In this document: positions 1 through 64,000 of the stretch, piece by piece | Layout of the letters: each line of letters opens with the position of its first letter | How positions within the stretch are numbered: the stretch's first letter is position 1 | Assembly (NCBI RefSeq): GCF_037081775.1 | Contig: NZ_JBAMHQ010000001.1 | Span: forward strand, 1,550,001-1,614,000 | Source of the DNA: Haladaptatus sp. ZSTT2 | GTDB taxonomy: Archaea; Halobacteriota; Halobacteria; Halobacteriales; Halococcaceae | Length of the DNA: 64,000 nt | Direction: 5' to 3' | Position numbers and translations under genes: made by a program | The notes under the pieces: generated by a model | What the model was told of the DNA's origin: nothing | Database searches by the model: none | What the model saw: only the letters and a program-made list of their open reading frames with translations

Positions 1-1
1 C

Positions 2-76
2 ATCAAACCGCCCGCAATCACCGTGATTGGTGAAGTCGCCGCGACCCGCGAGAAGGTCAAGGAGTTCCTCCGATGA
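2..76 (+). CDS. cobA: Uroporphyrinogen-III C-methyltransferase, C-terminal end (partial)
   Basis: Only the last 24 codons are inside the window. They read IKPPAITVIGEVAATREKV followed by EFLR and a TGA stop. The P-A-I-T-V-I-G-E-V string is the usual C-terminal strand of SAM-dependent uroporphyrinogen-III methyltransferases, which feed siroheme and cobalamin synthesis. The stop overlaps the ATG of hemD in an ATGA arrangement, so the two are translationally coupled tetrapyrrole genes. The family call rests on this short string and on the neighbour. Confidence 0.75.
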   Translation: MKPPAITVIGEVAATREKVKEFLR

Positions 77-789
77 TTGCCGTCTTCCGTCCCGATGACG
101 GCCGCCTTGAGGCCGCCGTCAAATTCATCGAATCGCTCGGCGCAGACGCACTCGGCGACGCCATGCTCGAAGTCCGCCCGACCGGAACCGCTCCCCGCGA
201 GGACGGCGACTTCACGATTCTCACGAGCAAGACCGGCGTCGAACTTGCGAACCAAACGGGCTGGAACGCGAAGGGAACCATCTGCGCGGTTGGCGAGGGA
301 ACCGCCAGCCGACTCCGCGACTTCGAGTATCCCGTCCACCGCATCCCCGACGAATTTTCGTCTGCCGGATTGGTCGAAGAACTTGCTGCCGACGTGGACG
401 GCGCGCGCGTCGAAGTCGCCAGAAGCGACCACGGCAGCCCTGTCCTCACCGACGGTCTCGAAGCCGCCGGAGCCTACGTTCACGAGACGATTCTGTACGA
501 ACTCGTGCGTCCCGAGGATGCCGGAAGCTCCGCAGAGGCGGCCGCCGCAGGCGAGCTTTCAGGCGCGATTTTTACCTCCTCGCTGATGGTCCAGAACTTC
601 TTGGATGCGGCAGAGAAACGAGGGCTTCGCAGTGAAGCATTGGCAGGCCTGAACGACGCGGTGGTCGGCGTCATTGGCGAACCCACGAAATCGACGGCCG
701 AGGGGCTTGGAATCGCAGTCGACGTAGTGCCTGAAAAGGCGGATTTTGAGACGCTCGCGCGGGCAGTCATCGCGGCGTCTGCAAACTAA
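73..789 (+). CDS. hemD: Uroporphyrinogen-III synthase
   Basis: A 238-residue protein of typical HemD length, which cyclises hydroxymethylbilane to uroporphyrinogen III in the cytoplasm. Two alternating alpha/beta halves are visible: an N-terminal stretch with FTILTSKTGVELA and a C-terminal stretch with GAIFTSSLMVQNFLDAA and VVGVIGEPTKSTAEGLG. These match the two-domain HemD fold and its variable but recognisable T-S-x-x-x-V motifs. The start overlaps the stop of the upstream methyltransferase, which supports the chosen ATG and a shared transcript. Confidence 0.92.
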   Translation: MIAVFRPDDGRLEAAVKFIESLGADALGDAMLEVRPTGTAPREDGDFTILTSKTGVELANQTGWNAKGTICAVGEGTASRLRDFEYPVHRIPDEFSSAGLVEELAADVDGARVEVARSDHGSPVLTDGLEAAGAYVHETILYELVRPEDAGSSAEAAAAGELSGAIFTSSLMVQNFLDAAEKRGLRSEALAGLNDAVVGVIGEPTKSTAEGLGIAVDVVPEKADFETLARAVIAASAN

Positions 790-810
790 CTGTTCTGCTC
801 GCAGCAAGCG

Positions 811-820
811 AGTCTTTAAA
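811..820 (+). promoter_or_regulatory. TATA box of the RecJ-like gene
   Basis: The string TCTTTAAACG lies 26-35 bases before the ATG at 846, the usual place for a haloarchaeal TATA element driving a leaderless or nearly leaderless transcript. It also separates the tetrapyrrole operon from the next gene. Confidence 0.55.
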
Positions 821-845
821 CGGGATACCGCCCCAACCATGGATA

Positions 846-2258
846 ATGGCCGGTCCCGTCCCCGAACTCGAAGCCCGCGCCGAGGCGTGCGCTGACCGTC
901 TCCGCGAGGCGGACAAAGTGCTGCTCGCCTCACACATCGACGCAGACGGACTCACGAGCGCGGCGATAGCCTCGCGCGCGCTCGAACGCGCTGAGGTTCC
1001 CTTCGAGACGGTGTTCAAAAAGCAACTGGACGAGACCGAAATCGCCTCGATTGCGGCGTGTGACTACGAGACGGTTCTGTTTACTGACTTCGGCAGCGGG
1101 CAACTCGACGCGATTGGCGCTCACGAGGAGGCGGGCGATTTTACGCCGATAATCGCAGACCACCACCAGCCCGCAGAGACCGAGACAGCGTTCCATCTGA
1201 ATCCGCTGCTGTTCGGGTTGGATGGTGCCTCGGAGCTTTCGGGAGCCGGCGCGGCATACGTGCTCGCGCGGGCATTAGGGGGCGAAGAGAATCGAGACTT
1301 GGCCGCCCTCGCCGTGGTCGGCGCGGTAGGCGACATGCAAGCCACCGACGGCGAGTTGCTGGGCGCGAACGCGAACATCGTGGCAGAGGGCGTCGAAGTC
1401 GGCGTCCTCGACACCGGCACCGACCTCACCTTTTATGGGAAACAGACGCGCCCACTCCCGAGGCTCCTCGAATACGCGAGCGACGTCAACATCCCCGGGA
1501 TTTCGAACTCAGAGCGCGGGGCGCACAACTTCCTCTCGAAGCTTGACCTCGACTTGAAAGACGGGAACGAGTGGCGGCGCTGGGTTGACCTGTCGCTCGA
1601 CGAGCGCCAGACACTTGCGAGTGCGTTGCTCAAACACGCCATCAGCCGTGGCGTGCCCGCAGACCGGATTCAAAGTTTGGTGGGCACGTCCTACACGCTC
1701 GCCACAGAGGACGAGGGGACGGAACTGCGCGACCCGAGTGAGTTTTCGACGCTGCTCAACGCCACCGCCCGCTACGACCGCGCAGACGTTGGACTCGCCG
1801 TCTGTCTCGGGGACCGCGAAGGGGCGCTCGACCGTGCGCGAAAACTGCTCTCGAATCACCGTCGAAATCTCTCGGATGGTCTGCGCTGGGTCACTGAGGA
1901 GGGCGTGAATCGGGAAGAACACATCCAGTGGTTCCACGCGGGCGACCGCATCCGCGAGACGATTGTCGGCATCATCGCGGGGATGGCCGTGGGCGCAGAC
2001 GGCATCGACCGCGGCGTGCCAATCTTCGCGTTCGCAGACAAAACCGACGAACCCGAGGAGGTGAAGGTTTCTGCGCGCGGGTCGCCCGCGCTCGTCCGCA
2101 AGGGACTCGACCTCTCGGTGGTCATTGGCGAGGCTGCGCGGTCGGTCGGCGGCGACGGTGGCGGCCACAACGTCGCGGCGGGTGCGACCGTCCCGAAGGG
2201 CAAAGAGCAGGCGTTCATCGCGGAAGCAGACCGATTGGTTGGCGAGCAACTGTCCTGA
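846..2258 (+). CDS. RecJ-like DHH-family single-strand nuclease
   Basis: A 470-residue protein of the archaeal RecJ/GAN group, related to the Cdc45 fold, which acts on single-stranded DNA or RNA at forks and in repair. The DHH domain shows H30-I-D-A-D-G, a D-F-G-S-G motif near 81-85 and D105-H-H, all metal ligands. The DHHA1 domain ends with G-G-G-H-N-V-A-A-G-A at about 438-447. No zinc finger or membrane segment is seen. An ATG at 839 is out of frame, so 846 is the start. It is a single gene with its own TATA element. Confidence 0.88.
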   Translation: MAGPVPELEARAEACADRLREADKVLLASHIDADGLTSAAIASRALERAEVPFETVFKKQLDETEIASIAACDYETVLFTDFGSGQLDAIGAHEEAGDFTPIIADHHQPAETETAFHLNPLLFGLDGASELSGAGAAYVLARALGGEENRDLAALAVVGAVGDMQATDGELLGANANIVAEGVEVGVLDTGTDLTFYGKQTRPLPRLLEYASDVNIPGISNSERGAHNFLSKLDLDLKDGNEWRRWVDLSLDERQTLASALLKHAISRGVPADRIQSLVGTSYTLATEDEGTELRDPSEFSTLLNATARYDRADVGLAVCLGDREGALDRARKLLSNHRRNLSDGLRWVTEEGVNREEHIQWFHAGDRIRETIVGIIAGMAVGADGIDRGVPIFAFADKTDEPEEVKVSARGSPALVRKGLDLSVVIGEAARSVGGDGGGHNVAAGATVPKGKEQAFIAEADRLVGEQLS

Positions 2259-2310
2259 CCGGCTGTGAAACGGCCGCATCACTGATACGCATCCTCGCGC
2301 GAAAGGTGAT

Positions 2311-3597
2311 ATGCGTCTCGTACAGGTGTTCGTTCCAAGCGAACATCGGGCTTCCGTCGAGGACATCCTCGACGACGAAAATATCGATTCTATCTCGACA
2401 GTCGAAGAGGGAACGGGCGACGGCATGGTCTTTCATTTTCCCCTCCCACCACAGGCGGTCGAGCACGTCTTAGACCGACTCGAAGAAGCCGGGATTGAAC
2501 GCGAAGAGTACACGGTTGTGTTGAACGCAGAGACGGTGCACACGCCGCGATTCAGCGAGCTCGAAGAACAGTACATCGAGGGAACCGACGAAAACGACCG
2601 CATCGCAAGCGAAGAGATTCGGACGAAGGCGCGCAACATGCACCCGAATCCGGTGACGTACTACGCGATGACGGTGCTCTCTGCGCTCGTGGCGACGGCA
2701 GGGCTGTTGCTCAACTCACCGGCCATCGTCGTCGGGTCGATGGTCATCGCCCCGCAGGTCGGCTCTGCGCTGACCGCGAGCGTCGGTGCCGTCCTCGACG
2801 ACCGTAAAATGTTCGCAGAGGGCATGCGCGCGCAGGTGTATGGGCTGGCGCTCGCCATCGTTGGCGCGGCCGCTTTCGGGTGGGTGTTGAAGTCGGCGGC
2901 GTTCATGCCAACCGCGCTCGACGTCGAGACGGTCGACCAGATTAGCCAACGCATCTCGCCGGGATTTCTCTCGTTTATCGTCGGTATCAGCGCGGGGGCG
3001 GCGGGCGCGTTCGGGCTGGCAACGGCGCTTCCCGCCTCACTCATCGGTGTCATGATTGCTGCCGCGCTCATCCCCGCCGCCGCGGCGGTGGGAATTGGTA
3101 TTGCGTGGGGGTACCCAACGGTCGCCGCTGGGGCGTTCGTCCTGCTCATCATGAACGCGGCGGCAATCAATCTCTCCGGGTTTGCCGTGTTGCGCTATCT
3201 CGGCTACCGGCCGGGTCGGGTCGAAAACGGCGACATCGGGCGACCGTCGATTGGCGCGATTGCGGCGGCCGTCCTTGTCGTGAGTTCGCTCGCCGTCGCC
3301 GGAGCCGTGACGACTCAACAGGTTTCGTTCGAGAACACGGTCAACAGCGACGTCGAAAACATCCTGTCACAGCCGGGGTACCGCGAACTCGAACTCGTTC
3401 GGGTCGATACGTCGATTACGGACGCAGGACTGCTCACCGACAAGCAGCAAGTCACCGTTGTCATCCGTCGCCCGCCTGACCGGGCGTATTCAGGGTTGGC
3501 ACCCGCAATCGCGAGTGCCGTCTCACAGCACACGGACCAGCAGGTCGTCGTCGAAATCACCTACGTCGAGCAGGAACGCTACACCCAGTCGTCGTGA
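2311..3597 (+). CDS. DUF389 (TIGR00341-type) integral membrane protein
   Basis: A 428-residue protein whose first 100 or so residues form a soluble domain, followed from about residue 115 by a run of hydrophobic helices rich in Gly and Ala (for example SPAIVVGSMVIAPQVGSAL and the GFLSFIVGISAGAAGAFGLA segment). A soluble C-terminal tail of about 90 residues follows. This matches the DUF389 family, also called TIGR00341. Its biochemical role is not established, although the order of a sensing domain then a membrane bundle suggests a transporter or channel. It is a single gene pointing toward the convergent receiver-like gene. Confidence 0.85.
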   Translation: MRLVQVFVPSEHRASVEDILDDENIDSISTVEEGTGDGMVFHFPLPPQAVEHVLDRLEEAGIEREEYTVVLNAETVHTPRFSELEEQYIEGTDENDRIASEEIRTKARNMHPNPVTYYAMTVLSALVATAGLLLNSPAIVVGSMVIAPQVGSALTASVGAVLDDRKMFAEGMRAQVYGLALAIVGAAAFGWVLKSAAFMPTALDVETVDQISQRISPGFLSFIVGISAGAAGAFGLATALPASLIGVMIAAALIPAAAAVGIGIAWGYPTVAAGAFVLLIMNAAAINLSGFAVLRYLGYRPGRVENGDIGRPSIGAIAAAVLVVSSLAVAGAVTTQQVSFENTVNSDVENILSQPGYRELELVRVDTSITDAGLLTDKQQVTVVIRRPPDRAYSGLAPAIASAVSQHTDQQVVVEITYVEQERYTQSS

Positions 3598-3606
3598 CTG
3601 AGAAAC

Positions 3607-3924
3607 TCAGGGACTCGCGTTCGGGCCGAGTTGGCCAACCACCGATGCGAGATACGTGGACATTCCGCCGGGGACGCCATCCAACCCTTTGGTGAACACG
3701 GGTGTTCCCGGCGAACGGGTTTCGAGCGTGGTGAGCCACGCGGCGCGTTGTTCTTCTGAGAGCCCGCCGCCAAGGACGACGGCGTCAAAGTAGCCCTGTT
3801 GCCAGACGGCATCGATATCGCCGTGGCTGTGGATACCGTCTACATCGTAGCCCGCTTCTCTGAGGTCTCGCACGAGGGACGTGGTGATGTCGAAATCACG
3901 CCCCACGATGAGAATTCTCGGCAT
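3607..3924 (-). CDS. Receiver-fold protein lacking the phosphoacceptor aspartate
   Basis: A 105-residue single-domain protein. The N-terminus MPRILIVGRDFDITTSLVRD and the alternating strands look like a CheY-type receiver, but the position that should carry the phosphorylated aspartate reads F-D-A-V-V-L-G (Gly52). A conserved-looking T-K pair follows near residue 78. It is therefore probably an atypical receiver that is not phosphorylated in the normal way, used as a protein-interaction module. An upstream ATG at 3936 would add four residues (MQTV); 3924 gives the standard receiver N-terminus. No kinase or output gene is adjacent. Confidence 0.6.
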   Translation of the reverse strand: MPRILIVGRDFDITTSLVRDLREAGYDVDGIHSHGDIDAVWQQGYFDAVVLGGGLSEEQRAAWLTTLETRSPGTPVFTKGLDGVPGGMSTYLASVVGQLGPNASP

Positions 3925-4020
3925 TACTGTCTGCATAGCGTCCCCACCGAGTTCACGCTCGGCTACTAGGCTATTCGCACGGTAAGAAATTCTCTGTTTC
4001 GCTCACACGCCAGCGAGCAG

Positions 4021-4599
4021 TCAGGTCTGGCCAGCCGGGAGACGCTCACTTGAATGCAGCTCACCGCCTGAGAATTCGACGCGATAACAGTCCGGCATCG
4101 AAAGACTGTTGCGCCAAAACTCGATGTCGAAGCGGTCGTCGTAGTGGTTCAACATGAGCGTGAGGAGATTGCCGTGGGTGCCGATGACGACGTGGTCTCC
4201 CGCGTGGGCGTAGAGCAGGGCTTCGAGTGCGGACACACCCCGCGCCTGTGCCTCGTGATTCGACTCGCCGCCCGGCCACGCAAAGTCCCAGTCAGCCCAG
4301 ACGGCGTCAATTGCGCGCTCGAAGGTTTCGCCAATCGCCTCCACTGGCCCATCGGTCAGTTGGCGCTCGCGGAAGTCGGCAACAACCTCGACGGGATGGT
4401 CGTGGTCGACGGCGATTGGTTCGACCGTCTGGACGGCGCGAGCGTAGGGACTGGAGTAAACTGTGTCGAGTGGAGATGGAGCGAGCGACGTTGCGAGCGT
4501 GGCGGCGGCCTCGTGGCCTTCCGCGGAGATCGGGCGGGGGGCTTCTCGATTGGGAAGCCACGGAGAGTGGGCGTGGCGAACGAAGTAGACGACGGTCAT
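4021..4599 (-). CDS. Histidine phosphatase family protein
   Basis: A 192-residue phosphoglycerate-mutase-like phosphatase. The catalytic motif is R8-H9-A-H near the N-terminus; S-S-P-Y-A-R-A-V-Q-T follows as the second arginine motif, F-R-E-R gives an acidic residue, and I-G-T-H-G-N-L holds the second catalytic histidine. Phosphohistidine forms on the first His. The substrate cannot be told. The frame can be extended to 4626, but the ATG at 4599 gives MTVVYFVRHAH, which is the family norm. It is monocistronic and convergent with nothing nearby. Confidence 0.88.
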   Translation of the reverse strand: MTVVYFVRHAHSPWLPNREAPRPISAEGHEAAATLATSLAPSPLDTVYSSPYARAVQTVEPIAVDHDHPVEVVADFRERQLTDGPVEAIGETFERAIDAVWADWDFAWPGGESNHEAQARGVSALEALLYAHAGDHVVIGTHGNLLTLMLNHYDDRFDIEFWRNSLSMPDCYRVEFSGGELHSSERLPAGQT

Positions 4600-4782
4600 C
4601 GACGGCAGGAGTCGTGAATCGACCAAAAAGCCACCGACCGGGCGTTGTGCCGGGAACTCACGCAGCCGGTGTGAAGGAGTGTGGCGCGTATTTTATATCG
4701 TAGCATGCAGTTTATTTCCAGTCCGTGACGACGGCGCATCTCGGCGTAAAACCGCCTGATGACGTCGATCACAGCGGATAAC

Positions 4783-4800
4783 GCGGCTCACACGAGCCGC
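4783..4800. repeat. Perfect inverted repeat before the oxidase genes
   Basis: GCGGCTC, a four-base loop ACAC, then GAGCCGC. It lies about 50 bases upstream of the TATA-like TTTTTATCCC at 4848-4857 that serves the gene at 4872. The position would fit an operator or a small hairpin. The rest of the 4600-4871 gap holds another TATA-like string (ATTTTATATC near 4690) and no convincing gene. Confidence 0.4.
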
Positions 4801-4871
4801 ATCTCGAAAATTGCCAGTTGAACAAACGATGGCCGCGAACGTTTTTATCCCACGGGTAGGATGCCCAACCA

Positions 4872-5291
4872 ATGAACCGACCGTTGAGCGCCATCGCGGG
4901 TGGGGCCGCCGGTATGGCCCTGCTTTCGGTGATGCTCGTCATGTTCGAAGTGGAGACGCGGTCGCAAATCGGGCTGTTCGACGTGATTGCTCGATTCGTT
5001 GGCCTTCCCGGGCAAACGGCGCTTGGCTTCATCCTGTTTGCCCTCGCGGGCATCTTCGCCTGGCCCCTCCTGTTCATCTCGCTCGAAAATTACCTGCCGC
5101 TGTGGCCAGACCCCGCCGTCCGCGGGATGGGCTTTGCCGTCGCCTTCTGGGTCATCTTCATCGTGCTCGGCAGAGGGAGCCTCACAGGCCCCATCTTGCT
5201 GATGTATGGCGTCACAACATTGCTTGCCCACCTCGCCTACGGCTTCACGCTCGGCGCAGTGTACGCGAGCCTCTCGGAGACCCACCCATGA
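4872..5291 (+). CDS. Small membrane protein next to oxidase subunit I (DUF6789-like)
   Basis: A 139-residue protein with about four hydrophobic segments (MNRPLSAIAGGAAGMALLSV; TALGFILFALAGIFAWPLLF; a segment around FAVAFWVIFIVLG; and the C-terminal TTLLAHLAYGFTLGAVYA). I associate it with the haloarchaeal DUF6789 family, which is often found directly before this oxidase subunit. Its stop overlaps the ATG of the oxidase gene by four bases, so the pair is co-translated. A role in oxidase assembly or as an accessory subunit is inference. A TATA-like TTTTTATCCC lies about 15-25 bases upstream. Confidence 0.75.
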   Translation: MNRPLSAIAGGAAGMALLSVMLVMFEVETRSQIGLFDVIARFVGLPGQTALGFILFALAGIFAWPLLFISLENYLPLWPDPAVRGMGFAVAFWVIFIVLGRGSLTGPILLMYGVTTLLAHLAYGFTLGAVYASLSETHP

Positions 5292-7003
5292 ACCCAACCG
5301 TCCTGTTCGTCGCCGCGTGTATCTCACTCGCCACGCTCGCCCTCCTCAGAACGACCGGCTCGAAGCGCCTGCTCACCGACGGCGGGTTTATCGAATCGGC
5401 AGAGACAGCGACCCGTGAGAAACCGGCTGGACTCCTTCGGTGGATTACCACCGTGGATCACGCCGACATCGGGTTGCTCTATTTGCTGCTCGCCACCGTG
5501 GCTGGGCTGTGGGGTGGCATCGACGCGCTCATGATGCGCACCGAGTTGCTCACCGCAGAAACGACGGTGTGGAGTGCAGAGACGTACAACGCGCTGTTCA
5601 CCACTCACGGCATCACGATGCTGTTTTTCTTCGCCACGCCCGTGTTCACGGGGATTGCGAACTACTTCATCCCGACGCTCGTGGGCGCAGACGACATGGC
5701 GTTCCCTCGTGTGAACGCTATCGCGTTCTGGTTGCTGCCGCCCGCGCTGTTGCTCGTACGCGCGGGACTGATTACGGAAGTCATCGCCAAAGTGCTCGCG
5801 CCGCTTGGCTTCCCGACGGCGGCGCTGTTCGCCATCAAGCCGCCGACGATTGGCTGGACGATGTACACACCGATGTCGCGTGCGGTGGCGAATCCAGAGG
5901 TTGACCTGTTCTTGTTGGGTCTCCATCTCTCGGGGATTGCCACCGTGATGGCGGCCATAAACATCATCGTCACCATCGTTGAGGAGCGCGATTCGAGCAT
6001 CATCAACTGGGCGAACCTCGACATCTTCTCGTGGACGATGCTCACCGCGAGCGGCCTCATCATCTTCGCGTTCCCCATGCTCGGGAGTGCCATGATTATG
6101 CTCCTGCTCGACCGGAACTTCGGGACGCTCTTCTACTCGCTCGAAGCCGGTGGCCCCGCGCTCTGGCAACACCTGTTCTGGTTCTTCGGCCACCCAGAAG
6201 TGTACATCCTCGTCCTCCCGGCGTTTGGCATCGTGAGCTACATTCTCCCCAAATTCGCGGGACGCAAGCTGTTCGGGTTCAAGTTCGTCGTCTACTCGAC
6301 GCTCGCCATCGGCGTACTCTCGTTCGGTGTGTGGGCCCACCACATGTTCACCACCGGGATGGACCCCCGGCTGCGCGCGTCGTTCATGGCCGTCTCACTG
6401 GCGATTGCCATCCCGAGCGCCGTGAAAACCTTTAACTGGATAACCACGCTCTACAACGGGAAAATTCGGCTGACCGCGCCGATGATCTTCTGCGTCGGTG
6501 GGATTTCGACGTTCATCATCGGCGGGGTCACGGGCGTCTTCCTCGCCTCGATTCCAGTTGACCTCCTGCTCCACGACACCTACTACGTCGTCGGGCACTT
6601 CCACCTGATTCTGGTGGGCATCATCGTGTTCGCCATGTTCGCGGCGAGTTACTACTGGTATCCCATCCTCACCGGGCGAATGTTCAACCAGCGGCTGGCT
6701 CGGGCGCACGCGTGGGTGAGCATCCTCGGCACGTTCCTCACCTTCAGCCCGATGTTGTTGATGGGATTGGCCGGACTCCCCCGGCGGTATGCCGCCTACC
6801 CCGAAGTGTTCGTCCCGCTCCAGCGCGCCGCCACCGTGGGCGCGCTCATCCTCTTCCTTGGGGTGGGGATGTGGCTCTGGAACATGATACAGTCGTATCG
6901 CGTTGGCGACGTGGTCGAAGACGCAGACGTGTGGAACCTGAAGGAGACAAACCAGTTCGGGCGCGAGTGGGAGTGGTTCGAAGAGCGGTTAGACAGGAAA
7001 TGA
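5288..7003 (+). CDS. Heme-copper oxidase (aa3-type) subunit I
   Basis: A 571-residue catalytic subunit that reduces O2 to water and pumps protons across the membrane. Ligands are all present: H107 (low-spin heme), H302 and Y306 in G-H-P-E-V-Y with E304, H351 and H352 for copper B, and H437 and H439 in V-G-H-F-H. N125, D136 and N143 match the D-channel entrance. The E304 motif marks an A1-type oxidase. The same frame is open upstream to 4811, but ATG 5288 overlaps the preceding gene and gives a normal N-terminus. Subunit II is not in the window. Some databases label such proteins cbb3-type, which the motifs do not support. Confidence 0.93.
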   Translation: MNPTVLFVAACISLATLALLRTTGSKRLLTDGGFIESAETATREKPAGLLRWITTVDHADIGLLYLLLATVAGLWGGIDALMMRTELLTAETTVWSAETYNALFTTHGITMLFFFATPVFTGIANYFIPTLVGADDMAFPRVNAIAFWLLPPALLLVRAGLITEVIAKVLAPLGFPTAALFAIKPPTIGWTMYTPMSRAVANPEVDLFLLGLHLSGIATVMAAINIIVTIVEERDSSIINWANLDIFSWTMLTASGLIIFAFPMLGSAMIMLLLDRNFGTLFYSLEAGGPALWQHLFWFFGHPEVYILVLPAFGIVSYILPKFAGRKLFGFKFVVYSTLAIGVLSFGVWAHHMFTTGMDPRLRASFMAVSLAIAIPSAVKTFNWITTLYNGKIRLTAPMIFCVGGISTFIIGGVTGVFLASIPVDLLLHDTYYVVGHFHLILVGIIVFAMFAASYYWYPILTGRMFNQRLARAHAWVSILGTFLTFSPMLLMGLAGLPRRYAAYPEVFVPLQRAATVGALILFLGVGMWLWNMIQSYRVGDVVEDADVWNLKETNQFGREWEWFEERLDRK

Positions 7004-7181
7004 GGGCGGGTTCGCGGCCGCGAGCAGCGAGTCTCCATATCGAGGGCCTGTGCGTGATAAATGGAATAGGACGATATACAATTCGGAGGGGTGCACCACG
7101 ACACTTCGATGCACCACAGCAGCATCTCTCGACCTTCGTTGATTCGGCCAATTTTTATCCGCCGTTCTCCTTTCACCAGCC

Positions 7182-7502
7182 ATGACCGAGTTCGACCCGG
7201 AGAAGTTCGAGGACAAGTACGTCCACTACTTCTCCCAACTCCAGCAGGCGTACAAGTCAGCGTTCAACCGCATGAACGACGAGTACGACTCTCAACTCAT
7301 CCACGCCATCGACCAACAAGTGTTGAACGAGAGCGAACCGTTCTACGAGGGCGACGGCGAGTTCCGCATCGACATCCCAGAAAACCCCCACGAGCGCGTG
7401 ACCGCGGTCATCGTCGACGACGAGAAACTGGATGCTGTTCTCTCGGTGTATCTCGACTACATCAACGAAGAACTCAAAGCCGTCTTCGACCTCCGCGAAT
7501 AA
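7182..7502 (+). CDS. Conserved haloarchaeal protein (DUF5783-like)
   Basis: A 106-residue acidic soluble protein, MTEFDPEKFEDKYVHYFSQL onward, with predicted helices at both ends and a strand pair around residues 60-75. I associate it from memory with the haloarchaeal family DUF5783; no function is known. A TATA-like TTTTTATCC lies about 25 bases before the ATG. The upstream gap (7004-7181) holds two TGCACCAC copies at about 7093 and 7111 that also give a GGTGCA/TGCACC inverted pair. The NifU-like gene follows after 44 bases. Confidence 0.75.
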   Translation: MTEFDPEKFEDKYVHYFSQLQQAYKSAFNRMNDEYDSQLIHAIDQQVLNESEPFYEGDGEFRIDIPENPHERVTAVIVDDEKLDAVLSVYLDYINEELKAVFDLRE

Positions 7503-7546
7503 CCGAAGACCAAACATCTAAGGAGAATCGTCCCATAGCCGCGACC

Positions 7547-7903
7547 ATGAGCACGGAATCCAGAGAGCCAGAAGACGACTTAGAAGAGCGCGTTATGAAC
7601 TTCCTGCGGCGCAACTTCCCGCAGATTCAGATGCACGGCGGCAGTGCAGCCATCCAAGACATCAACCGCGAAGAGGGCTCGGTCACGGTCTCCCTCGGCG
7701 GTGCGTGCAGTGGCTGTGGCATCTCGCCGATGACGATTCAGGCGATCAAGAGCCGGATGGTCAAAGAGATTCCCGAAATCAACCAAGTCCACGCCACCAC
7801 CGGCATGGACGGCATGGACGAGGGAATGGGCCACGGCATGACGCCGAATTTCCCGGGCGACGACGACAGCGACGAAAACGAAGGCCCACAGGCCCCGTTC
7901 TAA
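7547..7903 (+). CDS. NifU-like iron-sulfur scaffold protein
   Basis: A 118-residue protein of the NifU C-terminal (Nfu) family, which carries or delivers Fe-S clusters. The domain covers about residues 10-85 with the cluster motif C54-S-G-C57 in G-G-A-C-S-G-C-G. A Met/Gly-rich, acidic tail (GMDGMDEGMGHGM) follows, which could bind metal but is not typical of the core family. The frame is open further upstream, but the ATG at 7547 gives the expected length and starts after a TATA-like ACATCTAAGG about 25 bases before. Confidence 0.88.
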   Translation: MSTESREPEDDLEERVMNFLRRNFPQIQMHGGSAAIQDINREEGSVTVSLGGACSGCGISPMTIQAIKSRMVKEIPEINQVHATTGMDGMDEGMGHGMTPNFPGDDDSDENEGPQAPF

Positions 7904-7916
7904 CCGGTCTTCTGGC

Positions 7917-8810
7917 TCACGCACCCCGTGCGTGACGCTTCTCCCACGCTTTTAGCAAGTTCGTGAGCGACGCGTTCACTGGGACGGGAACGGCTCCCGC
8001 GTGCGCGACGATGTAGCCGTTGATGGCGTCGATTTCCGTCCGCCGGTCTAAGCGAATGTCTTGGAACATCGACGACGTGTTTTCAGCCGTGGCCGCTGCG
8101 ACCGCTTCGACCGCAGCGACGGCGGCGGCTTCGGTGAGGTCGATACCCAGCGACTGGGCGACCCGGGCGGTTTCGCGGGCGGCCTCGGTTGCCAGCTCGT
8201 GTGCCGGCCCGTCAAGGATCTCGCCGTTTTCGATGCGCGCGAGGGCAGTGACGGGATTGATTCCCGCATTCACCGCGAGTTTCTCCCACCGGCGAAGCGG
8301 CATGTCGGCGGCGACGGTGGTGACGATTCCGGCCGTCTCGAACGCCTCGCCAACGCGGGCTGCGAGCGGGGCGTTCCCGCCGCCCGGCATGCCGAGCACT
8401 ACGTCGCCGATGCCCGTACAGTAAACGTGGCCCGGTTCCGGGTTCACCGCGCCGTAGGTGCAGGTGCCCGCGAGAATGGAACAATCGAGCAGCGCGGCGA
8501 GGGTTTCCTCGTTGCCCATCCCATTTTGCAGAGTGAGCAGGGCGTCTGCAGTACAGTCCGCGAGGGCGCGTGCCGCCGCCTCGGTGTCGAAGGCCTTGAC
8601 GGTGACGACGACGAGGTCTGCGCTCGTGGGAACGGTCGTGCCCGCCTCGGGGTGGACAGTGAAATCGAACGCGCCGCCGAGGTGGAGTCCCGACTCACGC
8701 ACGGCCTGCATGTGTGGGTCGCGTCCGACGAGCGTCACGTCGTGTTCGCGGGCGAGAAGGCCGCCAATGAGACTGCCCAAACTCCCCGCGCCGAACACGA
8801 CAATATCCAT
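7917..8810 (-). CDS. panE: 2-dehydropantoate 2-reductase (ketopantoate reductase)
   Basis: A 297-residue NADPH-dependent enzyme reducing ketopantoate to pantoate for coenzyme A. The Rossmann motif G-A-G-S-L-G starts at residue 7, and the LTLQNGMGNEE segment is the conserved substrate-side motif near residue 100. The catalytic lysine lies in the RWEKLAVNAGINPVTAL stretch. The frame is open to 8930, but the ATG at 8810 starts MDIVVFGAGSLGS, the family norm. It is convergent with the NifU-like gene, whose stop lies 13 bases away, and lies downstream of the rubredoxin-like gene on the same strand. Confidence 0.9.
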   Translation of the reverse strand: MDIVVFGAGSLGSLIGGLLAREHDVTLVGRDPHMQAVRESGLHLGGAFDFTVHPEAGTTVPTSADLVVVTVKAFDTEAAARALADCTADALLTLQNGMGNEETLAALLDCSILAGTCTYGAVNPEPGHVYCTGIGDVVLGMPGGGNAPLAARVGEAFETAGIVTTVAADMPLRRWEKLAVNAGINPVTALARIENGEILDGPAHELATEAARETARVAQSLGIDLTEAAAVAAVEAVAAATAENTSSMFQDIRLDRRTEIDAINGYIVAHAGAVPVPVNASLTNLLKAWEKRHARGA

Positions 8811-8835
8811 ACCGGGAGTGGCCCCGGAGAGAAAA

Positions 8836-9144
8836 TCAGTCTTCCGTGTAGTAGTAGAGGTCCTCTTTCGGCGCGTCACACGACGGGCAGGTGTCGGGAA
8901 GGTCATCTTCGATGTCGCCCATCTCGCCACACGAGAAACAGCGCCACATCAACTCGCCTTCACCGAACTCGTGGCCTGCCCGAAGGTGCTCAATTGAGAG
9001 GCCGCCGGGGCCGTCGTTCGTGGTGACGTAGAAGCCGTGTTCGTCGAACCCGCGAATCGTCCCGAGTTTCTCGCCACCTTCGTCGTACACGTCAAGGCCG
9101 AACGGGAGTTTCTTCTCAGCGTGTGTTTGTGCAGTGTCACCCAT
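8836..9144 (-). CDS. Rubredoxin-like zinc-ribbon protein (DUF7130-like)
   Basis: A 102-residue haloarchaeal protein with a beta-rich N-terminal half (KLPFGLDVYDEGGEKLGTIR resembles a PRC-barrel or KOW-like strand pair) and a C-terminal rubredoxin-type knuckle pair C-F-S-C ... C-P-S-C, likely to bind Zn or Fe. From memory the family name is DUF7130. A GTG at 9150 is in frame, but ATG 9144 is preferred. It lies 25 bases before panE on the same strand and may share its transcript. Confidence 0.75.
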   Translation of the reverse strand: MGDTAQTHAEKKLPFGLDVYDEGGEKLGTIRGFDEHGFYVTTNDGPGGLSIEHLRAGHEFGEGELMWRCFSCGEMGDIEDDLPDTCPSCDAPKEDLYYYTED

Positions 9145-9150
9145 ACCCAC

Positions 9151-9331
9151 GACATTCGCTCGCTAACGAGATAAAACGCCACGTCAACGTCTGAAAAAGT
9201 CAGATTTGGCAGAATGAGTTTTGTCAGAGACGTTGCGGAGGCGGTGTGATCGCTGTGCGGTTGCGGAGGCAGTTGCGGTAGCGAGTCAGTGCGGTGGCGG
9301 TTGCTGTTGCGGAAGCCGTTAAGTGCGGCAT
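9151..9331. repeat. Gap with degenerate GTTGCGG repeats
   Basis: No gene is seen here. GTTGCGG occurs at 9232, 9260, 9272 and 9306, each with further GGCGG or GGCAG context, giving a loose G-rich repeat patch. TCTGA-AAAAG-TCAGA forms a small inverted repeat at about 9190-9204. The promoter of the rubredoxin-like gene should lie at the left edge of this gap. Confidence 0.5.
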
Positions 9332-9469
9332 CCGAACGCGCCAGCGGCGCGTTCGGCCTTTTTCATGTCTTCGTGAGCGGAGCGAACGAAGGCTCGAAGC
9401 AGGAAACCTGCTTCGGTGAACGTTTTTGCCAGCGGGGGTCGCAACGCGACCCCCCGCCGGAAAAAGGTT
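9332..9469. repeat. Composite nested-hairpin element downstream of polC
   Basis: Three strong hairpins follow one another: 9332-9356 (11-base arms CCGAACGCGCC / GGCGCGTTCGG), 9395-9415 (9-base arms CGAAGCAGG / CCTGCTTCG) and 9432-9457 (GCGGGGGTCGC / GCGACCCCCCGC with one bulged C). The block is bracketed by CCTTTTT at 9357-9363 and AAAAAGG at 9461-9467, themselves complementary. It abuts the stop of polC. It could terminate polC transcription, or be a REP-like dispersed element. Confidence 0.6.
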
Positions 9470-12400
9470 CTACATGAAATCAGAAATCTTCGACGCCTTG
9501 TTTTTGTCATTCTCGAACACCGAGCGAATCGACTGGTCGAGGATGTCGAGACGCTGTTTGGTGTATTCGCGTGCGCCGTACTCGTCTGCGACGCGGATGG
9601 CGGTGTCCACGTACTTTTTCACGGAGCCTTCGTGGACAGTGAGATTGACCCGGCCGCCACACTCGTTGCAGTCACCAGAGAGCGGGAAGCGACGGAACTT
9701 CTTGCCGCAGTCGAGACACCGCGTCTTCTGGCGGGAGAACGCCCGGAGGTTGCCGATGATGTCGGGCATGAAGTGGTACTCGATGACGCGCTCTGCGACG
9801 TCGGTTTCATCGACGGCCCGAAGCTTTCGCGCGAGTTCGAGTTGCGCCTCCATCTTGTCCATCATCGACCCGAGCGTTTTGTACGCAGAGAGGTCAGGGC
9901 CGAGCGCGATGTTCGAGGTGTCGTGGGTGTGGCGAAACTCGGTGTACTCGCGGTCGGTCCCGAGATTTGCCTCGGCGATTTTGATGTCCACGTCGCCGGG
10001 GTCTGCCATCTCGCGGGTCGCCTCGTAGAACTCGCGGGGATAGCGGTCCACGATGTCCATGTTGTGCGCCTCGTCGTCGATTTCCGAGGGGTCGATGCGC
10101 GAGGACATGACGAGCGGAGCGTCCATGCGGCCGCCGCGCTTGTTCGGAAGGTACTGCTTCGAGAAGTTGAGCAGGCCGTCCATGAGGAGCATGACGCAAT
10201 CTTCATCCCCGTCACATTGCTTAACCCCAAGATCATTGGCAATCAATGAGTGGGTGTCAGAAACGGTGATATCATAGAGATATTCGGCATCGCTTTCAAG
10301 AATTTGGACGCTACTAATAGATTCTATCAGGACATCAGAGTCGCCACCATCGAAGACTCGACGGGAGGATATTTGAGTGGAATTTGAAACCCGAGATAGA
10401 ATCTCCTGTTTTCGAGTGAGATGAAATCCGATAGTCGATGCAAATTCTCGTGCATCTTCTGAAGAAATCATGATCACAAACGAAGGTCGGGATGTCAGTG
10501 AATCGTCTATCGAATAGAAATCTGGGAATTTTTCACAGAGTTTTACAGGAGGCTTGCGGTCAACCCGAGCTTTGATTCCGAGTTTGGTTAGCAGAGCAAG
10601 AAGATCTTCAGTGAGTTCTAAACTTACAGTAGTTGCCTGAACGGAGAGATAGTTAGAGGTTGTGTGACCATCTCCACTGAAGTATCCTCTCAAGTAGGCT
10701 GCAACAATTTCGTCTGTTGAATCAAATATGCATTGTGGGACACGCTTCGTATGAGCGAAGATTCCTGCTTCAATAACTGAGTCGAAGAAAGTGCGTAACA
10801 GACGGCCAGAAGCGGTGACTTTGGCCTCATTTTCTTTGTAGGGATTGACTTCAAATTCTTGCTCAAGAGCGTCAATGAAGAATTCACGCGCCTGTATTTC
10901 GGTTCCGCAGATAGTTGTCTGATGAATAGGTCCTTTTGGAGTTTCCTGTTCTCTTGCGAAACCTTCTGCTGTATAATATCCTAATAGAGTCGAAAGCCGT
11001 TCAGTTAATTCAACAGTCCGTTTTATCTTCGCTGTATCTCGCTTCATCCCAAGCATCACATCATCTGGGACGAACTCTAACAGCGCTTGTTCAGAACCAA
11101 GAATTTCGCAGAGAAGGTCAGCAGGGAAACTTTCACGGTATAAATAGTTACTCAGTGTTTTGTGGTTGATACCGAGAATCTTTGCTGTGGTTTTGAGAGC
11201 ATAGAACTCACCATCCCACTGGCCAGATAGATTCTCTTCAAATACCTGATAGAGCGTATCTTTCTCTAAACCATGAATCATCAAACAACTATTGTCGATT
11301 GAGTCGATTTCAAGAAATTCGGATAAAAGGTCGAATTTCTGATTTGTAGTGGAACGAGTTTCCAGATTCAACTGCGTTGGTGTAACAAGACAGTCATCAG
11401 TAGAGAGTTCCAGTGCCTTTTTGCCGGTCACTGAATCATTATCGAAGTCGTAAACTTGGACTTCGTGTTCCGGCGTGACTTTTAGCTCTCGTCCACTGCG
11501 CGTCTCGATTTGAATCAGATGGTCAGGAGAGGGGTGCTTCGAGACTGCTTCAACCCGTTTTCGAACGACTTCACCCTCATCAGTCACCGAAGGCACGAAC
11601 ACGTCACCATCAAGTTCCGAAACGAGCGTCCCAAAGTCGTCCTCGCGTGGATTTTCGAGACGCTCCTCGACAAGCGACTTAATCTCGTCGTAGTGCCACT
11701 CGCCTGCTTCGTCCGCGAACCAAACCTTGGTCGTCGGGTAGAAGCAATTCCGCCGTTTTGCCGCGTGAAAGTACGGATGTGCATATCCCACTGCCGCACT
11801 CGTGAAGCCAATCACGCGGCCGACGACTGCGGCACTCGTGTGGGGAGCCATCCCGAAAACGAGTTCGCCGACCAAATCCTGCCGGTCTTCGAACTCGTAG
11901 AACGGTTCGAGGTCGTAGTACTGGGTCAGCAAGTCATCGACAAAGCCGCCGATGCGGAGCATGTGTTCTGCCGCGCCGTCTGAGAGGACGATGTCCTGCA
12001 CCCGGAGTTCGACCACTTGGTCGTCGTGTTCGAGGGGGTCGCCGTTCATGTCCTCGTAGTAGCCGAGTTCGCGCAGTTGGTCGGCGGTGACGTCGAGTTC
12101 GTCCGCGCGGACGGCAGTGACGGGCAGGTCGGTCATGTCGTAGCGGACGGTGCCGTCTTTGAACACGGAGACGCCGTTTTTGCTCCGGAGGATGCCCTTC
12201 TCCATCGGTTCGGGCGTCTTATGTTTCGATGTGAGGCCTTTCACGCCTTTCAGGATGTCAAAGGAGGTCTCGCGTTCGCCCACGTTATCGAGGGCGTTGC
12301 GGTACTCCTCGCGGATGTTGACCGGGCGGCGCCATTCACTGGAGGCTTCCTTGCCACAGCGCGGGCACTCTGCACGGCCTGCTTCGTCGGGTTCGACCTC

Positions 12401-14500
12401 GATTTCACAGCTCCAACACTCGTACTGGGGTTGGGTCGCACTCTGGCACTTCGGGCACTTGTTTTTGAACGTGATTTCGCCACAGGCGGTGCAGGTGCGC
12501 TTGCCTACGGTGACTTCGACCTCGCCGCGGACGGCGTTGCGGTCGGCGAAGTGGTTCGCGGCTTCCGAAACCGAGCGCTGATTGCCCCCGGCCTCACCAA
12601 TCGGGAACAGGGTGTGAACCGCCGGACTCAGGTCGCGCTTTTCCGATTTTTCGGGCCGCCCCATGCGGTTCCCGATGCGGGTCGGCGCGCGTTCTTGGAG
12701 GGTGAACGGAGCGACTTCGTTCACGGCTTTGTGTGCATTTGGCCATTTTCGGGATTCAGCAGAGAGGTCGTCCCATTGTTTGTCTAACTCCTCGCTGAGG
12801 CCGAGCGACGCGACGAACGGTTTCCACGTCGGGATGCGAATCTCCTCTGGGCCCTGTGAGTGCTCGATGAGGAGCCATTCGAGCGCCTGTCTCGCGTCGT
12901 CCGTGTTCGGCACGTAGAGCGCCCCGTCATCGAGATACCCCTGCGAAACGGTGTCTGCGAGCGTTTCGAACTGCTCGACGGTGAGGTCGTGCCAGAGGTA
13001 GGTGTAGTCGGGATGCAGTGGCGCGTCGTACGCCTCGGCCCACGCAAGCGCTTGGGCTGGGTCAGGGTGTTCTACGTCTACGCGCGCGTCGTCTGCGAGC
13101 GCTTGGACATCTGCGCCCGCGTGCTCGAAGTCCTGAATCCACCACTCGTAGACATACGACGCGGGAATCAACTCGTGGTTGTTCTCGACGAACTCGCCGA
13201 AGTTGACGAGGTACTCCCCGAGGTCTAAGATTTCGACCACACCATTGCGGAGTTTCAGCGCCTCTGCGGGGTCATCAATGCGGCGCACGTCCCCGTTTGC
13301 GAGTTTGACCGTGGGGCCTTCGATGGAGTCAACGGGGATGACCCCACCGGCTTTCCCGGGGCGTTCGGTCTTGATTTGGGTGCCCGTTGCGAGGAAGTCG
13401 TCTACGACGTGCATCGTGGCGGGTTGGACGCCCGCGGTTGCGAAGCCGTGGTTGCGCGAGCGGCCGTAGCGCAGGCGAAAGCCGCCGGGCATGCTCGGGT
13501 GGGAAAAGACGGGGCGGCCCGCAATCAGGTCGCGCAGAAACTTGGTCTTGGGTTTGGCGCGCGGTGGCCCGTCGACTTCTGGTTCCGGCTCGGGTTCGGC
13601 CTCGTCTGCGTCTGCGGCCTCTGTGGGCTCTTCGTCAGTTTCCTCCTCCCCGTCGTCTTTGCCAATGGTGCCGTCGATGAGGTCGTCGAGCCACGGCCAG
13701 TCGATTTCGTCGAGTGCGGAGGTGTAACGCTTGATTTTCGGCGCTTTCTGGGCAATCCCTTCACCGAGGACGAGACACATCCCACCGCGAGGGTTGTTCG
13801 TGCCGACGCGCTCTAGGTCGCGAAACCCGGAAACCTCCTCGCTGCCGGTTGCCTCCCCGTCTAAGCAGATGGGGCAGTTGCGGGCGATGAACTTCGTCTC
13901 TTTGGGCTTTGGCGTGTACTGGAGGCCGGTCTCTTTGTCGTAGAGTTCGAGCTCTTCTGCGTAGCGTTCGACCTCGTCGTCGCGCGGTTTGTACTGGTCG
14001 ATGCCGATGAGCGCGCGGGTGTAGTCTGCGACGAGCACGGACAGCGCTTGTGCCGTCCCACCCGCAGAGCGAATCGGGCCGGCGTAAAACACGCGGACGT
14101 ACTCGCTGCCGTCGTCGTTCGGGACGATTTCGACGCGGTCGATGCCCTCGATGGGTGCGGCGACCACGCCTTCGGTGAGGAGGGCAACCGCCGTCCTGAC
14201 CGCACCTTCGATTTTTCCTTCGCGGGTTTCGTAGTCACCGACTTTGCCGTCTGCGAAGTCTTTGGCGAGTTCGAGCGCCGCCTCCTCACGGCTCATCTGG
14301 TCTTCGAGTTCGCGGACGCGGGCGGCGACCCCGTCGATGCCGAGGATGTTCTCGACGCGGTCTGCCATGTCTTTGGCAATCGGAATCTCGACTTCGGGTT
14401 TGGGGTCGTTGCCCTGCTCTTTTGCCTTCGTCGCGAGCGCCATCGCATCGTCTAAGCGGTTTTCGAGCGTCTCGAAGTAGCGCTCGTCTTCCGGCCTCAT
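9470..14500 (-). CDS. polC: DNA polymerase D large subunit (DP2) with intein
   Basis: A 1676-codon frame coding for the catalytic subunit of the archaeal replicative polymerase D; removing residues 919-1428 leaves 1166 residues, the normal DP2 size. It starts MRPEDERYFETLENRLDDAM and shows several zinc knuckles: C-P-I-C near 210, C-T-A-C...C-P-K-C and C-W-S-C...C-P-R-C near 690-740, and C-L-D-C...C-N-E-C near the end. An acidic linker lies near 290-320. The catalytic string N-C-D-G-D-E-D is cut by the intein between N918 and C1429. The small subunit is encoded at 53355-54860. The start overlaps the upstream PPC gene in an ATGA. Confidence 0.95.
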   Translation of the reverse strand: MRPEDERYFETLENRLDDAMALATKAKEQGNDPKPEVEIPIAKDMADRVENILGIDGVAARVRELEDQMSREEAALELAKDFADGKVGDYETREGKIEGAVRTAVALLTEGVVAAPIEGIDRVEIVPNDDGSEYVRVFYAGPIRSAGGTAQALSVLVADYTRALIGIDQYKPRDDEVERYAEELELYDKETGLQYTPKPKETKFIARNCPICLDGEATGSEEVSGFRDLERVGTNNPRGGMCLVLGEGIAQKAPKIKRYTSALDEIDWPWLDDLIDGTIGKDDGEEETDEEPTEAADADEAEPEPEPEVDGPPRAKPKTKFLRDLIAGRPVFSHPSMPGGFRLRYGRSRNHGFATAGVQPATMHVVDDFLATGTQIKTERPGKAGGVIPVDSIEGPTVKLANGDVRRIDDPAEALKLRNGVVEILDLGEYLVNFGEFVENNHELIPASYVYEWWIQDFEHAGADVQALADDARVDVEHPDPAQALAWAEAYDAPLHPDYTYLWHDLTVEQFETLADTVSQGYLDDGALYVPNTDDARQALEWLLIEHSQGPEEIRIPTWKPFVASLGLSEELDKQWDDLSAESRKWPNAHKAVNEVAPFTLQERAPTRIGNRMGRPEKSEKRDLSPAVHTLFPIGEAGGNQRSVSEAANHFADRNAVRGEVEVTVGKRTCTACGEITFKNKCPKCQSATQPQYECWSCEIEVEPDEAGRAECPRCGKEASSEWRRPVNIREEYRNALDNVGERETSFDILKGVKGLTSKHKTPEPMEKGILRSKNGVSVFKDGTVRYDMTDLPVTAVRADELDVTADQLRELGYYEDMNGDPLEHDDQVVELRVQDIVLSDGAAEHMLRIGGFVDDLLTQYYDLEPFYEFEDRQDLVGELVFGMAPHTSAAVVGRVIGFTSAAVGYAHPYFHAAKRRNCFYPTTKVWFADEAGEWHYDEIKSLVEERLENPREDDFGTLVSELDGDVFVPSVTDEGEVVRKRVEAVSKHPSPDHLIQIETRSGRELKVTPEHEVQVYDFDNDSVTGKKALELSTDDCLVTPTQLNLETRSTTNQKFDLLSEFLEIDSIDNSCLMIHGLEKDTLYQVFEENLSGQWDGEFYALKTTAKILGINHKTLSNYLYRESFPADLLCEILGSEQALLEFVPDDVMLGMKRDTAKIKRTVELTERLSTLLGYYTAEGFAREQETPKGPIHQTTICGTEIQAREFFIDALEQEFEVNPYKENEAKVTASGRLLRTFFDSVIEAGIFAHTKRVPQCIFDSTDEIVAAYLRGYFSGDGHTTSNYLSVQATTVSLELTEDLLALLTKLGIKARVDRKPPVKLCEKFPDFYSIDDSLTSRPSFVIMISSEDAREFASTIGFHLTRKQEILSRVSNSTQISSRRVFDGGDSDVLIESISSVQILESDAEYLYDITVSDTHSLIANDLGVKQCDGDEDCVMLLMDGLLNFSKQYLPNKRGGRMDAPLVMSSRIDPSEIDDEAHNMDIVDRYPREFYEATREMADPGDVDIKIAEANLGTDREYTEFRHTHDTSNIALGPDLSAYKTLGSMMDKMEAQLELARKLRAVDETDVAERVIEYHFMPDIIGNLRAFSRQKTRCLDCGKKFRRFPLSGDCNECGGRVNLTVHEGSVKKYVDTAIRVADEYGAREYTKQRLDILDQSIRSVFENDKNKASKISDFM
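10217..11746 (-). mobile_element. Intein with LAGLIDADG homing endonuclease, in polC
   Basis: The element codes for 510 residues (919-1428 of the precursor). It begins Cys-FYPTTKVW, has a block-B-like T-P-E-H in GRELKVTPEHEV, two LAGLIDADG motifs (L-L-G-Y-Y-T-A-E-G near 10960-10985 and L-R-G-Y-F-S-G-D-G near 10667-10693), and ends YDITVSDTHSLIANDLGVKQ before the Cys of the C-extein. Both motif acids are intact, so the nuclease may be active. The last residue is Gln, known for PolII inteins, and the one before is Lys instead of His. Base composition is clearly more AT-rich than the flanking exteins, a sign of separate origin. Confidence 0.95.
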
Positions 14501-14919
14501 AGCGGCCAGAGGTCGAGTTCCGTGGTGTCGTCAAAGGTTCGTTCGAGCGGTTCCTCGAAGGTTTTCACGTACACCTCACCGGCGAACACGGTGCCCGCGT
14601 TGAGGTGGCCAGCGAGAGTCTCGCCGTCCGCCCGCGAGAGGACGGCGTGGGTGTGGGCGAAGCGCTCGTCGTCGAGCCACGAGATGTTGCCCACGCAGGC
14701 GGCGACTTCGAGCGGTTCGTCGAATTCGACGGGATAGTACTCCGTGTCGGTCTGGTCGTAGAACCAGACTTCTGCGTCCTGCACCGCACCGAGTCCGAAA
14801 AAGAACGCTGCGTCGATGCCTTCGGCGGCGGCGAGGGATTCGAGCTCTTCGCGCCAGTCGGCACCCGTCTCTAAGCGAGTGACGAACTCGCGGGCGGTGG
14901 AGACTTCCCGATAGTGCAT
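14497..14919 (-). CDS. PPC-domain (DUF296) protein
   Basis: A 140-residue protein of the plants-and-prokaryotes conserved (PPC, DUF296) family. Visible features are the GIDAAFFFGLGAVQDAEVWF strand pair, a H-T-H-A-V-L-S metal-type motif near residue 89, and G-H-L-N-A-G-T-V-F-A-G-E near 103, all typical. In plants the domain sits in AT-hook proteins; bacterial and archaeal members are trimeric and often called DNA-binding, although their role is not settled. It overlaps the start of polC by four bases and is likely co-transcribed with it. Confidence 0.85.
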   Translation of the reverse strand: MHYREVSTAREFVTRLETGADWREELESLAAAEGIDAAFFFGLGAVQDAEVWFYDQTDTEYYPVEFDEPLEVAACVGNISWLDDERFAHTHAVLSRADGETLAGHLNAGTVFAGEVYVKTFEEPLERTFDDTTELDLWPL

Positions 14920-14995
14920 ACGCTCGCCACGGTGGCGGCGATGAAAAATGTACAGGTCTGTGTGCGGGTAGTAAGGTCGAAAGAAGGTGTGTGGG

Positions 14996-15169
14996 TTATG
15001 CCCAGGCCGAGAGTGTCACGGTGTTGTTGACCGGACACGATACCCATGCGTCATCACGGCAAATGTCGGCAATGATGAGTCGGGAGATGCTCCCCGCTTC
15101 ATCGACCGAGGCCATAACCTCGGCTTCGTCAAAGACCGGTTCCGACCGAGCCGTAATGTCCGGTGCCAT
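14996..15169 (-). CDS. Small haloarchaeal protein, 57 residues (DUF7556-like)
   Basis: A short frame of 57 residues, MAPDITARSEPVFDEAEVMA then SVDEAGSISRLIIADICRDD and a hydrophilic end. I associate it from memory with DUF7556, a small haloarchaeal family of unknown role. The start is supported by a TATA-like TTTATATTG on the minus strand, about 25 bases upstream (around 15190-15198), as expected for a leaderless gene. There is no signal peptide or metal motif; two cysteines are present. Confidence 0.65.
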   Translation of the reverse strand: MAPDITARSEPVFDEAEVMASVDEAGSISRLIIADICRDDAWVSCPVNNTVTLSAWA

Positions 15170-15496
15170 ACTATGCTATATCATAACAAACAATATAAAC
15201 GCTCCGAATTGGGACGGCACGGTACGGAGTGTCACGGGGCTATCGCCATCATCTTTTACGATTAATCGACGGGGTTCTTAGCGCACGCGCGGACGGGTGA
15301 ACTGTCTACTTTCAGGAGGTAGCGATAGGTGAAGTGCAAATTTTACCCTACGACAGGTATATTCCCAAAAAGCGTTAAGACAAATCTGTGCTGAATGCCA
15401 TGTCAAAGTATACCAAAACCGTGCTACCGGACGGCATGGGACGCCACAACGAAACAGCGGTAAATTTATCGGGTAACAAAGGAAAGGAGCAGATGG
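15170..15496. promoter_or_regulatory. Divergent promoter region before dppA
   Basis: No gene is seen in this 327-base gap. The left part is AT-rich (CTATATCATAACAAACAATA) and holds the promoter of the 57-residue gene on the minus strand. The right part holds TAAATTTATC at about 15461-15470, a TATA candidate for dppA, and GGAG at 15486-15489, a Shine-Dalgarno match seven bases before the ATG at 15497. An ATG at 15493 is out of frame. Confidence 0.55.
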
Positions 15497-17320
15497 ATGA
15501 CAGACAGTAACAGCCTCAACCGACGTCGCTTCCTGCAAGCGACGGGTGCAGCTGCGACCGCGATGGCACTTGCCGGATGTACCGGCGGTGGCGGTGACGA
15601 AGAAACGACGACCACCGGCGGCGAGACCACCGACGGCGGCGACACGACGACGACGGAGGAGATGGAGGCCCAGACGGGTGGAACCCTCAACCTCATCAAC
15701 TCCACGATGACGACGCTCGACCCAATCAAGGCCACAGACACGGCGTCGGGCCGCGTCATTCGTCAGATCTTCGACAACCTCATGATCTACCCGAACGGGG
15801 AGACGGCGGTTGTCCAGAGCCTCGCAGAAGACTATACCACGAACGACGACTTCACGCAGTATACGTTCACGCTCAAAGACGCCACGTACCACGACGGGTC
15901 GCAGGTCACAGCGGCTGACTTCGTCTACTCCTGGGAGCGCCTCGCGGCCTCCGAGAACTCGCGGCGTACCTACTTCATTCTCGACTCGCTCGGCATGGTC
16001 CACGAGACCGACTCCGACGATGCCTACGTGCCCGGCTCGATTTCCGCGGAAGCGACGAGCGACACCGAACTCACCTTCGAGCTTGAGCAGGCATTCGCGT
16101 CCACCCTCGCGATGCTCGCCTACACCTCCTTCGCCTGCATTCCAGAAGGCATCGTTGGCGACATCGAGGGCTACGACGGTGAGATGGAACACAGCGAATT
16201 CGCAACGAGCAACCCAATCGGCTGTGGGCCGTTCAAGTTCGGCAACTGGGACCAGGGTTCGAACGCCTCGGTCACGCGCTACGAGGACTACCACGGCGAG
16301 AAGGCCTACCTCGACAGCGTCAACTGGGAAATCATCGAAGACGACAACGCGGCGTACGAGTGGTCGATGGACAAGAAGTCCGACTTCCTCTCCATTCCGA
16401 CCCCACAGTACGACCCCGGCCTCGTCTCCGTTGACAACACCGACGACCTCGGCCGCGACATCGGTACCTACGGTCCCGTCCGCAACGGCGAGACGGTCAA
16501 CTACGTCCGCGTGCCAGAGATTTCGACCTTCTACTTCGGCTTCAACACGGCAAGCGTGCCAAAGCCAGTCCGTCAGGCAGTCGCCTACGTGACCAACCAG
16601 AAAGAGTTCGCAGAGCAGGTGTTCAAGAGCCGCGTCGCACCGGCGTACCACCTCACGCCACCGCTCATCTACCCAGGTGCAGGGAACGCGTACAACACCC
16701 ACGCAGAAGAGAGCTACCCGTACGGCTACAACCAAGCAGACGTACAGGGCGCACAGCAGGTCATGGAAGAAGCCGGCTACGGCGAGGACAACCGCTACAG
16801 CCTGACCTTCACCCACTACACCTCCGAGACGTGGAGCCAGATTGCAGAGATCCTCCAGGGTCGTCTCGGCGCAGCCTACATCGACCTCGAAATCGAGCAG
16901 GCAGAGTTCGCCGCGATGCTCGAGCGCGGTCGCAACGGCAACTTAGAAGCCTACACCCTCGGCTGGATCGCTGACTGGCCGGGTGCAGACAACTTCCTGC
17001 AGCTCATCTACCCACCACGCACGGACACCTCCCAAGAGGGGCCACTCTCCTACACGAACTGGAGCGGCACCGAGGCGTCCGACCGCGCAGAAGAAGCCTT
17101 CCAGCGCGTCCTCGACAACCGCGCCCCAACGGAAGAAGCAGAGCAAATCCGTAACGAAGCGTACGTCGAGATGGAAGAAGCAAACTGGGAGGACGTCGTG
17201 TTCGTCAACACGTTCCACAACCTCCGCGAGCGCTTCTACTACAACAACGTTCACGTGCCAGTGTTCGGTGGCATGGGGACCTCGCGTCAGATGCTTAACC
17301 GCACCTGGAAAGAACAGTAA
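15497..17320 (+). CDS. dppA: ABC transporter substrate-binding lipoprotein, peptide family 5
   Basis: A 607-residue surface lipoprotein that captures peptides or related solutes. It has a twin-arginine signal (R9-R-R-F-L-Q) and lipobox L-A-G-C with Cys28 as the likely lipidated residue, then a Thr/Glu/Gly linker to about residue 55. The SBP_bac_5 domain follows, with NLINSTMTTLDPIKATDTAS, DATYHDGSQVTAADFVYSWE and the NPIGCGPFKF segment typical of DppA/OppA. A preference for di- or oligopeptides is inferred from family only. A T-tract ends the gene, and the permease genes follow after 149 bases. Confidence 0.93.
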   Translation: MTDSNSLNRRRFLQATGAAATAMALAGCTGGGGDEETTTTGGETTDGGDTTTTEEMEAQTGGTLNLINSTMTTLDPIKATDTASGRVIRQIFDNLMIYPNGETAVVQSLAEDYTTNDDFTQYTFTLKDATYHDGSQVTAADFVYSWERLAASENSRRTYFILDSLGMVHETDSDDAYVPGSISAEATSDTELTFELEQAFASTLAMLAYTSFACIPEGIVGDIEGYDGEMEHSEFATSNPIGCGPFKFGNWDQGSNASVTRYEDYHGEKAYLDSVNWEIIEDDNAAYEWSMDKKSDFLSIPTPQYDPGLVSVDNTDDLGRDIGTYGPVRNGETVNYVRVPEISTFYFGFNTASVPKPVRQAVAYVTNQKEFAEQVFKSRVAPAYHLTPPLIYPGAGNAYNTHAEESYPYGYNQADVQGAQQVMEEAGYGEDNRYSLTFTHYTSETWSQIAEILQGRLGAAYIDLEIEQAEFAAMLERGRNGNLEAYTLGWIADWPGADNFLQLIYPPRTDTSQEGPLSYTNWSGTEASDRAEEAFQRVLDNRAPTEEAEQIRNEAYVEMEEANWEDVVFVNTFHNLRERFYYNNVHVPVFGGMGTSRQMLNRTWKEQ

Positions 17321-17340
17321 TTTCTACCCGCTCGTTTCCG

Positions 17341-17346
17341 TTTTTT
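17341..17346 (+). terminator. T-tract after dppA
   Basis: Six T residues 21 bases after the dppA stop, after a GC-mixed stretch. Archaeal termination commonly uses such tracts; it could partly separate the abundant binding protein from the permease transcript. Confidence 0.35.
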
Positions 17347-17469
17347 CGCACTGCTGAACGCTGTTAGCGTGCTTCGGGAACGAAAGAGATAATTGCCGTA
17401 ACAGGTAACCACACAATAGCCTACAGCATTAATTATGACTTATACACAACGACACGGGGGTGACCAATC

Positions 17470-18501
17470 GTGAGTCGCTGGAGCTACTTCCTCCGGCGGG
17501 TGCTGCTCGCGATTCCTATCCTCGTGTTCTCGACCTCCATCACCTTCCTGATTATCCGGGTAGGGCCGGTCGACCCGGTCGCGTCGATTCTCGGGCCGAC
17601 AGGATCTGCAGAAGCATACCACGAAATTGCCGTCCGCCTCGGCCTCGAAACAGTAAGCGGTGAGCCAGTGCCCATCTGGGAACAGTACTTCCAGTTCCTC
17701 TGGGACCTGTTCACCTTCAACCTCGGGCAGTCCTGGGTCATCAGCCCTGACACCACCGTCTACCAAGTCATCGCCACGCGTGCGCCGCGCACCATCTGGC
17801 TCGGCTTCTGGTCGGTCCTGATTGCCATCTTCATTGGCATCCCGCTCGGTTTTTACGCCGGACTCCACCCAAACACCTGGAGCGACTACATCGCCTCGTT
17901 CGGAGGGATTGTCTGGCGGGCAATGCCGAACTTCTGGCTCGCCGTGATTCTGGTGAGTCTGCTCACCCAGTCACAGAAGGTTCTGTTCGGCTTCAACTGG
18001 AGTGCGTGGATCGTCGAAACGAACATCATTCGCTCTCCTGAACTCACGAACCTCTCAGACCCGAGCCGACTGCTCGCGGCGGTCAAACAGATTATGCCCG
18101 CCGCGCTGGTGCTCGGGTCGTCTTCGATGGGTAACGAGATGCGTATTGGCCGGACGGCGGTGTTAGAGACCATCAACTCGAACTACGTCGAGACAGCGCG
18201 TGCAAAGGGACTGCCCCGGCGCGCAATCGTCTGGAAGCACGTGTTCAGAAACGCGCTCATCCCGCTCGTCCCCATCATCACGGGTGAGGCGTTCTTGCTC
18301 ATCGGTGGTTCCGTGCTCGTCGAAACCGTCTTCGCCATCAACGGGATTGGCAAGCTATTCTTCGACGCGACCGTCCAAGGCGACCTCCCACTCGTGGGGT
18401 CGCTCATGTACATCTTCATCCTGCTTACGCTCTCTGTGAACATCCTGCAGGACTTCCTGTACACCGTCATCGACCCACGAGTCGGCTACGATAACAACTA
18501 A
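17470..18501 (+). CDS. dppB: Peptide ABC transporter permease, DppB type
   Basis: A 343-residue inner permease subunit starting with GTG. The N-terminal helix RRVLLAIPILVFSTSITFLI and the EAA-loop region (ETARAKGLPRRAIVWKHVFR) that docks on the ATPases are clear, followed by GEAFLLIGGSVLVETVFAIN. About six membrane helices are visible. A TATA-like GACTTATAC lies about 30 bases before the GTG, so this gene may begin a second transcript. The stop is two bases before dppC. Confidence 0.93.
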   Translation: MSRWSYFLRRVLLAIPILVFSTSITFLIIRVGPVDPVASILGPTGSAEAYHEIAVRLGLETVSGEPVPIWEQYFQFLWDLFTFNLGQSWVISPDTTVYQVIATRAPRTIWLGFWSVLIAIFIGIPLGFYAGLHPNTWSDYIASFGGIVWRAMPNFWLAVILVSLLTQSQKVLFGFNWSAWIVETNIIRSPELTNLSDPSRLLAAVKQIMPAALVLGSSSMGNEMRIGRTAVLETINSNYVETARAKGLPRRAIVWKHVFRNALIPLVPIITGEAFLLIGGSVLVETVFAINGIGKLFFDATVQGDLPLVGSLMYIFILLTLSVNILQDFLYTVIDPRVGYDNN

Positions 18502-18503
18502 CA

Positions 18504-19982
18504 ATGAGCCAAAACAGTGTAACAGAAGACGTACCGCTTCTCCAGCGTATCAGGGAGAACCCGCGTCCTGCACTCATCTGGGGTTCCATCATGGCACTCC
18601 TGTTCGTGCTCGAATTCGGGGCGGTTGCGACGACCGTGCTCGGGTTCATCTCGTCGGTGATCGCTGCGATTCCGGGCGGTACCGGCGCGTCGCTCGCTGC
18701 CGCATTCAAAGATGCCTCGGCCAGTGCCGCACAGATTCCAACGCTCACCTCGCGGGAACTCATCCCGAATCAAGGCTATCAGGAATCGGCAAACGGTCCG
18801 TGGGTGAACACCTTCCTCGGGCTCGAACCCAAGTGGGCGTGGCTCATCCGCGTGTTGCTCACCTACACCTACGCCTTCACGTTCCTCGCGTGGGTGCTCG
18901 TCGGATACAAGGTGTTCCGCGACAACTACCGCTACGCAGACTGGACGCCACGCGACGACGTGGTGCGCCGGATGAAAAACCACCGGTGGGGCCAGTTCGG
19001 CTTCATCATCGTGTTCCTGTTCGTGATTATGGCGGTGTTCGCGCCAACGCTCGGCCCAACGACGTTCGACGAGAACATTGACCGCCCATACGAAAATCAG
19101 TTCAAGTACTTCAACGAAGACACCCAGTCCGTCCAAGAGGCGTTCGTCGGTGACGCGAACCTGATGACCGCCTCGCGCGGGGCGGGGAGTACGAACATCC
19201 AGCCGTGGCAGTACGACGAATACGGCAGGTTCCATCCGTTTGGCACCATGCCAACACCCGGACAGGACTTGTTTACCTTCATGGTACACGGGGCGCGGGT
19301 GTCGCTGTTTATCGGCCTCGTCTCCATCAGCCTGAGTACGTTCCTCGCGGCTGGCTTTGGCCTGCTCACGGCGTACTACAAGGGGCTGGTTGACCTCGCA
19401 ACGGTTGTGGCGAGCGACTCCATCATGAGTCTGCCACAACTGCTCATCCTCATCTTGCTCTCGGTGGTGTTCCAAGACCACTGGCTGTCGAGCATCTACA
19501 ACGGCGGCTTGCTGATTGCGCTCATCTTCGCCGGGACGGGCTGGCCGTTCCTCTGGCGCGCGATCCGCGGGCCTGCGTTCCAGGTCTCAGAACAAGAGTG
19601 GGTTGACGCCGCCCGCAGCTACGGGCAGCGCTCGACCGTGACGATGAAAAAACACATGCTGCCGTACATCCTCGGCTACCTGCTCATCTACGGCTCGATG
19701 ACGCTCGGTGGCATCATCATCGGCACCTCTGCGCTGTCGTTCCTCGGGCTTGGCATCTCGCCGCCAACCCCTGAATGGGGCAGCGCCATCAGCGCCGGAC
19801 AGAACTACGTGACCACCGATGCGTGGCACGTCTCGCTCATCCCGGGCCTGCTCATCGTGCTCGTCGTGACCGCGTTCAACGCGCTCGGTGACGGCATCCG
19901 CGACTCACTCGACCCCAAAAGTGGTGTTGGTGACGAGACGGGCGGTGAGGCTGCTGCCGCCGCCGGAGGTGGTGGTGGATGA
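18504..19982 (+). CDS. dppC: Peptide ABC transporter permease, DppC type
   Basis: A 492-residue permease, longer than the usual 300 or so. The N-terminal 170 residues carry two additional hydrophobic segments (ALIWGSIMALLFVLEFGAVA and TYTYAFTFLAWVLVGYKVF) before the standard DppC start at RMKNHRWGQFGFIIVFLFVI. The EAA loop is VDAARSYGQRSTVTMKKHML. The C-terminus is an unusual Ala/Gly-rich tail. Such enlarged DppC proteins occur in haloarchaea. The stop overlaps dppD by four bases. Confidence 0.92.
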   Translation: MSQNSVTEDVPLLQRIRENPRPALIWGSIMALLFVLEFGAVATTVLGFISSVIAAIPGGTGASLAAAFKDASASAAQIPTLTSRELIPNQGYQESANGPWVNTFLGLEPKWAWLIRVLLTYTYAFTFLAWVLVGYKVFRDNYRYADWTPRDDVVRRMKNHRWGQFGFIIVFLFVIMAVFAPTLGPTTFDENIDRPYENQFKYFNEDTQSVQEAFVGDANLMTASRGAGSTNIQPWQYDEYGRFHPFGTMPTPGQDLFTFMVHGARVSLFIGLVSISLSTFLAAGFGLLTAYYKGLVDLATVVASDSIMSLPQLLILILLSVVFQDHWLSSIYNGGLLIALIFAGTGWPFLWRAIRGPAFQVSEQEWVDAARSYGQRSTVTMKKHMLPYILGYLLIYGSMTLGGIIIGTSALSFLGLGISPPTPEWGSAISAGQNYVTTDAWHVSLIPGLLIVLVVTAFNALGDGIRDSLDPKSGVGDETGGEAAAAAGGGGG

Positions 19983-21061
19983 GTTCCATGGACGAACTCG
20001 AACAGTCCACCCAGCGAGAGACGGGCGAGCCCGTCCTCGACGTCAACAACCTGCGGACGGCGTTCTTCACTGACAAGGAGGTCATCCGCGCGGTCGACGG
20101 CATCAGCTTCGACATCCGCGAAGGCGAAACCGTCGGCATCGTCGGTGAGTCCGGTTCCGGGAAGTCGGTGACCGCCCGCTCGATTATGGGTATCGTCGAC
20201 TCACCCGGCCGAATCTTAGACGGGTCGTCGATTCGCTTCAAGGGCGAAGAGCTGGTTGGGAAAACCGAGGCCGAGTACCGCAAGATTCGCGGGCCCGGCA
20301 TCTCGATGATTTTCCAAGACCCGCTCACCTCGCTCAACCCGGTGTACACCGTCGGGAACCAGATCAAGGAAGTGCTTCGCCTCCACCGCGGCCTGCGCGG
20401 CCACGAGGCGACCGAAGAGGCTGTCCGCCTGCTCGAAGCCGTGAGCATTCCGGACGCCCGCCGTCGCGTTGACGAGTACCCTCACCAGTTCTCCGGGGGG
20501 ATGCGCCAGCGTGCGGTCATCGCGATGGCACTGGCGAGCAAGCCAGAGCTCATCATCGCAGACGAGCCAACCACGGCGCTCGACGTGACGATTCAGGCCC
20601 AGATTCTCGAACTCTTAGAGGAGATTCAAGAAGAACGCGGCCTCTCTATCATGTTCATCACCCACGACATGGGTGTCATCGCGGAGATTGCAGACCGCGT
20701 GAACGTGATGTACGCGGGCGAGATCATCGAGTCCGCACCGGTCGAAGAGCTGTTTGGCGACCCCAAACACCCCTACACCGAGGGGCTGCTCGAAAGCATT
20801 CCGGGCCGCCATCCGGGCGAAGATCGGCTTCGCACCATCAAAGGCGAGGTGCCGACGCCGAACGAACCAGCGACCTACTGTCGGTTCGCACCCCGCTGCC
20901 CGAAGGCGTTCGATGAGTGTAACTCGGTCCACCCGGTGTCGGTCCCGATTCACGAATCGGCAGACAACCACACCGCCGCCTGTCTCCTGTATCCCGAGGA
21001 CGGGACGCGGGAGGACGCAGTCGAAACCCACCGCGCGCGAAGCGAGGTGTATGAACAATGA
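19979..21061 (+). CDS. dppD: Peptide ABC transporter ATP-binding protein, DppD type
   Basis: A 360-residue ATPase. Walker A is G-E-S-G-S-G-K-S near 58-65, the signature is F-S-G-G-M-R-Q-R, and Walker B is [12 protein letters not shown]. The oligopeptide C-terminal domain carries four conserved cysteines, with C301-x6-C308-x6-C315 and a later A-A-C, a pattern associated with a cluster-binding site in some Dpp ATPases. It pairs with DppF; both ends overlap neighbours, so the four genes are tightly coupled. Confidence 0.94.
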
Positions 21062-22443
21062 GCAGTGAAACCGCAAGTGAGTTCGAGACGACCGTCGCAA
21101 CGGGCCAGACGCTGGTCGAGGTTAACGAATTAAAGACCTACTATGAGAGCAGCGGGCTGTTCAGTGGGAACCCCGTCAAAGCAGTTGACGGCGTCAACTT
21201 CGAAATCAAGAAAGGCGAAACGCTCGGTCTCGTCGGCGAGTCCGGCTGTGGGAAGACCACGCTTGGCCGCACGCTCGTTCGCTTAGAGAAGGCGACCGGT
21301 GGCGAGGTCAAGTACAAGGGCACGGACATCACGAAGCTGTCTGGCTCCGACCTGAAAAACTGGCGGCGCAACGCCCAGATTGTCTTCCAAGACCCAGAGT
21401 CCAGCCTCAACGACCGTATGACGGTCGGGGAGATCATCCGCGAGCCACTCGACGTACACGAGATTGGCACGCCCCGCGACCGCCGGGATAAGGTGCGAAA
21501 CCTGCTCGAAACCGTTGGCCTGCGCGAGGAGCACTACTTCCGCTATCCCCACCAGTTCTCCGGTGGCCAGCGCCAGCGCATCGGCATCGCCCGCGCGCTC
21601 GCGCTCGAACCGGAGTTCGTCGTACTCGACGAACCGGTCTCGGCGCTTGACGTATCTGTGCAGGCGAAGATTCTGAACCTGCTCGAAGACCTCCAAGAGG
21701 AGTTCGGGCTGACGTATCTGTTCATCGCCCACGACCTCTCTGTGGTGCGTCACATCTGTGACCGAACCGCGGTGATGTATCTCGGACACATCATGGAGAT
21801 TGGCGACACAGAAGAGCTGTTCACCGACCCAGCGAATCCGTACACGCTCTCGTTGCTGTCTGCGATTCCAGACCCGAATCCGACGGTCGAACGCGAGCGC
21901 ATCACGCTCCGTGGGACGCCACCCAGCCCGCGTGACCCACCGAAGGGCTGTCCGTTCAGCACGCGGTGTCCGACGAAGATTCGCCCGCCGAAGTACGAAG
22001 ACATAGACGATGAGGTGTGGGGTGGCATCGAGTTGCTCCGCGAAATCGTCCGCGAGCGCACGCGCGCAGACAAGTCGATTGGTGAGCGTGCCCGCGAAGT
22101 CCTCGGCATGGAGACGCGGTTTTCGAACATCGAGGACATAAACCGCGAGGTGTTTGGCGACCTCGAGGTTCCCGCGGAGATTCGCACCCACCTCACCGAA
22201 GCGGAGGAACTCGTCGCAAGCGGCAATGAGAAAGACGCCGCTGCCTACCTTCGCGCGGAGTTCGGCAGCATCTGTGACGGCGTCGTCCCCGAAGACGCAC
22301 AGCGCGCAAACGGCGACGCAGACATCATCAAACCCGAACAGCTTTCGGTGAGCGAGTCGGGCCGCCTGAGCCTGTGTCATCGCCACAAAGCCGAGTATCA
22401 GGAACCGTCTGAGTACTTAGACGAACACATCTTCGCTCGATGA
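21058..22443 (+). CDS. dppF: Peptide ABC transporter ATP-binding protein, DppF type, with insert
   Basis: A 461-residue ATPase, about 100 residues longer than usual. Walker A is G-E-S-G-C-G-K-T, the signature F-S-G-G-Q-R-Q-R, and Walker B F-V-V-L-D-E-P-V-S-A-L-D. The C-terminal cysteine motif is C298-x5-C304 and then, instead of a third cysteine within seven residues as in DppD, a charged helical stretch of about 100 residues before C406 and C440. The insert contains WGGIELLREIVRERTRADKS and a second helical part around 380-400. The gene overlaps dppD by four bases and the next gene by four. Confidence 0.92.
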   Translation: MSSETASEFETTVATGQTLVEVNELKTYYESSGLFSGNPVKAVDGVNFEIKKGETLGLVGESGCGKTTLGRTLVRLEKATGGEVKYKGTDITKLSGSDLKNWRRNAQIVFQDPESSLNDRMTVGEIIREPLDVHEIGTPRDRRDKVRNLLETVGLREEHYFRYPHQFSGGQRQRIGIARALALEPEFVVLDEPVSALDVSVQAKILNLLEDLQEEFGLTYLFIAHDLSVVRHICDRTAVMYLGHIMEIGDTEELFTDPANPYTLSLLSAIPDPNPTVERERITLRGTPPSPRDPPKGCPFSTRCPTKIRPPKYEDIDDEVWGGIELLREIVRERTRADKSIGERAREVLGMETRFSNIEDINREVFGDLEVPAEIRTHLTEAEELVASGNEKDAAAYLRAEFGSICDGVVPEDAQRANGDADIIKPEQLSVSESGRLSLCHRHKAEYQEPSEYLDEHIFAR

Positions 22444-22835
22444 GCACCGAGCCGTCACTGCGAACCCAGCAAGCGGTCGATGCGCTGGTGTACGTCGGTG
22501 CGGTGACGCTCGTCCTCTTCTCGATTTCTGCGCTCGTGAGCTTCGGCGTCGGCGGCGGCTGGCCGGGCGTGAAGAACATGCTGTTCGTGCTCGGCTTTCT
22601 CGCCTTCGGCGTCGCCGCCTTCCAGTTGCGGCCAAGCGCGCCGTGGAAAGACGAGAGCGATACGAGTCGGGATGAAACGCCCTTCGAACGGCTGACCTAC
22701 CGCGTGCCGCCGCTCAAAGGGACGACCCTGCCGGTAAACGACCGGATGCGGGGGTCGACAAAGCTGTTTCTCGCAAGCCTCCTGACGCTTCTCGTCTCGC
22801 TCGTGATGGAGTTTGGCTTGGGGATTGGTGCCTAG
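22440..22835 (+). CDS. Haloarchaeal membrane protein at the end of the dpp operon (DUF7555-like)
   Basis: A 131-residue protein with three hydrophobic segments: near 16-35 (LVYVGAVTLVLFSISALVSF), near 43-62 and near 108-128. A basic/polar loop with an R-V-P-P-L motif lies between the second and third. From memory the family is DUF7555; it has no known function. The start overlaps the dppF stop by four bases, so it is translated with the transporter, and an accessory role there is possible but not shown. Confidence 0.7.
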   Translation: MSTEPSLRTQQAVDALVYVGAVTLVLFSISALVSFGVGGGWPGVKNMLFVLGFLAFGVAAFQLRPSAPWKDESDTSRDETPFERLTYRVPPLKGTTLPVNDRMRGSTKLFLASLLTLLVSLVMEFGLGIGA

Positions 22836-22875
22836 AGTCAACAACTTTTACCGGGAGTAGCGGTCTAGAGCGAGT

Positions 22876-23499
22876 ATGCCCGAACACGGAGACGACCAAC
22901 AGGAGTACGCAGACCGGCTGGCCCAGGACGCAGACGTGCTGAAAAACGGCTGGACGGCCACCATCGACGAGATGAAAGCCATGGCCGCAGAGTACGAAGA
23001 CCAGGGCTGGAACGCGTACTACGTCGCCGCGGGTCACACCGCGACCGAGCCACCAGACGCCGGGCCAAAAGGTCGCTTCGGTCTCGTCCACGTCATCCCC
23101 GGCAACTACGCAGACGACTTCGTCGAAACGTTCGAAGCAGGCGAGTTCTCGACCTACGACGTGTTCCGCAAGGAGATGGACGGCCACGTGTTTTTCGTCA
23201 CCAAACTGCTCGATGAACCCTCGAAAAATGCCATCTTCATCGCCGGGCAGTACGAACTCTGGAATGCGGGCAACCTCGTCTCCCACGCGATGGAAGCAGG
23301 CGAAATCTACACCCACGTCCAGAAACTCGACGGCACGATGCTCGGCTCGTTCAAACACGACGACCCGGCCAAGTTCTTCCCGCACGCAGAAGACTTCAAA
23401 CAGCACTACGGCGCGATGGGCGACCAACAACCGGACGTGAGCGGAAGGGCCGTAAGCGCGGAGGAAGTCGAAGCGATGCAAGAGCAGTCTGAAGAATAA
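22876..23499 (+). CDS. Conserved haloarchaeal protein (DUF7529-like)
   Basis: A 207-residue acidic soluble protein, MPEHGDDQQEYADRLAQDAD onward. It has an amphipathic helical start, then a mixed alpha/beta region with GRFGLVHVIPGNYADDFVET and NAIFIAGQYELWNAGNLVSH. I associate it with DUF7529 from memory; no catalytic motif is recognised. A TTTTACC string about 30 bases before the ATG is a TATA candidate. The gap behind it carries an ORB-like site. Confidence 0.65.
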   Translation: MPEHGDDQQEYADRLAQDADVLKNGWTATIDEMKAMAAEYEDQGWNAYYVAAGHTATEPPDAGPKGRFGLVHVIPGNYADDFVETFEAGEFSTYDVFRKEMDGHVFFVTKLLDEPSKNAIFIAGQYELWNAGNLVSHAMEAGEIYTHVQKLDGTMLGSFKHDDPAKFFPHAEDFKQHYGAMGDQQPDVSGRAVSAEEVEAMQEQSEE

Positions 23500-23500
23500 G

Positions 23501-23525
23501 GGTTCCAGCGGAAACGAGGGGGTTT
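23501..23525 (+). promoter_or_regulatory. Isolated ORB-like sequence
   Basis: GTTCCAGCGGAAAC followed by GAGGGGGTTT, just two bases after the stop of the preceding gene. Aligned by eye it matches the core of the origin boxes at 57963-57990 at 19 of 22 positions, as well as several boxes inside the origin do. Orc1 binding here is inferred. It lies about 120 bases before the CBS-domain gene. Confidence 0.45.
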
Positions 23526-23647
23526 CGGGATTTTTAGTCGTCGTGGCAGGTGGACGTGACAGTTATCCCGTCGCGTTCGTTTCGTGGGTGTGGCCTGCAT
23601 GCCCAAGGTGGAAGTACTTAGTACCTGCATGGCGCAAGTAACAGACA

Positions 23648-24499
23648 ATGAAAGTCTCTGATGCGATGACGCCGCGTGACTCGCTCGTGACGGTGGAGTT
23701 ACCCGGCACGCGAGATGACGTGCTCGAATATCTCCAGGAGCGCAAGTTTTCCTCGGTGCCGGTCATCAAGCAGACCGATGACGGCGAGGAGTTTCGCGGT
23801 CTCGTCTCGCGTGAAGCCCTGATTACAGACCCGGACGAAGACCAGCTTGCACTGCTCGTCGAAGAAGTGCCGACGACGCAGGCAGACGCCGACATCACCG
23901 ACGTTGCCGAGTTGATGATTGCAGAAGGCGCCCGCCGCATCCCCGTCGTGGACGGCCAGCTTGAGGGCATCGTCACCGTGACCGACGTGGTTCGCGCCAT
24001 TGCCGCTGGTGACGCCCCCGGTGAGATGGAGGTCGGCGAGCTTTACGAATACCGCGTCAACACCGTGTTTTCGGGTTCGCCGCTGCGTGTCTGTGAGCGC
24101 GAACTGTCCTACGCCGACGAAGCCTACGGTATCGTCCTCGACGACGAGGCCGAGGTCGCGGGTATCATCACCGAAGTGGACATCCTGAACGTCGCACGCG
24201 TGGTCGAAGGCGAGGACGGCACGGGCGACTCCATCGCCAATGAGGACGACGAGTGGATGTGGGAGGGCATCAAGGCGACGGGCAACCGCTATCTGCCGAC
24301 CCGCAACGTCGAACTGCCAAGCGGCCCGGTCAGCGAGTTCATGAGCGACGACCTGAAAACGATTGGCCGCCGGCGCACCGCACAGGACGCAGCGAAGCTG
24401 ATGCGCAACGAAGACATCGAACAGATTCCGGTCATGAGCGGCGACGAGCTCATCGGCATCGTCCGCGACATGGACCTCCTCATCGCCTGTCTCCAATGA
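23648..24499 (+). CDS. CBS-domain protein (four CBS motifs)
   Basis: A 283-residue protein built from four CBS repeats (start MKVSDAMTPRDSLVTVELPG; RRIPVVDGQLEGIVTVTDVV; GIVLDDEAEVAGIITEVDIL; and EQIPVMSGDELIGIVRDMDL). CBS pairs bind adenine nucleotides or SAM and sense energy state. No enzymatic domain is attached. Its TGA stop overlaps the ATG of glyS, so it is co-expressed with glycyl-tRNA synthetase; a nucleotide-sensing role linked to translation is an inference from this coupling. Confidence 0.88.
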   Translation: MKVSDAMTPRDSLVTVELPGTRDDVLEYLQERKFSSVPVIKQTDDGEEFRGLVSREALITDPDEDQLALLVEEVPTTQADADITDVAELMIAEGARRIPVVDGQLEGIVTVTDVVRAIAAGDAPGEMEVGELYEYRVNTVFSGSPLRVCERELSYADEAYGIVLDDEAEVAGIITEVDILNVARVVEGEDGTGDSIANEDDEWMWEGIKATGNRYLPTRNVELPSGPVSEFMSDDLKTIGRRRTAQDAAKLMRNEDIEQIPVMSGDELIGIVRDMDLLIACLQ

Positions 24500-26235
24500 G
24501 CTCTGACGCAGAACGACTCTCGGAACTCGCAAAGCGCCGCGGCTTCTACTTCCCCGCTTCGGGTGCCTACGGCGGCGTCGCCGGCTTCTACGTCTACGGC
24601 CCGCAGGGTGCGGCATTAAAGCGCAACCTCGAAGACACCTGGCGCGACCAGTTCGTCGTCAAAGAGGGCCACGAGGAAATCGACGCACCGACCATCATGC
24701 CCGAACCGGTGTTCGAAGCCTCCGGCCACTTAGATGGGTTCGACGACATGATCGTCGAATGCCCTGAGTGTGGCGAGAGTCACCGCGCAGACCACCTCGT
24801 CGAGGACAACACGGACATCGAGGAAGCAGAGAGCTACTCGCCCGAAGAGGTTGCAGAACTGATTGCTGAATACGACCTCGAATGCCCGTCGTGTCACGCG
24901 AAACTCGCGGGCACCGAAGTGTCAGAGTTCAACCTCATGTTCGGCACGAACATCGGTCCCGGTTCGTCGTCGCCGGGCTACCTGCGCCCCGAGACGGCAC
25001 AGGGTATCTTCGTGGAGTTCCCCCGTCTCAAAGAGTACGCCCGCAACACGCTTCCGTTCGGCGTCGCGCAGATTGGCACGGCCTACCGCAACGAGATAAG
25101 TCCCCGGCGCGGCCTGATTCGCGTGCGTGAGTTCACGCAGGCGGAACTCGAACACTTCATCGACCCCGAAGCGGACGAGCCACCGCTCCACCGCGTCGCG
25201 GACGTGGAAGTGACGCTCTATCCGGCGGCCCAGCAGCAAGCAGACGGCCAGGAGTACGTGACCATGACCATCGGCGACGCCGTCGAACAGGGCGTCATCG
25301 AGAGCGCGTGGGTTGGCTACTACCTCGGCGTCGCCGCGGGCTGGTACGAGCGCATCGGCGTAGACATGGACCGGTTCCGGTACCGTCAGCACCTCGCGGG
25401 CGAGCGCGCCCACTACGCGAGCGACTGTTGGGACGCAGAAGCCGAGTTGGACGGCAACTGGGTCGAAATCACCGGGTTCGCCTACCGAGGCGACTACGAC
25501 CTCTCGCACCACGGCGCGCACTCGGGCGAAGAGTTCACCATCTTCAAGCAGTACGACGAGCCGAAGACGGTCGAACGCGCCGTTGTCGAACCCGACATGG
25601 CCTATCTCGGTCCTGAGTACGGCTCTGCGGCTGGTCAGATTGTCGAAGAACTCGAAGCGCTCGCCGCCCGCGACCGTTCGGCGTTCGACGGCGACGACGT
25701 AACGGTCGAAGTCGATGGTGAAGCGTACACCATTCCCGTCGAGAAAACCGGGTTCGCCGTCGAAGAACAGACCGAGTCGGGCGAGCACATCACGCCCCAC
25801 GTCGTCGAACCGTCGTTCGGCGTGGGTCGCATCGTCCACACCGTCCTCGAACACGCGATGACCGAGGACGAAGTCGATGGCGAGGAGCGAACGTTCCTCA
25901 AACTCGTCCCCGAACTCGCGCCGACGAACGTCGCCGTCTTCCCGCTGATGGACCGCGACGGCATGGGCGAACAGGCCCACGAAATCGCAGACACCCTCCG
26001 TCAGTACGGCCTGTCCGCTGCGTACGACGATTCCGGTAACATCGGTCGCCGGTATCGCAGACAGGACGAAATCGGCACGCCGTTTTGCGTGACCGTGGAC
26101 TACGAATCGCTCGAAGACGGCACGGTGACCGTCCGTGAACGCGACACGACCGCCCAGGCCCGCGTCGCCATTGCCGATCTCCCCGAACTCCTGCTCGCGC
26201 TCCGCGCAGGCGACCGTTCGTTTGACGACCTCTGA
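24496..26235 (+). CDS. glyS: Glycine--tRNA ligase
   Basis: A 579-residue class II synthetase (alpha2 archaeal/eukaryal type) charging tRNA-Gly. The N-terminus RRGFYFPASGAYGGVAGFYV-YGP is typical. Zinc-type cysteines are at C-P-E-C and C-P-S-C, motif 2 is in PRRGLIRVREFTQAELEHF, and motif 3 is in HVVEPSFGVGRIVHTVLEH. An anticodon-binding domain closes the protein. The frame is open upstream to 24253, but that is inside the CBS gene; ATG 24496 overlaps its stop. Confidence 0.96.
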   Translation: MSSDAERLSELAKRRGFYFPASGAYGGVAGFYVYGPQGAALKRNLEDTWRDQFVVKEGHEEIDAPTIMPEPVFEASGHLDGFDDMIVECPECGESHRADHLVEDNTDIEEAESYSPEEVAELIAEYDLECPSCHAKLAGTEVSEFNLMFGTNIGPGSSSPGYLRPETAQGIFVEFPRLKEYARNTLPFGVAQIGTAYRNEISPRRGLIRVREFTQAELEHFIDPEADEPPLHRVADVEVTLYPAAQQQADGQEYVTMTIGDAVEQGVIESAWVGYYLGVAAGWYERIGVDMDRFRYRQHLAGERAHYASDCWDAEAELDGNWVEITGFAYRGDYDLSHHGAHSGEEFTIFKQYDEPKTVERAVVEPDMAYLGPEYGSAAGQIVEELEALAARDRSAFDGDDVTVEVDGEAYTIPVEKTGFAVEEQTESGEHITPHVVEPSFGVGRIVHTVLEHAMTEDEVDGEERTFLKLVPELAPTNVAVFPLMDRDGMGEQAHEIADTLRQYGLSAAYDDSGNIGRRYRRQDEIGTPFCVTVDYESLEDGTVTVRERDTTAQARVAIADLPELLLALRAGDRSFDDL

Positions 26236-26831
26236 TGGACGACGAAATCGAACGCCGACTCATCCACGCCTCGGGCATTTTCGCCCCCCTCTCGTACTGG
26301 CTAGGCGTGCTCACCTGGCAGCAGTTGGGCTACGCTCTCGTCGCCGGGTCGGTGGTCGTGTTGTTTCTTGAAATCGTCCGCCTCATCGTCGGCCTCGACT
26401 GGAAAATCTACGACGACCTGACCCGCGAGTACGAGAAGGACAATTTGGCAGGATATGCGCTCTACGTCTGGGGCGTCACCGCGGTTGCGCTCGTGTTCGA
26501 ACCGCGGATTGCGATTCCCGCCATGTTGATGCTCTCGATTGGCGACCCCATCAGCGGGATTCTCGGCTCCGGTGAACTCCGGGCTGCCAAACAGGCGTAC
26601 GTCCTGCTCGCGATGTTCGGCGTCTGTCTGTTCATCGCGGTGTGGTCGGTTCCGTTTCTCGTCGCCGTCTGCGGCGCGCTCGCCGCAACCATCGCAGACG
26701 GCGTGAAACCCGTCATCGCGGGGTACGTCATCGACGACAACCTCACGATTCCACTCGGCTCTGCGGTGACGATGTACCTCGCGCTCACCTACCTGCCGAG
26801 TGCGGTGCAGAATCTGTCGTTCCTGCTCTGA
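26235..26831 (+). CDS. Dolichol-kinase-like membrane protein
   Basis: A 198-residue protein with about five or six hydrophobic helices. The D-P-I-S-G-I-L-G-S-G-E-L motif near 104-115 and the A-D-G-V-K-P-V near 153-159 match the CTP-dependent polyprenol/dolichol kinase and related CDP-alcohol families. A role in archaeal isoprenoid lipid or glycan-lipid metabolism is inferred. The start overlaps the glyS stop (TGATG). Confidence 0.8.
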   Translation: MDDEIERRLIHASGIFAPLSYWLGVLTWQQLGYALVAGSVVVLFLEIVRLIVGLDWKIYDDLTREYEKDNLAGYALYVWGVTAVALVFEPRIAIPAMLMLSIGDPISGILGSGELRAAKQAYVLLAMFGVCLFIAVWSVPFLVAVCGALAATIADGVKPVIAGYVIDDNLTIPLGSAVTMYLALTYLPSAVQNLSFLL

Positions 26832-26872
26832 AAGCAGTAATCTTCTTGTGAAGGCGGTGAAATTTGTCGGCT

Positions 26873-27337
26873 ATGACCACCCCGAAAACGCGACGCTCTG
26901 CGCTGAAAGCGGTAGCGACGGGTGTGCTCGCGGCGACAGCGGGCTGTCTCAACCTCGAAGGCATCGAAGGCGGCAAGTTAACCGTCCGGTGGGCCGACGA
27001 CCCGCCGGAAGACGCGACCGTGGTGGCGATGGCAGACGAGCGCGTCTCCGAGGTCGTCATCCTCCAGTCAACGCTCCAGCGCGTCTCAGCAGAGAATCCC
27101 CAAGAGATGGTCACGCTGAATCGCGGCCAGTACGCCGAAATGACCGACGCGCTCTCCGAGGTGCCACGCTACGACGGCACGGCGGCTGGCTACTATCTGC
27201 GCCGTGACGAACAGGTGTATCGACTCAACTACAGCCCGTTCTGTACGAGCGTGCCGGGTGTCGAATCGCGGAAAAACGGGCGGTGTGTGGTCGGTTCCTC
27301 AGACAGCAACCCCGAGCCATCGCTCGACCGTCTTTGA
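26873..27337 (+). CDS. Twin-arginine lipoprotein, unknown function
   Basis: A 154-residue protein starting MTTPKTRRSALKAVATGVLA, with R7-R8 and Cys25 in A-T-A-G-C, so probably exported by Tat and lipid-anchored. The remaining 130 residues carry no recognised domain; there is a mixed strand pattern and two late cysteines (C at FCTSVPG and RCVV). A TTG nine bases upstream is in frame, but ATG 26873 is preferred. It ends 38 bases into the convergent antiporter gene, so the 3' ends overlap. Confidence 0.75.
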   Translation: MTTPKTRRSALKAVATGVLAATAGCLNLEGIEGGKLTVRWADDPPEDATVVAMADERVSEVVILQSTLQRVSAENPQEMVTLNRGQYAEMTDALSEVPRYDGTAAGYYLRRDEQVYRLNYSPFCTSVPGVESRKNGRCVVGSSDSNPEPSLDRL

Positions 27338-28501
27338 ATAGCGCATCGCCATCGTCCCCAAGATGCTCATGACGAGCACGTAGCCGACGCCAATCGCGGG
27401 AATCGTCTCGCTCAACACGAGCGACCCCCCGGCCGTGGCGGCGATGGCAGCGACGACGAGCGAAAACTCGCCGCGGGCAATCATGGCGAGTGAGACACGA
27501 ATCGACCGACGACGACCGAGATTGTATCGCTGGCCGCTCACGTAGCCCGAGAGCAGTTTGCTCGCAGTGGTCAAGACGACGAGCACGAGCACGGGCACAG
27601 CGACCGTCGCCAAGAGCCGAGGGTCGGTGCCGAGCCCAATCGAGAAGAAGAACACGGCGGCGTAGAGGTCGCGCTCGGAGGAGATGATGCGTTCGATGCG
27701 GTGGGCGTGGGAGGTCGTGCCGAACGCCGCGCCGATGAAGAAGGCGGCGACTGCTTCGCTCACGCCGAAAGCGAGGGCAAGCCCGCCGGCGAAAACGATA
27801 GCACCCACCACGCGGAGCAAGAACAATTCGGACGATTGTACGTCGAGCAGGCGTTCGACGAGCGGCTGGCCGCGAGCAGCGAGGGCGACGAGCACGACGA
27901 GGAACGCCCCAGACCGCGCGAGCGACGCGCCGATGGAGGCGAGGCCGCCGTCACCGAACGCGAGGGCGGTGAGGATGGCGAGATAGACGGCGAGGATGAT
28001 GTCTTCGAAGACGAGCACGCCGAGGATGGTTTCGCTCTCGGGGTCTGCAATCCACCCGAGGTCGACGAGCGTTTTCGTGATAATCGCACTCGAAGACGCG
28101 TAGACGATTCCTGCGAGGAAGAACGTCTCAAGCAGCGAGAAGCCAAGGGCGAACCCGGCGACGATGCCGATACCGAAGTTCACGACGAAATCGACGCCAC
28201 CGGCGATACCGAGCTTGCGACCCGCCTGTATCAGCCGGTCGAAGCTGAATTCGAGGCCGATGAAAAAGAGCAAGAAGACGATTCCGAGTTCCGCGAGCAG
28301 GCTGATGAACTCCCGCGTCTCGATGAGCGTGAGCGACTGGCCCGCGATATCGGGCGCGAAGGGGCCGATGAGGATGCCAAAGAGGATGTAGGCGGGAATC
28401 ACCGACTGGCCGAACCGGCTTGCGACGCTGCCACCGATGGCGAGGACGGCGAACACGACGCCTGCTTCGAGGAGGAGGTTTCCGGCTGACGCAGCCGCCA
28501 T
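27299..28501 (-). CDS. Cation:proton antiporter, CPA2/KefB type
   Basis: A 400-residue membrane antiporter exchanging H+ for K+ or Na+. About twelve hydrophobic helices are visible, with G-L-E-F in the fourth or fifth (SLLAELGIVFLLFFIGLEFS), and the S-S-S-A-I-I-T-K and I-A-R-G-E-F-S-L motifs of the Kef/CPA2 family. It has no C-terminal TrkA-N domain; regulation probably comes from the gene just upstream, one base away. The reading frame extends further upstream, but the ATG at 28501 begins the mature sequence. Confidence 0.9.
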   Translation of the reverse strand: MAAASAGNLLLEAGVVFAVLAIGGSVASRFGQSVIPAYILFGILIGPFAPDIAGQSLTLIETREFISLLAELGIVFLLFFIGLEFSFDRLIQAGRKLGIAGGVDFVVNFGIGIVAGFALGFSLLETFFLAGIVYASSSAIITKTLVDLGWIADPESETILGVLVFEDIILAVYLAILTALAFGDGGLASIGASLARSGAFLVVLVALAARGQPLVERLLDVQSSELFLLRVVGAIVFAGGLALAFGVSEAVAAFFIGAAFGTTSHAHRIERIISSERDLYAAVFFFSIGLGTDPRLLATVAVPVLVLVVLTTASKLLSGYVSGQRYNLGRRRSIRVSLAMIARGEFSLVVAAIAATAGGSLVLSETIPAIGVGYVLVMSILGTMAMRYSKTVERWLGVAV

Positions 28502-28502
28502 C

Positions 28503-28991
28503 TTAAGCCCCGGCCGAGAGGAGTTGGTTGAGCGCGGTGACCTGTTCGCGCGTGCCGAGGGCGACGAGGTAGTCGCCGGGTTCGATGGTCGTCGTCTCGG
28601 GGTCGGGGTTCGGGATGGTGTCCTCTGCGCGTTGGATGGCGATGACGGAGGCCCCGGTGTGCGCGCGGATGCCGGAATCGGCGAGCGTGGTTCCGGCGAG
28701 TGGCGAGTTCTCGGGAACCGCTTCCCAGTTGATGATGGCGTTTCCGAGCGGGACAGAGAGGTTTTCGACGGCCACGGATTCGAAGTACGCGCCTTCGAGA
28801 ATCGCACCGAAGTGGCGGGCGCGCTGGCTGTCTAAGTCGAACAGCTTTTGGCTGTCTGCATCCTGATTCGGTCGGTAGAACACCTCTCGTCGGCCGTCGT
28901 GGTGGATGAGGGTGATGAGTCGCGCCCCACCACTGAGTTCGAGTTCGAACTTTCGCCCCACGCCCGGGATATCAGATTCGTAAACCGTCAT
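28503..28991 (-). CDS. Antiporter regulatory subunit with TrkA-C domain (KhtT-like)
   Basis: A 162-residue cytoplasmic protein. The first half (MTVYESDIPGVGRKFELEL) forms a KhtT-like N-terminal domain, and residues about 80-160 are a TrkA-C (RCK-C) domain with SPLAGTTLADSGIRAHTG and GDYLVALGTREQVTAL. Such subunits gate CPA2 antiporters in response to ions or nucleotides. The stop lies one base before the antiporter start, a classic two-gene unit. Confidence 0.88.
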   Translation of the reverse strand: MTVYESDIPGVGRKFELELSGGARLITLIHHDGRREVFYRPNQDADSQKLFDLDSQRARHFGAILEGAYFESVAVENLSVPLGNAIINWEAVPENSPLAGTTLADSGIRAHTGASVIAIQRAEDTIPNPDPETTTIEPGDYLVALGTREQVTALNQLLSAGA

Positions 28992-29084
28992 ACGAGAGCC
29001 TTCGCAGGAGAGACCAATAAGCAGTCGGCCACTTTCACCCCGCTACACGAACCCTTAACCGGCGGCACGGCAAATTTTCTGGAA

Positions 29085-31508
29085 ATGGCGGCGACCGACC
29101 AGCAAGCCTACGTAGACCACCCATTGCTCCGACCGTCGGTCATTGAGCGCCGACTCTACCAAATCGAACTCGCCGGTGACGCCCAATCCGGCCACACGCT
29201 CGTGTGTCTGCCAACCGGCCTCGGGAAGACCACCGTGAGCCTGCTCGTCACCGCCCAACGCCTCCACCAGCACGGCGGTAAGTCCGTGTTGCTCGCACCG
29301 ACGAAGCCACTGGTGCAACAACACGCCGAGTTCTACCGGATGGCCCTCGACATTCCCGACGAAGAAATCGTCGTGTTCACGGGCGAGGTTCGCCCGGACG
29401 ACCGCGTCTCCCTCTGGCAGGATGCGACGATTATCATTGCAACCCCACAGGTCATTGAAAACGACCTCGTCGGCAGTCGGATTTCACTCGCCGACGTGAC
29501 CCACCTCACCTTCGACGAGTGCCACCGCGCGACCGGCGACTACGCCTACTGCTACATCGCAGAGCGGTATCACGCCGACGCAGAGGAGCCGCTCGTGACG
29601 GGGATGAGCGCGTCGCCGGGTGGCGATGCTGAGGAGATTCTCACCGTCTGCCAGAACCTCGGCCTCTCGAACGTGGCGGTCAAAGGCGAGGGCGATTCTG
29701 ACGTAGACGAGTACACCCACGACACGGAAGTCGAGTGGAAGAACGTCCAAGTGCCGAAGGAAATCCTCGAAATCCGCGACGGGATGAACGAGATTGTCAA
29801 AGACCGGCTTGAGAAACTGAAACAACTTGGCGTCCTGAAGTCCGCGCGCGTAGACATCTCGCGAAAGGAACTGTTCGCCGCCCAGCGCGAACTCCAGAAA
29901 CTCATCCGCAACGACCAGTCTGAGGGGTACAAAGGGATGAGCGTCCACGCCGAGGTGATGAAGCTGAAACACGCCGTCGAGGTCGTCGAATCCCAAGGCG
30001 TCGAATCACTCATCGCCTACTTCGAGCGCCTGCGCAACGAAGCGCGTTCGTCAGGCGCATCGAAGGCTAGTCAGCGACTCGTCTCAGAACCAAAGATTCG
30101 CGAAGCGATGCGGAAAGCCCGCGAGTACGACGGTCTCCACCCGAAGCTCTCCCAGACGCGGATGCTGATAGCAGAGACGCTCGGCATCAAAGACGGCGAG
30201 CGCGTCATCGTGTTCACCGAGTACCGCGACACCGCAGAGACGCTCGTGGAGTTCCTCTCCGCTCACTTTTCGGTGCGGAAGTTCGTCGGGCAGGGCGATC
30301 GCGAAGGCTCCGACGGGATGACCCAAAAAGAGCAACAAGAGACGCTCGACGCCTTCCGCAGCGGCGAGTTCGAAGTGCTCGTTTCTACCTCCGTTGCAGA
30401 AGAGGGGCTTGACGTGCCCGAGGTCGATTTGGTGCTGTTCTACGAACCCGTCCCGAAGGGGATTCGCTCGATTCAGCGCAAAGGGCGGACCGGCCGACAG
30501 GCCGAGGGTCGTGTCGTCGTCCTCATCGCCAAGAACACGCGCGACGAGGCGTTTTTCTGGAAATCCCGCCAGGAAGAGTCGAAGATGCAAGACGAGTTGC
30601 AGAAGCTGAAAGGGATTGTCGCGGACTTAGAGACGGAACTCGGCCAGCACGCCCTGAGCGAGTTTGCGAGCGCGGAAACCGGGACAGAGAGCGCGGCGGT
30701 GAAAGCCGAGACCAACGGCGGGAGCGAGTCGAAAAAGAACGTCCAACCGGCGCTCACGGATTTTGCGGAGGCGAAAAAAGAGAAAGGAGAGAGCGAAGCC
30801 GACGACCCCGAGAAGGACGTGCCGCGGGCGGGCGGCGTCGAAGACGAGGACACCATCGAAATCGTCGCAGACCAGCGCGAACTCGACTCGACCATCGCCC
30901 GCGACCTCTCGAAGCGCGACGGCGTGAAAATTCGCTTAGAGACGCTCGAAGTCGGTGACTACGTACTCTCAGACCGTGTCGTCGTCGAGCGCAAATCGGT
31001 CTCTGACTTCCTCGATACGCTCACCGGAGGCGACCGCTCGATGTTCGAGCAGGTGGGCGACGCGGCGCGCTACTACGGCCGCCCCGTCGTCATCATCGAA
31101 GGCGAGAACCTCTACGGCGAGCGCAACGTCCACCCGAACGCGATTCGCGGCGCGCTCGCGTCGCTCGCCATCGATTTCGGCGCGAGCGTGTTGCGAACTG
31201 AAGACCAGAAAGACACGGCTGACCTGCTCCAAGTGATTGCCTCGCGCGAGCAGAAAACCGACCAGCGCGAAGTGAGCGTCCACGGCAAGAAGACGAAGAA
31301 AACGCTCACCGAACAACAGGAGTACGTCGTCGCGTCGATTGCGGACATCGGCCCCGTGACCGCGCGGGCGTTGCTGGCTGACTTCGGGACGGTCGAAGCC
31401 GTGATGGAAGCCACCGAGGAGGAGTTGATGGAAGTGAAGGGTGTTGGCAAGGTGACGGCGGAACGGATTCGAGAAGTGGTGGGCAGCGACTACTCGAAGA
31501 AGAACTAA
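29085..31508 (+). CDS. hef: Hef helicase-nuclease (FANCM/XPF homologue)
   Basis: An 807-residue protein for processing stalled or branched forks. The SF2 helicase half has Walker A P-T-G-L-G-K-T at 43-49 and a D-E-C-H box, with SVAEEGLDVPEVDLVLFYEP and QRKGRTGR as the late motifs. A charged linker of about 50 residues separates it from an XPF-type nuclease (V-A-D-Q-R-E-L near 594 and the catalytic E-R-K near 635), and two helix-hairpin-helix motifs end the protein (about 743-800). The frame is open to 28848, but ATG 29085 gives the family N-terminus. Confidence 0.94.
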   Translation: MAATDQQAYVDHPLLRPSVIERRLYQIELAGDAQSGHTLVCLPTGLGKTTVSLLVTAQRLHQHGGKSVLLAPTKPLVQQHAEFYRMALDIPDEEIVVFTGEVRPDDRVSLWQDATIIIATPQVIENDLVGSRISLADVTHLTFDECHRATGDYAYCYIAERYHADAEEPLVTGMSASPGGDAEEILTVCQNLGLSNVAVKGEGDSDVDEYTHDTEVEWKNVQVPKEILEIRDGMNEIVKDRLEKLKQLGVLKSARVDISRKELFAAQRELQKLIRNDQSEGYKGMSVHAEVMKLKHAVEVVESQGVESLIAYFERLRNEARSSGASKASQRLVSEPKIREAMRKAREYDGLHPKLSQTRMLIAETLGIKDGERVIVFTEYRDTAETLVEFLSAHFSVRKFVGQGDREGSDGMTQKEQQETLDAFRSGEFEVLVSTSVAEEGLDVPEVDLVLFYEPVPKGIRSIQRKGRTGRQAEGRVVVLIAKNTRDEAFFWKSRQEESKMQDELQKLKGIVADLETELGQHALSEFASAETGTESAAVKAETNGGSESKKNVQPALTDFAEAKKEKGESEADDPEKDVPRAGGVEDEDTIEIVADQRELDSTIARDLSKRDGVKIRLETLEVGDYVLSDRVVVERKSVSDFLDTLTGGDRSMFEQVGDAARYYGRPVVIIEGENLYGERNVHPNAIRGALASLAIDFGASVLRTEDQKDTADLLQVIASREQKTDQREVSVHGKKTKKTLTEQQEYVVASIADIGPVTARALLADFGTVEAVMEATEEELMEVKGVGKVTAERIREVVGSDYSKKN

Positions 31509-32125
31509 CGGCTCGCTTTTTTGACGGCGGCAAGGGCGTCTGCGGCTTCGTGGGCGGCTTCAAGGTACTCTTTCGTGCGCCCAACGTCGTCTTCCTGTTC
31601 TGCAGCAGTCGTGAGTTTGGTGAGCGTGCGGACGAGCGACTGCTGGGCTTGGCTGAGGTCTGCAGACTGCGTGGACGGTGAATTTCGCTGTGCGGGCTGT
31701 GTAGGCACGCGCGCGATTTCGGTCGCTTGCTCGTCGAGGTCGTCCATCGCGGAGTCGGCCGCTTGTGTGGCGGCTTCGAGTTCGTCTGCCTTTGCCTCGG
31801 TGGCCGCCTGTTCGACCGGGTGTTCGCCGTTTTCGGCCTCTTGTGGGGCGGGTTGCGGTTGGGACTGCTGTGTTTGCTGTGCCTGTTGGGCTTGCTGTGC
31901 CTGCGCGTCGCTTGCCTCCTGTCTGTTGCCCTCGCAAGTCGCACAGAACTCCTGGCCCTGATAGCGGAAGATGGGGTCGCCACAGGTGTCACAGTGTTTG
32001 TTGGTCATGGTCGCGCCCTTGAGCAACAGCTCGCTCATGCGCTCGGTCTCTTTGCGATTCGCTTCATCCTTCTTGAACTGTTCGCGGAGGCGTTGGCGTT
32101 CTGCCTCTTTGTCGAACCCACTCAT
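31505..32125 (-). CDS. Sjogren's-autoantigen-1-family zinc protein (UPF0148)
   Basis: A 206-residue protein. Residues 1-40 are helical and charged (MSGFDKEAERQRLREQFKKD), then a zinc ribbon C-D-T-C ... C-A-T-C near 44-65, matching the Sjogrens_p27/UPF0148 domain. A Gln/Ala-rich low-complexity linker with repeated Q-A-Q-Q follows (about 75-100), then acidic helices. The function of archaeal members is unknown. The frame runs back to 32200, but ATG 32125 is the family start. Its stop overlaps the hef stop by four bases (convergent). Confidence 0.82.
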   Translation of the reverse strand: MSGFDKEAERQRLREQFKKDEANRKETERMSELLLKGATMTNKHCDTCGDPIFRYQGQEFCATCEGNRQEASDAQAQQAQQAQQTQQSQPQPAPQEAENGEHPVEQAATEAKADELEAATQAADSAMDDLDEQATEIARVPTQPAQRNSPSTQSADLSQAQQSLVRTLTKLTTAAEQEDDVGRTKEYLEAAHEAADALAAVKKASR

Positions 32126-32245
32126 ATCTGAGTGCACGCACGCAATCTCAAAAAGGCCTCCGGCGAAGTTTGCGGCGACATTTTCCCGCAAGTAGGCCAC
32201 GGTTTCGAAGCGTTTAACCCGGAAACAGAGAGTGATTCAGGTATT

Positions 32246-33160
32246 ATGGCGAAAGTTAGCATAGTCGGTGCTGCAGGCACGGTCGGCGCCGCTGCTGGGT
32301 ACAACCTCGCGCTTCGCGACGTGGTAGACGAACTCGTCTTCGTGGACATCCCGAAGATGGAAGACAAGACGGTCGGCCAGGCCGCGGACACGAACCACGG
32401 CATCGCGTACGACTCGAACACGCGTGTCGTCCAAGGCGACTACTCGGCCACCGAAGGCTCCGACGTCGTCGTCATCACGGCTGGCATCCCACGCAAACCG
32501 GGCCAGACCCGCATCGACCTCGCGGGCGACAACGCGCCCATCATGGAGGATATCGGCTCCTCGCTTGCTGAGTACAACGACGACTTCATCAGCGTCACCA
32601 CGTCGAACCCGGTTGACCTGCTGAACCGCCACCTCTACGAAACCGGCGACCGCGCCCGCGAGCAGGTCATTGGCTTCGGTGGCCGTCTCGACTCCGCGCG
32701 CTTCCGCTACGTCCTCAGCGACCGTTTCGACGTGCCCGTCAAAAACGTCGAAGCCACCATCCTCGGTGAGCACGGCGACGCACAGGTGCCCGTGTTCTCG
32801 AAGGTGCGCATCAACGGCGCAGACCCTGAGTTCTCGAGCGACGAGAAAGACGAGATTCTCGCAGACCTGAAGGAATCTGCGATGAACGTCATCGAGCGCA
32901 AGGGCGCAACCCAGTGGGGCCCCGCAACGGGCGTCGCCCACATGGTCGAAGCCATCCTCAACGACACCGGCGCAGTGCTCCCCGCGAGCGTCGCCCTCGA
33001 CGGCGAGTACGGTCACGACGACGTCGGCCTCGGCGTCCCCGTCAAGCTCGGCGCAAACGGCGTCGAAGAAGTCGTTGACTGGAACCTGAACGAGCTCGAA
33101 CGCGAGCAGCTCGGCGCGGCCGCAGACAAACTCTCTGAACAGTACGAGAAAATCAGCTAA
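32246..33160 (+). CDS. mdh: Malate dehydrogenase
   Basis: A 304-residue LDH-like malate dehydrogenase interconverting malate and oxaloacetate with NAD(H). The nucleotide motif is G-A-A-G-T-V-G at about 8-14. The substrate loop I-P-R-K-P-G-Q-T-R has the arginine that selects for dicarboxylates, and the catalytic histidine is in G-E-H-G-D. The length matches other haloarchaeal enzymes. The frame is open upstream to 32132, but ATG 32246 gives [21 protein letters not shown] about 35 bases upstream is a TATA candidate. Confidence 0.96.
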
Positions 33161-33178
33161 GCCGGTTCACCCTGCCAG

Positions 33179-33184
33179 TTTTTT
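33179..33184 (+). terminator. T-tract after mdh
   Basis: Six T residues about 18 bases after the mdh stop, a plausible archaeal terminator. Confidence 0.4.
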
Positions 33185-33211
33185 CGCGCTTACGCCACAG
33201 AGTGGCAACGC

Positions 33212-33319
33212 TCAGGCTTGTCGCTGGTCGTCGGTTCTGCCGCGTGGCTTGTCCGGAACGGGCACGCCGATGAGTGCGGCCCATTCTTCGAGATGCCGGT
33301 GTTCGCGTCGCTGTGCCAT
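33212..33319 (-). CDS. Very small basic protein, 35 residues
   Basis: A short frame reading MAQRREHRHLEEWAALIGVP, then VPDKPRGRTDDQRQA and stop. It is rich in Arg, unlike most proteins here. I recall similar short haloarchaeal peptides with an E-E-W-A-x-L-I-G core, but cannot name a family. A TATATTC string on the minus strand (about 33352-33358) lies roughly 35 bases upstream of the ATG, which supports transcription. It fills an otherwise empty 288-base gap between mdh and ferredoxin. Confidence 0.5.
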   Translation of the reverse strand: MAQRREHRHLEEWAALIGVPVPDKPRGRTDDQRQA

Positions 33320-33448
33320 TCTCTCACCCGATTCACAATAGGTTCAGCCGAGAATATAATCTTTTTGTCAATTCATCCGAGACGAGTCTGACACTCGTCG
33401 GTCTAGGGGTGAAAGCGGACCGACCGAGAAGCAGCGTGAATCGGCGGC

Positions 33449-33697
33449 TCAGGGGATGAGCTGTTCGCCGTCGTCGTCGTAGATTGTGATGGCATCAACG
33501 GGACAGACGCGGGCGGCGAACTTCGCGTCGAACTCCTCGTCTGCTGGTACGTCGCGGACGAACACGTCTTCATCCACTTCCTCTCCCTCAAGTAGGTCTG
33601 CTTTGCCCGCCGTCTCGTCGCGGGCGAACCCTTCCTCCCATTCGGCAACGCACTGGAACATGCCAATGCAGGTGTCGCGGTCGAACTCGACTTTCAT
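33449..33697 (-). CDS. Ferredoxin, single-cluster type
   Basis: An 82-residue electron carrier. The motifs are C10-I-G-M-F-Q-C16 and C65-P-V-D-A-I. Only three cysteines are present in the C-x5-C...CP pattern, so a [3Fe-4S] cluster is the likely form rather than [4Fe-4S] or the [2Fe-2S] plant type of halophile ferredoxins. The central part is strongly acidic. The partner enzyme is not evident nearby. Confidence 0.82.
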
Positions 33698-33778
33698 GGC
33701 CTGCGCTTTGGCCGATTCGGTAATAGGGTTGACGGAGCGTGCGACAGTTTAAACGGCAAGACGCGAGAAAGGAGAGTA

Positions 33779-36037
33779 ATGGATGTCGCGGACCTCACTG
33801 GCGTACCCGAGTGGTTCCCGGGCCACTTACAGGACGCCGGAATCGAATCGCTCTACCCGCCACAGGGCGAGGCAGTCGAAGCCGGTATCACGGACGGCCA
33901 AAGCATCGTCGCAAGCGTGCCAACGGCGAGCGGCAAGACGCTCATCGCCCAACTCGGCATGCTCGCGAGCGTCGAACGCGGCGGGAAAGCACTCTATATT
34001 GTTCCCCTGCGCGCGCTCGCAAGCGAGAAAAAAGCCGAGTTTGAGCAGTTCGAACAGTACGGCCTGACGGTCGGTGTCTCGACGGGCAACTACGAATCCG
34101 ACGGCGAGTGGCTTGGGAAGTGCGACATCATCGTCGCCACGAGCGAGAAAGTCGACTCGCTCGTCCGCAATGGCGCACCGTGGATAGACGACCTGAGCTG
34201 TGCGGTCGCAGACGAAGTTCATCTCGTCGACGACCGCAGCCGCGGCCCGACGCTCGAAGTCACCCTCGCTAAACTCCGCCAGCGAAATCTCGGCCTGCAG
34301 ACGGTGGCGCTCTCTGCGACCGTTGGCAACCCCGAAGACATCGCCGAGTGGCTGGACGCGACGCTCATCGACTCAGATTGGCGACCCATCGAGTTACAGA
34401 AGGGCGTCCACTACGGACAGGCACTCCACTTAGAAGACGGCACCCAGCGGTCGCTCCCGGTGAAAAACGGCGAAAAGCCGACCGCCGCCATCGTCAAAGA
34501 TACGCTCGCAGACGAGGGGTCGACGCTCGTGTTCGTCAACTCGCGACGGAATGCGGAGGCGGCGGCACGACGACTCGCGGGTGCGGTCGAGGACTTCCTC
34601 AGCGCAGAGGAACGCCGAAAGCTCGCGGTCCTCGCCAAAGAGATTCGTGACATCTCCGACACCGAAACGAGCGACAACCTCGCGGACGCGGTGAAAAAGG
34701 GCGCGGCGTTCCACCACGCCGGGCTGACGACCGAACACCGAACGGCCGTCGAAGACGCCTTCCGCGACCGCCTCATCAAGGTCGTCTCCGCGACGCCGAC
34801 GCTCGCTGCGGGTGTCAACACACCGAGTCGCCGCGTTATCGTGCGCGACTGGCGGCGCTACGACGGCACGCTCGGCGGAATGAAGCCGCTCTCAGTGCTC
34901 GAAGTCCACCAGATGTGTGGGCGCGCGGGCAGGCCGGGACTCGACCCCCACGGCGAGGCCGTGTTGCTCGCAAACTCCCACGACGAACTCGACGAACTGT
35001 TCGACCGCTACATCTGGACTGGCCCAGAAAACGTGCGCTCGAAGTTGGCCGCAGAGCCCGCGATGCGCACCCACATCCTTGCGACCGTCGCCTCCGGATT
35101 TGCAGACTCCAGACAGGGACTGCTCGACTTCTTAGACCAGACGCTCTATGCGACCCAGACGACAGAACAGGGGCGCATCGAACAGGTGCTCGACAACGTC
35201 CTCGACTACCTCGAAGTGAACGGCTTCTTAGAACGCGAGGGCGACGACATGTTCGCCACGAGCATCGGCCACACCGTCTCACGGCTGTATCTCGACCCGA
35301 TGAGCGCCGCAGAAATCATCGACGGACTGCGGGCCACAGACGAGCGCCCGACCGCCTTCGGGCTGTACCACCTCGTGAGCCGGACGCCGAACATGTACCA
35401 ACTCTACTTGCGGTCTGGCGACCGCGAGCAGTACACAGAAGAGTGCTACAAACGCGAACGTGAGTACCTTGGGCGAGTCCCAAGTGAGTTCGACGCCGGG
35501 CCGTTCGAAGACTGGCTTGCGGCCCACAAGACGGCCCGCATGATGGAAGACTGGGCGAGCGAGGAGGACGAAGACCGCATCACCGACCGCTACGGCATCG
35601 GGCCGGGCGACATTCGTGGGAAGGTCGAAACCGCAGACTGGTTGCTCGGCGCGGCAGAACGGCTTGCGGGCGAACTCGACTTACAGTGGGCACCCGCCAT
35701 CCGCGAGGCCAGAAAGCGCGTCCAGTACGGCGTGGGCGAAGAACTCCTCGACCTCGCAGGCGTGCGCGGCGTGGGGAGAAAGCGCGCCCGACGGCTCTAC
35801 GAGGCCGGAATTACGACGCGCGCTGAGTTGCGAAACGCCGACAAAGCCGTGGTGCTCGGCGCGCTTCGGGGGCGGCGCAAAACCGCAGAGAACATCCTCG
35901 AAAACGCGGGTCGACAGGACGCGTCGATGAGCGGTGTCGACCCGGACGCCGAAGCGAAAGCCCGCGTGACCCGCGCCACGGGCGGGGAGGAACCCACCGA
36001 CACCGAAGAAGACCAGGCGACGTTCGGTGATTTCTGA
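33779..36037 (+). CDS. hel308: ATP-dependent DNA helicase Hel308
   Basis: A 752-residue SF2 helicase of the Hel308/HelQ/Mus308 group, acting 3'-5' at blocked replication forks. Walker A is P-T-A-S-G-K-T near 48-54, the box is D-E-V-H near 144-147, and G-R-A-G-R-P-G is motif VI. Late domains comprise a winged helix, ratchet and a C-terminal helix-hairpin-helix near 655-710. The ATG at 33779 follows a TTTAAACGG TATA element about 30 bases upstream. The stop overlaps the next start by one base. Confidence 0.95.
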
Positions 36038-36534
36038 TGCGGGTTGTCGAAGGAACCGCGACCATCGACGACATCACCGAGTTCGTCACCAGCCTCCAAG
36101 CCATCGGCGCAGAGACGGGGTGTACGATTCAGGCGTTCGACGCGCGCTACGTCGTGAGCGAGGCGCACCTCCGGCGGGCGGTCGAACTCGCAGACCGTGC
36201 GTTTGCGCGCGGCGAGAACGTCGCGGACGACCGTGCGGTCGAAATCTTACTCTACGTCGCTGCGCGCCGCCAGATAAATCAGGCGCTCGAAGTCGGCGCG
36301 AACGAAGGCGAGTGCGACCTCGTCGTACTCGTGGTCGAAGACGGAGCCGGCGACGAAGCGGCCGCAGCAAGGGAGGTTGAAACCCTGCTCACCGAAAGCG
36401 CAACGCTCGGGCGCTACGACGAAGCGCTCGTCTGCGACCTGTTCGATATTGGGGACACAGAGCGCGCTGCCTCGGGAGCACCGCTCGAAGCGCTCGTCCT
36501 CGAACGCGTTGCGCTGCTCGACGTGTCGAAGTAG
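36037..36534 (+). CDS. cgi121: KEOPS complex subunit Cgi121
   Basis: A 165-residue Cgi121-family protein, the KEOPS subunit that binds the CCA end of tRNA and helps place the threonylcarbamoyl group on A37. The stretches VVSEAHLRRAVELADRAF and EILLYVAARRQINQALE are conserved in archaeal members. It starts in the stop of hel308 (TGATG), a pairing seen in other haloarchaea. The other KEOPS genes (Kae1-Bud32, Pcc1) are not in the window. Confidence 0.88.
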   Translation: MRVVEGTATIDDITEFVTSLQAIGAETGCTIQAFDARYVVSEAHLRRAVELADRAFARGENVADDRAVEILLYVAARRQINQALEVGANEGECDLVVLVVEDGAGDEAAAAREVETLLTESATLGRYDEALVCDLFDIGDTERAASGAPLEALVLERVALLDVSK

Positions 36535-36575
36535 GCGAAAGCGGCTTTTTACTGTCACACCGCATAGATGAGCGT

Positions 36576-37871
36576 ATGCCGTCGCTTCACGATCCGGTAG
36601 CACTCGGCGGCGTCACGCTCCCGAATCGGCTGTATCGCGCACCACTGCTCGAATGTGCGGGCAACGGTCCGGATGCGCCAGCGATACTGCGCCGAAAGCT
36701 CGAACCAGCCGCCGCGTCGGGCGTGGGACTCATTTTCCAGGGCGCGACTATCGTCCGCGGCGAGGGTGGATGTGCCGCCCCGGGGATGACGCGCGTCCAC
36801 GACCCGGCGTTCGTCTCGGAACTCACGGAAGTCACCGACGCGATTCACGACCACGGGTCGCACATTTTCATCCAACTCGAACACGGCGGACTCAGGAGTA
36901 TGGAGACATGGCACGCGGGCTATCGTTTAGAACATCCGAATCTTACGCAGTTGGCGGTGTCGAGACCGCCGCGGTTCCTCCGCGCGCTCGACCGGTTGGG
37001 TGTGTTTTCGTATACGCCTCACATCCTTTCGACCGACGAGGTGTACGACTTGGCCGCGGATTTCGGACGGGCGGCGGGCCACGCCGTCGATGCGGGCTAC
37101 GACGGCATCCACCTCGCCGGGGCGAACATGGGCATCATCCAGCAGTTCCTCTCGCCGTACTACAACCGGCGAACCGACGAGTTCGCGGACGGCTTTCGCT
37201 TCCTCGAAGCAGTATACGACGAGATTCGCACGCACGCGGGGGACGTACCGCTCGTCACGAAGATTCCGGCGGAGACGGCCGCCCCGTGGTTTGTTCGGCG
37301 GAAGCTGTCGGTCGAAGACGGCATTGAATTGGCCAAACGCGCGGCAAACCTCGGCTTCGATGCGCTCGTACCGGTCGAGGTTTCGACGTTCTGGGACATG
37401 AGCATCGTTCGGGGGCGGTTCCCGGCGCGGGCGTGGCACCTCGAACAGCTCGAATCGGGCTACGAGGAAGCGTTTGGCGGGCGCGTGCGGGCGCGCTCGG
37501 TGGAGATGGGCAATCGACTGCAAGCCCGGCGGTTTTCGGACGCGGAAGGCTGGAACGAGTCGTTCTGTCGGACGGTTCGCGCAGCGGTCGATGTGCCCGT
37601 ACTCATGGAAGGGGGCGTGCGGACGCGCCCACAAATCGACCGACTGCTGTTGTCTGGCGCGTGCGACATGGCCGGGATGGCGCGGCCGTTTTACGCAGAG
37701 CCGCGGCTTGCGGCGCGATTGCTTGCCGATGCGGAAAGCGCGGTGGTGTGTGCGAGTTGCAACAACTGTACGATTCCCCAAGTGACGGGTGCAGACGGGG
37801 TGTGTCGGACGCCGAGCGTTCTCAGGCGGCGCGGCGAGTTCGAGCGCGCGGGCGCGTACGACCCCAAGTAG
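36576..37871 (+). CDS. NADH:flavin oxidoreductase, old yellow enzyme family
   Basis: A 431-residue FMN-dependent reductase. The TIM-barrel start is D-P-V-A-L-G-G-V-T-L-P-N-R, and the H-I-F-I-Q-L-E-H-G-G-R-like string (HIFIQLEHGGLRSM) marks the flavin region; DGIHLAGANMGIIQQFLSP matches the region that normally reads H-x-A-H-G-Y-L-x-Q-F-L-S-P, with Ala-Asn in place of the usual His-Gly. The C-terminal C-A-S-C-N-N-C could hold cluster-type cysteines. The substrate is unknown. It is monocistronic, after a T-rich stretch. Confidence 0.85.
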   Translation: MPSLHDPVALGGVTLPNRLYRAPLLECAGNGPDAPAILRRKLEPAAASGVGLIFQGATIVRGEGGCAAPGMTRVHDPAFVSELTEVTDAIHDHGSHIFIQLEHGGLRSMETWHAGYRLEHPNLTQLAVSRPPRFLRALDRLGVFSYTPHILSTDEVYDLAADFGRAAGHAVDAGYDGIHLAGANMGIIQQFLSPYYNRRTDEFADGFRFLEAVYDEIRTHAGDVPLVTKIPAETAAPWFVRRKLSVEDGIELAKRAANLGFDALVPVEVSTFWDMSIVRGRFPARAWHLEQLESGYEEAFGGRVRARSVEMGNRLQARRFSDAEGWNESFCRTVRAAVDVPVLMEGGVRTRPQIDRLLLSGACDMAGMARPFYAEPRLAARLLADAESAVVCASCNNCTIPQVTGADGVCRTPSVLRRRGEFERAGAYDPK

Positions 37872-37917
37872 CCGCTTTCCAAAGTCTCATACGTCGTCCT
37901 TTCGGAGCATTTTCAAG

Positions 37918-38787
37918 ATGAGTTCTTCCGAACCGACATCACAGCGCGTCTCGCTTCCAGTCGAAGATGAGCGCGTTTCTGTGCGGTATTTCGAAGCCGG
38001 TGAGGGGCCGCCAGTCGTGTTGCTCCACGGCATCGGCCTCGACGCTGCCACCGTTTCGTGGCGACACACGATTCCAGCGTTGGCAGAGACCCACCGCGTC
38101 TACGCGCTCGACTTCCCCGGTCACGGCGAGAGTGAGAAGCCACGACGGTGCTACACGACTGCGTACTACCGCGAGGTGCTGTCGGCGTTTTTAGACGAAC
38201 TCGACATCGACGCGCCAACGCTCGTCGGCATCTCTATGGGTGGGGCGGTGGCGCTTGGACACGCGCTCGAAGAAGCGGTCGAGAAACTCGTGCTCGTGGA
38301 CAGCCACGGGCTTGGCCGGGACGCCCCGTGGCGACTTCCGGCGTCGATGGCGCTCTGGACGCCCGGCTTTGGCCCGCTGTGGTGGGCTGGCACGACGAGC
38401 ACGCACCTGTCGGTCAGAGAGAGCCTGCGCGGGTTTACCACCAATCGAAGCAGCGAGTTCGTAAACGACGTGTTCGACGCGGCAAGCGACCCGGCCGTTG
38501 GCGAGACGCTGTCGAGTTGGCAGCGCAGTGAGTTCCTGTTCAATGGGTTTCTCACGAACTACGTAGACGAGTTGGCCGAGGTTGACGTACCGACGCTGGT
38601 GGTCCACGGCGAAGACGACCCGCTGTTTCCGGTGCGCTGGTCGGTGCGTGCGGCGGAGGAGATTCAGGAGAGCACGCTCTCCGTGTTCGAAGACTGCGGT
38701 CATTGGCCGCCGCGAGAGCGGCCAGCCGCGTTCAATGAAGTGATTCGGGCGTTTCTAACGCCCGAGACAGAAGTCGTACAGGCTTAG
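37918..38787 (+). CDS. Alpha/beta-fold hydrolase
   Basis: A 289-residue soluble hydrolase. V-V-L-L-H-G-I-G gives the oxyanion loop, the nucleophile elbow is G-I-S-M-G-G near 103-108 with Ser as nucleophile, and V-H-G-E-D-D-P plus the late G-H-W-P supply acid and histidine. The substrate cannot be told from sequence. The frame is open upstream to 37789, but that lies in the previous gene; ATG 37918 gives the usual length. The 3' end overlaps the convergent phaJ gene by four bases. Confidence 0.88.
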   Translation: MSSSEPTSQRVSLPVEDERVSVRYFEAGEGPPVVLLHGIGLDAATVSWRHTIPALAETHRVYALDFPGHGESEKPRRCYTTAYYREVLSAFLDELDIDAPTLVGISMGGAVALGHALEEAVEKLVLVDSHGLGRDAPWRLPASMALWTPGFGPLWWAGTTSTHLSVRESLRGFTTNRSSEFVNDVFDAASDPAVGETLSSWQRSEFLFNGFLTNYVDELAEVDVPTLVVHGEDDPLFPVRWSVRAAEEIQESTLSVFEDCGHWPPRERPAAFNEVIRAFLTPETEVVQA

Positions 38788-39407
38788 GCGTCAGGGCGCT
38801 TATCGAGGAGGACAACGGCTTCGCCGTCGACGATGGTGTCGTCGCCATCGGTGACGATGGTCGAGAGTCGGTAGCGGTAGTCCCCGAGGTCTTCGACGAT
38901 TTCTACTTCCGCAGTGATGCGGTCACCGATTCGGACGGGGTTACGGAACTCCACGTCCTGTGAGAGGTAGATGACGAGCCCCGGGAGCCGGGCGAGGGCA
39001 GCGCTGATGAGGCCTGCGGCGAGCGTCCCGTGGACGATGCGGCCTTTGAAGCGGGTTTTCTCTGCGTAGGGTTCGTCGAGGTGGAGGCGGTTCGTGTCAC
39101 CGCTCGCGCGGGCGAACTCGATGACATCGTTCTCCGAGATGGTTTTCGTGAAACGAACTTTGTCACCAATGTCGAGGGCGTCGCGGTGGTCTGCGGTGAC
39201 TTCGACGTCCCAGCCCTCGAGGTCGACCCCGGCAAGGGCGTGTACGTCTTCAGTCTCCGGAACGGTTGTCGTGCCGTTGGTCGGCACGGTTGGAACCCCA
39301 AAGGCGGCAAGGGTGGCCCGGTTTGCCTCTATCGCGCTGTTGAACAGTCGAGTAGATGTTTTCATCCACGTTTCAGCCAAAGACTGATGCCGCGGTTCAG
39401 AACTCAT
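38784..39407 (-). CDS. phaJ: MaoC-like (R)-enoyl-CoA hydratase of the PHA cluster
   Basis: A 207-residue protein with an N-terminal helical extension (MSSEPRHQSLAETWMKTSTR onward) and a C-terminal hot-dog hydratase domain. The catalytic string is R-A-S-G-D-T-N-R-L-H with Asp and His, then G-R-I-V-H-G. It would supply (R)-3-hydroxyacyl-CoA for PHA synthesis. The frame is open to 39548 with another ATG at 39434, but TACTTTATG at about 39438-39446 is a TATA element 31-39 bases before 39407, so this ATG is chosen. It diverges from phaR. Confidence 0.85.
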   Translation of the reverse strand: MSSEPRHQSLAETWMKTSTRLFNSAIEANRATLAAFGVPTVPTNGTTTVPETEDVHALAGVDLEGWDVEVTADHRDALDIGDKVRFTKTISENDVIEFARASGDTNRLHLDEPYAEKTRFKGRIVHGTLAAGLISAALARLPGLVIYLSQDVEFRNPVRIGDRITAEVEIVEDLGDYRYRLSTIVTDGDDTIVDGEAVVLLDKRPDA

Positions 39408-39547
39408 TGATACTTGCGATTCGTTCTCACACATCATAAAGTATTGTGTTGAGATACACAACAGAGCCCACCCGAAACCATTGAATGGTATTGGATGGTA
39501 TCGAAGGGAATCTTTATCCCCTTGGAGGGAGTAGGTGGTGATGAGCA
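39408..39547. promoter_or_regulatory. Divergent phaJ/phaR promoter with two inverted repeats
   Basis: The phaJ TATA lies at about 39438-39446 (minus strand) and the phaR TATA at 39512-39519 (CTTTATCC). Between them are TTGTGT-N6-ACACAA at 39444-39461, touching the phaJ TATA, and ACCATT-G-AATGGT at 39477-39489, followed by ATTGGATGGTAT. These are good operator candidates for the AbrB-type PhaR encoded next door. An ATG at 39541 is out of frame with phaR. Confidence 0.55.
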
Positions 39548-39856
39548 ATGACCGAGAATGACGAGATGATGTGGACGCCGGCGCAGTTCGCCCGGCAGTT
39601 CCAGCAGGCGAGCCAGCAGGCGCTCGACCAACAGCAAGACTACGTACAGTCGATGTTGGGGGCGAGCACGGGGTCGGGGCTTTCCGGTCTCTCGCAACTT
39701 GGCGCGATGAGCATGGGCATGGCGACGTTCAAGACCCGTGTCCAGAGCGGGGGGCGCATTAGCATCCCCGACGCCGAGCGCGAAGCGCTCGATATCCAAG
39801 AAGGAGACATCGTTCAAACCGTCGTCATTCCGGTCAAACGCAACAGAGAGGACTAA
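39548..39856 (+). CDS. phaR: PhaR-type AbrB-family regulator of PHA genes
   Basis: A 102-residue protein. Residues 1-55 are Gln/Met/Ala-rich helix (WTPAQFARQFQQASQQALDQ), able to bind granules or other proteins, and residues 58-100 form a SpoVT/AbrB swapped-hairpin DNA-binding domain (TRVQSGGRISIPDAEREALD). In Haloferax mediterranei the homologous PhaR regulates phaRP. It opens the PHA operon and sits three bases before phaP. Confidence 0.85.
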   Translation: MTENDEMMWTPAQFARQFQQASQQALDQQQDYVQSMLGASTGSGLSGLSQLGAMSMGMATFKTRVQSGGRISIPDAEREALDIQEGDIVQTVVIPVKRNRED

Positions 39857-39858
39857 TC

Positions 39859-40368
39859 ATGAGTCAATACACCACGCCCGTTTCGGCAGCATTCGAGATG
39901 CAGCGCACGATGATCAACCAGAGCCAGCGCATGGCAGAGCAGTCTGTCGCCTTCCAGAAGAGCATGGGTAAGCTCTTCCTCAACGGCTTAGAGAGCCAGA
40001 AGTCCGCCCAGCAGTCGGGCGTTGCCTTCACGAAGGCCGCACTCCACAGCTACTTCGACGCCATCGAGGCGACGATTCCTGGCTCCCGCGGCAACGTAGA
40101 GCAGGTCCGCGACATCGTTGACGAGCAGTTCGAAACGCTCTCCGAAGGGCACTCCGAACTCTACGAGGGCGTCGAACAGGAGTTCGAACGCAGCCTCGAA
40201 AACTACGACGAGCTCTCGGAAGAGTACCTGAACGCGCTCAAAGAGCAGACGACGCTCGTGCTCGAGAACGCAGAGGACATGGAAGCCCAGACGGTCGAAG
40301 CCGTCGAGCGCTTCGAGTCCCAGGCAGAGGAGTTCCAGGAGCAGGCCCGCGAGCAGCTCGACGCCTAA
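39859..40368 (+). CDS. phaP: Phasin (PHA granule protein)
   Basis: A 169-residue, almost wholly helical protein rich in Glu, Gln and Ser, with no membrane segment: MSQYTTPVSAAFEMQRTMIN onward, and long amphipathic coiled-coil stretches near 25-70 and 90-165. This matches haloarchaeal PhaP, the main structural protein that coats PHA granules. The gene follows phaR directly and shares its transcript. Confidence 0.88.
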   Translation: MSQYTTPVSAAFEMQRTMINQSQRMAEQSVAFQKSMGKLFLNGLESQKSAQQSGVAFTKAALHSYFDAIEATIPGSRGNVEQVRDIVDEQFETLSEGHSELYEGVEQEFERSLENYDELSEEYLNALKEQTTLVLENAEDMEAQTVEAVERFESQAEEFQEQAREQLDA

Positions 40369-40410
40369 ACCGACGAATCATTTTTCACCGCGGTCACCCG
40401 ATTATTTACC

Positions 40411-40956
40411 ATGAGTAACATGAGCCAAAACGACATGCAAGCACAGTGGAGTCAGTTCGTAGAACAGTGGAACGAGAGCGTCGCGCGCTCGTTCGAACAG
40501 AACATGGAAGCGCAGTCTGCGTTTATGGACGCCTGGGCTGACGCCTTCGAAGGCTCCGTGCCTGACGAAGAGCAGTTGAACCAGGGGATGAAAGGCTACA
40601 CCCGGGCCTACGAGGTCTGGATGGACGCCGCAGAGCGCATGATGACGCGCGCAGGCGACGTGGCCGAAGGCGAAGACGTTGACATGACCGAGTTCCGCGA
40701 CATCTGGCTCCAGAGCGCCAACAAGGCGTTCAAAGAAGTCATGAGCACCTCGGCGTTCGCCGCCGGCACCGGCCAGTTCGTCGAGACGATGATGGAAGCG
40801 CGAAAGCAGGCAGACGCCGCGAGCGAAGAAGCCCTCCAAGAATGGGGCTTTGCCACCCGCAGTGACGTGATGGAAGTCGGCGAGCGACTCGTCGAACTCG
40901 AACGCCGCCAGCAGCGTGTCGAAGAGAAGTTAGACCAGCTCCTAGAGGAGAACTGA
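40411..40956 (+). CDS. phaE: PHA synthase subunit PhaE (class III type)
   Basis: A 181-residue partner of PhaC. It has a helical, acidic body with W-x-x-x-W-N-E-S near the start, and a C-terminal coiled coil ([20 protein letters not shown]). Haloarchaeal PhaE is about half the size of bacterial PhaE, as here. A second ATG three codons in is possible. It lies one base before phaC, and TTATTTACC about 20 bases upstream could be an internal promoter. Confidence 0.9.
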
Positions 40957-40957
40957 G

Positions 40958-42409
40958 ATGTCCTATACGAACCCGCTCGCAGCGACACTCGACCTCCAGC
41001 GGCGCGCCTTCGAAGCCGCGACCCAAGGCTTCGAGAAGGGCGAAATCGCTCCCGAACAGCTAGAGCGAATGCTCGAAGTTGACGTGGGCGAGACGCCGAG
41101 CGAGGTCGTTTACACGGAGAACAAACTCGAATTGCTCCACTACGAGTCGCGAACCGACGAGCAGCACAAGGTTCCGATTCTCATCGTGTACGCGCTCATC
41201 AACCGGCCGTACATCTTAGACCTCCAGCCAGACCGCAGCGTGGTTCGCCACCTGCTCGATGCAGGCCACGACGTCTACCTCATCGACTGGAACGAGCCAT
41301 CCCGAATGGACGCCCACCTGACGCTCGACGACTACGTCAACCGCTACATCGAAAACTGCGTTGACGTGGTGCGCGAGCGTTCGGGCCAGGAGTCCATCAA
41401 CATCCTCGGCTACTGCATGGGCGGCACCATGAGCGCGATGTACGCCGCACTCCACCCCGAGAAGGTACGCAACCTCGGGCTGATGGCCGCGGGGCTGTGT
41501 TTCCGCGACACCGGCGGCGTTCTCGAAATGTGGGGCGACGAGAAGTACTACTCGCCGTCTGACGTGACCGACACGTTTGGCAACATGCCAAGCGACATGC
41601 TCGACATCGGCTTTGCGCTGATGGACCCCGTTGACAACTACGTCAACAAGTACGTCCGGCTGTTCGACAATCTCGAAAACGAAGACTTCATCGAGAACTT
41701 CGGCCGGATGGAGCAGTGGCTTTCTGACGGCATCGACGTTGCCGGAAAGACCTACGTCCAGTTCTTAGAGGACATCTACCAGCAGAACAAGCTCTACAAA
41801 AACGAGCTCGAGCTGAACGGCAAGCGCGTCGACCTCACGAACATCGACATGCCCGTCCTCCAAATCATGGGCGAGTACGACCACCTCATCCCACCGGAGT
41901 CCTCGAAGCCGTTCAACGACGTCATCGCAAGCGACGACACGGAAACCTTCGAGTTCCCGACGGGCCACATCGGCCTCTCGGTCTCGGGCAGCTCCCACCG
42001 CGACCTCTGGCCGCGCGTGAGCGAGTGGTACCTCGAACGCTCGCAGGTCGAAGAAGAAGCCGACGAACCGGAAGCAGCCGAGCCGGACGCTGACGAACCT
42101 GTGGCTGAAGAATCGGACGCCGATGCAGAAGCAGAATCGGCAGCCGAATCGATGGACGAAGACGAAGCGGCGACCATCGAAATCGAAGACACGGGAGACG
42201 CAGACACCCAGCAGTCGAGTCTCGTCTCGGACGACGAGGCAGCGGCGGACGTCGAAACCGTAGACGGCATCGGCCCAACCTACGCAGACCGCCTGCGCGA
42301 GGCCGGCATCAAGACCGTCACCGACCTCGCCGTCGCAGACGTAGAGACGCTCGCGGAGATTGCAGAGGTCTCACAGTCCCGGGCACAGGCCTGGAAAGAC
42401 CAACTCTAA
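40958..42409 (+). CDS. phaC: Class III PHA synthase subunit PhaC with C-terminal helix-hairpin-helix
   Basis: A 483-residue catalytic subunit that polymerises (R)-3-hydroxyacyl-CoA. The lipase-box-like G-Y-C153-M-G-G gives the catalytic cysteine; D307 in G-E-Y-D-H and H336 in G-H-I-G complete the triad. The catalytic part ends near 360. Then come a strongly acidic Ala/Asp/Glu linker (about 361-428) and a helix-hairpin-helix domain (about 430-483, [15 protein letters not shown]) of the DUF4332/HhH_5 kind that usually binds nucleic acid. Extended tails are known for haloarchaeal PhaC, but this domain is notable. Confidence 0.95.
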
Positions 42410-42445
42410 GCAATCCATTTCTTTTCTGCCCCCGAAGTGTGAGCT

Positions 42446-43186
42446 ATGCTCACAACCCAAACCTGCCTGGTGACCGGAAGCTCTCGGGGCATCGGTCGCG
42501 GGATTGCACTCGATTTGGCGAGCCACGGCGCAACGGTGGTGGTGAACTACCGGTCGGGTGAAGCCGAGGCCGCGACCGTGGTCGAAGAAATAGAAGCGAA
42601 CGGCGGAACCGCCATCTCGATGCAGTGTGACGTTTCAGACTACGACGAGGTCGCCGCGATGTGCGAGCGCGTCCACGACCGCGTTGGCCCCATCGACGTG
42701 CTCGTGAACAACGCGGGCATCACCATCGACAAGACGTTCACCAACATGACGCGCGAAGACTGGGACCGCGTCATGGACGTGAACTTAGGCGGGGTGTTCA
42801 ACAGCACGAACTGCTTTTTCGACGACCTCCTCGACGCAGAACACGGCCGGCTCATCAACATCTCGAGCGTCGTTGGCCAGCAGGGGAACTACGGCCAAGC
42901 GAACTACGCGACCACGAAAAGCGGGCTGTTCGGATTCACCCGGACGATTGCCCTCGAAATGGCGCGGTCTGGCTCGACGGCCAACTGCGTCGCGCCCGGC
43001 TTCGTCAAGACCGACATGCTCGACATCGTCCCGTCGGAGGTGCAAGAGAAAATCCTCGGGCGCATCCCCTTGGGTCGGTTCGCCAGCGTCGAGGACATCA
43101 CGGGCATGGTGAGCTACGTGGCTAGCCCGAAATCTGCGTACATGACCGGACAGGTGCTCTCGGTCAACGGCGGCATGGACTGGTAG
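42446..43186 (+). CDS. phaB: Beta-ketoacyl reductase (acetoacetyl-CoA reductase)
   Basis: A 246-residue short-chain dehydrogenase of the FabG/PhaB type, reducing 3-ketoacyl-CoA with NADPH to (R)-3-hydroxyacyl-CoA. The cofactor motif is T-G-S-S-R-G-I-G at 10-17, with N-N-A-G at 88-91, and the catalytic triad includes a Ser near 140-141, Y154 and K158 (Y-A-T-T-K). Placed 36 bases after phaC, it supplies the synthase. FabG and PhaB cannot be separated by motif; context favours PhaB. Confidence 0.9.
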   Translation: MLTTQTCLVTGSSRGIGRGIALDLASHGATVVVNYRSGEAEAATVVEEIEANGGTAISMQCDVSDYDEVAAMCERVHDRVGPIDVLVNNAGITIDKTFTNMTREDWDRVMDVNLGGVFNSTNCFFDDLLDAEHGRLINISSVVGQQGNYGQANYATTKSGLFGFTRTIALEMARSGSTANCVAPGFVKTDMLDIVPSEVQEKILGRIPLGRFASVEDITGMVSYVASPKSAYMTGQVLSVNGGMDW

Positions 43187-43204
43187 CGTGACTCGCGCGA
43201 GAAC

Positions 43205-43210
43205 TTTTTT
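43205..43210 (+). terminator. T-tract after phaB
   Basis: Six T residues 19 bases after the phaB stop, just before the next gene's ATG at 43235. Plausible end of the PHA operon transcript. Confidence 0.35.
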
Positions 43211-43234
43211 GTGTCTGGTTGCTTTCACTGAGCC

Positions 43235-43678
43235 ATGCGAGTGAGTGTCATCGGTGGGAGCACGGTCGATGAGCCGACCTACGAGACGGCGGTTGAAGTC
43301 GGCAGAGAACTCGGGCGACGCGGCCATACGGTCATCTGTGGCGGGCTTGGTGGCGTGATGGAAGCGGTCTGTCGCGGCGCGCGCGAGGAGGGCGGACACA
43401 CGATTGGTATTCTCTCGGGGACAGACCCGGCTGCGGCGAACGACTACGTCGACACGGCGCTCGCGACGGGCTTGGGAAACGCGCGAAATGTCCTCGTCGT
43501 GATGAACGGGACGGGCGTCATTGCAATCGACGGTCATTACGGAACGCTGTCAGAAATCGCGCACGCCCTTGATTTCGGAAAGCCCGTCTGTGGACTCAAC
43601 ACGCACGATATCGACGGAATTGAAACAGTAAATTCACCAATCCAGGCCGTTGCGTACCTCGAAGAGATTGTCTTGTGA
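43235..43678 (+). CDS. TIGR00725-family (SLOG/LOG-like) protein
   Basis: A 147-residue Rossmann-like protein. V-S-V-I-G-G-S opens the fold and C-G-G-L-G-G-V-M-E-A-V near 35-45 is the nucleotide-binding loop of the SLOG superfamily, which includes LOG and DprA-like proteins. The LOG-type E-x-x motif for phosphoribohydrolase activity is not complete, so the ligand and role are unknown. It follows the PHA cluster but seems to be an independent unit. Confidence 0.8.
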   Translation: MRVSVIGGSTVDEPTYETAVEVGRELGRRGHTVICGGLGGVMEAVCRGAREEGGHTIGILSGTDPAAANDYVDTALATGLGNARNVLVVMNGTGVIAIDGHYGTLSEIAHALDFGKPVCGLNTHDIDGIETVNSPIQAVAYLEEIVL

Positions 43679-43770
43679 CGCAATGTCGAGAGAAAAAGGT
43701 AATGTATCTGTCCATCACAGAGTAACAAAAGAGATGACTGTTCGGATTGGAAATGTGACAGAGGTGTGCA

Positions 43771-44547
43771 ATGAGTGGCAGTGAAAATGCCACTAGTGAC
43801 GCAGATTTCCACGACGCCGTTGAGTCACTCGAGCAGTTGGGGCTCACGACCTACGAGGCAAAGGTGTTCATCACCCTCCAGCGGCTGCGGACGGGAACCG
43901 CCCGCGAGGTGAACGACGCGACGAGCGTGCCGCGCTCGCAGGTGTACGCCACCGCAGAGAGCCTCGAATCGCAGGGGCTCATCGAGATTCAACAATCGAA
44001 TCCGATTACGTACAAGCCCGTGGACATCACGGAGGCCCGCGAACTGCTCACAGAACGCTTCGAGCGCGAGCAAAATCGCGCGTTCAGCTACGTCGAACAG
44101 GCGATTTCAGAGGGGACGGGCATCGAAGAGCGCGAAGACATCTGGACGATAAGTGGGGCGGCCCGCATCAACAATCGCGCGGTGAGCCTCATCGAGACGG
44201 CGAACGACCGCCTCATTCTCGGCACCGGCGACACCCGACACTTCCCGCCGGAGGTGTGCGAGGCGCTCGCGTCGGCCGACGCGCGCGGAGTTTCAGTGAG
44301 CGTTCTCAGCGACGACGGCGGCGTCAACGAGATTGCACGCGACCTCGGCGTGGCCACCGAGCCAGCGCGTGGCTATCGCCCGAGCGACGACCAGACCGGC
44401 CGTATCTTGCTCGGTGACGACGACATCATCTTACTCTCGGTTTCGACCTATCGCTCGGGCGAGGAAGCGGGACTCTGGAGTGCGAACACCGAGTTTGCGA
44501 CCATCCTCATGCAGGTCGTCGAAGCCGGGCTGTACGAAGGCTTCTGA
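43771..44547 (+). CDS. TrmB-family transcriptional regulator
   Basis: A 258-residue regulator. The N-terminal winged helix (LEQLGLTTYEAKVFITLQRL and VPRSQVYATAESLESQGLIE) is the typical TrmB start; the rest is a PLD-like ligand or multimerisation region (ERLILGTGD-type strands). TrmB proteins in haloarchaea often control sugar and lipid metabolism. Its targets here cannot be told; the crotonase gene is next on the same strand. Confidence 0.88.
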   Translation: MSGSENATSDADFHDAVESLEQLGLTTYEAKVFITLQRLRTGTAREVNDATSVPRSQVYATAESLESQGLIEIQQSNPITYKPVDITEARELLTERFEREQNRAFSYVEQAISEGTGIEEREDIWTISGAARINNRAVSLIETANDRLILGTGDTRHFPPEVCEALASADARGVSVSVLSDDGGVNEIARDLGVATEPARGYRPSDDQTGRILLGDDDIILLSVSTYRSGEEAGLWSANTEFATILMQVVEAGLYEGF

Positions 44548-44615
44548 CGCGTTCGGTCGCCAAAAAATCCGCCATCGGCAACTACTTTGCACCGGAAGCG
44601 AGTGACTGTGTATCA

Positions 44616-45377
44616 ATGGCATACGAGACACTTCTCGTGGAGCGCGATGCTGGTCGTGTCACGGTAACGCTAAATCGCCCGGAGAAACTGAACGCGATGA
44701 CCGGCGAGATGTTCGTCGAACTGCGCGCGCTGTTTCGGGAGTTAGCAGACGAGGACGTAGACGTGGTGACGATTCGCGGCGCGGGCGACCATTTCTCTGC
44801 GGGCGTGGACATGTCCGGTGTCCCTGAGTGGGCAGAGCAGAAGCCAATCGACGTTCGCGACAACCTCGAAGTCGTCCACGACGCGCTCAGAACCCTTGAG
44901 GCGCTCGACGCGCCCATCGTCGCCGCCATCGACGGCTACGCGCTCGGCGGCGGCCTCGAACTCACGCTTGCGTGTGATATTCGCGTGGCGAGCCACCGGG
45001 CGCAGTTCGGCCTCCCTGAAGCGAACGTCGGTCTCGCCATGGACTTAGGCGGGTCACAGAAGCTCCCCGGCATGATTGGCGAGGGGATGACCAAGTGGCT
45101 CATCATGACGGGCAAGAATATCGACGCAGACCGAGCCTACGACGTAGGCCTCGTCGAACAGGTCGCAGACGCAGGCGAGTTCGATGCGATGGTTGCAGAC
45201 TTAGAGGACACGCTCGCAGAGAAACCGACCTACGTGCTCGGCATCGCAAAGCGTCAGGTGCACTCGGTGCGCCCGCTCAATCTCGATGAATCGATGAACC
45301 AGGCGCTTCATCACGCGCTCACGGCGTATCAAGAAGATGAGACCCAAAAGCTCGTTACGGACTTTTTAGACCGTTAG
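44616..45377 (+). CDS. Enoyl-CoA hydratase/isomerase (crotonase)
   Basis: A 253-residue crotonase-fold enzyme of fatty-acid or related CoA metabolism. The oxyanion string H-F-S-A-G-V-D at 59-65, G-G-G-L-E115-L and L-P-E135-A-N-V-G carry the two glutamates needed for hydration, so it is probably an active hydratase. The loop MDLGGSQKLP after E135 differs a little from the usual P-G-x-G. It ends in a four-base overlap with the convergent MaoC gene, another acyl-CoA hydratase-type protein. Confidence 0.9.
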   Translation: MAYETLLVERDAGRVTVTLNRPEKLNAMTGEMFVELRALFRELADEDVDVVTIRGAGDHFSAGVDMSGVPEWAEQKPIDVRDNLEVVHDALRTLEALDAPIVAAIDGYALGGGLELTLACDIRVASHRAQFGLPEANVGLAMDLGGSQKLPGMIGEGMTKWLIMTGKNIDADRAYDVGLVEQVADAGEFDAMVADLEDTLAEKPTYVLGIAKRQVHSVRPLNLDESMNQALHHALTAYQEDETQKLVTDFLDR

Positions 45378-45820
45378 GCGTCTCGGCCAATCATTCCGAG
45401 GGCTTTCATCGACAGCACCTTTTCGTCGTTTTGATTGTACGTCGAGAGTTCGTAGGTGACGTTCCCGCGCGTCGGGTCGTTTTCTGCGGGCGAGGTTTCG
45501 AGCACTTCGATACGCACAGAGAGGGTGTCGCCCGGCCTGACTGGTTGGAGCCAGCGCAGTTCATCGACACCGGCCGCACCGAGGCTCGCGGTTTTGTTCA
45601 TGAAATTATCGACGAGCAGGCGCATCGTCACCGAGCAGGTCTGCCACCCGCTTGCGATGAGGCCGCCGAACATCGTGTCCGCGGCTGCTTCGGCACTGAC
45701 GTGGAATGGCTGGGGGTCGTACTCCTCGGCAAACTCAATGATTTCGGCTTCGGTGAGCGTGTGACTGCCGAATTCGAAGGTCTGCCCCGGTTCGAACTCC
45801 TCGAAGGAGGCGGGAATCAT
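45374..45820 (-). CDS. MaoC-family dehydratase
   Basis: A 148-residue hot-dog-fold protein starting MIPASFEEFEPGQTFEFGSH. The E-Y-D-P-Q-P-F-H motif near 34-41 holds the catalytic Asp/His pair, and G-L-I-A-S-G-W-Q marks the hydratase site. It acts on enoyl- or hydroxyacyl-thioesters. The frame is open to 45847, but ATG 45820 is preferred. It has no fused dehydrogenase domain. Confidence 0.88.
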   Translation of the reverse strand: MIPASFEEFEPGQTFEFGSHTLTEAEIIEFAEEYDPQPFHVSAEAAADTMFGGLIASGWQTCSVTMRLLVDNFMNKTASLGAAGVDELRWLQPVRPGDTLSVRIEVLETSPAENDPTRGNVTYELSTYNQNDEKVLSMKALGMIGRDA

Positions 45821-45875
45821 GTAGCAGTCGCTTCTCGCCTTGCGCACCTAAACATGTGGGATGTGGTAACTCACT

Positions 45876-45897
45876 ACCCCTTTGTTTCCACTGGAAC
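45876..45897 (-). promoter_or_regulatory. Isolated ORB-like sequence
   Basis: On the minus strand it reads GTTCCAGTGGAAACAAAG then GGGT, matching the core of the origin box at 57963-57990 at 20 of 22 positions, better than most boxes in the origin. It lies in the 175-base gap between two minus-strand genes (45820 and 45996), with no second copy nearby. Orc1 binding is inferred, not shown. Confidence 0.55.
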
Positions 45898-45995
45898 TGT
45901 GGCCGTTTCAGCCGATGAACGGTCGAAAAATAGCCAGAACGGCCAGCTACGAGGGGTTGCAGTCGAAATGAAGGGGTTCGAGAACGCGTACCACG

Positions 45996-46634
45996 TTAGA
46001 TGGGTTCGCGCAGGTGGTCTGCGAAGCCGGTCGAGTCGCGGACGTTGCGAAGAATGATTTCGAGGTGTCCACTCCCGCCGGCGGCGATTTGGACGTTTCC
46101 GAGTCCGACGACGGTTTCGAGCAGCGACCGGTTCTCTTGGATCCCCCTGACCTTAGAAAGCGGGAGTTCCTTGCGGACGAGCGAGATGAATCGGTACTCG
46201 CTGATGACTCGCTCGTTGGTCAGGTAGTAGGTCGTAAGCGAGTTCGCCCAGTAGGTGAACAGCCCCTGTGAGAACAACACCAGCCCGAGGATGAGCGCCA
46301 CGAGCGGGTAGACGAGCGGCTCTTGGGTGAAGTAGGTGAGATACGTCGCAACCGAGAGAAAGACGAAGCCACCGGTGAGCCGGACGGTCGCGACGCGCTG
46401 AGTCGGATGGCGTCGGTCGATGATGTACTCGTTGGCGCTGAGTTGCACCGCCGCTGGGGCCGTCCGCTGGACGTACGCGCCGATGGCGACGATGACGAGG
46501 CCAAACACCACCAGTGCCCAGCCAAGCAGCTGCGGGTAGACGAGGCTGGTCATACCGAGCAGAATCCGCCCACCACCGATGAGAAACGGCAGGGAGATGA
46601 GCACACTCCAGAGGAGCGGTGCGCCGCGGGCCAT
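45996..46634 (-). CDS. PH-domain (bPH2/YdbT-like) membrane protein
   Basis: A 212-residue protein with four hydrophobic segments in two pairs (near 8-25, 35-55, 85-105 and 108-130) and then a C-terminal bacterial PH-like (bPH2) domain starting at N-S-L-T-T-Y-Y-L-T-N-E-R-V-I. The VRKELPLSKVRGIQENRSLL string is typical of YdbS/YdbT proteins. A role at the membrane, possibly in protection or lipid binding, is not defined. Its start overlaps the stop of the next gene by one base. Confidence 0.82.
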   Translation of the reverse strand: MARGAPLLWSVLISLPFLIGGGRILLGMTSLVYPQLLGWALVVFGLVIVAIGAYVQRTAPAAVQLSANEYIIDRRHPTQRVATVRLTGGFVFLSVATYLTYFTQEPLVYPLVALILGLVLFSQGLFTYWANSLTTYYLTNERVISEYRFISLVRKELPLSKVRGIQENRSLLETVVGLGNVQIAAGGSGHLEIILRNVRDSTGFADHLREPI

Positions 46635-46855
46635 CAGCGCCCTCTCGTGGGTTCGACCAGCACGCCGATGATGGAGACGACCAGCCCGATGATGGCGAGC
46701 GTTTCGGGGTCGGTCAGTCCGCGGTCGCCGCTACTCAGGAAGCCCCGGTCTTCTGCGAGGTCGTTCGACGACCGGCTTGCGGTTGCCTCCGCCCCGAACG
46801 ATTCGGTGGTCACGGCCTCATTCGTGGGCTGGGGCGTGTTCTGGCTCTCGGTCAC
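46634..46855 (-). CDS. Small single-span membrane protein, unknown function
   Basis: A 73-residue protein: a polar, Thr/Ser/Glu-rich N-terminal part of about 50 residues (MTESQNTPQPTNEAVTTESF) and one hydrophobic helix, LAIIGLVVSIIGVLVEP, before a short basic tail. No family is recognised. Translational overlap with the PH-domain gene (TGATG) indicates they are made together; the secreted-protein gene lies nine bases upstream. Confidence 0.6.
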   Translation of the reverse strand: MTESQNTPQPTNEAVTTESFGAEATASRSSNDLAEDRGFLSSGDRGLTDPETLAIIGLVVSIIGVLVEPTRGR

Positions 46856-46864
46856 GACGACGGT

Positions 46865-47380
46865 CTACTGTTCGGTCGGCACGGTTTCGGGGATGAAATC
46901 GACGTAGAACCAGATGTTATCGACATATTCGACCTGCTCTGTTGCGGGGTTCCACCGCGAGAGTGTGAGGTTGAACAGCTCCTCGCCGTAGCCGAAACTG
47001 TCCGGTGAGACGGTGTACCACGCGGTGTAGGAGTTGCCATCGTTCACTATCACCCAGTCGGTACAGCTTTCTGCGTAGGTATCGGTCGCCAAGCAGAGGA
47101 AGTAGTAGTCGTAGCCAGGGTCAGCGTCGAACTCGTAGATGATGAAAAAGCCTTCAGACGAATGGACGTACGGCACGCCGTCTGTGCGCGTCGTGAACCC
47201 ATCGCCATCGTGGACGAGCGCGTCACCCGAGAGCCACACCGTGAGGTGGTGACTTTGGTAGATGAACAGAACGTCATCATCCTGAGCGGCGACCGGAGCC
47301 ACCACGACGCTGAGTGCCATTCCAACGACCAGTACACCCATCAGCGGACGATACAGTCGTCTCACCGCCCCTCGAAGCAC
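46865..47380 (-). CDS. Secreted protein of unknown function
   Basis: A 171-residue protein with a Sec signal peptide: basic start MLRGAVRRLYRPL, a hydrophobic core MGVLVVGMALSVVVAPVAAQ and likely cleavage after A-Q-D or nearby. The mature part is aromatic-rich with many Tyr and Asp (FFIIYEFDADPGYDYYFLCL) and two cysteines that could pair, which suggests a beta-sandwich. GTG at 47380 gives the basic n-region; an ATG at 47341 would give a shorter peptide without it. It probably forms an operon with the two membrane genes after it. Confidence 0.65.
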   Translation of the reverse strand: MLRGAVRRLYRPLMGVLVVGMALSVVVAPVAAQDDDVLFIYQSHHLTVWLSGDALVHDGDGFTTRTDGVPYVHSSEGFFIIYEFDADPGYDYYFLCLATDTYAESCTDWVIVNDGNSYTAWYTVSPDSFGYGEELFNLTLSRWNPATEQVEYVDNIWFYVDFIPETVPTEQ

Positions 47381-47552
47381 TGTTGTTCCCCACTAGATAC
47401 GTCAGAACCATCGAAAACTGATTGCGTGGGAAAGTCACGCAAAGGCGTGGTACCAAAACCATATTTTCGACTGCACAGCGTTACGCATTCACAAGACACG
47501 AGAATGCAGATAGGACACATTCAGGGCGTTTTACACTCGAAATAAGGGGGTT

Positions 47553-47595
47553 CGAACTCGCACGGGGAGGCCGGGGGCTCAGGGGCGCGAGTTCG
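47553..47595. repeat. Inverted repeat downstream of tRNA-Gln
   Basis: CGAACTCGC and GCGAGTTCG, nine-base perfect arms with a G-rich 25-base interior. On the minus strand it lies 37 bases beyond the 3' end of the tRNA, so it may be a terminator or processing signal. The rest of the 47381-47631 gap holds no gene I can support. Confidence 0.45.
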
Positions 47596-47631
47596 TGAGA
47601 AACCAACCGACAAGCACAAAAACCAACGAAT

Positions 47632-47703
47632 AGTCCCACGCAGATTCGAACTGCGGTCGTCAGCCCCAGAAGCTGACAGGATTGGCCACTACCCCATGGG
47701 ACT
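47632..47703 (-). tRNA. tRNA-Gln (anticodon CUG)
   Basis: Read on the minus strand, the acceptor arm AGTCCCA pairs with TGGGACT, the anticodon stem CAGC/GCTG closes the loop TTCTGGG with CTG as anticodon, and the T arm is CGCAGTTCGAATCTGCG. The D arm is TGGGGTAGTGGCCAATCC-like. The length is 72 bases with no encoded CCA and no intron. CUG reads CAG codons for glutamine. Confidence 0.92.
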
Positions 47704-47837
47704 CCTTGCTGCACACATCGGTAGACTGTGCCCCTTTGTAAGCGTTGCGCGTTCGCCCGCGGTGTGTCAGTGGGTTTCGCACGGACGAACGTGCATATAT
47801 CGACGCCTACTTATGCCCAACCTATGCAGTACCGTGT

Positions 47838-48410
47838 ATGTACGTTGGACGATTCATCGTCATCGGGCCAGACATCGGTGCGTATCGCGTTTCCTCCCGC
47901 TCGTTTCCGAACCGCCAGGTCGTAGACCGTGAGGGGACGCTCACCGTCGCGCCAACCGCCGACGCCGAACCGACGGACAACCCCTACGTCTCGTACAACT
48001 GCCTGCGCATCGCGGGCGACACCGCCGTCGTCGGCAACGGTTCGCACGTAGACCCCATCACCGAGAAAATCGAACGCGGCTACCCCGCCCGCGACGCACT
48101 CGTGGAAGCCCTCCTGGCGATGGACTACGAGAAAGACAGCTACAACACCCCGCGCATCGCCGGCACCGTAGGCGAGCGAAGTTACATCGGCACCGTCCGC
48201 AGCGACGCGCTCATCGTGAAAGAAGTGACCGAACCGACCCTCGTCGCCACCTACGAGAGCGACACCCCCGAATCCTACCCGCTCAACACCAAAGCCGCCA
48301 CAGAAGCCGCAAAAGCCGTCTACGACGCGGACTTAGAACACGCCGTCTGTGCCGCCGCCGTCGCCCGCACCGAAAGCGGCTTCGAGACGGCCATTGAGAA
48401 CGGGAACTAA
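47838..48410 (+). CDS. purO: IMP cyclohydrolase, archaeal PurO type
   Basis: A 190-residue enzyme closing FAICAR to IMP, the last step of purine synthesis in many archaea. [20 protein letters not shown] is the PurO start, with S-R-S-F-P-N-R-Q and the later N-T-P-R-I-A-G as conserved strings. The frame is open upstream to 47745, but the ATG at 47838 matches the family, and CTACTTATG about 25-30 bases upstream is a TATA element. A T6 tract follows the gene. Confidence 0.92.
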
Positions 48411-48424
48411 ACCCTCGCGTCACC

Positions 48425-48430
48425 TTTTTT
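48425..48430 (+). terminator. T-tract after purO
   Basis: Six T residues 15 bases after the purO stop and four bases before the next gene; a plausible terminator, though read-through is equally possible at this spacing. Confidence 0.35.
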
Positions 48431-48434
48431 CAGT

Positions 48435-49094
48435 ATGAAACTCGGCGTCATCGCTGACGTACACAGCAACCTCGTCGCCTTAGAAGCCGTCATGGAGGCG
48501 ATGCCCGCGGTCGATGCGCTCGTCTGTGCCGGTGACGTGGTCGGCTACAACCCGTGGCCCGGCGAGTGTATCGACCTGCTTAGAGCGAACGACTGTGTCT
48601 CGATTATGGGCAACCACGACCGCGCCGTCGTGACCGGCACGACCGACCACTTCAACGGGATGGCCCGGGCGGGGGTGCGCTACGCAGCGCGTGTCCTGTC
48701 GAGCGACCAGTTCGAGTGGCTCGCCGCCCTCCCACCAACGCGCACCGAGTGTGCTGGACGAGTGAAACTCGTCCATGGCCACCCGGACGACCCCGACCGC
48801 TACACCTACCCCGACCTGTTCGACGCCGCGATGCTCCGCGGCGAGGACGTGCTCGTGACCGGCCACACCCATGTCCAGGGCCACCGCACCTTCGAGGAGG
48901 GAGTCGTGTTGAATCCCGGCAGCGTCGGCCAGCCCCGCGACGGCGACCCGCGCGCCGCCTTTGCCGTGGTCGATGTGGAAACAATGAGCGTCGATGAACG
49001 GCGCGTCAGCTACGACATCGACGCGGTCGAGGAGAAAGTGAACGCAGTCGGACTGCCAGAAGACATCGCCACTCGGCTGCGTCGCGGTCGGTAA
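48435..49094 (+). CDS. Metallophosphoesterase
   Basis: A 219-residue calcineurin-like phosphoesterase of the YfcE/MJ0936 group. All metal motifs are present: A-D-V-H-S-N, G-D-V-V-G-Y, G-N-H-D, V-H-G-H-P and G-H-T-H. The substrate is probably a phosphodiester or a small phosphate ester. The 3' end abuts the convergent tryptophanase gene with no gap. Confidence 0.9.
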   Translation: MKLGVIADVHSNLVALEAVMEAMPAVDALVCAGDVVGYNPWPGECIDLLRANDCVSIMGNHDRAVVTGTTDHFNGMARAGVRYAARVLSSDQFEWLAALPPTRTECAGRVKLVHGHPDDPDRYTYPDLFDAAMLRGEDVLVTGHTHVQGHRTFEEGVVLNPGSVGQPRDGDPRAAFAVVDVETMSVDERRVSYDIDAVEEKVNAVGLPEDIATRLRRGR

Positions 49095-50435
49095 TCAGAC
49101 CGGGCGGAGTTCCGCAGAGAAGTGGCGCAGTTCTTTCATCGGCGGTTCAGAGACGATTTCGAGCCCTGACACCGAGTCGCGTCGGTCATAGACGCCTGCG
49201 ACAGTGTCTGCGATGTGCTCTAAGTGTTCGCGGTGGTAGGTGCGCCGCGGGATGGCGAGGCGGACGAGTTCCGGGCGGTTCGTGCCGGGGAAGGCAAAGC
49301 TCCCGAGTTCGACGCCGCGGACGCCGCCCTCGCGGTAGAGTTCGCAGGCGAGCGCCTGTCCGGGGAACTGGTCGAGCGGGATGTGCGGGAAGAAGCCTTC
49401 TGCGTCAAGGTAGACAGCGTGGCCGCCTGCGGGGAGGTAGACGGGGAGGTCAGCCGCATCGAGAAGCGTGGCGAGTTCCTGGACTTGGCCGACGCGCGAT
49501 TCGATGTACTCCTGCGTGACCGCCTCGCGAAGCCCCTGTGCCATGGCTTCAATATCGCGCCCGGCGAGGCCGCCGTAGGTCGAAAAGCCCTCGTAGAGGA
49601 TGGCGCGCTGGCGGGCGTGTTCGAAGAGAGTCTCATCGCGGCAGGCGACGAAGCCGCCGATGTTCACGAGCGCGTCTTTCTTCCCGCTCATGACGAGCGC
49701 GTCGGCGTAGGAGAGTTCCTCGCGGGCGATTTCTGCGACCGAGTGGTTCGCGTAGTCGGCCTCGCGCTGCTGGATGAAGTAGGCGTTTTCGGCGAATCGG
49801 CAGGCGTCCATGACGAACGTGGCGTCGATGTCGGCTGCGAACTCGCTGACGGCGCGGATGTTTTCCATGCTCACCGGCTGGCCGGCCGTCGAGTTGTTGG
49901 TGATGGTGAGAATGACGACGGGGACGGCGTCTTCGCCGTGTTCTTCGACCACGGCCCAGCCCTTGTCGAGGTCGAAGTTGCCCTTAAACGGCTCGTCCGA
50001 TTGCAGCTCCATCGCGCCGTCTACGGGACAGTCAACGGCTTCTGCACCGGCGTTTGCGACGTGGGCGCGCGTCGTGTCGAAGTGCGTGTTGTTCGGGACG
50101 ACGTTACCGGCTTCGAGGAGCGTCCCGTAGAGGACGTTCTCTGCGCCCCGGCCTTGGTGGGTCGGAATGACGTACTCAAAGCCCATCACGTCAGAGACGG
50201 CGTCTTGGAGGTTATCGAAGCTCCGGCTGCCGGCGTAGGCTTCGTCACCGAGCATCATCGCCGCCCACTGTTTCGCGCTCATCGTGCCCGTGCCCGAGTC
50301 GGTGAGCAGGTCGATGTACACGTCTTCTGAGGGGAGGTTGAACATGTTGTAGCCAGCGCGTTCGAGATTTTCCTCTCGAACCTCGCGTGATGGCAGGTGA
50401 ATCGGCTCTACCATCTTCGATTTGTACGCAGTCAT
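49095..50435 (-). CDS. tnaA: Tryptophanase
   Basis: A 446-residue PLP enzyme splitting tryptophan into indole, pyruvate and ammonia. N-P-T-H-x-G-type glycine loop (THQGRGAENVLYG), D-A-C-R-F-A-E-N with the PLP-contacting Asp, and S-G-K-K253-D-A-L with the Schiff-base lysine are all present. The beta-tyrosinase family cannot be excluded, but the N-terminus and string fit TnaA. The frame extends to 50474; ATG 50435 gives MTAYKSKMVEPIHLPSREVR. Confidence 0.88.
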   Translation of the reverse strand: MTAYKSKMVEPIHLPSREVREENLERAGYNMFNLPSEDVYIDLLTDSGTGTMSAKQWAAMMLGDEAYAGSRSFDNLQDAVSDVMGFEYVIPTHQGRGAENVLYGTLLEAGNVVPNNTHFDTTRAHVANAGAEAVDCPVDGAMELQSDEPFKGNFDLDKGWAVVEEHGEDAVPVVILTITNNSTAGQPVSMENIRAVSEFAADIDATFVMDACRFAENAYFIQQREADYANHSVAEIAREELSYADALVMSGKKDALVNIGGFVACRDETLFEHARQRAILYEGFSTYGGLAGRDIEAMAQGLREAVTQEYIESRVGQVQELATLLDAADLPVYLPAGGHAVYLDAEGFFPHIPLDQFPGQALACELYREGGVRGVELGSFAFPGTNRPELVRLAIPRRTYHREHLEHIADTVAGVYDRRDSVSGLEIVSEPPMKELRHFSAELRPV

Positions 50436-50551
50436 GGCAAGAAAGGGCACAGGGAGCACCATAATTTCACGCATTCAACAGTGAACACTCCCGCGTCTCG
50501 GTGGGAGGCAATGCGCAAATTTGGGTACTGCTGTCTACAATTCGAGGCGGC

Positions 50552-51727
50552 TCAGAAGTCAGACTGGATGGCCTTGAGCGCGGACTCTCGAACGTCCCAA
50601 TCGACGAACACGCCGACGGATGAGGCGCTCGTGATGATGTCGTGAATCGAGATGTGCGCGTCGGCGAGCGGGCCGATGATATCGCGGACGACGCCGGGTT
50701 CGCTCATCAGACCGCCGGTGACGCGGATGACCGCGATGTCGTCTTCGACCGTCACGCTCGACAACAGTTCTTCTTCGACAACGCACTCGTGAAGCACTTT
50801 TTCTGCCTCAGATGCCCGGTCTGCGGCGATGTAGAACGTCACCGAATCCATGCCGCTTGCGACGGCGTCGATGTTGATGTCCGCCTCCCCAAGCTTCTGT
50901 GAGAGCGTGGCGAGAATCCCGGGTTTATTGCGAATCGAACGCCCGGCGACCGTGATGCACGCGAGGCGCGTCTCGCGCAGGTCGATGATGTTCTCGAACT
51001 GGCCTTCGATGCTCGTCCCGCCAGAGAGGAGGTCACCGTGTTGGTAGTGGACGACGCGAACGTCTAAGTTCTCGTCTTTGTAGGTGAGTGCGCTCGGGGC
51101 GACGACTTCCGCGCCGCGAAACGAGAGGTCGCGCAATTCGTCGACCGTAATCTGGGAGACGTTGCGTGCGCCTTCGACGACGCGTGGGTCACCGGTCATG
51201 ACGCCTTCGACGTCGGTGACGATGACGACCTGGTCTGCGCCGGTGTACTTGCCGAGCATCACCGCCGTCGTGTCACTGCCACCGCGGCCGAGCGTGGTGA
51301 CGTTGCCCGCGTGGTCTTGGGCGAGAAAGCCCGTGATGACGGGGACGACATCGTCCATCGTTTTGGCGAGTGCTGCGGCGTTTGCTTTCGTGACGTCTAC
51401 GTCCACCTCGCCGTGTTCGTCGGTGATGATTGGCCAGCCCTCGCTGCCGGGTTCGAGAAACACTGCGTTTACGCCGCGGGCAGTGAGGGCGGCTTTCAGC
51501 ATTCGGACGCTGGTGCGCTCGCCCATACTCACGATTTCTGCGCGGTCTGCCTCACCGGCTTCGAACGTGATTTCGTCGAGCAGGTCGTCCGTCGTAGACC
51601 CCATCGCGCTCGCGACGACGGCGATTTCGTGGCCCGCGGCCACCGCAGCCGCTATCGAATCGGCTGCTCGATTGATTCGGTCACCGCTGCCGAGGCTGGT
51701 GCCGCCGAACTTTGCAACTACGCGCAT
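50552..51727 (-). CDS. lysC: Aspartate kinase
   Basis: A 391-residue enzyme phosphorylating aspartate, the first step to threonine, methionine and, in some organisms, lysine. V-A-K-F-G-G-T-S-L at the N-terminus, F-L-A-Q-D and L-G-R-G-G-S-D-T-T-A are the catalytic strings. Two ACT domains follow (about 255-390), which usually bind feedback amino acids. It has no fused homoserine dehydrogenase. It stands alone between divergent and unrelated genes. Confidence 0.93.
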   Translation of the reverse strand: MRVVAKFGGTSLGSGDRINRAADSIAAAVAAGHEIAVVASAMGSTTDDLLDEITFEAGEADRAEIVSMGERTSVRMLKAALTARGVNAVFLEPGSEGWPIITDEHGEVDVDVTKANAAALAKTMDDVVPVITGFLAQDHAGNVTTLGRGGSDTTAVMLGKYTGADQVVIVTDVEGVMTGDPRVVEGARNVSQITVDELRDLSFRGAEVVAPSALTYKDENLDVRVVHYQHGDLLSGGTSIEGQFENIIDLRETRLACITVAGRSIRNKPGILATLSQKLGEADINIDAVASGMDSVTFYIAADRASEAEKVLHECVVEEELLSSVTVEDDIAVIRVTGGLMSEPGVVRDIIGPLADAHISIHDIITSASSVGVFVDWDVRESALKAIQSDF

Positions 51728-51826
51728 GCTACCACCGTATGCGTGTGAACGTGACTCATTGGCCCCTCTTTATGAGTCGCGCGAGATAACCTTGTTCATC
51801 CTCCGAATGCTTGCCGTCTGTCACAT

Positions 51827-52900
51827 TTAGACCGTATCGTCGGGGCGATCGGTGTGCTGGTCGTCAGTTTCGGCGTCTGCATGGTCAGGTGTGTTTTCGT
51901 CGGTTTCTGTCGCCTTCGCCGCGCTCTTTGCTTGCTCTTCTTCGGGGTCGAACGTCACCATGCCAAGCCCGGAGGTGTACTCGTAGGTGTGCCACTCGGG
52001 GATGACGAGCACGCCGTTCATCTTGCGGATGCGAATCTGCTTTAACAGCGTTTCTGGGACGAGTTTTTCGGTGAGCCGCAGGTCGATAACGCCATCGACG
52101 GCGTACGCCAAGTCGTGGGGGAACAGCGATTCCTCGGTGACGACCGTCGCTCCGGCGTAGACGGGGACGAACCGGCCTTTGCAAACGTCTGCGCGAATCG
52201 TGCGGACGAACTCGTAGGCTCTGACGGGTTGGACGAGCGCACCGAACTCGGTGAGCGAGTCGATGAGCACAAGCCCCGAGTCCACGAGGTTGTGGTTTTC
52301 GAGGCAGTTGTCGAGTTTGTTCGTCACCTCGTCTATGTCCGTCGGGTCGCGGATGGTCGTCGTCGCGTTCTCTGCGACGCGGTGGAGGTGTTGGTTCCAC
52401 TCGTTCATACGCTCGTACATCCGACTTCGCGTCGAGAGCCGGTAGGTGAAACAGTCGAGAATGTGGAGTTGGTCGCGCTCTAAGTAGGGCAGGACGTTCC
52501 ACTCGAAAGTGAGAAACTGTTGGACAATCGAGCCGGGCGGTTCCTGAAAGCTCACGATAATCGCGGATTCGTCCCGTTGGAGGGTGCGCCAGATGAGTTC
52601 GGCCTGCAACGCGCGGTCACGGGTGCCCGCAGGCCCCGACAGAAGGACGAAAGCGTTGCGTGGTGCGCCCTGTGGAAGGCTGGTGTTGAGTGCAGACACG
52701 CCGGGGTCGAACCACATGAAGCCGTGAGATTCGGTGAAGACGTACGCGCTCTTTTCGAGCGCCTCACGACACGCCTGAGAGCAAAATTGGTACTCAGACT
52801 CCTCAACACTGGCCACGACCGGTGTCTCCGGGATGAGATGGCGGCAGAAATCACACCGCGGCTCCTGCCCCTCAGCATGCCCAGTGGTATCATCTACCAT
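51827..52900 (-). CDS. RAD55/KaiC-like protein with zinc finger and no Walker A lysine
   Basis: A 357-residue protein. Residues 16-45 carry C-D-F-C and F-C-S-Q-A-C, an FCS/TRASH-type zinc site. The rest resembles a RecA-core protein (AFVLLSGPAGTRDRALQAEL; LVLIDSLTEFGALV as Walker B), but the P-loop reads G-P-A-G-T-R-D-R with no G-K-T/S, so ATP binding is doubtful. The C-terminal 45 residues are acidic and unstructured. The frame is open to 53257; ATG 52900 is chosen because 53257 would cover the divergent gene. Confidence 0.75.
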   Translation of the reverse strand: MVDDTTGHAEGQEPRCDFCRHLIPETPVVASVEESEYQFCSQACREALEKSAYVFTESHGFMWFDPGVSALNTSLPQGAPRNAFVLLSGPAGTRDRALQAELIWRTLQRDESAIIVSFQEPPGSIVQQFLTFEWNVLPYLERDQLHILDCFTYRLSTRSRMYERMNEWNQHLHRVAENATTTIRDPTDIDEVTNKLDNCLENHNLVDSGLVLIDSLTEFGALVQPVRAYEFVRTIRADVCKGRFVPVYAGATVVTEESLFPHDLAYAVDGVIDLRLTEKLVPETLLKQIRIRKMNGVLVIPEWHTYEYTSGLGMVTFDPEEEQAKSAAKATETDENTPDHADAETDDQHTDRPDDTV

Positions 52901-52975
52901 GACAATCCTACGGAGCGAGGCGACAAGAACCAACCGGGTCAGGGATTTAATGTATCTCCATGCGAACTGAGGGCT

Positions 52976-53362
52976 ATGGACGTGCGGGATGCCGTCGAAG
53001 ACGATGCAGGCACACTGGCAGAAATGACCGGTTCGCCAAGCGATGTCATGCGGAACCTGATTCACGACCGCAGTGTGCGCGTCGCAGAGGACGAAGGCGA
53101 CATCATCGGGTTCGTGAGCTTCGACGCAGAACAACAAACCGTGTACGTCACCCAACTCTCGGGTGAAATGACCGTCGCAAAACGATTGCTCGACGAACCG
53201 CTCAGATTCGCGACCAAAGAGCAGATGAGCGTCGAACTCCTCGTGCCGGAAGACCAAAACCCGATTCTTGATGCCGCAGACAGCGTCGGGTTCAGCCGCG
53301 TTGGGAGGGGACCACGATTCGATTCAGTGCCGACGGTCAAGTTTCGCAAAGACCCTAATTGA
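52976..53362 (+). CDS. GNAT-like small protein
   Basis: A 128-residue protein, MDVRDAVEDDAGTLAEMTGS onward, with strand order and the late D-A-A-D-S-V-G-F-S-R-V-G-R string similar to small GNAT acetyltransferases. The acetyl-CoA loop (R/Q-x-x-G-x-G/A) is not clear, so the call is tentative. A TTTAATG string 25-30 bases before the ATG is the TATA element. It ends eight bases inside the convergent polymerase gene, so 3' ends overlap. Confidence 0.65.
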   Translation: MDVRDAVEDDAGTLAEMTGSPSDVMRNLIHDRSVRVAEDEGDIIGFVSFDAEQQTVYVTQLSGEMTVAKRLLDEPLRFATKEQMSVELLVPEDQNPILDAADSVGFSRVGRGPRFDSVPTVKFRKDPN

Positions 53363-54860
53363 ACGAGCGAATCGTCATTTCGAGCGTGTCTAAGTCGACG
53401 ATAGGCGCGAAGCCGGAGTCCGGGTTGATGTTCACACTTTTCTGGAAATCCGTCTGTGCCTGCCAACAGCCGCTGTTGAGCGCAAGCACGTTGTGGTACA
53501 TTCCGTAGCCGAGTTTGTGGACGTGACCGGTGTGGAAGATGTCCGGGACCTCGTCGATGACGAGATAGTCCTTCTCTTCGGGTGCAACCCGCGTGTGACC
53601 GCCGTACTGTGGCGCGACGTGGCGCTTTTTCAGGAGTTGGTACATCGCCTTGTGTGGCTCTTCGTAGCTGGCTTTGTCCGCGGGAAGCTCTGCGATGACC
53701 TCGTCGAGTGACACGCCGTGGTACATCAACACGGACACGCCTTCGAGCGTGACGACGGAGGGGTTCGACGCAATCTGTGCGTCGTGGGCGGTCATTATAT
53801 CTCTGAGTTCGTCGGAAAACCCGGGTTGGGGTTCTGCGAGGCGCACCGCGTCGTGATTGCCCGGAATCATCACGATTTCCATGTCGCCGGGCACCTCCTT
53901 CAGGTACTCAGAGAACTCCTCGTACTGGTCGTAGATGTCGATGATGGTGAGTTCTTCGTCCTGATTCGGGTAGATGCCGACGCCCTCCACCATGTCGCCC
54001 GCGATACACAGATACTCGACGTGTTCTGCCTCCTCGGTGTGGAGCCAATGGGCGAAATCACTCCACGCGTCGGCCATGAACTCCTGGCTGCCGACGTGCA
54101 CGTCGCTGATGAGCGCCGCCTGTACGTGGCGGTCTGCGGTCGAGGGCTTGTGGGTGCGCGGGATGTCCGGGAAGTAGAGCGATTCGACAAACAAGATACC
54201 TGCGTCGTCAGAGAGCGTTCCGTCCACGGCGATGACTTCGTCGAGTAAAATCTCGTTGACGAGGTCTGCGAGCGGTCGGTCTTTCATCACGAGACACGGG
54301 AACACGCCGTTCGTGTCCTCAAGTTCGATTATCCAGTGGCCGTTGGCGGTCGAACGCACGTCACTGACCATCCCGATGATGCCCGCCTCACTGTTTCCGG
54401 GCATGGACTTGAGCGCGCGCGTCGTGCGGTGGTTCACGCGCGAGCGGAGTTTTGCAGACAGCCGCTCGTAACGGTCGCGAAACACGGCGACGAAGTCCTC
54501 ATATCGCCCCGTTCCGGTGCTCTCGCCGGTCATATCGTTCGCAATCTGAAGCGAGCGAAGCGAGTGGTCGACCGTCCGCTCGAACGCTTCGGGCGCGGTT
54601 TCAACTGGAGTCGAATCCGGGACACTATCGACCGCAGTCTGTACATCTGCAGTGGAAGCAGAGGGGTCACTCTGGTCGAGAACAGCCCGGACGTGGGCGG
54701 CGGTGAGTTTGAGCGCATCCGCAGGGAGCGTATCGAGCGCAAGAGTGAGCGTGCGCGTCGGGTCGGCCGAACTCGCGATGAGGGTGACCGCTTCGCGTTC
54801 AGCGTTGTATCCCCGGCTGACGAGTTCGCTGACGACGCGGGCGTCGCTCTCTAAAGGCAC
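53355..54860 (-). CDS. polB: DNA polymerase D small subunit (DP1)
   Basis: A 501-residue exonuclease subunit. After an N-terminal helical part and an OB-like domain (GIIGMVSDVRSTANGHWIIE), the Mre11-like phosphoesterase domain shows S-D-V-H, G-D-M-V-E-G, G-N-H-D-A, Y-H-G-V-S, G-G-H-T-R and T-G-H-V-H, all intact, so 3'-5' proofreading is expected. The frame runs to 55022, but GTG 54860 gives the usual P-L-E-S-D-A-R start. CTATACTTTTG about 30 bases upstream is the TATA element and supports this GTG. Confidence 0.93.
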   Translation of the reverse strand: MPLESDARVVSELVSRGYNAEREAVTLIASSADPTRTLTLALDTLPADALKLTAAHVRAVLDQSDPSASTADVQTAVDSVPDSTPVETAPEAFERTVDHSLRSLQIANDMTGESTGTGRYEDFVAVFRDRYERLSAKLRSRVNHRTTRALKSMPGNSEAGIIGMVSDVRSTANGHWIIELEDTNGVFPCLVMKDRPLADLVNEILLDEVIAVDGTLSDDAGILFVESLYFPDIPRTHKPSTADRHVQAALISDVHVGSQEFMADAWSDFAHWLHTEEAEHVEYLCIAGDMVEGVGIYPNQDEELTIIDIYDQYEEFSEYLKEVPGDMEIVMIPGNHDAVRLAEPQPGFSDELRDIMTAHDAQIASNPSVVTLEGVSVLMYHGVSLDEVIAELPADKASYEEPHKAMYQLLKKRHVAPQYGGHTRVAPEEKDYLVIDEVPDIFHTGHVHKLGYGMYHNVLALNSGCWQAQTDFQKSVNINPDSGFAPIVDLDTLEMTIRSFN

Positions 54861-54952
54861 ATCTGTCTGTCTTCGGGGAGTGCCAAAAGTATAGCGAACC
54901 ACTAGCGGGTCAAAGCCAAACGTTGAAACGACCACCCTGCGAACGACCGCTA

Positions 54953-55660
54953 ATGAGTGTCCCGGGTGACCGACCCGACGAAGAGCCGTCCGGAGTCGTC
55001 GGATGGCTTCGATGGCTTGCAACCACCGACCACGAGGGGGTTGCCTACGCCCGCGAACTGCTCGTGAGCGTGGGCGCAGTCGTCCTCGTCGGGCTCATCT
55101 TGTTCGCCGTGAGCGGCATCTGGCCGCCGATGGTCGCCGTCGAAAGTGGCAGTATGGAGCCCAACATGATGACGGGCGACCTCGTGTTCGTGATGGAAGA
55201 ACACCGCTTTGCGGCGGGTGAAGCCTACGACGAAACGGGGGTTGTGACCAACGCCATCGGCGCACACACGGAGTACGTCAAATTCAACAACTACGGCGAC
55301 GTCATCGTGTTCCAGCCCAACGGCAACAGCGGAACGACCCCGATTATCCACCGGGCGATGTTCCACGTAAACGAGAGCGAAAACTGGTACACCAAGGCGA
55401 ACCCCGACTACATCCAAGGGGCACAAAACTGCGAGCAACTCGCCCACTGCCCCGCCCCGAACGACGGCTTCGTCACGAAAGGCGACGCAAACAGCATCTA
55501 CGACCAAGTCGGCAACCAGAACCCCGTCCGCCCGTCGTGGGTGATTGGCACCGCGGAGTTCCGCATCCCGATTCTCGGCAACATCCGGCTGTGGGTCTCA
55601 GAGACGTTCTCGCTGTTCGGCGGGATGGTTGCATTCGGACGGCCACGGCTGTTCGCCTGA
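54953..55660 (+). CDS. Signal peptidase I, archaeal type
   Basis: A 235-residue membrane protease removing Sec signal peptides. An N-terminal soluble part of about 35 residues precedes one membrane helix (LLVSVGAVVLVGLILFAVSG). The catalytic serine is S67 in S-G-S-M-E-P, H133 in I-I-H-R replaces the bacterial lysine, and D178 in K-G-D-A-N completes the site, as in eukaryotic Sec11. The frame is open 30 bases upstream; ATG 54953 is preferred. It diverges from the polymerase gene. Confidence 0.92.
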   Translation: MSVPGDRPDEEPSGVVGWLRWLATTDHEGVAYARELLVSVGAVVLVGLILFAVSGIWPPMVAVESGSMEPNMMTGDLVFVMEEHRFAAGEAYDETGVVTNAIGAHTEYVKFNNYGDVIVFQPNGNSGTTPIIHRAMFHVNESENWYTKANPDYIQGAQNCEQLAHCPAPNDGFVTKGDANSIYDQVGNQNPVRPSWVIGTAEFRIPILGNIRLWVSETFSLFGGMVAFGRPRLFA

Positions 55661-55699
55661 GCAGTCTGTAAAACCCGTTTTTGCTTCGGACTCGCTTGC

Positions 55700-57205
55700 T
55701 TAGTTATCGAACCGCGCTTGGACGAACGGTTGGACGTCGCCAATCTCGCTGAGGCGTGAATCTGAGAGGAGGACGGCTTCTGTCTCGTCGATTGGCACAG
55801 ACAAGCTGATTTCTTTCGTGCGCCCGTAGCGCCCCTTGCTCACGACGACGGCGTTTACGATGCCGAGCATGTCGAGTTCGCTGATGAGGTCGGTGACGCG
55901 GCGCTGGGTGAGGATGTCGGCGTCGATTTCGCCACACAGGCGCTTGTAGATGTTGTACACCTCGCCCGTGTTGATGTTGTGGACGCCGTTTTTCTCGAGC
56001 ATGATAGTCGAGAAGAGTACGAGTTTCGACTGCGTTGGAAGGGTGCGGACGACTTCGACCACGCGGTCGAGTTCGATTTTGTCCTGTGCCTTGCGGACGT
56101 GTTTCTCCTCGACGCGGTCTATCTGGTCGCGCTCTGCGAGTTCGCCCGCCGTCCGAAGCAGGTCGAGCGCGCGGCGTGCGTCACCGTGTTCCTGGGCGGC
56201 GAACGCCGCACACAGTGGAATCACGTCGTCAGAAAGTGAGTCGGGCTTGAACGACACGTCCGCCCGGTGTTGGAGGATGTCGCGCAGTTGATTCGCGTCG
56301 TACGGCGGGAAGACGATTTCTTCTTCGCCAAGCGAGGATTTCACGCGCGGGTCGAGGAAGTCGGTGAACTTGAGGTCGTTCGAGATGCCGATGATCGAGA
56401 TGCGGGAGTTGTCGAGTTCCGAGTTCATCCGCGAGAGATTATAGAGGGTGTCATCGCCGGATTTCTCGACGAGTTTGTCGATTTCGTCGAGCATGATGAC
56501 GACGACGCGCTCGTTGTAATCGACGGCTTCGAAGAAGGTGGTGTAGACGCGGTCGGTTGGCCACCCGGTCATCGGCACGGGTTCGAACGACGCGAGGTCG
56601 TCTTCGAGTACCGACAGGCGCTCGTCGAGCGCGTCAAGCGAGGCAAACCGAGTCTCTTCGAGTGCCGCAGAGTCATCGGCCGCGCGCTCGCGCAACGACT
56701 CCAGACGGTCGAGTTTGTCTTCGATGACCTGCTCGTTTTTCTCGATGAACTTGTTCGCGAGCTGCGCGAGCACGCGATACTGGGTGTCGGTCACCTCGCA
56801 GTTGATGTACTCGACCTCACACGGCACTTCGTACTTCTGTGAGGTGGTTTCGAGTTCTTTCGAGACGAACTTCGCACTCGCCGTCTTGCCGGTCCCGGTC
56901 TTGCCGTAGATGAGGATGTTAGACGGCGTCTCCCCGCGCAGTGCGGCGACGAGAATCGTCGCCATGTTGTTGATTTGCTCTACGCGGTGGGGGAGTTTGT
57001 GCGGCGTGTACGACGGGCGGAGCACCTCCTTGTTCTCGAAGATTGGCTCACCGCTCAAGAGGTCGTCAAACAGCCCTTGTGACGCCTCTTCCGGGTCTTC
57101 GAGGCCGTGGTCGTCTAAGACGACGTCGTCTAAATCCACGTCGAACTCTCGACTGGTGTCTGTGTCGTCAGTACCGCCATCCGTGTGTGTTTCGTCAGGT
57201 GCCAT
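55700..57205 (-). CDS. orc1: Orc1/Cdc6 origin-binding initiator
   Basis: A 501-residue AAA+ initiator that binds origin recognition boxes and loads MCM. A disordered acidic N-terminus (about 45 residues) precedes Walker A G-K-T-G-T-G-K-T at 101-108. Walker B is V-V-I-M-L-D-E-I-D ending at 243, and between the two lies a charged helical insert at about 150-215. The C-terminal winged helix is near 415-490 (LTQRRVTDLISELDMLGIVN). Its place beside the origin and oapABC marks it as the oriC1-type initiator. Confidence 0.94.
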   Translation of the reverse strand: MAPDETHTDGGTDDTDTSREFDVDLDDVVLDDHGLEDPEEASQGLFDDLLSGEPIFENKEVLRPSYTPHKLPHRVEQINNMATILVAALRGETPSNILIYGKTGTGKTASAKFVSKELETTSQKYEVPCEVEYINCEVTDTQYRVLAQLANKFIEKNEQVIEDKLDRLESLRERAADDSAALEETRFASLDALDERLSVLEDDLASFEPVPMTGWPTDRVYTTFFEAVDYNERVVVIMLDEIDKLVEKSGDDTLYNLSRMNSELDNSRISIIGISNDLKFTDFLDPRVKSSLGEEEIVFPPYDANQLRDILQHRADVSFKPDSLSDDVIPLCAAFAAQEHGDARRALDLLRTAGELAERDQIDRVEEKHVRKAQDKIELDRVVEVVRTLPTQSKLVLFSTIMLEKNGVHNINTGEVYNIYKRLCGEIDADILTQRRVTDLISELDMLGIVNAVVVSKGRYGRTKEISLSVPIDETEAVLLSDSRLSEIGDVQPFVQARFDN

Positions 57206-57212
57206 CGATTAT

Positions 57213-57235
57213 CTCCCCTATCTTTCGGGTGGAAC
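57213..57235 (-). promoter_or_regulatory. ORB-like box at the orc1 start
   Basis: On the minus strand it reads GTTCCACCCGAAAG then ATAGGGGA, 18 of 22 positions as in the consensus of the other boxes. It lies 8-30 bases before the orc1 ATG, over the promoter, so Orc1 could repress or time its own gene. A clear TATA element is not seen there. Confidence 0.55.
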
Positions 57236-57737
57236 TGATACGACGGCCCGGGAGAGAAGCCCGCAGCCGCCCTAGAGACGCCTTTCCGGCGAGTAGATTC
57301 GTGTTCGCACGTCCACTTGATGCAGACGAACCAGAGGTAGAATATCTATTAAAGGTTGTGCTTTGCGGAGGACTGAACTGGTGGAAATCGACGGAAATCG
57401 GCTGACAGCGCCCCACTCTGGATGGATTTTGGGTCGGCAGTGAATAGTGAGCCTGAAGGGTGGTGTTTCAACTCGAACGGCCCGCAATCAGTTGTGAGCC
57501 GCCGATCACCTGCCCGCGAGAGACGAGAACGAGTGAACTAGACGGGTGAGTGCCAACAGAATCGACGACCGAACGGTCCGGATGACACGCTCGAATAGGG
57601 TTTGGAGGGGAAACGAAGGTCGGGGTCGGAAACAGGTGAATATCTCCGGTTGGTCGTGGAGCGATGGATTTGTGCCCGAGTCAGTTGTGGTGAGCCGTTT
57701 CGACCGCGCACCCGAGATTCGACCACAGAAACAGCAT

Positions 57738-57762
57738 GGTTCGACCGGAAACGGAGGGGTTG
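57738..57762 (+). promoter_or_regulatory. Origin recognition box candidate
   Basis: GTTCGACCGGAAAC followed by GGAGGGGT, 19 of 22 matches by eye to the box at 57963-57990, pointing with its G-tract toward the origin centre. Confidence 0.6.
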
Positions 57763-57962
57763 TTGTTGCAGTTTCTCTAGTGAGACTAGGTTGCACTAGA
57801 AGAGAAGGGGTTGAATGATGAAGTACTAGAAGAGAATCTAGGATAATCCGAGTGTTGTGAGTGTATGACATGGTCGATTCGAGGGCAGGCTAGTGGTTCG
57901 TCTGTGAGGGGTTCAGTGAAGATGTCACTGGAGATGGACGAGTGCTCAGCCGGGAAGGGATG

Positions 57963-57990
57963 CCCCCCACCCCTTTGTTTCCGGTGGAAC
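57963..57990 (-). promoter_or_regulatory. Origin recognition box, left of the AT-rich core
   Basis: On the minus strand GTTCCACCGGAAAC, then AAAGGGGTGGGGGG. It has the full dyad GTTCC-n-n-n-GGAAAC and the long G-tract of haloarchaeal ORBs. Together with the box at 58155 it brackets the duplex-opening region. Confidence 0.85.
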
Positions 57991-58033
57991 GAGAAAAAGG
58001 AGGGGAGGGGGTCGAGCGGGAGCCTTTGTAAAG

Positions 58034-58067
58034 AGGTATCTTTATATGATAGATAGTTCAACCATAA
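58034..58067. other. AT-rich duplex-unwinding element candidate
   Basis: The run AGGTATCTTTATATGATAG and the following ATAGTTCAACCATAA is the most AT-rich stretch between the two best ORBs and contrasts with the surrounding GC-rich DNA. Origin opening at this place is inferred from position. Confidence 0.6.
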
Positions 58068-58154
58068 CCGTAGTAGAGAAAGTCGTGCTGTTTGTTGTGT
58101 TGGTGCTAGTGGAATTAACTGGAACTGACCAGTCCATCCTCACCCACTTGGGTC

Positions 58155-58183
58155 GCTCCACTCGAAACAAAGGGGTGGGGGGC
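58155..58183 (+). promoter_or_regulatory. Origin recognition box, right of the AT-rich core
   Basis: GCTCCACTCGAAACAAAG followed by GGGTGGGGGG, in the opposite orientation to the box at 57963. The 12-base stretch AAAGGGGTGGGG is identical in both. Confidence 0.85.
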
Positions 58184-58484
58184 TAGATTCCTGTCTTCGC
58201 TTCACTTCGACATCGGCTAACCGCTTGATTTGCTGGCTGAGAACGCTCTTTCCTCCACAATTCATATTCCCTATTCTCGCCCACTCCATTAACAATCGCT
58301 AGAAATCCGGTGCGCGACCCCGTCTAGTTCAGGTGGAGTCGCGTGTGTTGTGCCCCCGCACTGTCGTGAGTTACTCGACCCAGCTGTTTTTAGCGGCAAG
58401 TATTGCAGCCCCGCTCACTTCGCTCATGGCTCAACGACTGGTCAACAGTCAGTCAAAACAGAATTTAGACACATACTCGCCAGA

Positions 58485-58507
58485 ACCCCCTTGTTTCGGG
58501 TGGAAAC
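58485..58507 (-). promoter_or_regulatory. Origin recognition box candidate, distal right
   Basis: On the minus strand GTTTCCACCCGAAAC then AAGGGGGT, 19 of 22 matches by eye. It lies about 200 bases before oapA. Confidence 0.65.
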
Positions 58508-58646
58508 CCGCCTGAGCGGCGTATTCTCTCGATTCCGTGGCCATCGCGCCATCTCGTTTGGGACACCGAAACACCCTTGAGGCCACCGTCCGTCGATTGT
58601 CTATAAATCCAGACACATGTCTGACGCACGCTTAAGTGAGTTCAGA

Positions 58647-58668
58647 GTGCTTCTATGTTCAGAAGCAC
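58647..58668. repeat. Inverted repeat upstream of the oapA TATA box
   Basis: GTGCTTCT-N6-AGAAGCAC, a perfect eight-base dyad ending 11 bases before GATATATT (58679-58686), the TATA candidate for oapA at 58708. The arrangement fits an operator or activator site. Confidence 0.5.
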
Positions 58669-58707
58669 CCTTGACTACGATATATTCCGAGGGAGCGGGA
58701 GAATAGG

Positions 58708-59349
58708 ATGGGATTATTTGCCGAATTACGAGATAGCATCTCACGAGTTACAGATAAGTTGTTCTCCGGCTCTGAGCCGAAACGCATTGGCATCTATGGG
58801 CCGCCAAACGCGGGCAAGACGACGCTCGCAAATCGCATCGCTCGCGATTGGACTGGCGACGCCATCGGGCCGGAGAGTCACATTCCACACGAAACGCGCC
58901 GCGCGCGGAGGAAAGAGAACGTCGAGATAAAGCGCAACGGGAAGTCCGTCACCATCGACATCGTGGACACGCCAGGTGTCACGACCAAGGTCGATTACAA
59001 GGAGTTCTTAGAGCACGACATGGAGAAAGACGACGCGGTTCGTCGCTCCCGCGAGGCCACCGAAGGCGTCGCAGAGGCCATGCACTGGCTGCGCGAAGAC
59101 GTCGATGGCGTCATCTACGTCCTCGACAGTTCGACCGACCCGTTCACGCAGGTGAACACGATGCTGATTGGCATCATCGAGAGTCAGAAGCTCCCGGTGC
59201 TCATTCTCGCGAACAAGACGGACTTAGACGAATCGAACGTCCAGCGCATTCGCAATGCGTTCCCTCAACACGAGACAATCCCACTGTCGGCGCTTGAAGG
59301 AGAGAACATGGACGAAGTGTACGACAAGATTTCGGACTACTTCGGGTGA
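58708..59349 (+). CDS. oapA: Era-like GTPase OapA (origin-associated)
   Basis: A 213-residue GTPase. G1 is G-P-P-N-A-G-K-T at 31-38, D-T-P-G is the G3 motif near 88 and N-K-T-D near 169 is G4. The protein corresponds to OapA, one of three genes next to the main origin of Haloferax volcanii whose products affect growth or replication, with the exact role open. The ATG follows a TATATT TATA element 22-29 bases upstream. It heads the oapABC operon. Confidence 0.88.
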   Translation: MGLFAELRDSISRVTDKLFSGSEPKRIGIYGPPNAGKTTLANRIARDWTGDAIGPESHIPHETRRARRKENVEIKRNGKSVTIDIVDTPGVTTKVDYKEFLEHDMEKDDAVRRSREATEGVAEAMHWLREDVDGVIYVLDSSTDPFTQVNTMLIGIIESQKLPVLILANKTDLDESNVQRIRNAFPQHETIPLSALEGENMDEVYDKISDYFG

Positions 59350-59354
59350 TTAGG

Positions 59355-59735
59355 ATGGCAGAAGCAACCAACAAAGACGGCGTGCAAATCGACCTGTTCA
59401 GCGGCGAGCGCATGGACAGGCTCACGAGCATGGAGAAAATTCGGACCATCTTAGATGGCGTCCATGCGGGCAATATTGTGATTCTCGAAGAGGGACTCTC
59501 ACCTGCAGAGGAGTCAAAACTCATCGAAGTGACGATGACCGAGATCAGTCCGGATGAGTTCAACGGCATCGAAATCGAGACGTATCCGAAGCAGGATGCC
59601 TCCGACGGCAGCCTGTTAGACCGGCTCATGGGGCGGCGTTCGACGGCGAAGCTCACGGTCATTGGCCCAGCGAACCGCATCGAAACGCTGCACAAAGACG
59701 AGAGTCTCATCAGCGCCCTCGTCACTCGGCAATAA
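59355..59735 (+). CDS. oapB: OapB, DUF2073 protein (origin-associated)
   Basis: A 126-residue DUF2073 protein, MAEATNKDGVQIDLFSGERM onward. DUF2073 proteins are short archaeal proteins found with the GTPase above and the zinc protein below. A GTG at 59346 would add three residues and overlap oapA; ATG 59355 is preferred, after GGGTGAT. The last base overlaps the oapC start (TAATG). Confidence 0.85.
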   Translation: MAEATNKDGVQIDLFSGERMDRLTSMEKIRTILDGVHAGNIVILEEGLSPAEESKLIEVTMTEISPDEFNGIEIETYPKQDASDGSLLDRLMGRRSTAKLTVIGPANRIETLHKDESLISALVTRQ

Positions 59736-60349
59736 TGCCACACCAGTGTACGGCCTGTGGCCACGAGTTCAGTGACGGCTCGAAGGAGATGCTCTCTGGC
59801 TGTCCAGACTGTGGCGGCAACAAGTTCCAGTTCTATCCGTCTGGCTCCGCGCCCGACCCGGCAGATCAGCCACCGGAACGCGAATCCTCGGTGACCGAAT
59901 CGGTTGGGAAGGCGACCACGAAAGTGCGCGATTGGGTGCGCAGAGACGAAAAACCAGCCCCGGCTGCCGCCGCTTCGAGTGCACCTGAAGAGGAGGACAT
60001 CATCGAAGCACCGGTCGAAACCGTCGATGACCGCGAAGACCGTGCCCAAGCAAGCGCACGCGGCGAGATGGTGACGCCGGATGAACTTCCCGAAAAACCA
60101 CAGAAACCGCCCGCAGAGGGTCGTGTCGTTGGCAGTCCGAAAGAAGAGCGACCGTCGATGGAACAGCTCCGCGAGGAGCTAAACGACCAGTTCGAGAGCA
60201 TCAAGATTCTCGAACCCGGCCAGTACGAACTCAACTTGATGGAACTGTACGACCGCGAGGAGTACATCATTGCGCTTCAAGAAAACGGCCGCTACATCAT
60301 CGAAGTGCCAGAGACGTGGATTGGCGGGCGCGACGAAGACGAGACGTAA
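59735..60349 (+). CDS. oapC: OapC, zinc-ribbon protein with DUF2072-type C-terminus
   Basis: A 204-residue protein. It begins with a zinc ribbon C-T-A-C...C-P-D-C (residues 5-27), has a long Pro/Ala/Glu linker (about 45-140), and ends in a conserved alpha/beta part (FESIKILEPGQYELNLMELY; GRYIIEVPETW). Neighbouring oapA and oapB give the identification. The zinc ribbon could bind the origin or a protein partner. Confidence 0.85.
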   Translation: MPHQCTACGHEFSDGSKEMLSGCPDCGGNKFQFYPSGSAPDPADQPPERESSVTESVGKATTKVRDWVRRDEKPAPAAAASSAPEEEDIIEAPVETVDDREDRAQASARGEMVTPDELPEKPQKPPAEGRVVGSPKEERPSMEQLREELNDQFESIKILEPGQYELNLMELYDREEYIIALQENGRYIIEVPETWIGGRDEDET

Positions 60350-60503
60350 TCGCGCGATTCCACCCGAAACCCTCCCCTTTTCTCCCATCTCGTTCTCGAC
60401 TTCGCGTTGGTAGCCACGCATCCGACCGTTTCCTTCAGGCGCTCGCCGTCAGTCGTCGCCGCGAACTGAAGGTTTTAACCGCTCGCACGGAAACAGACGC
60501 GGT

Positions 60504-60593
60504 ATGAGTCAGGCAACCAAGATTGTGGTCACGACCGTCGGCGTTTCAGCACTTCTTGCACTCGGTCTTATCGCGAGTCTCGCGCTTGCGTAA
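60504..60593 (+). CDS. Tiny membrane peptide, 29 residues
   Basis: A 29-residue hydrophobic peptide, MSQATKIVVTTVGVSALLAL then GLIASLALA and stop. It is one membrane span. GGTTTTAACCGC at 60471-60480 lies about 27 bases before the ATG, an excellent TATA position, and its TAA overlaps the ATG of the next gene (TAATG), so it is the first gene of a coupled pair. No family name is known to me. Confidence 0.7.
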   Translation: MSQATKIVVTTVGVSALLALGLIASLALA

Positions 60594-61378
60594 TGTTCGA
60601 CGCGCGTGATCTTTCCCGGGCGCTCGCGGACGTTCGTGACGAGTACGCCCCCGGAGCGGTGGTGCTTGAGTGCGAACAGGACTTCGAGATGCTCGCCCCC
60701 GACCAGGCAGAAAGCCTCGGCCTCCTCGTAGATTCGCTGTCGCCGACCAGCTATCCGAGCGAGTGGCTTCCCGACGACGCGCCCCACTTGCTCACCCAAT
60801 ACGCGAACACGACGTTCACCATCGGGATGCCGGGCGACGGCAGCGTCGTGTGGACGCGTCAAACCGAACCGCCGCTCGTGTTCGTGAAAGCGCGCACGCA
60901 GGGGTCGCCCGAGGCGTTCATCGACTTCCTCATCGCCGAAGCGTTCGTCGAACTCAGCACGGGCGAGCCAGAGCACTTCCTGCCGTTTTTCGGTGAATCC
61001 TACCGCGACCTCGACGCTGCGCTCGACCTCGGCCCCGTCGATACCTACCAGATTGCCGCAGCGTTGTACGATGCGTATCTCGGATTGCAGACGCGCGAGG
61101 TGTTCGTCTCGTGGGAAAATACCCATCCCGAGTTGTTCGACGCGTGGGAAGACGCCGGCGAACGAATGGAACCTCGCCTGTCGGGACTCTCCCGTGAGGT
61201 GGCACTTGGAAAAACGGAGTTCGCGGCGGCGACCGAATACGCCTGTAGCGCGGTGAAACATGGGCTCTCGCTTCCCGCACCGTTTGGCGCGTTGGATACG
61301 CAGGCCTACCGCGAACACGGTGCGCCCTACGCGGTCAAGTGGGCTGAAAAAACGATTGCGCGACTGCGTGAAGACTGA
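60593..61378 (+). CDS. Conserved haloarchaeal protein (DUF7089-like)
   Basis: A 261-residue acidic soluble protein, MFDARDLSRALADVRDEYAP onward. Strand-rich first half (TTFTIGMPGDGSVVWTRQTE) and helical second half; no catalytic motif is clear. I associate it with DUF7089 from memory. It is translationally coupled to the small membrane peptide before it and ends one base from the convergent gene. Confidence 0.65.
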   Translation: MFDARDLSRALADVRDEYAPGAVVLECEQDFEMLAPDQAESLGLLVDSLSPTSYPSEWLPDDAPHLLTQYANTTFTIGMPGDGSVVWTRQTEPPLVFVKARTQGSPEAFIDFLIAEAFVELSTGEPEHFLPFFGESYRDLDAALDLGPVDTYQIAAALYDAYLGLQTREVFVSWENTHPELFDAWEDAGERMEPRLSGLSREVALGKTEFAAATEYACSAVKHGLSLPAPFGALDTQAYREHGAPYAVKWAEKTIARLRED

Positions 61379-61379
61379 G

Positions 61380-61961
61380 TTAGAACTCGCCTTCGACGTT
61401 GCCGTTTTCGTCGAGCGTGATGATGCCGTCGAACAGGTCGCAGTACGCGGTGACCACGTCTTGGTCGTGGACTTCTTCTGCGAGGTGGAACAGGCCCACA
61501 GCGTCGTGTTCTTTGAGGAGTTCGAGGAGTTCTTTGACCGCCTCGCGGGCGCGGTCGTCGTCGGCGTAGTAAGCCATCTCGGTGACCGAATCGACGCTCA
61601 CGCGGAGTTTGTTGCCGTCGTGGCGCTCTAAGAACTTGCGGGTTTCGCGGACGATGCCGTCCAAATCGTCGGGCGAGGAGACGTAGTGGATGCCCTTCCC
61701 GCTGCGTCGAGAGTAGCCGCGTTCGATGGAGAGTGCGTCTAGAATCTCAGTTTTCCCGCGGTCAACGCCGTAGTATTCGAGTTTCTGCTCGACTTCGCGG
61801 GCGGTGGTGCGCGTCGAGATGACGAGGATGTAGTCGGTGTCGGTGTTCAGAAAGTCGGTGTCGATGCGGTCTGTTTCACCCGTGCTCGGGTGCAAAAGCA
61901 GGAGTCCTGTGCCGCCCGGGATGGAATTTGGCGTGTTTTCGACTGCAAGGGCGTAATCCAT
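61380..61961 (-). CDS. RecA/KaiC-core protein lacking the P-loop lysine (DUF7090-like)
   Basis: A 193-residue protein with a RecA-like core but no functional Walker A: the place of the P-loop reads L-L-L-H-P-S-T-G-E-T-D-R. Later strands (DYILVISTRTTAREVEQKLE; KLRVSVDSVTEMAYYADDDR as Walker B-like; DAVGLFHLAEEVHDQDVVTA) follow the KaiC/RAD55 order. From memory the family is DUF7090. Its role is probably regulatory or scaffolding. The frame is open to 62318; ATG 61961 is the family start. Confidence 0.7.
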   Translation of the reverse strand: MDYALAVENTPNSIPGGTGLLLLHPSTGETDRIDTDFLNTDTDYILVISTRTTAREVEQKLEYYGVDRGKTEILDALSIERGYSRRSGKGIHYVSSPDDLDGIVRETRKFLERHDGNKLRVSVDSVTEMAYYADDDRAREAVKELLELLKEHDAVGLFHLAEEVHDQDVVTAYCDLFDGIITLDENGNVEGEF

Positions 61962-62017
61962 ATCGCCAAAAAGCAACCGGCGATACCTTAAGCCTGCGGG
62001 TGTGGCTGACCTGTCGC

Positions 62018-62443
62018 TTAGAACACACTGTCTGCGGTCGCCGCGCCGACGACGCTGAAAATTGCGCCGACGGAGATGGCTTTTGCCGTCACTTCGTAGC
62101 GCGCGTTCACGGCGAGGTCGGAGAGGAACGTCTGTGGGGCGGCAAACGCCATGGCGAGAATGATGACCGACCCGAAGGCAACGAGCATGAGCGAGAGGAA
62201 TCGAATCGGAATTCCCGCCACGTCCGCCTCGCGGTCCGGGTCGCGGCCGTCGTCTGCTTTGTACAGCGCGCCGTAGCCAATCGCAAAGACGAGCGAGAGC
62301 GTCACGAGGCCGTGCCAAATCGTCATATTTCTCGCAAGCACCCAGACCTCTTCGGTGACGACGAACGGGCCTGCGAGCAGGAATCCGCCCACCAGTTGCT
62401 GCGCCGAATCAGCGAGGGCGTACCGGCGCGTTCTCCCGACCAT
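62018..62443 (-). CDS. DUF2391-type membrane protein
   Basis: A 141-residue protein with four hydrophobic segments (near 15-32, 42-58, 77-100 and 115-137). The conserved start QQLVGGFLLAGPFVVTEEVW fits the DUF2391 family of integral membrane proteins of unknown function. It diverges from the methyltransferase gene to its right, with 82 bases between them. Confidence 0.72.
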   Translation of the reverse strand: MVGRTRRYALADSAQQLVGGFLLAGPFVVTEEVWVLARNMTIWHGLVTLSLVFAIGYGALYKADDGRDPDREADVAGIPIRFLSLMLVAFGSVIILAMAFAAPQTFLSDLAVNARYEVTAKAISVGAIFSVVGAATADSVF

Positions 62444-62525
62444 ATTCTCTCTCGGCGTCGAAGCCGGTTAAACGCCCGGGCATCACGTCGAATCCGTTTA
62501 GGTTCCCCGCTTCATTTGTCGTCGT

Positions 62526-63206
62526 ATGAGCATTCGCCAAGAGTTCGACGCCTGGGCCACAGACGGCCGCGACAAAGGGATGGAAGACCGCCACTGGCAC
62601 ACGGCGAAACACGCCCTCGCCCGCATGCCAGTCGAGCCGGGCGACACGATCCTTGACCTCGGGACGGGCAGCGGCTATGCCGTGCGCGCTCTGCGGGAGA
62701 CGAAAGGCGCGGGTCGCACCTACGGCCTTGACGGCTCGCCCGAGATGGCCCGAAACGCCCGCAGCTACACCGATTCGCTCGAATCTGGGTACGTCGTTGG
62801 CGATTTCGACGACCTCCCGTTTGCCGACAACAGCGTCGACCACGTCTGGACGATGGAGGCGTTCTACTACGCGAAAGACCCCCATAACACCCTCCGCGAG
62901 GTCGCCCGCGTGCTCAAACCCGGCGGGACGTTCTACTGTGCGGTGAACTACTACGAAGAGAACGTCCACTCGCACCACTGGCAGGACAACATCGCAGTCG
63001 AGATGACCCGCTGGACGCGCGACCAGTACCGCGCGGCCTTCCGCGAGGCGGGCCTGTTCGTCGCAGCACAAGACCACATCGGTGACTTCGACATCGAAAT
63101 TCCCGACGAAGACGCCTTCCCCTACGAGGGATTCGATACCCGCGCGGACATGGTCGAACGCTACCGCGAACTCGGGACGCTCCTGACCGTTGGCGTCGCC
63201 CACTGA
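62526..63206 (+). CDS. Class I SAM-dependent methyltransferase
   Basis: A 226-residue enzyme. Motif I is L-D-L-G-T-G-S-G-Y near 43-51, the acidic residue of motif II is in Y-G-L-D-G-S, and D-F-D-D-L-P-F follows as motif III, with V-L-K-P-G-G-T-F as motif V. It is of the UbiE/Methyltransf_11 kind. The substrate is unknown. The ATG follows GTTTAGG about 25 bases upstream. Confidence 0.88.
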   Translation: MSIRQEFDAWATDGRDKGMEDRHWHTAKHALARMPVEPGDTILDLGTGSGYAVRALRETKGAGRTYGLDGSPEMARNARSYTDSLESGYVVGDFDDLPFADNSVDHVWTMEAFYYAKDPHNTLREVARVLKPGGTFYCAVNYYEENVHSHHWQDNIAVEMTRWTRDQYRAAFREAGLFVAAQDHIGDFDIEIPDEDAFPYEGFDTRADMVERYRELGTLLTVGVAH

Positions 63207-63342
63207 CCTCGATAAATCGGCCGCATCACCTGGCTTAACCCCTTCATTTCGACTGCAAATCTGCCGCTACATGTGCGTACACACCCGGTGTGCGCTCTCG
63301 ATTTATACCTAGTATTTTATTACTTGCCGACTGACTGTTGCT

Positions 63343-64000
63343 GTGTCACACAGCGGCCAGCGCCAGTACGTTCTCGCCGGGTTAGTTACGTTCATCGCGT
63401 TGCTCGCCGCGGTTTTGCTCGCGGACGTCGTCGCCACGGTGTTCTTCGCCATCACGGTCGCCTACGTCCTGTTTCCCCTCCGCGAACGGCTCGTCACCCA
63501 CCACCTCAAACCACGCTACGCGAGCGCCCTTGCAACGGTTATCGCCTTTTTGAGCCTCGTTGGCGTGCTCGCACCGATTGGCATCGTCATCTACCTCCGT
63601 CGCCTCCAACTCGCTGAGTTCATCCAGAACCTCCCGCCCGAAATCGTGCTTCGATACAGCGAGTTTTTCTACGTCATTCGCACCGAAGATGCGATTCTCT
63701 ATGCGAACAACACGCTGACTCACCTCGCCATCACTGGGGTTCAAGCCGCGCCGGTGCTCGCGCTCAAAGCCGCGCTGTTCACCTTTCTCGTGTTCGCCAT
63801 CCTCCTCCAGCCACGCGGCGTCGCGGCCGCCATCTTCCGCCCGATTCCGCCCGCGTATCACGACATCGTCATCGCGCTCCACGAGCGCATCCGCGACACG
63901 CTGTTTGCGATTTACATCTTACAGGGGGCGACTGCGCTCGGGACGTTCGTCCTCGCGCTCATCGTGTTTTTCCTCCTCGGCTACGAGTCGTTTTTCGCTC
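63343..64000 (+). CDS. AI-2E-family transporter (partial, runs off the end)
   Basis: The first 219 codons of a membrane protein starting with GTG: VSHSGQRQYVLAGLVTFIAL onward. Two helices at the start, ALATVIAFLSLVGVLAPIGI as the third or fourth, and a soluble stretch near 90-120 match the AI-2E/PerM transporter family (DUF20). The strings GTATTTTATT and GATTTATACC in 63299-63321 give TATA candidates for a leaderless GTG. The role of such proteins in archaea is not settled. Confidence 0.8.
   Translation, partial: MSHSGQRQYVLAGLVTFIALLAAVLLADVVATVFFAITVAYVLFPLRERLVTHHLKPRYASALATVIAFLSLVGVLAPIGIVIYLRRLQLAEFIQNLPPEIVLRYSEFFYVIRTEDAILYANNTLTHLAITGVQAAPVLALKAALFTFLVFAILLQPRGVAAAIFRPIPPAYHDIVIALHERIRDTLFAIYILQGATALGTFVLALIVFFLLGYESFFA

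Follow-up and report, generated by a model that had tools for sequence, protein, structure and literature searches.

The window analysed here, the whole 64-kb stretch G000:C1:1550001-1614000 of a 2.74-Mb chromosome contig (whole genome 3.23 Mb), contains the oriC1 region (57215..58506), in which five main origin recognition boxes (ORBs) at 57215-, 57739+, 57970-, 58155+ and 58486- lie upstream of orc1. The origin core (57970..58175) is formed by the inverted ORB pair 57970(-)/58155(+), which has its G-strings pointing outward and flanks an AT-rich element of up to 72.5% AT in 40 nt. The orc1/cdc6 gene (55700..57205, minus strand) is the presumed source of the binding protein. About 10 bp separate the end of the oriC1 box at 57215-57235 from the start codon of orc1 (57205) downstream, a location that would suit orc1 autoregulation, and a box just upstream of the orc1 start is also present in both congeners examined (G001 and G002). 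Elsewhere on the contig (G000:C1:4214-9716), boxes of another type (ATTTCACCGGAAACCCGGTGT) surround a second orc gene (4990-6099) and probably mark a further origin that has a box family of its own. Within the window, the gene for the large subunit of DNA polymerase D, DP2 (9470-14500, 1676 codons), seems on visual inspection of its sequence to carry an intein.

At 12.1 kb from the origin core, a further ORB (45877..45897, minus strand; GTTCCAGTGGAAACAAAGGGG; G-string leftward) lies between two minus-strand genes, one for a MaoC-like dehydratase (45374..45820; PF01575), downstream of the box, and one for a PH-domain (bPH_2) membrane protein (45996..46634; PF03703). Read on the minus strand, positions 45876-45897 give GTTCCAGTGGAAACAAAGGGGT, which is identical to the best oriC1 box (57969-57990; GTTCCACCGGAAACAAAGGGGT) at 20 of 22 positions, and the box has both the TTCCA..GGAAAC core and the GGGG string of an oriC1-type ORB. 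Scored with a weight matrix derived from 28 oriC1 boxes, which came from several genomes, the box reached 32.0 bits, within the range of true oriC1 boxes (23–35 bits) and above three of the five main oriC1 boxes of the window (34.1, 33.5, 31.6, 30.4 and 29.3 bits). These results bear out an earlier note on this DNA, which had counted the same 20 of 22 matches, rated the box above several of those in the origin and placed it between two genes about 12 kb away. Its claim of an Orc1-type box outside the origin is likewise well supported, but the description of the box as isolated was wrong: an inverted partner lies at 45956..45976 (plus strand; GTTGCAGTCGAAATGAAGGGG; 23.7 bits; G-string rightward), and there are further boxes at 23502(+), 47530(+) and 63239(-). 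Shuffled sequences, reversed-pattern controls and a genome scan together ruled out a chance match as the origin of the 45877 box. In 60 dinucleotide shuffles of the window, no 21-mer scored 19 bits or more (best, 18.4), and the reversed pattern gave a single match across 46 genomes. We are virtually certain that 45877-45897 is a real oriC1-type box and one half of a pair.

The two arms are 79 bp apart from start to start and their G-strings face outward, in the same orientation as the pair of the oriC1 core. The pair thus shares with haloarchaeal oriC1 ORBs the box itself, with its dyad core and halophile G-string, as well as the inverted arrangement. It differs from the oriC1 core in lying 12 kb away, in having a spacer of 58 bp (45898..45955) rather than 164 bp and in its surroundings: no AT-rich unwinding element was found between the arms, where the spacer has 43% AT against a window mean of 39%, and no orc gene adjoins the pair, the nearest being that at 55700-57205. 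Nor does the pair form the dense box cluster of known titration sites, as it comprises two boxes in 100 bp.

In both congeners, the pair is flanked by the same two genes and its 79-bp spacing is unchanged. The strong arm is identical at 21 of 21 positions in G001 and at 19 of 21 in G002, the more distant of the two. Between the source genome and G002, the weaker arm is also identical at 19 of 21 positions, while only 23 of 58 spacer positions agree; the spacer has thus diverged in sequence at constant length. We consider it very probable that the ORB pair is under selection.

The other boxes of the window, which we term outposts, occupy varied positions. One (47530..47550, plus strand; TTTACACTCGAAATAAGGGGG; 23.4 bits) lies 195 bp upstream of a PurO-like gene at 47745, identified by eye; it is conserved in G001 and G002, and three further genomes (G021, G101 and G172) have a site near a PurO-like gene. 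Another (23502..23522, plus strand; GTTCCAGCGGAAACGAGGGGG; 28.3 bits) directly follows the stop codon of a DUF7529 gene and has a counterpart in G001, and a third (63239..63259, minus strand; TTTGCAGTCGAAATGAAGGGG; 22.6 bits) is located 3' of a methyltransferase gene, with counterparts in G001 and G002. A weak box (54646..54666, plus strand; TCTGCAGTGGAAGCAGAGGGG; 16.5 bits) lies inside the gene for DP1, the small subunit of polymerase D (53355..55022, minus strand). Outside the window, two direct ORB-like boxes (TTTCCACCCGAAAC) stand exactly 150 bp apart at G000:C1:1508008-1508178, about 100 kb from oriC1, and are conserved in a congener (G001:C1:1250737-1250907).

A whole-genome scan of the source genome found only four non-oriC1 sites within one mismatch of the oriC1-type pattern, at -34.6, -12.2, +134 and +178 kb from oriC1. 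We then used a tight pattern (YTYCASYBGAAAYNNNGGGG, no mismatch) on 26 mostly single-contig genomes; with the source genome added, 80 of 86 non-origin ORBs fell within 200 kb of oriC1, where 10.8 were expected, and 52 of them lay no further than 50 kb away, against an expectation of 2.7. Because this pattern had been shaped after some dispersed boxes were seen, it was frozen and rerun on 20 hold-out genomes. There, 43 of 47 non-origin ORBs lay within 200 kb of oriC1, against 6.2 expected; once the DP1 zone was left out, the figures were 20 of 24 and 3.3. The excess near oriC1 is large in both sets, and the statistics treat related genomes as independent, so that P values are indicative only. 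The tight pattern yields about 1–7 outposts per genome. The earlier note had held that many equally good matches at random positions would speak against it; the opposite was found, with very few matches, clustered around oriC1. We hold with high confidence that the pair belongs to an origin-proximal set of ORBs that is general to haloarchaea. Closeness to oriC1 is not strictly required, since DP1, together with its ORB pair, is 1.5 Mb away from oriC1 in G101 and 156 kb away in G039; a DP1 pair can thus persist elsewhere, at least temporarily.

Flanking genes were read by similarity and with a crude gene caller, which placed 8 of the examined sites between convergent genes, 18 between tandem genes, 11 between divergent genes and about 12 inside genes. 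Placement at promoters, as for the operators of a transcription factor, is therefore not a property of the class, because many sites lie between convergent genes or inside genes; what the sites share is their distance to oriC1 and neither a promoter nor any gene function. Some locations recur, namely the gap behind OapC, the region upstream of the PurO-like gene, the 3' side of a Cgi121-like gene, hef and, most prominently, DP1. Most outposts are single boxes or pairs, and inverted pairs elsewhere near oriC1 were found in DP1, behind OapC and upstream of PurO. Two species of one genus carry an inward-facing ORB pair, 82 bp from start to start, within hef, a helicase/nuclease gene (L208:3789-3891 and L209:2581-2683). 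By eye, the pair spacings (44, 52, 55, 67, 73, 79, 81 and 83 bp) share no single helical phase. Two loci from the pair scan (L121 and L122) were set aside, as they lie beside other orc genes and lack an oriC1-type box.

In many genera other than that of the window, the DP1 coding sequence carries an inverted ORB pair. The two boxes, spaced by 52, 55, 67 or 73 bp, lie in a variable linker and encode PSVSTG...SPVETKG at a fixed frame (examples in Halobacteriales are L193:7262-7337 and L264:1314-1386). In a sample of 30 genomes picked without regard to ORBs, and hence a fair test, 16 have the inverted pair, and in about 8 others only the right-hand box is present, at roughly that position. The codons GTT, ACT, GGA, CCA and GAA within the boxes are minor codons in these genes, which suggests that selection acts on the DNA and not on the protein, with the reservation that the codon counts come from ORB-selected loci and are biased for that reason. 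In the window's genus, DP1 has only the weak single box at 54646, possibly a decayed relic of the pair of other genera, and the MaoC pair is found instead. It is as if outposts turn over while having one near oriC1 persists.

We infer that the boxes serve as outposts of oriC1. Binding by Orc1 in the cell is likely. Each arm of the pair would accommodate a single Orc1 molecule, the G-strings pointing outward as they do in the origin core, and because the spacer is short and not AT-rich, Orc1 is expected to bind there but not to start replication. Titration or tethering of Orc1 is a more likely role for the pair than initiation. Outposts within 200 kb of oriC1, as most are, would be duplicated soon after the origin fires, and competing for Orc1 or holding it near the origin, by titration or by bridging to the origin, would therefore be their most likely job. 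The simplest account would be an Orc1 sink or reservoir that is replicated right after the origin. That the pair acts as such an outpost, competing for or holding Orc1 to limit or time initiation, has in our judgement an even chance of being correct, and we put titration or a reservoir as the main function of the boxes at a similar level. With so few outposts per genome, the sink would be small, unless Orc1 is in short supply or what counts is how concentrated it is locally. Among the three roles that the earlier note had suggested for the box, the titration or origin-linked one fits best, gene regulation is possible for the MaoC pair without explaining the whole class of sites, and a secondary origin is unlikely in view of the missing AT-rich unwinding element.

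The strongest competing explanation, which we regard as doubtful, is transcriptional control: as an operator of the MaoC-like dehydratase gene, the pair would be recognised by Orc1 or a different Orc/Cdc6 paralogue, linking fatty-acid/PHA metabolism to the replication cycle. The strong arm lies 56 bp upstream of the MaoC ATG and at 53–56 bp in all three species, and it adjoins a GTGGTAACnCAC motif (45863-45874), conserved in all three, and a possible TATA/BRE element. Because this motif and a CACCTAA element are conserved on the MaoC side, a promoter of the MaoC gene is probably also present beside the pair, and the GTGGTAACnCAC motif is a possible operator of that promoter. Some outposts, such as that at PurO, are upstream of genes, and in other archaea the non-initiator Orc1-2 regulates DNA-damage-responsive expression (PMC9738581). 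Against this, the class of sites is tied to oriC1 distance and not to promoters, with many members between convergent genes or in coding sequence, and no box was found near the MaoC paralogues of other genera. The MaoC gene family was accordingly rejected as the explanation of the box, its link being genus-limited; a MaoC search of genome contigs returned one haloarchaeal relative, in Halopenitus malekzadehii (45% identity), and otherwise distant bacteria.

Less probable still is a role in which the outposts do not count the initiator but let Orc1 bridge or cluster the oriC1-proximal part of the chromosome, in the manner of parS/ParB. In bacteria, origin-proximal centromere sites are few and spread near the origin. 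The outposts resemble them by analogy, being few sites that are spread over about 200 kb to either side of the origin and have varied gene surroundings, and inverted pairs could seat two Orc1 molecules; pair spacings, however, vary from 44 to 83 bp, which gives no hint of a single fixed complex. The data do not distinguish the sink from such bridging or domain organisation by Orc1.

That the pair is a dormant or vestigial secondary origin is very improbable: inverted ORBs with outward G-strings do form the minimal oriC1 of Haloarcula hispanica (PMC3936714) and the oriC1 core of the source genome, but the 58-bp spacer, at 43% AT, holds no AT-rich element and no orc gene adjoins the pair. Equally disfavoured is the idea that the boxes are neutral remnants of an origin region that was once wider and have stayed near oriC1 solely through the highly syntenic gene order around it in haloarchaea (PMC3528665), as the boxes are far better conserved than the spacer (19/21 against 23/58), DP1 boxes turn up in different families, with a fixed reading frame, among genomes sampled independently of ORB content, and the sites lie at different genes in different genera.

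The preferred reading, of outposts that hold or compete for Orc1, has partial parallels in known systems. The closest is oriC2D of Haloarcula hispanica, an ORB-rich region downstream of cdc6E that limits oriC2 and for which titration of Cdc6E has been proposed (PMC3936714; PMC4010727). There too, initiator boxes share a replicon with the origin but lie outside it, they are not expected to act as an origin themselves and a sink for the initiator is likely; unlike oriC2D, which packs 11 boxes into 722 bp as one dense cluster immediately behind the initiator gene (PMC3936714), the outposts are single oriC1-type boxes or pairs dispersed over about 200 kb. The datA and DnaA-box clusters of bacteria are comparable by analogy of function, as non-origin initiator boxes that lower the free or active initiator (datA acts in the conversion of DnaA-ATP to DnaA-ADP; PMC4585315), but initiator and box are unrelated, and outposts are single or paired. 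The main survey of haloarchaeal ORBs covered only intergenic regions next to orc/cdc6 genes (PMC3528665), and our search of the open-access literature turned up no account of oriC1-type boxes dispersed around oriC1 or lying in DP1. The boxes themselves are known; what appears to be new is the way they are arranged, as conserved outposts close to the origin.

More broadly, we tentatively propose, at somewhat less than even probability, that haloarchaea have an origin-centred domain that extends about 200 kb to either side of oriC1 and is marked by scattered Orc1 boxes (single or in inverted pairs, one pair lying in the DP1 coding sequence), through which Orc1, a eukaryote-like initiator, may sense origin number or organise the region. 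Such a domain would be an archaeal counterpart of bacterial initiator-titration or parS-type systems. How initiation at a given origin is limited is poorly understood in archaea, and conserved, countable Orc1 boxes outside the origin make titration and origin-domain organisation testable in tractable haloarchaea. With exact coordinates, and with possible synonymous-codon variants in DP1, the outpost role is directly testable.
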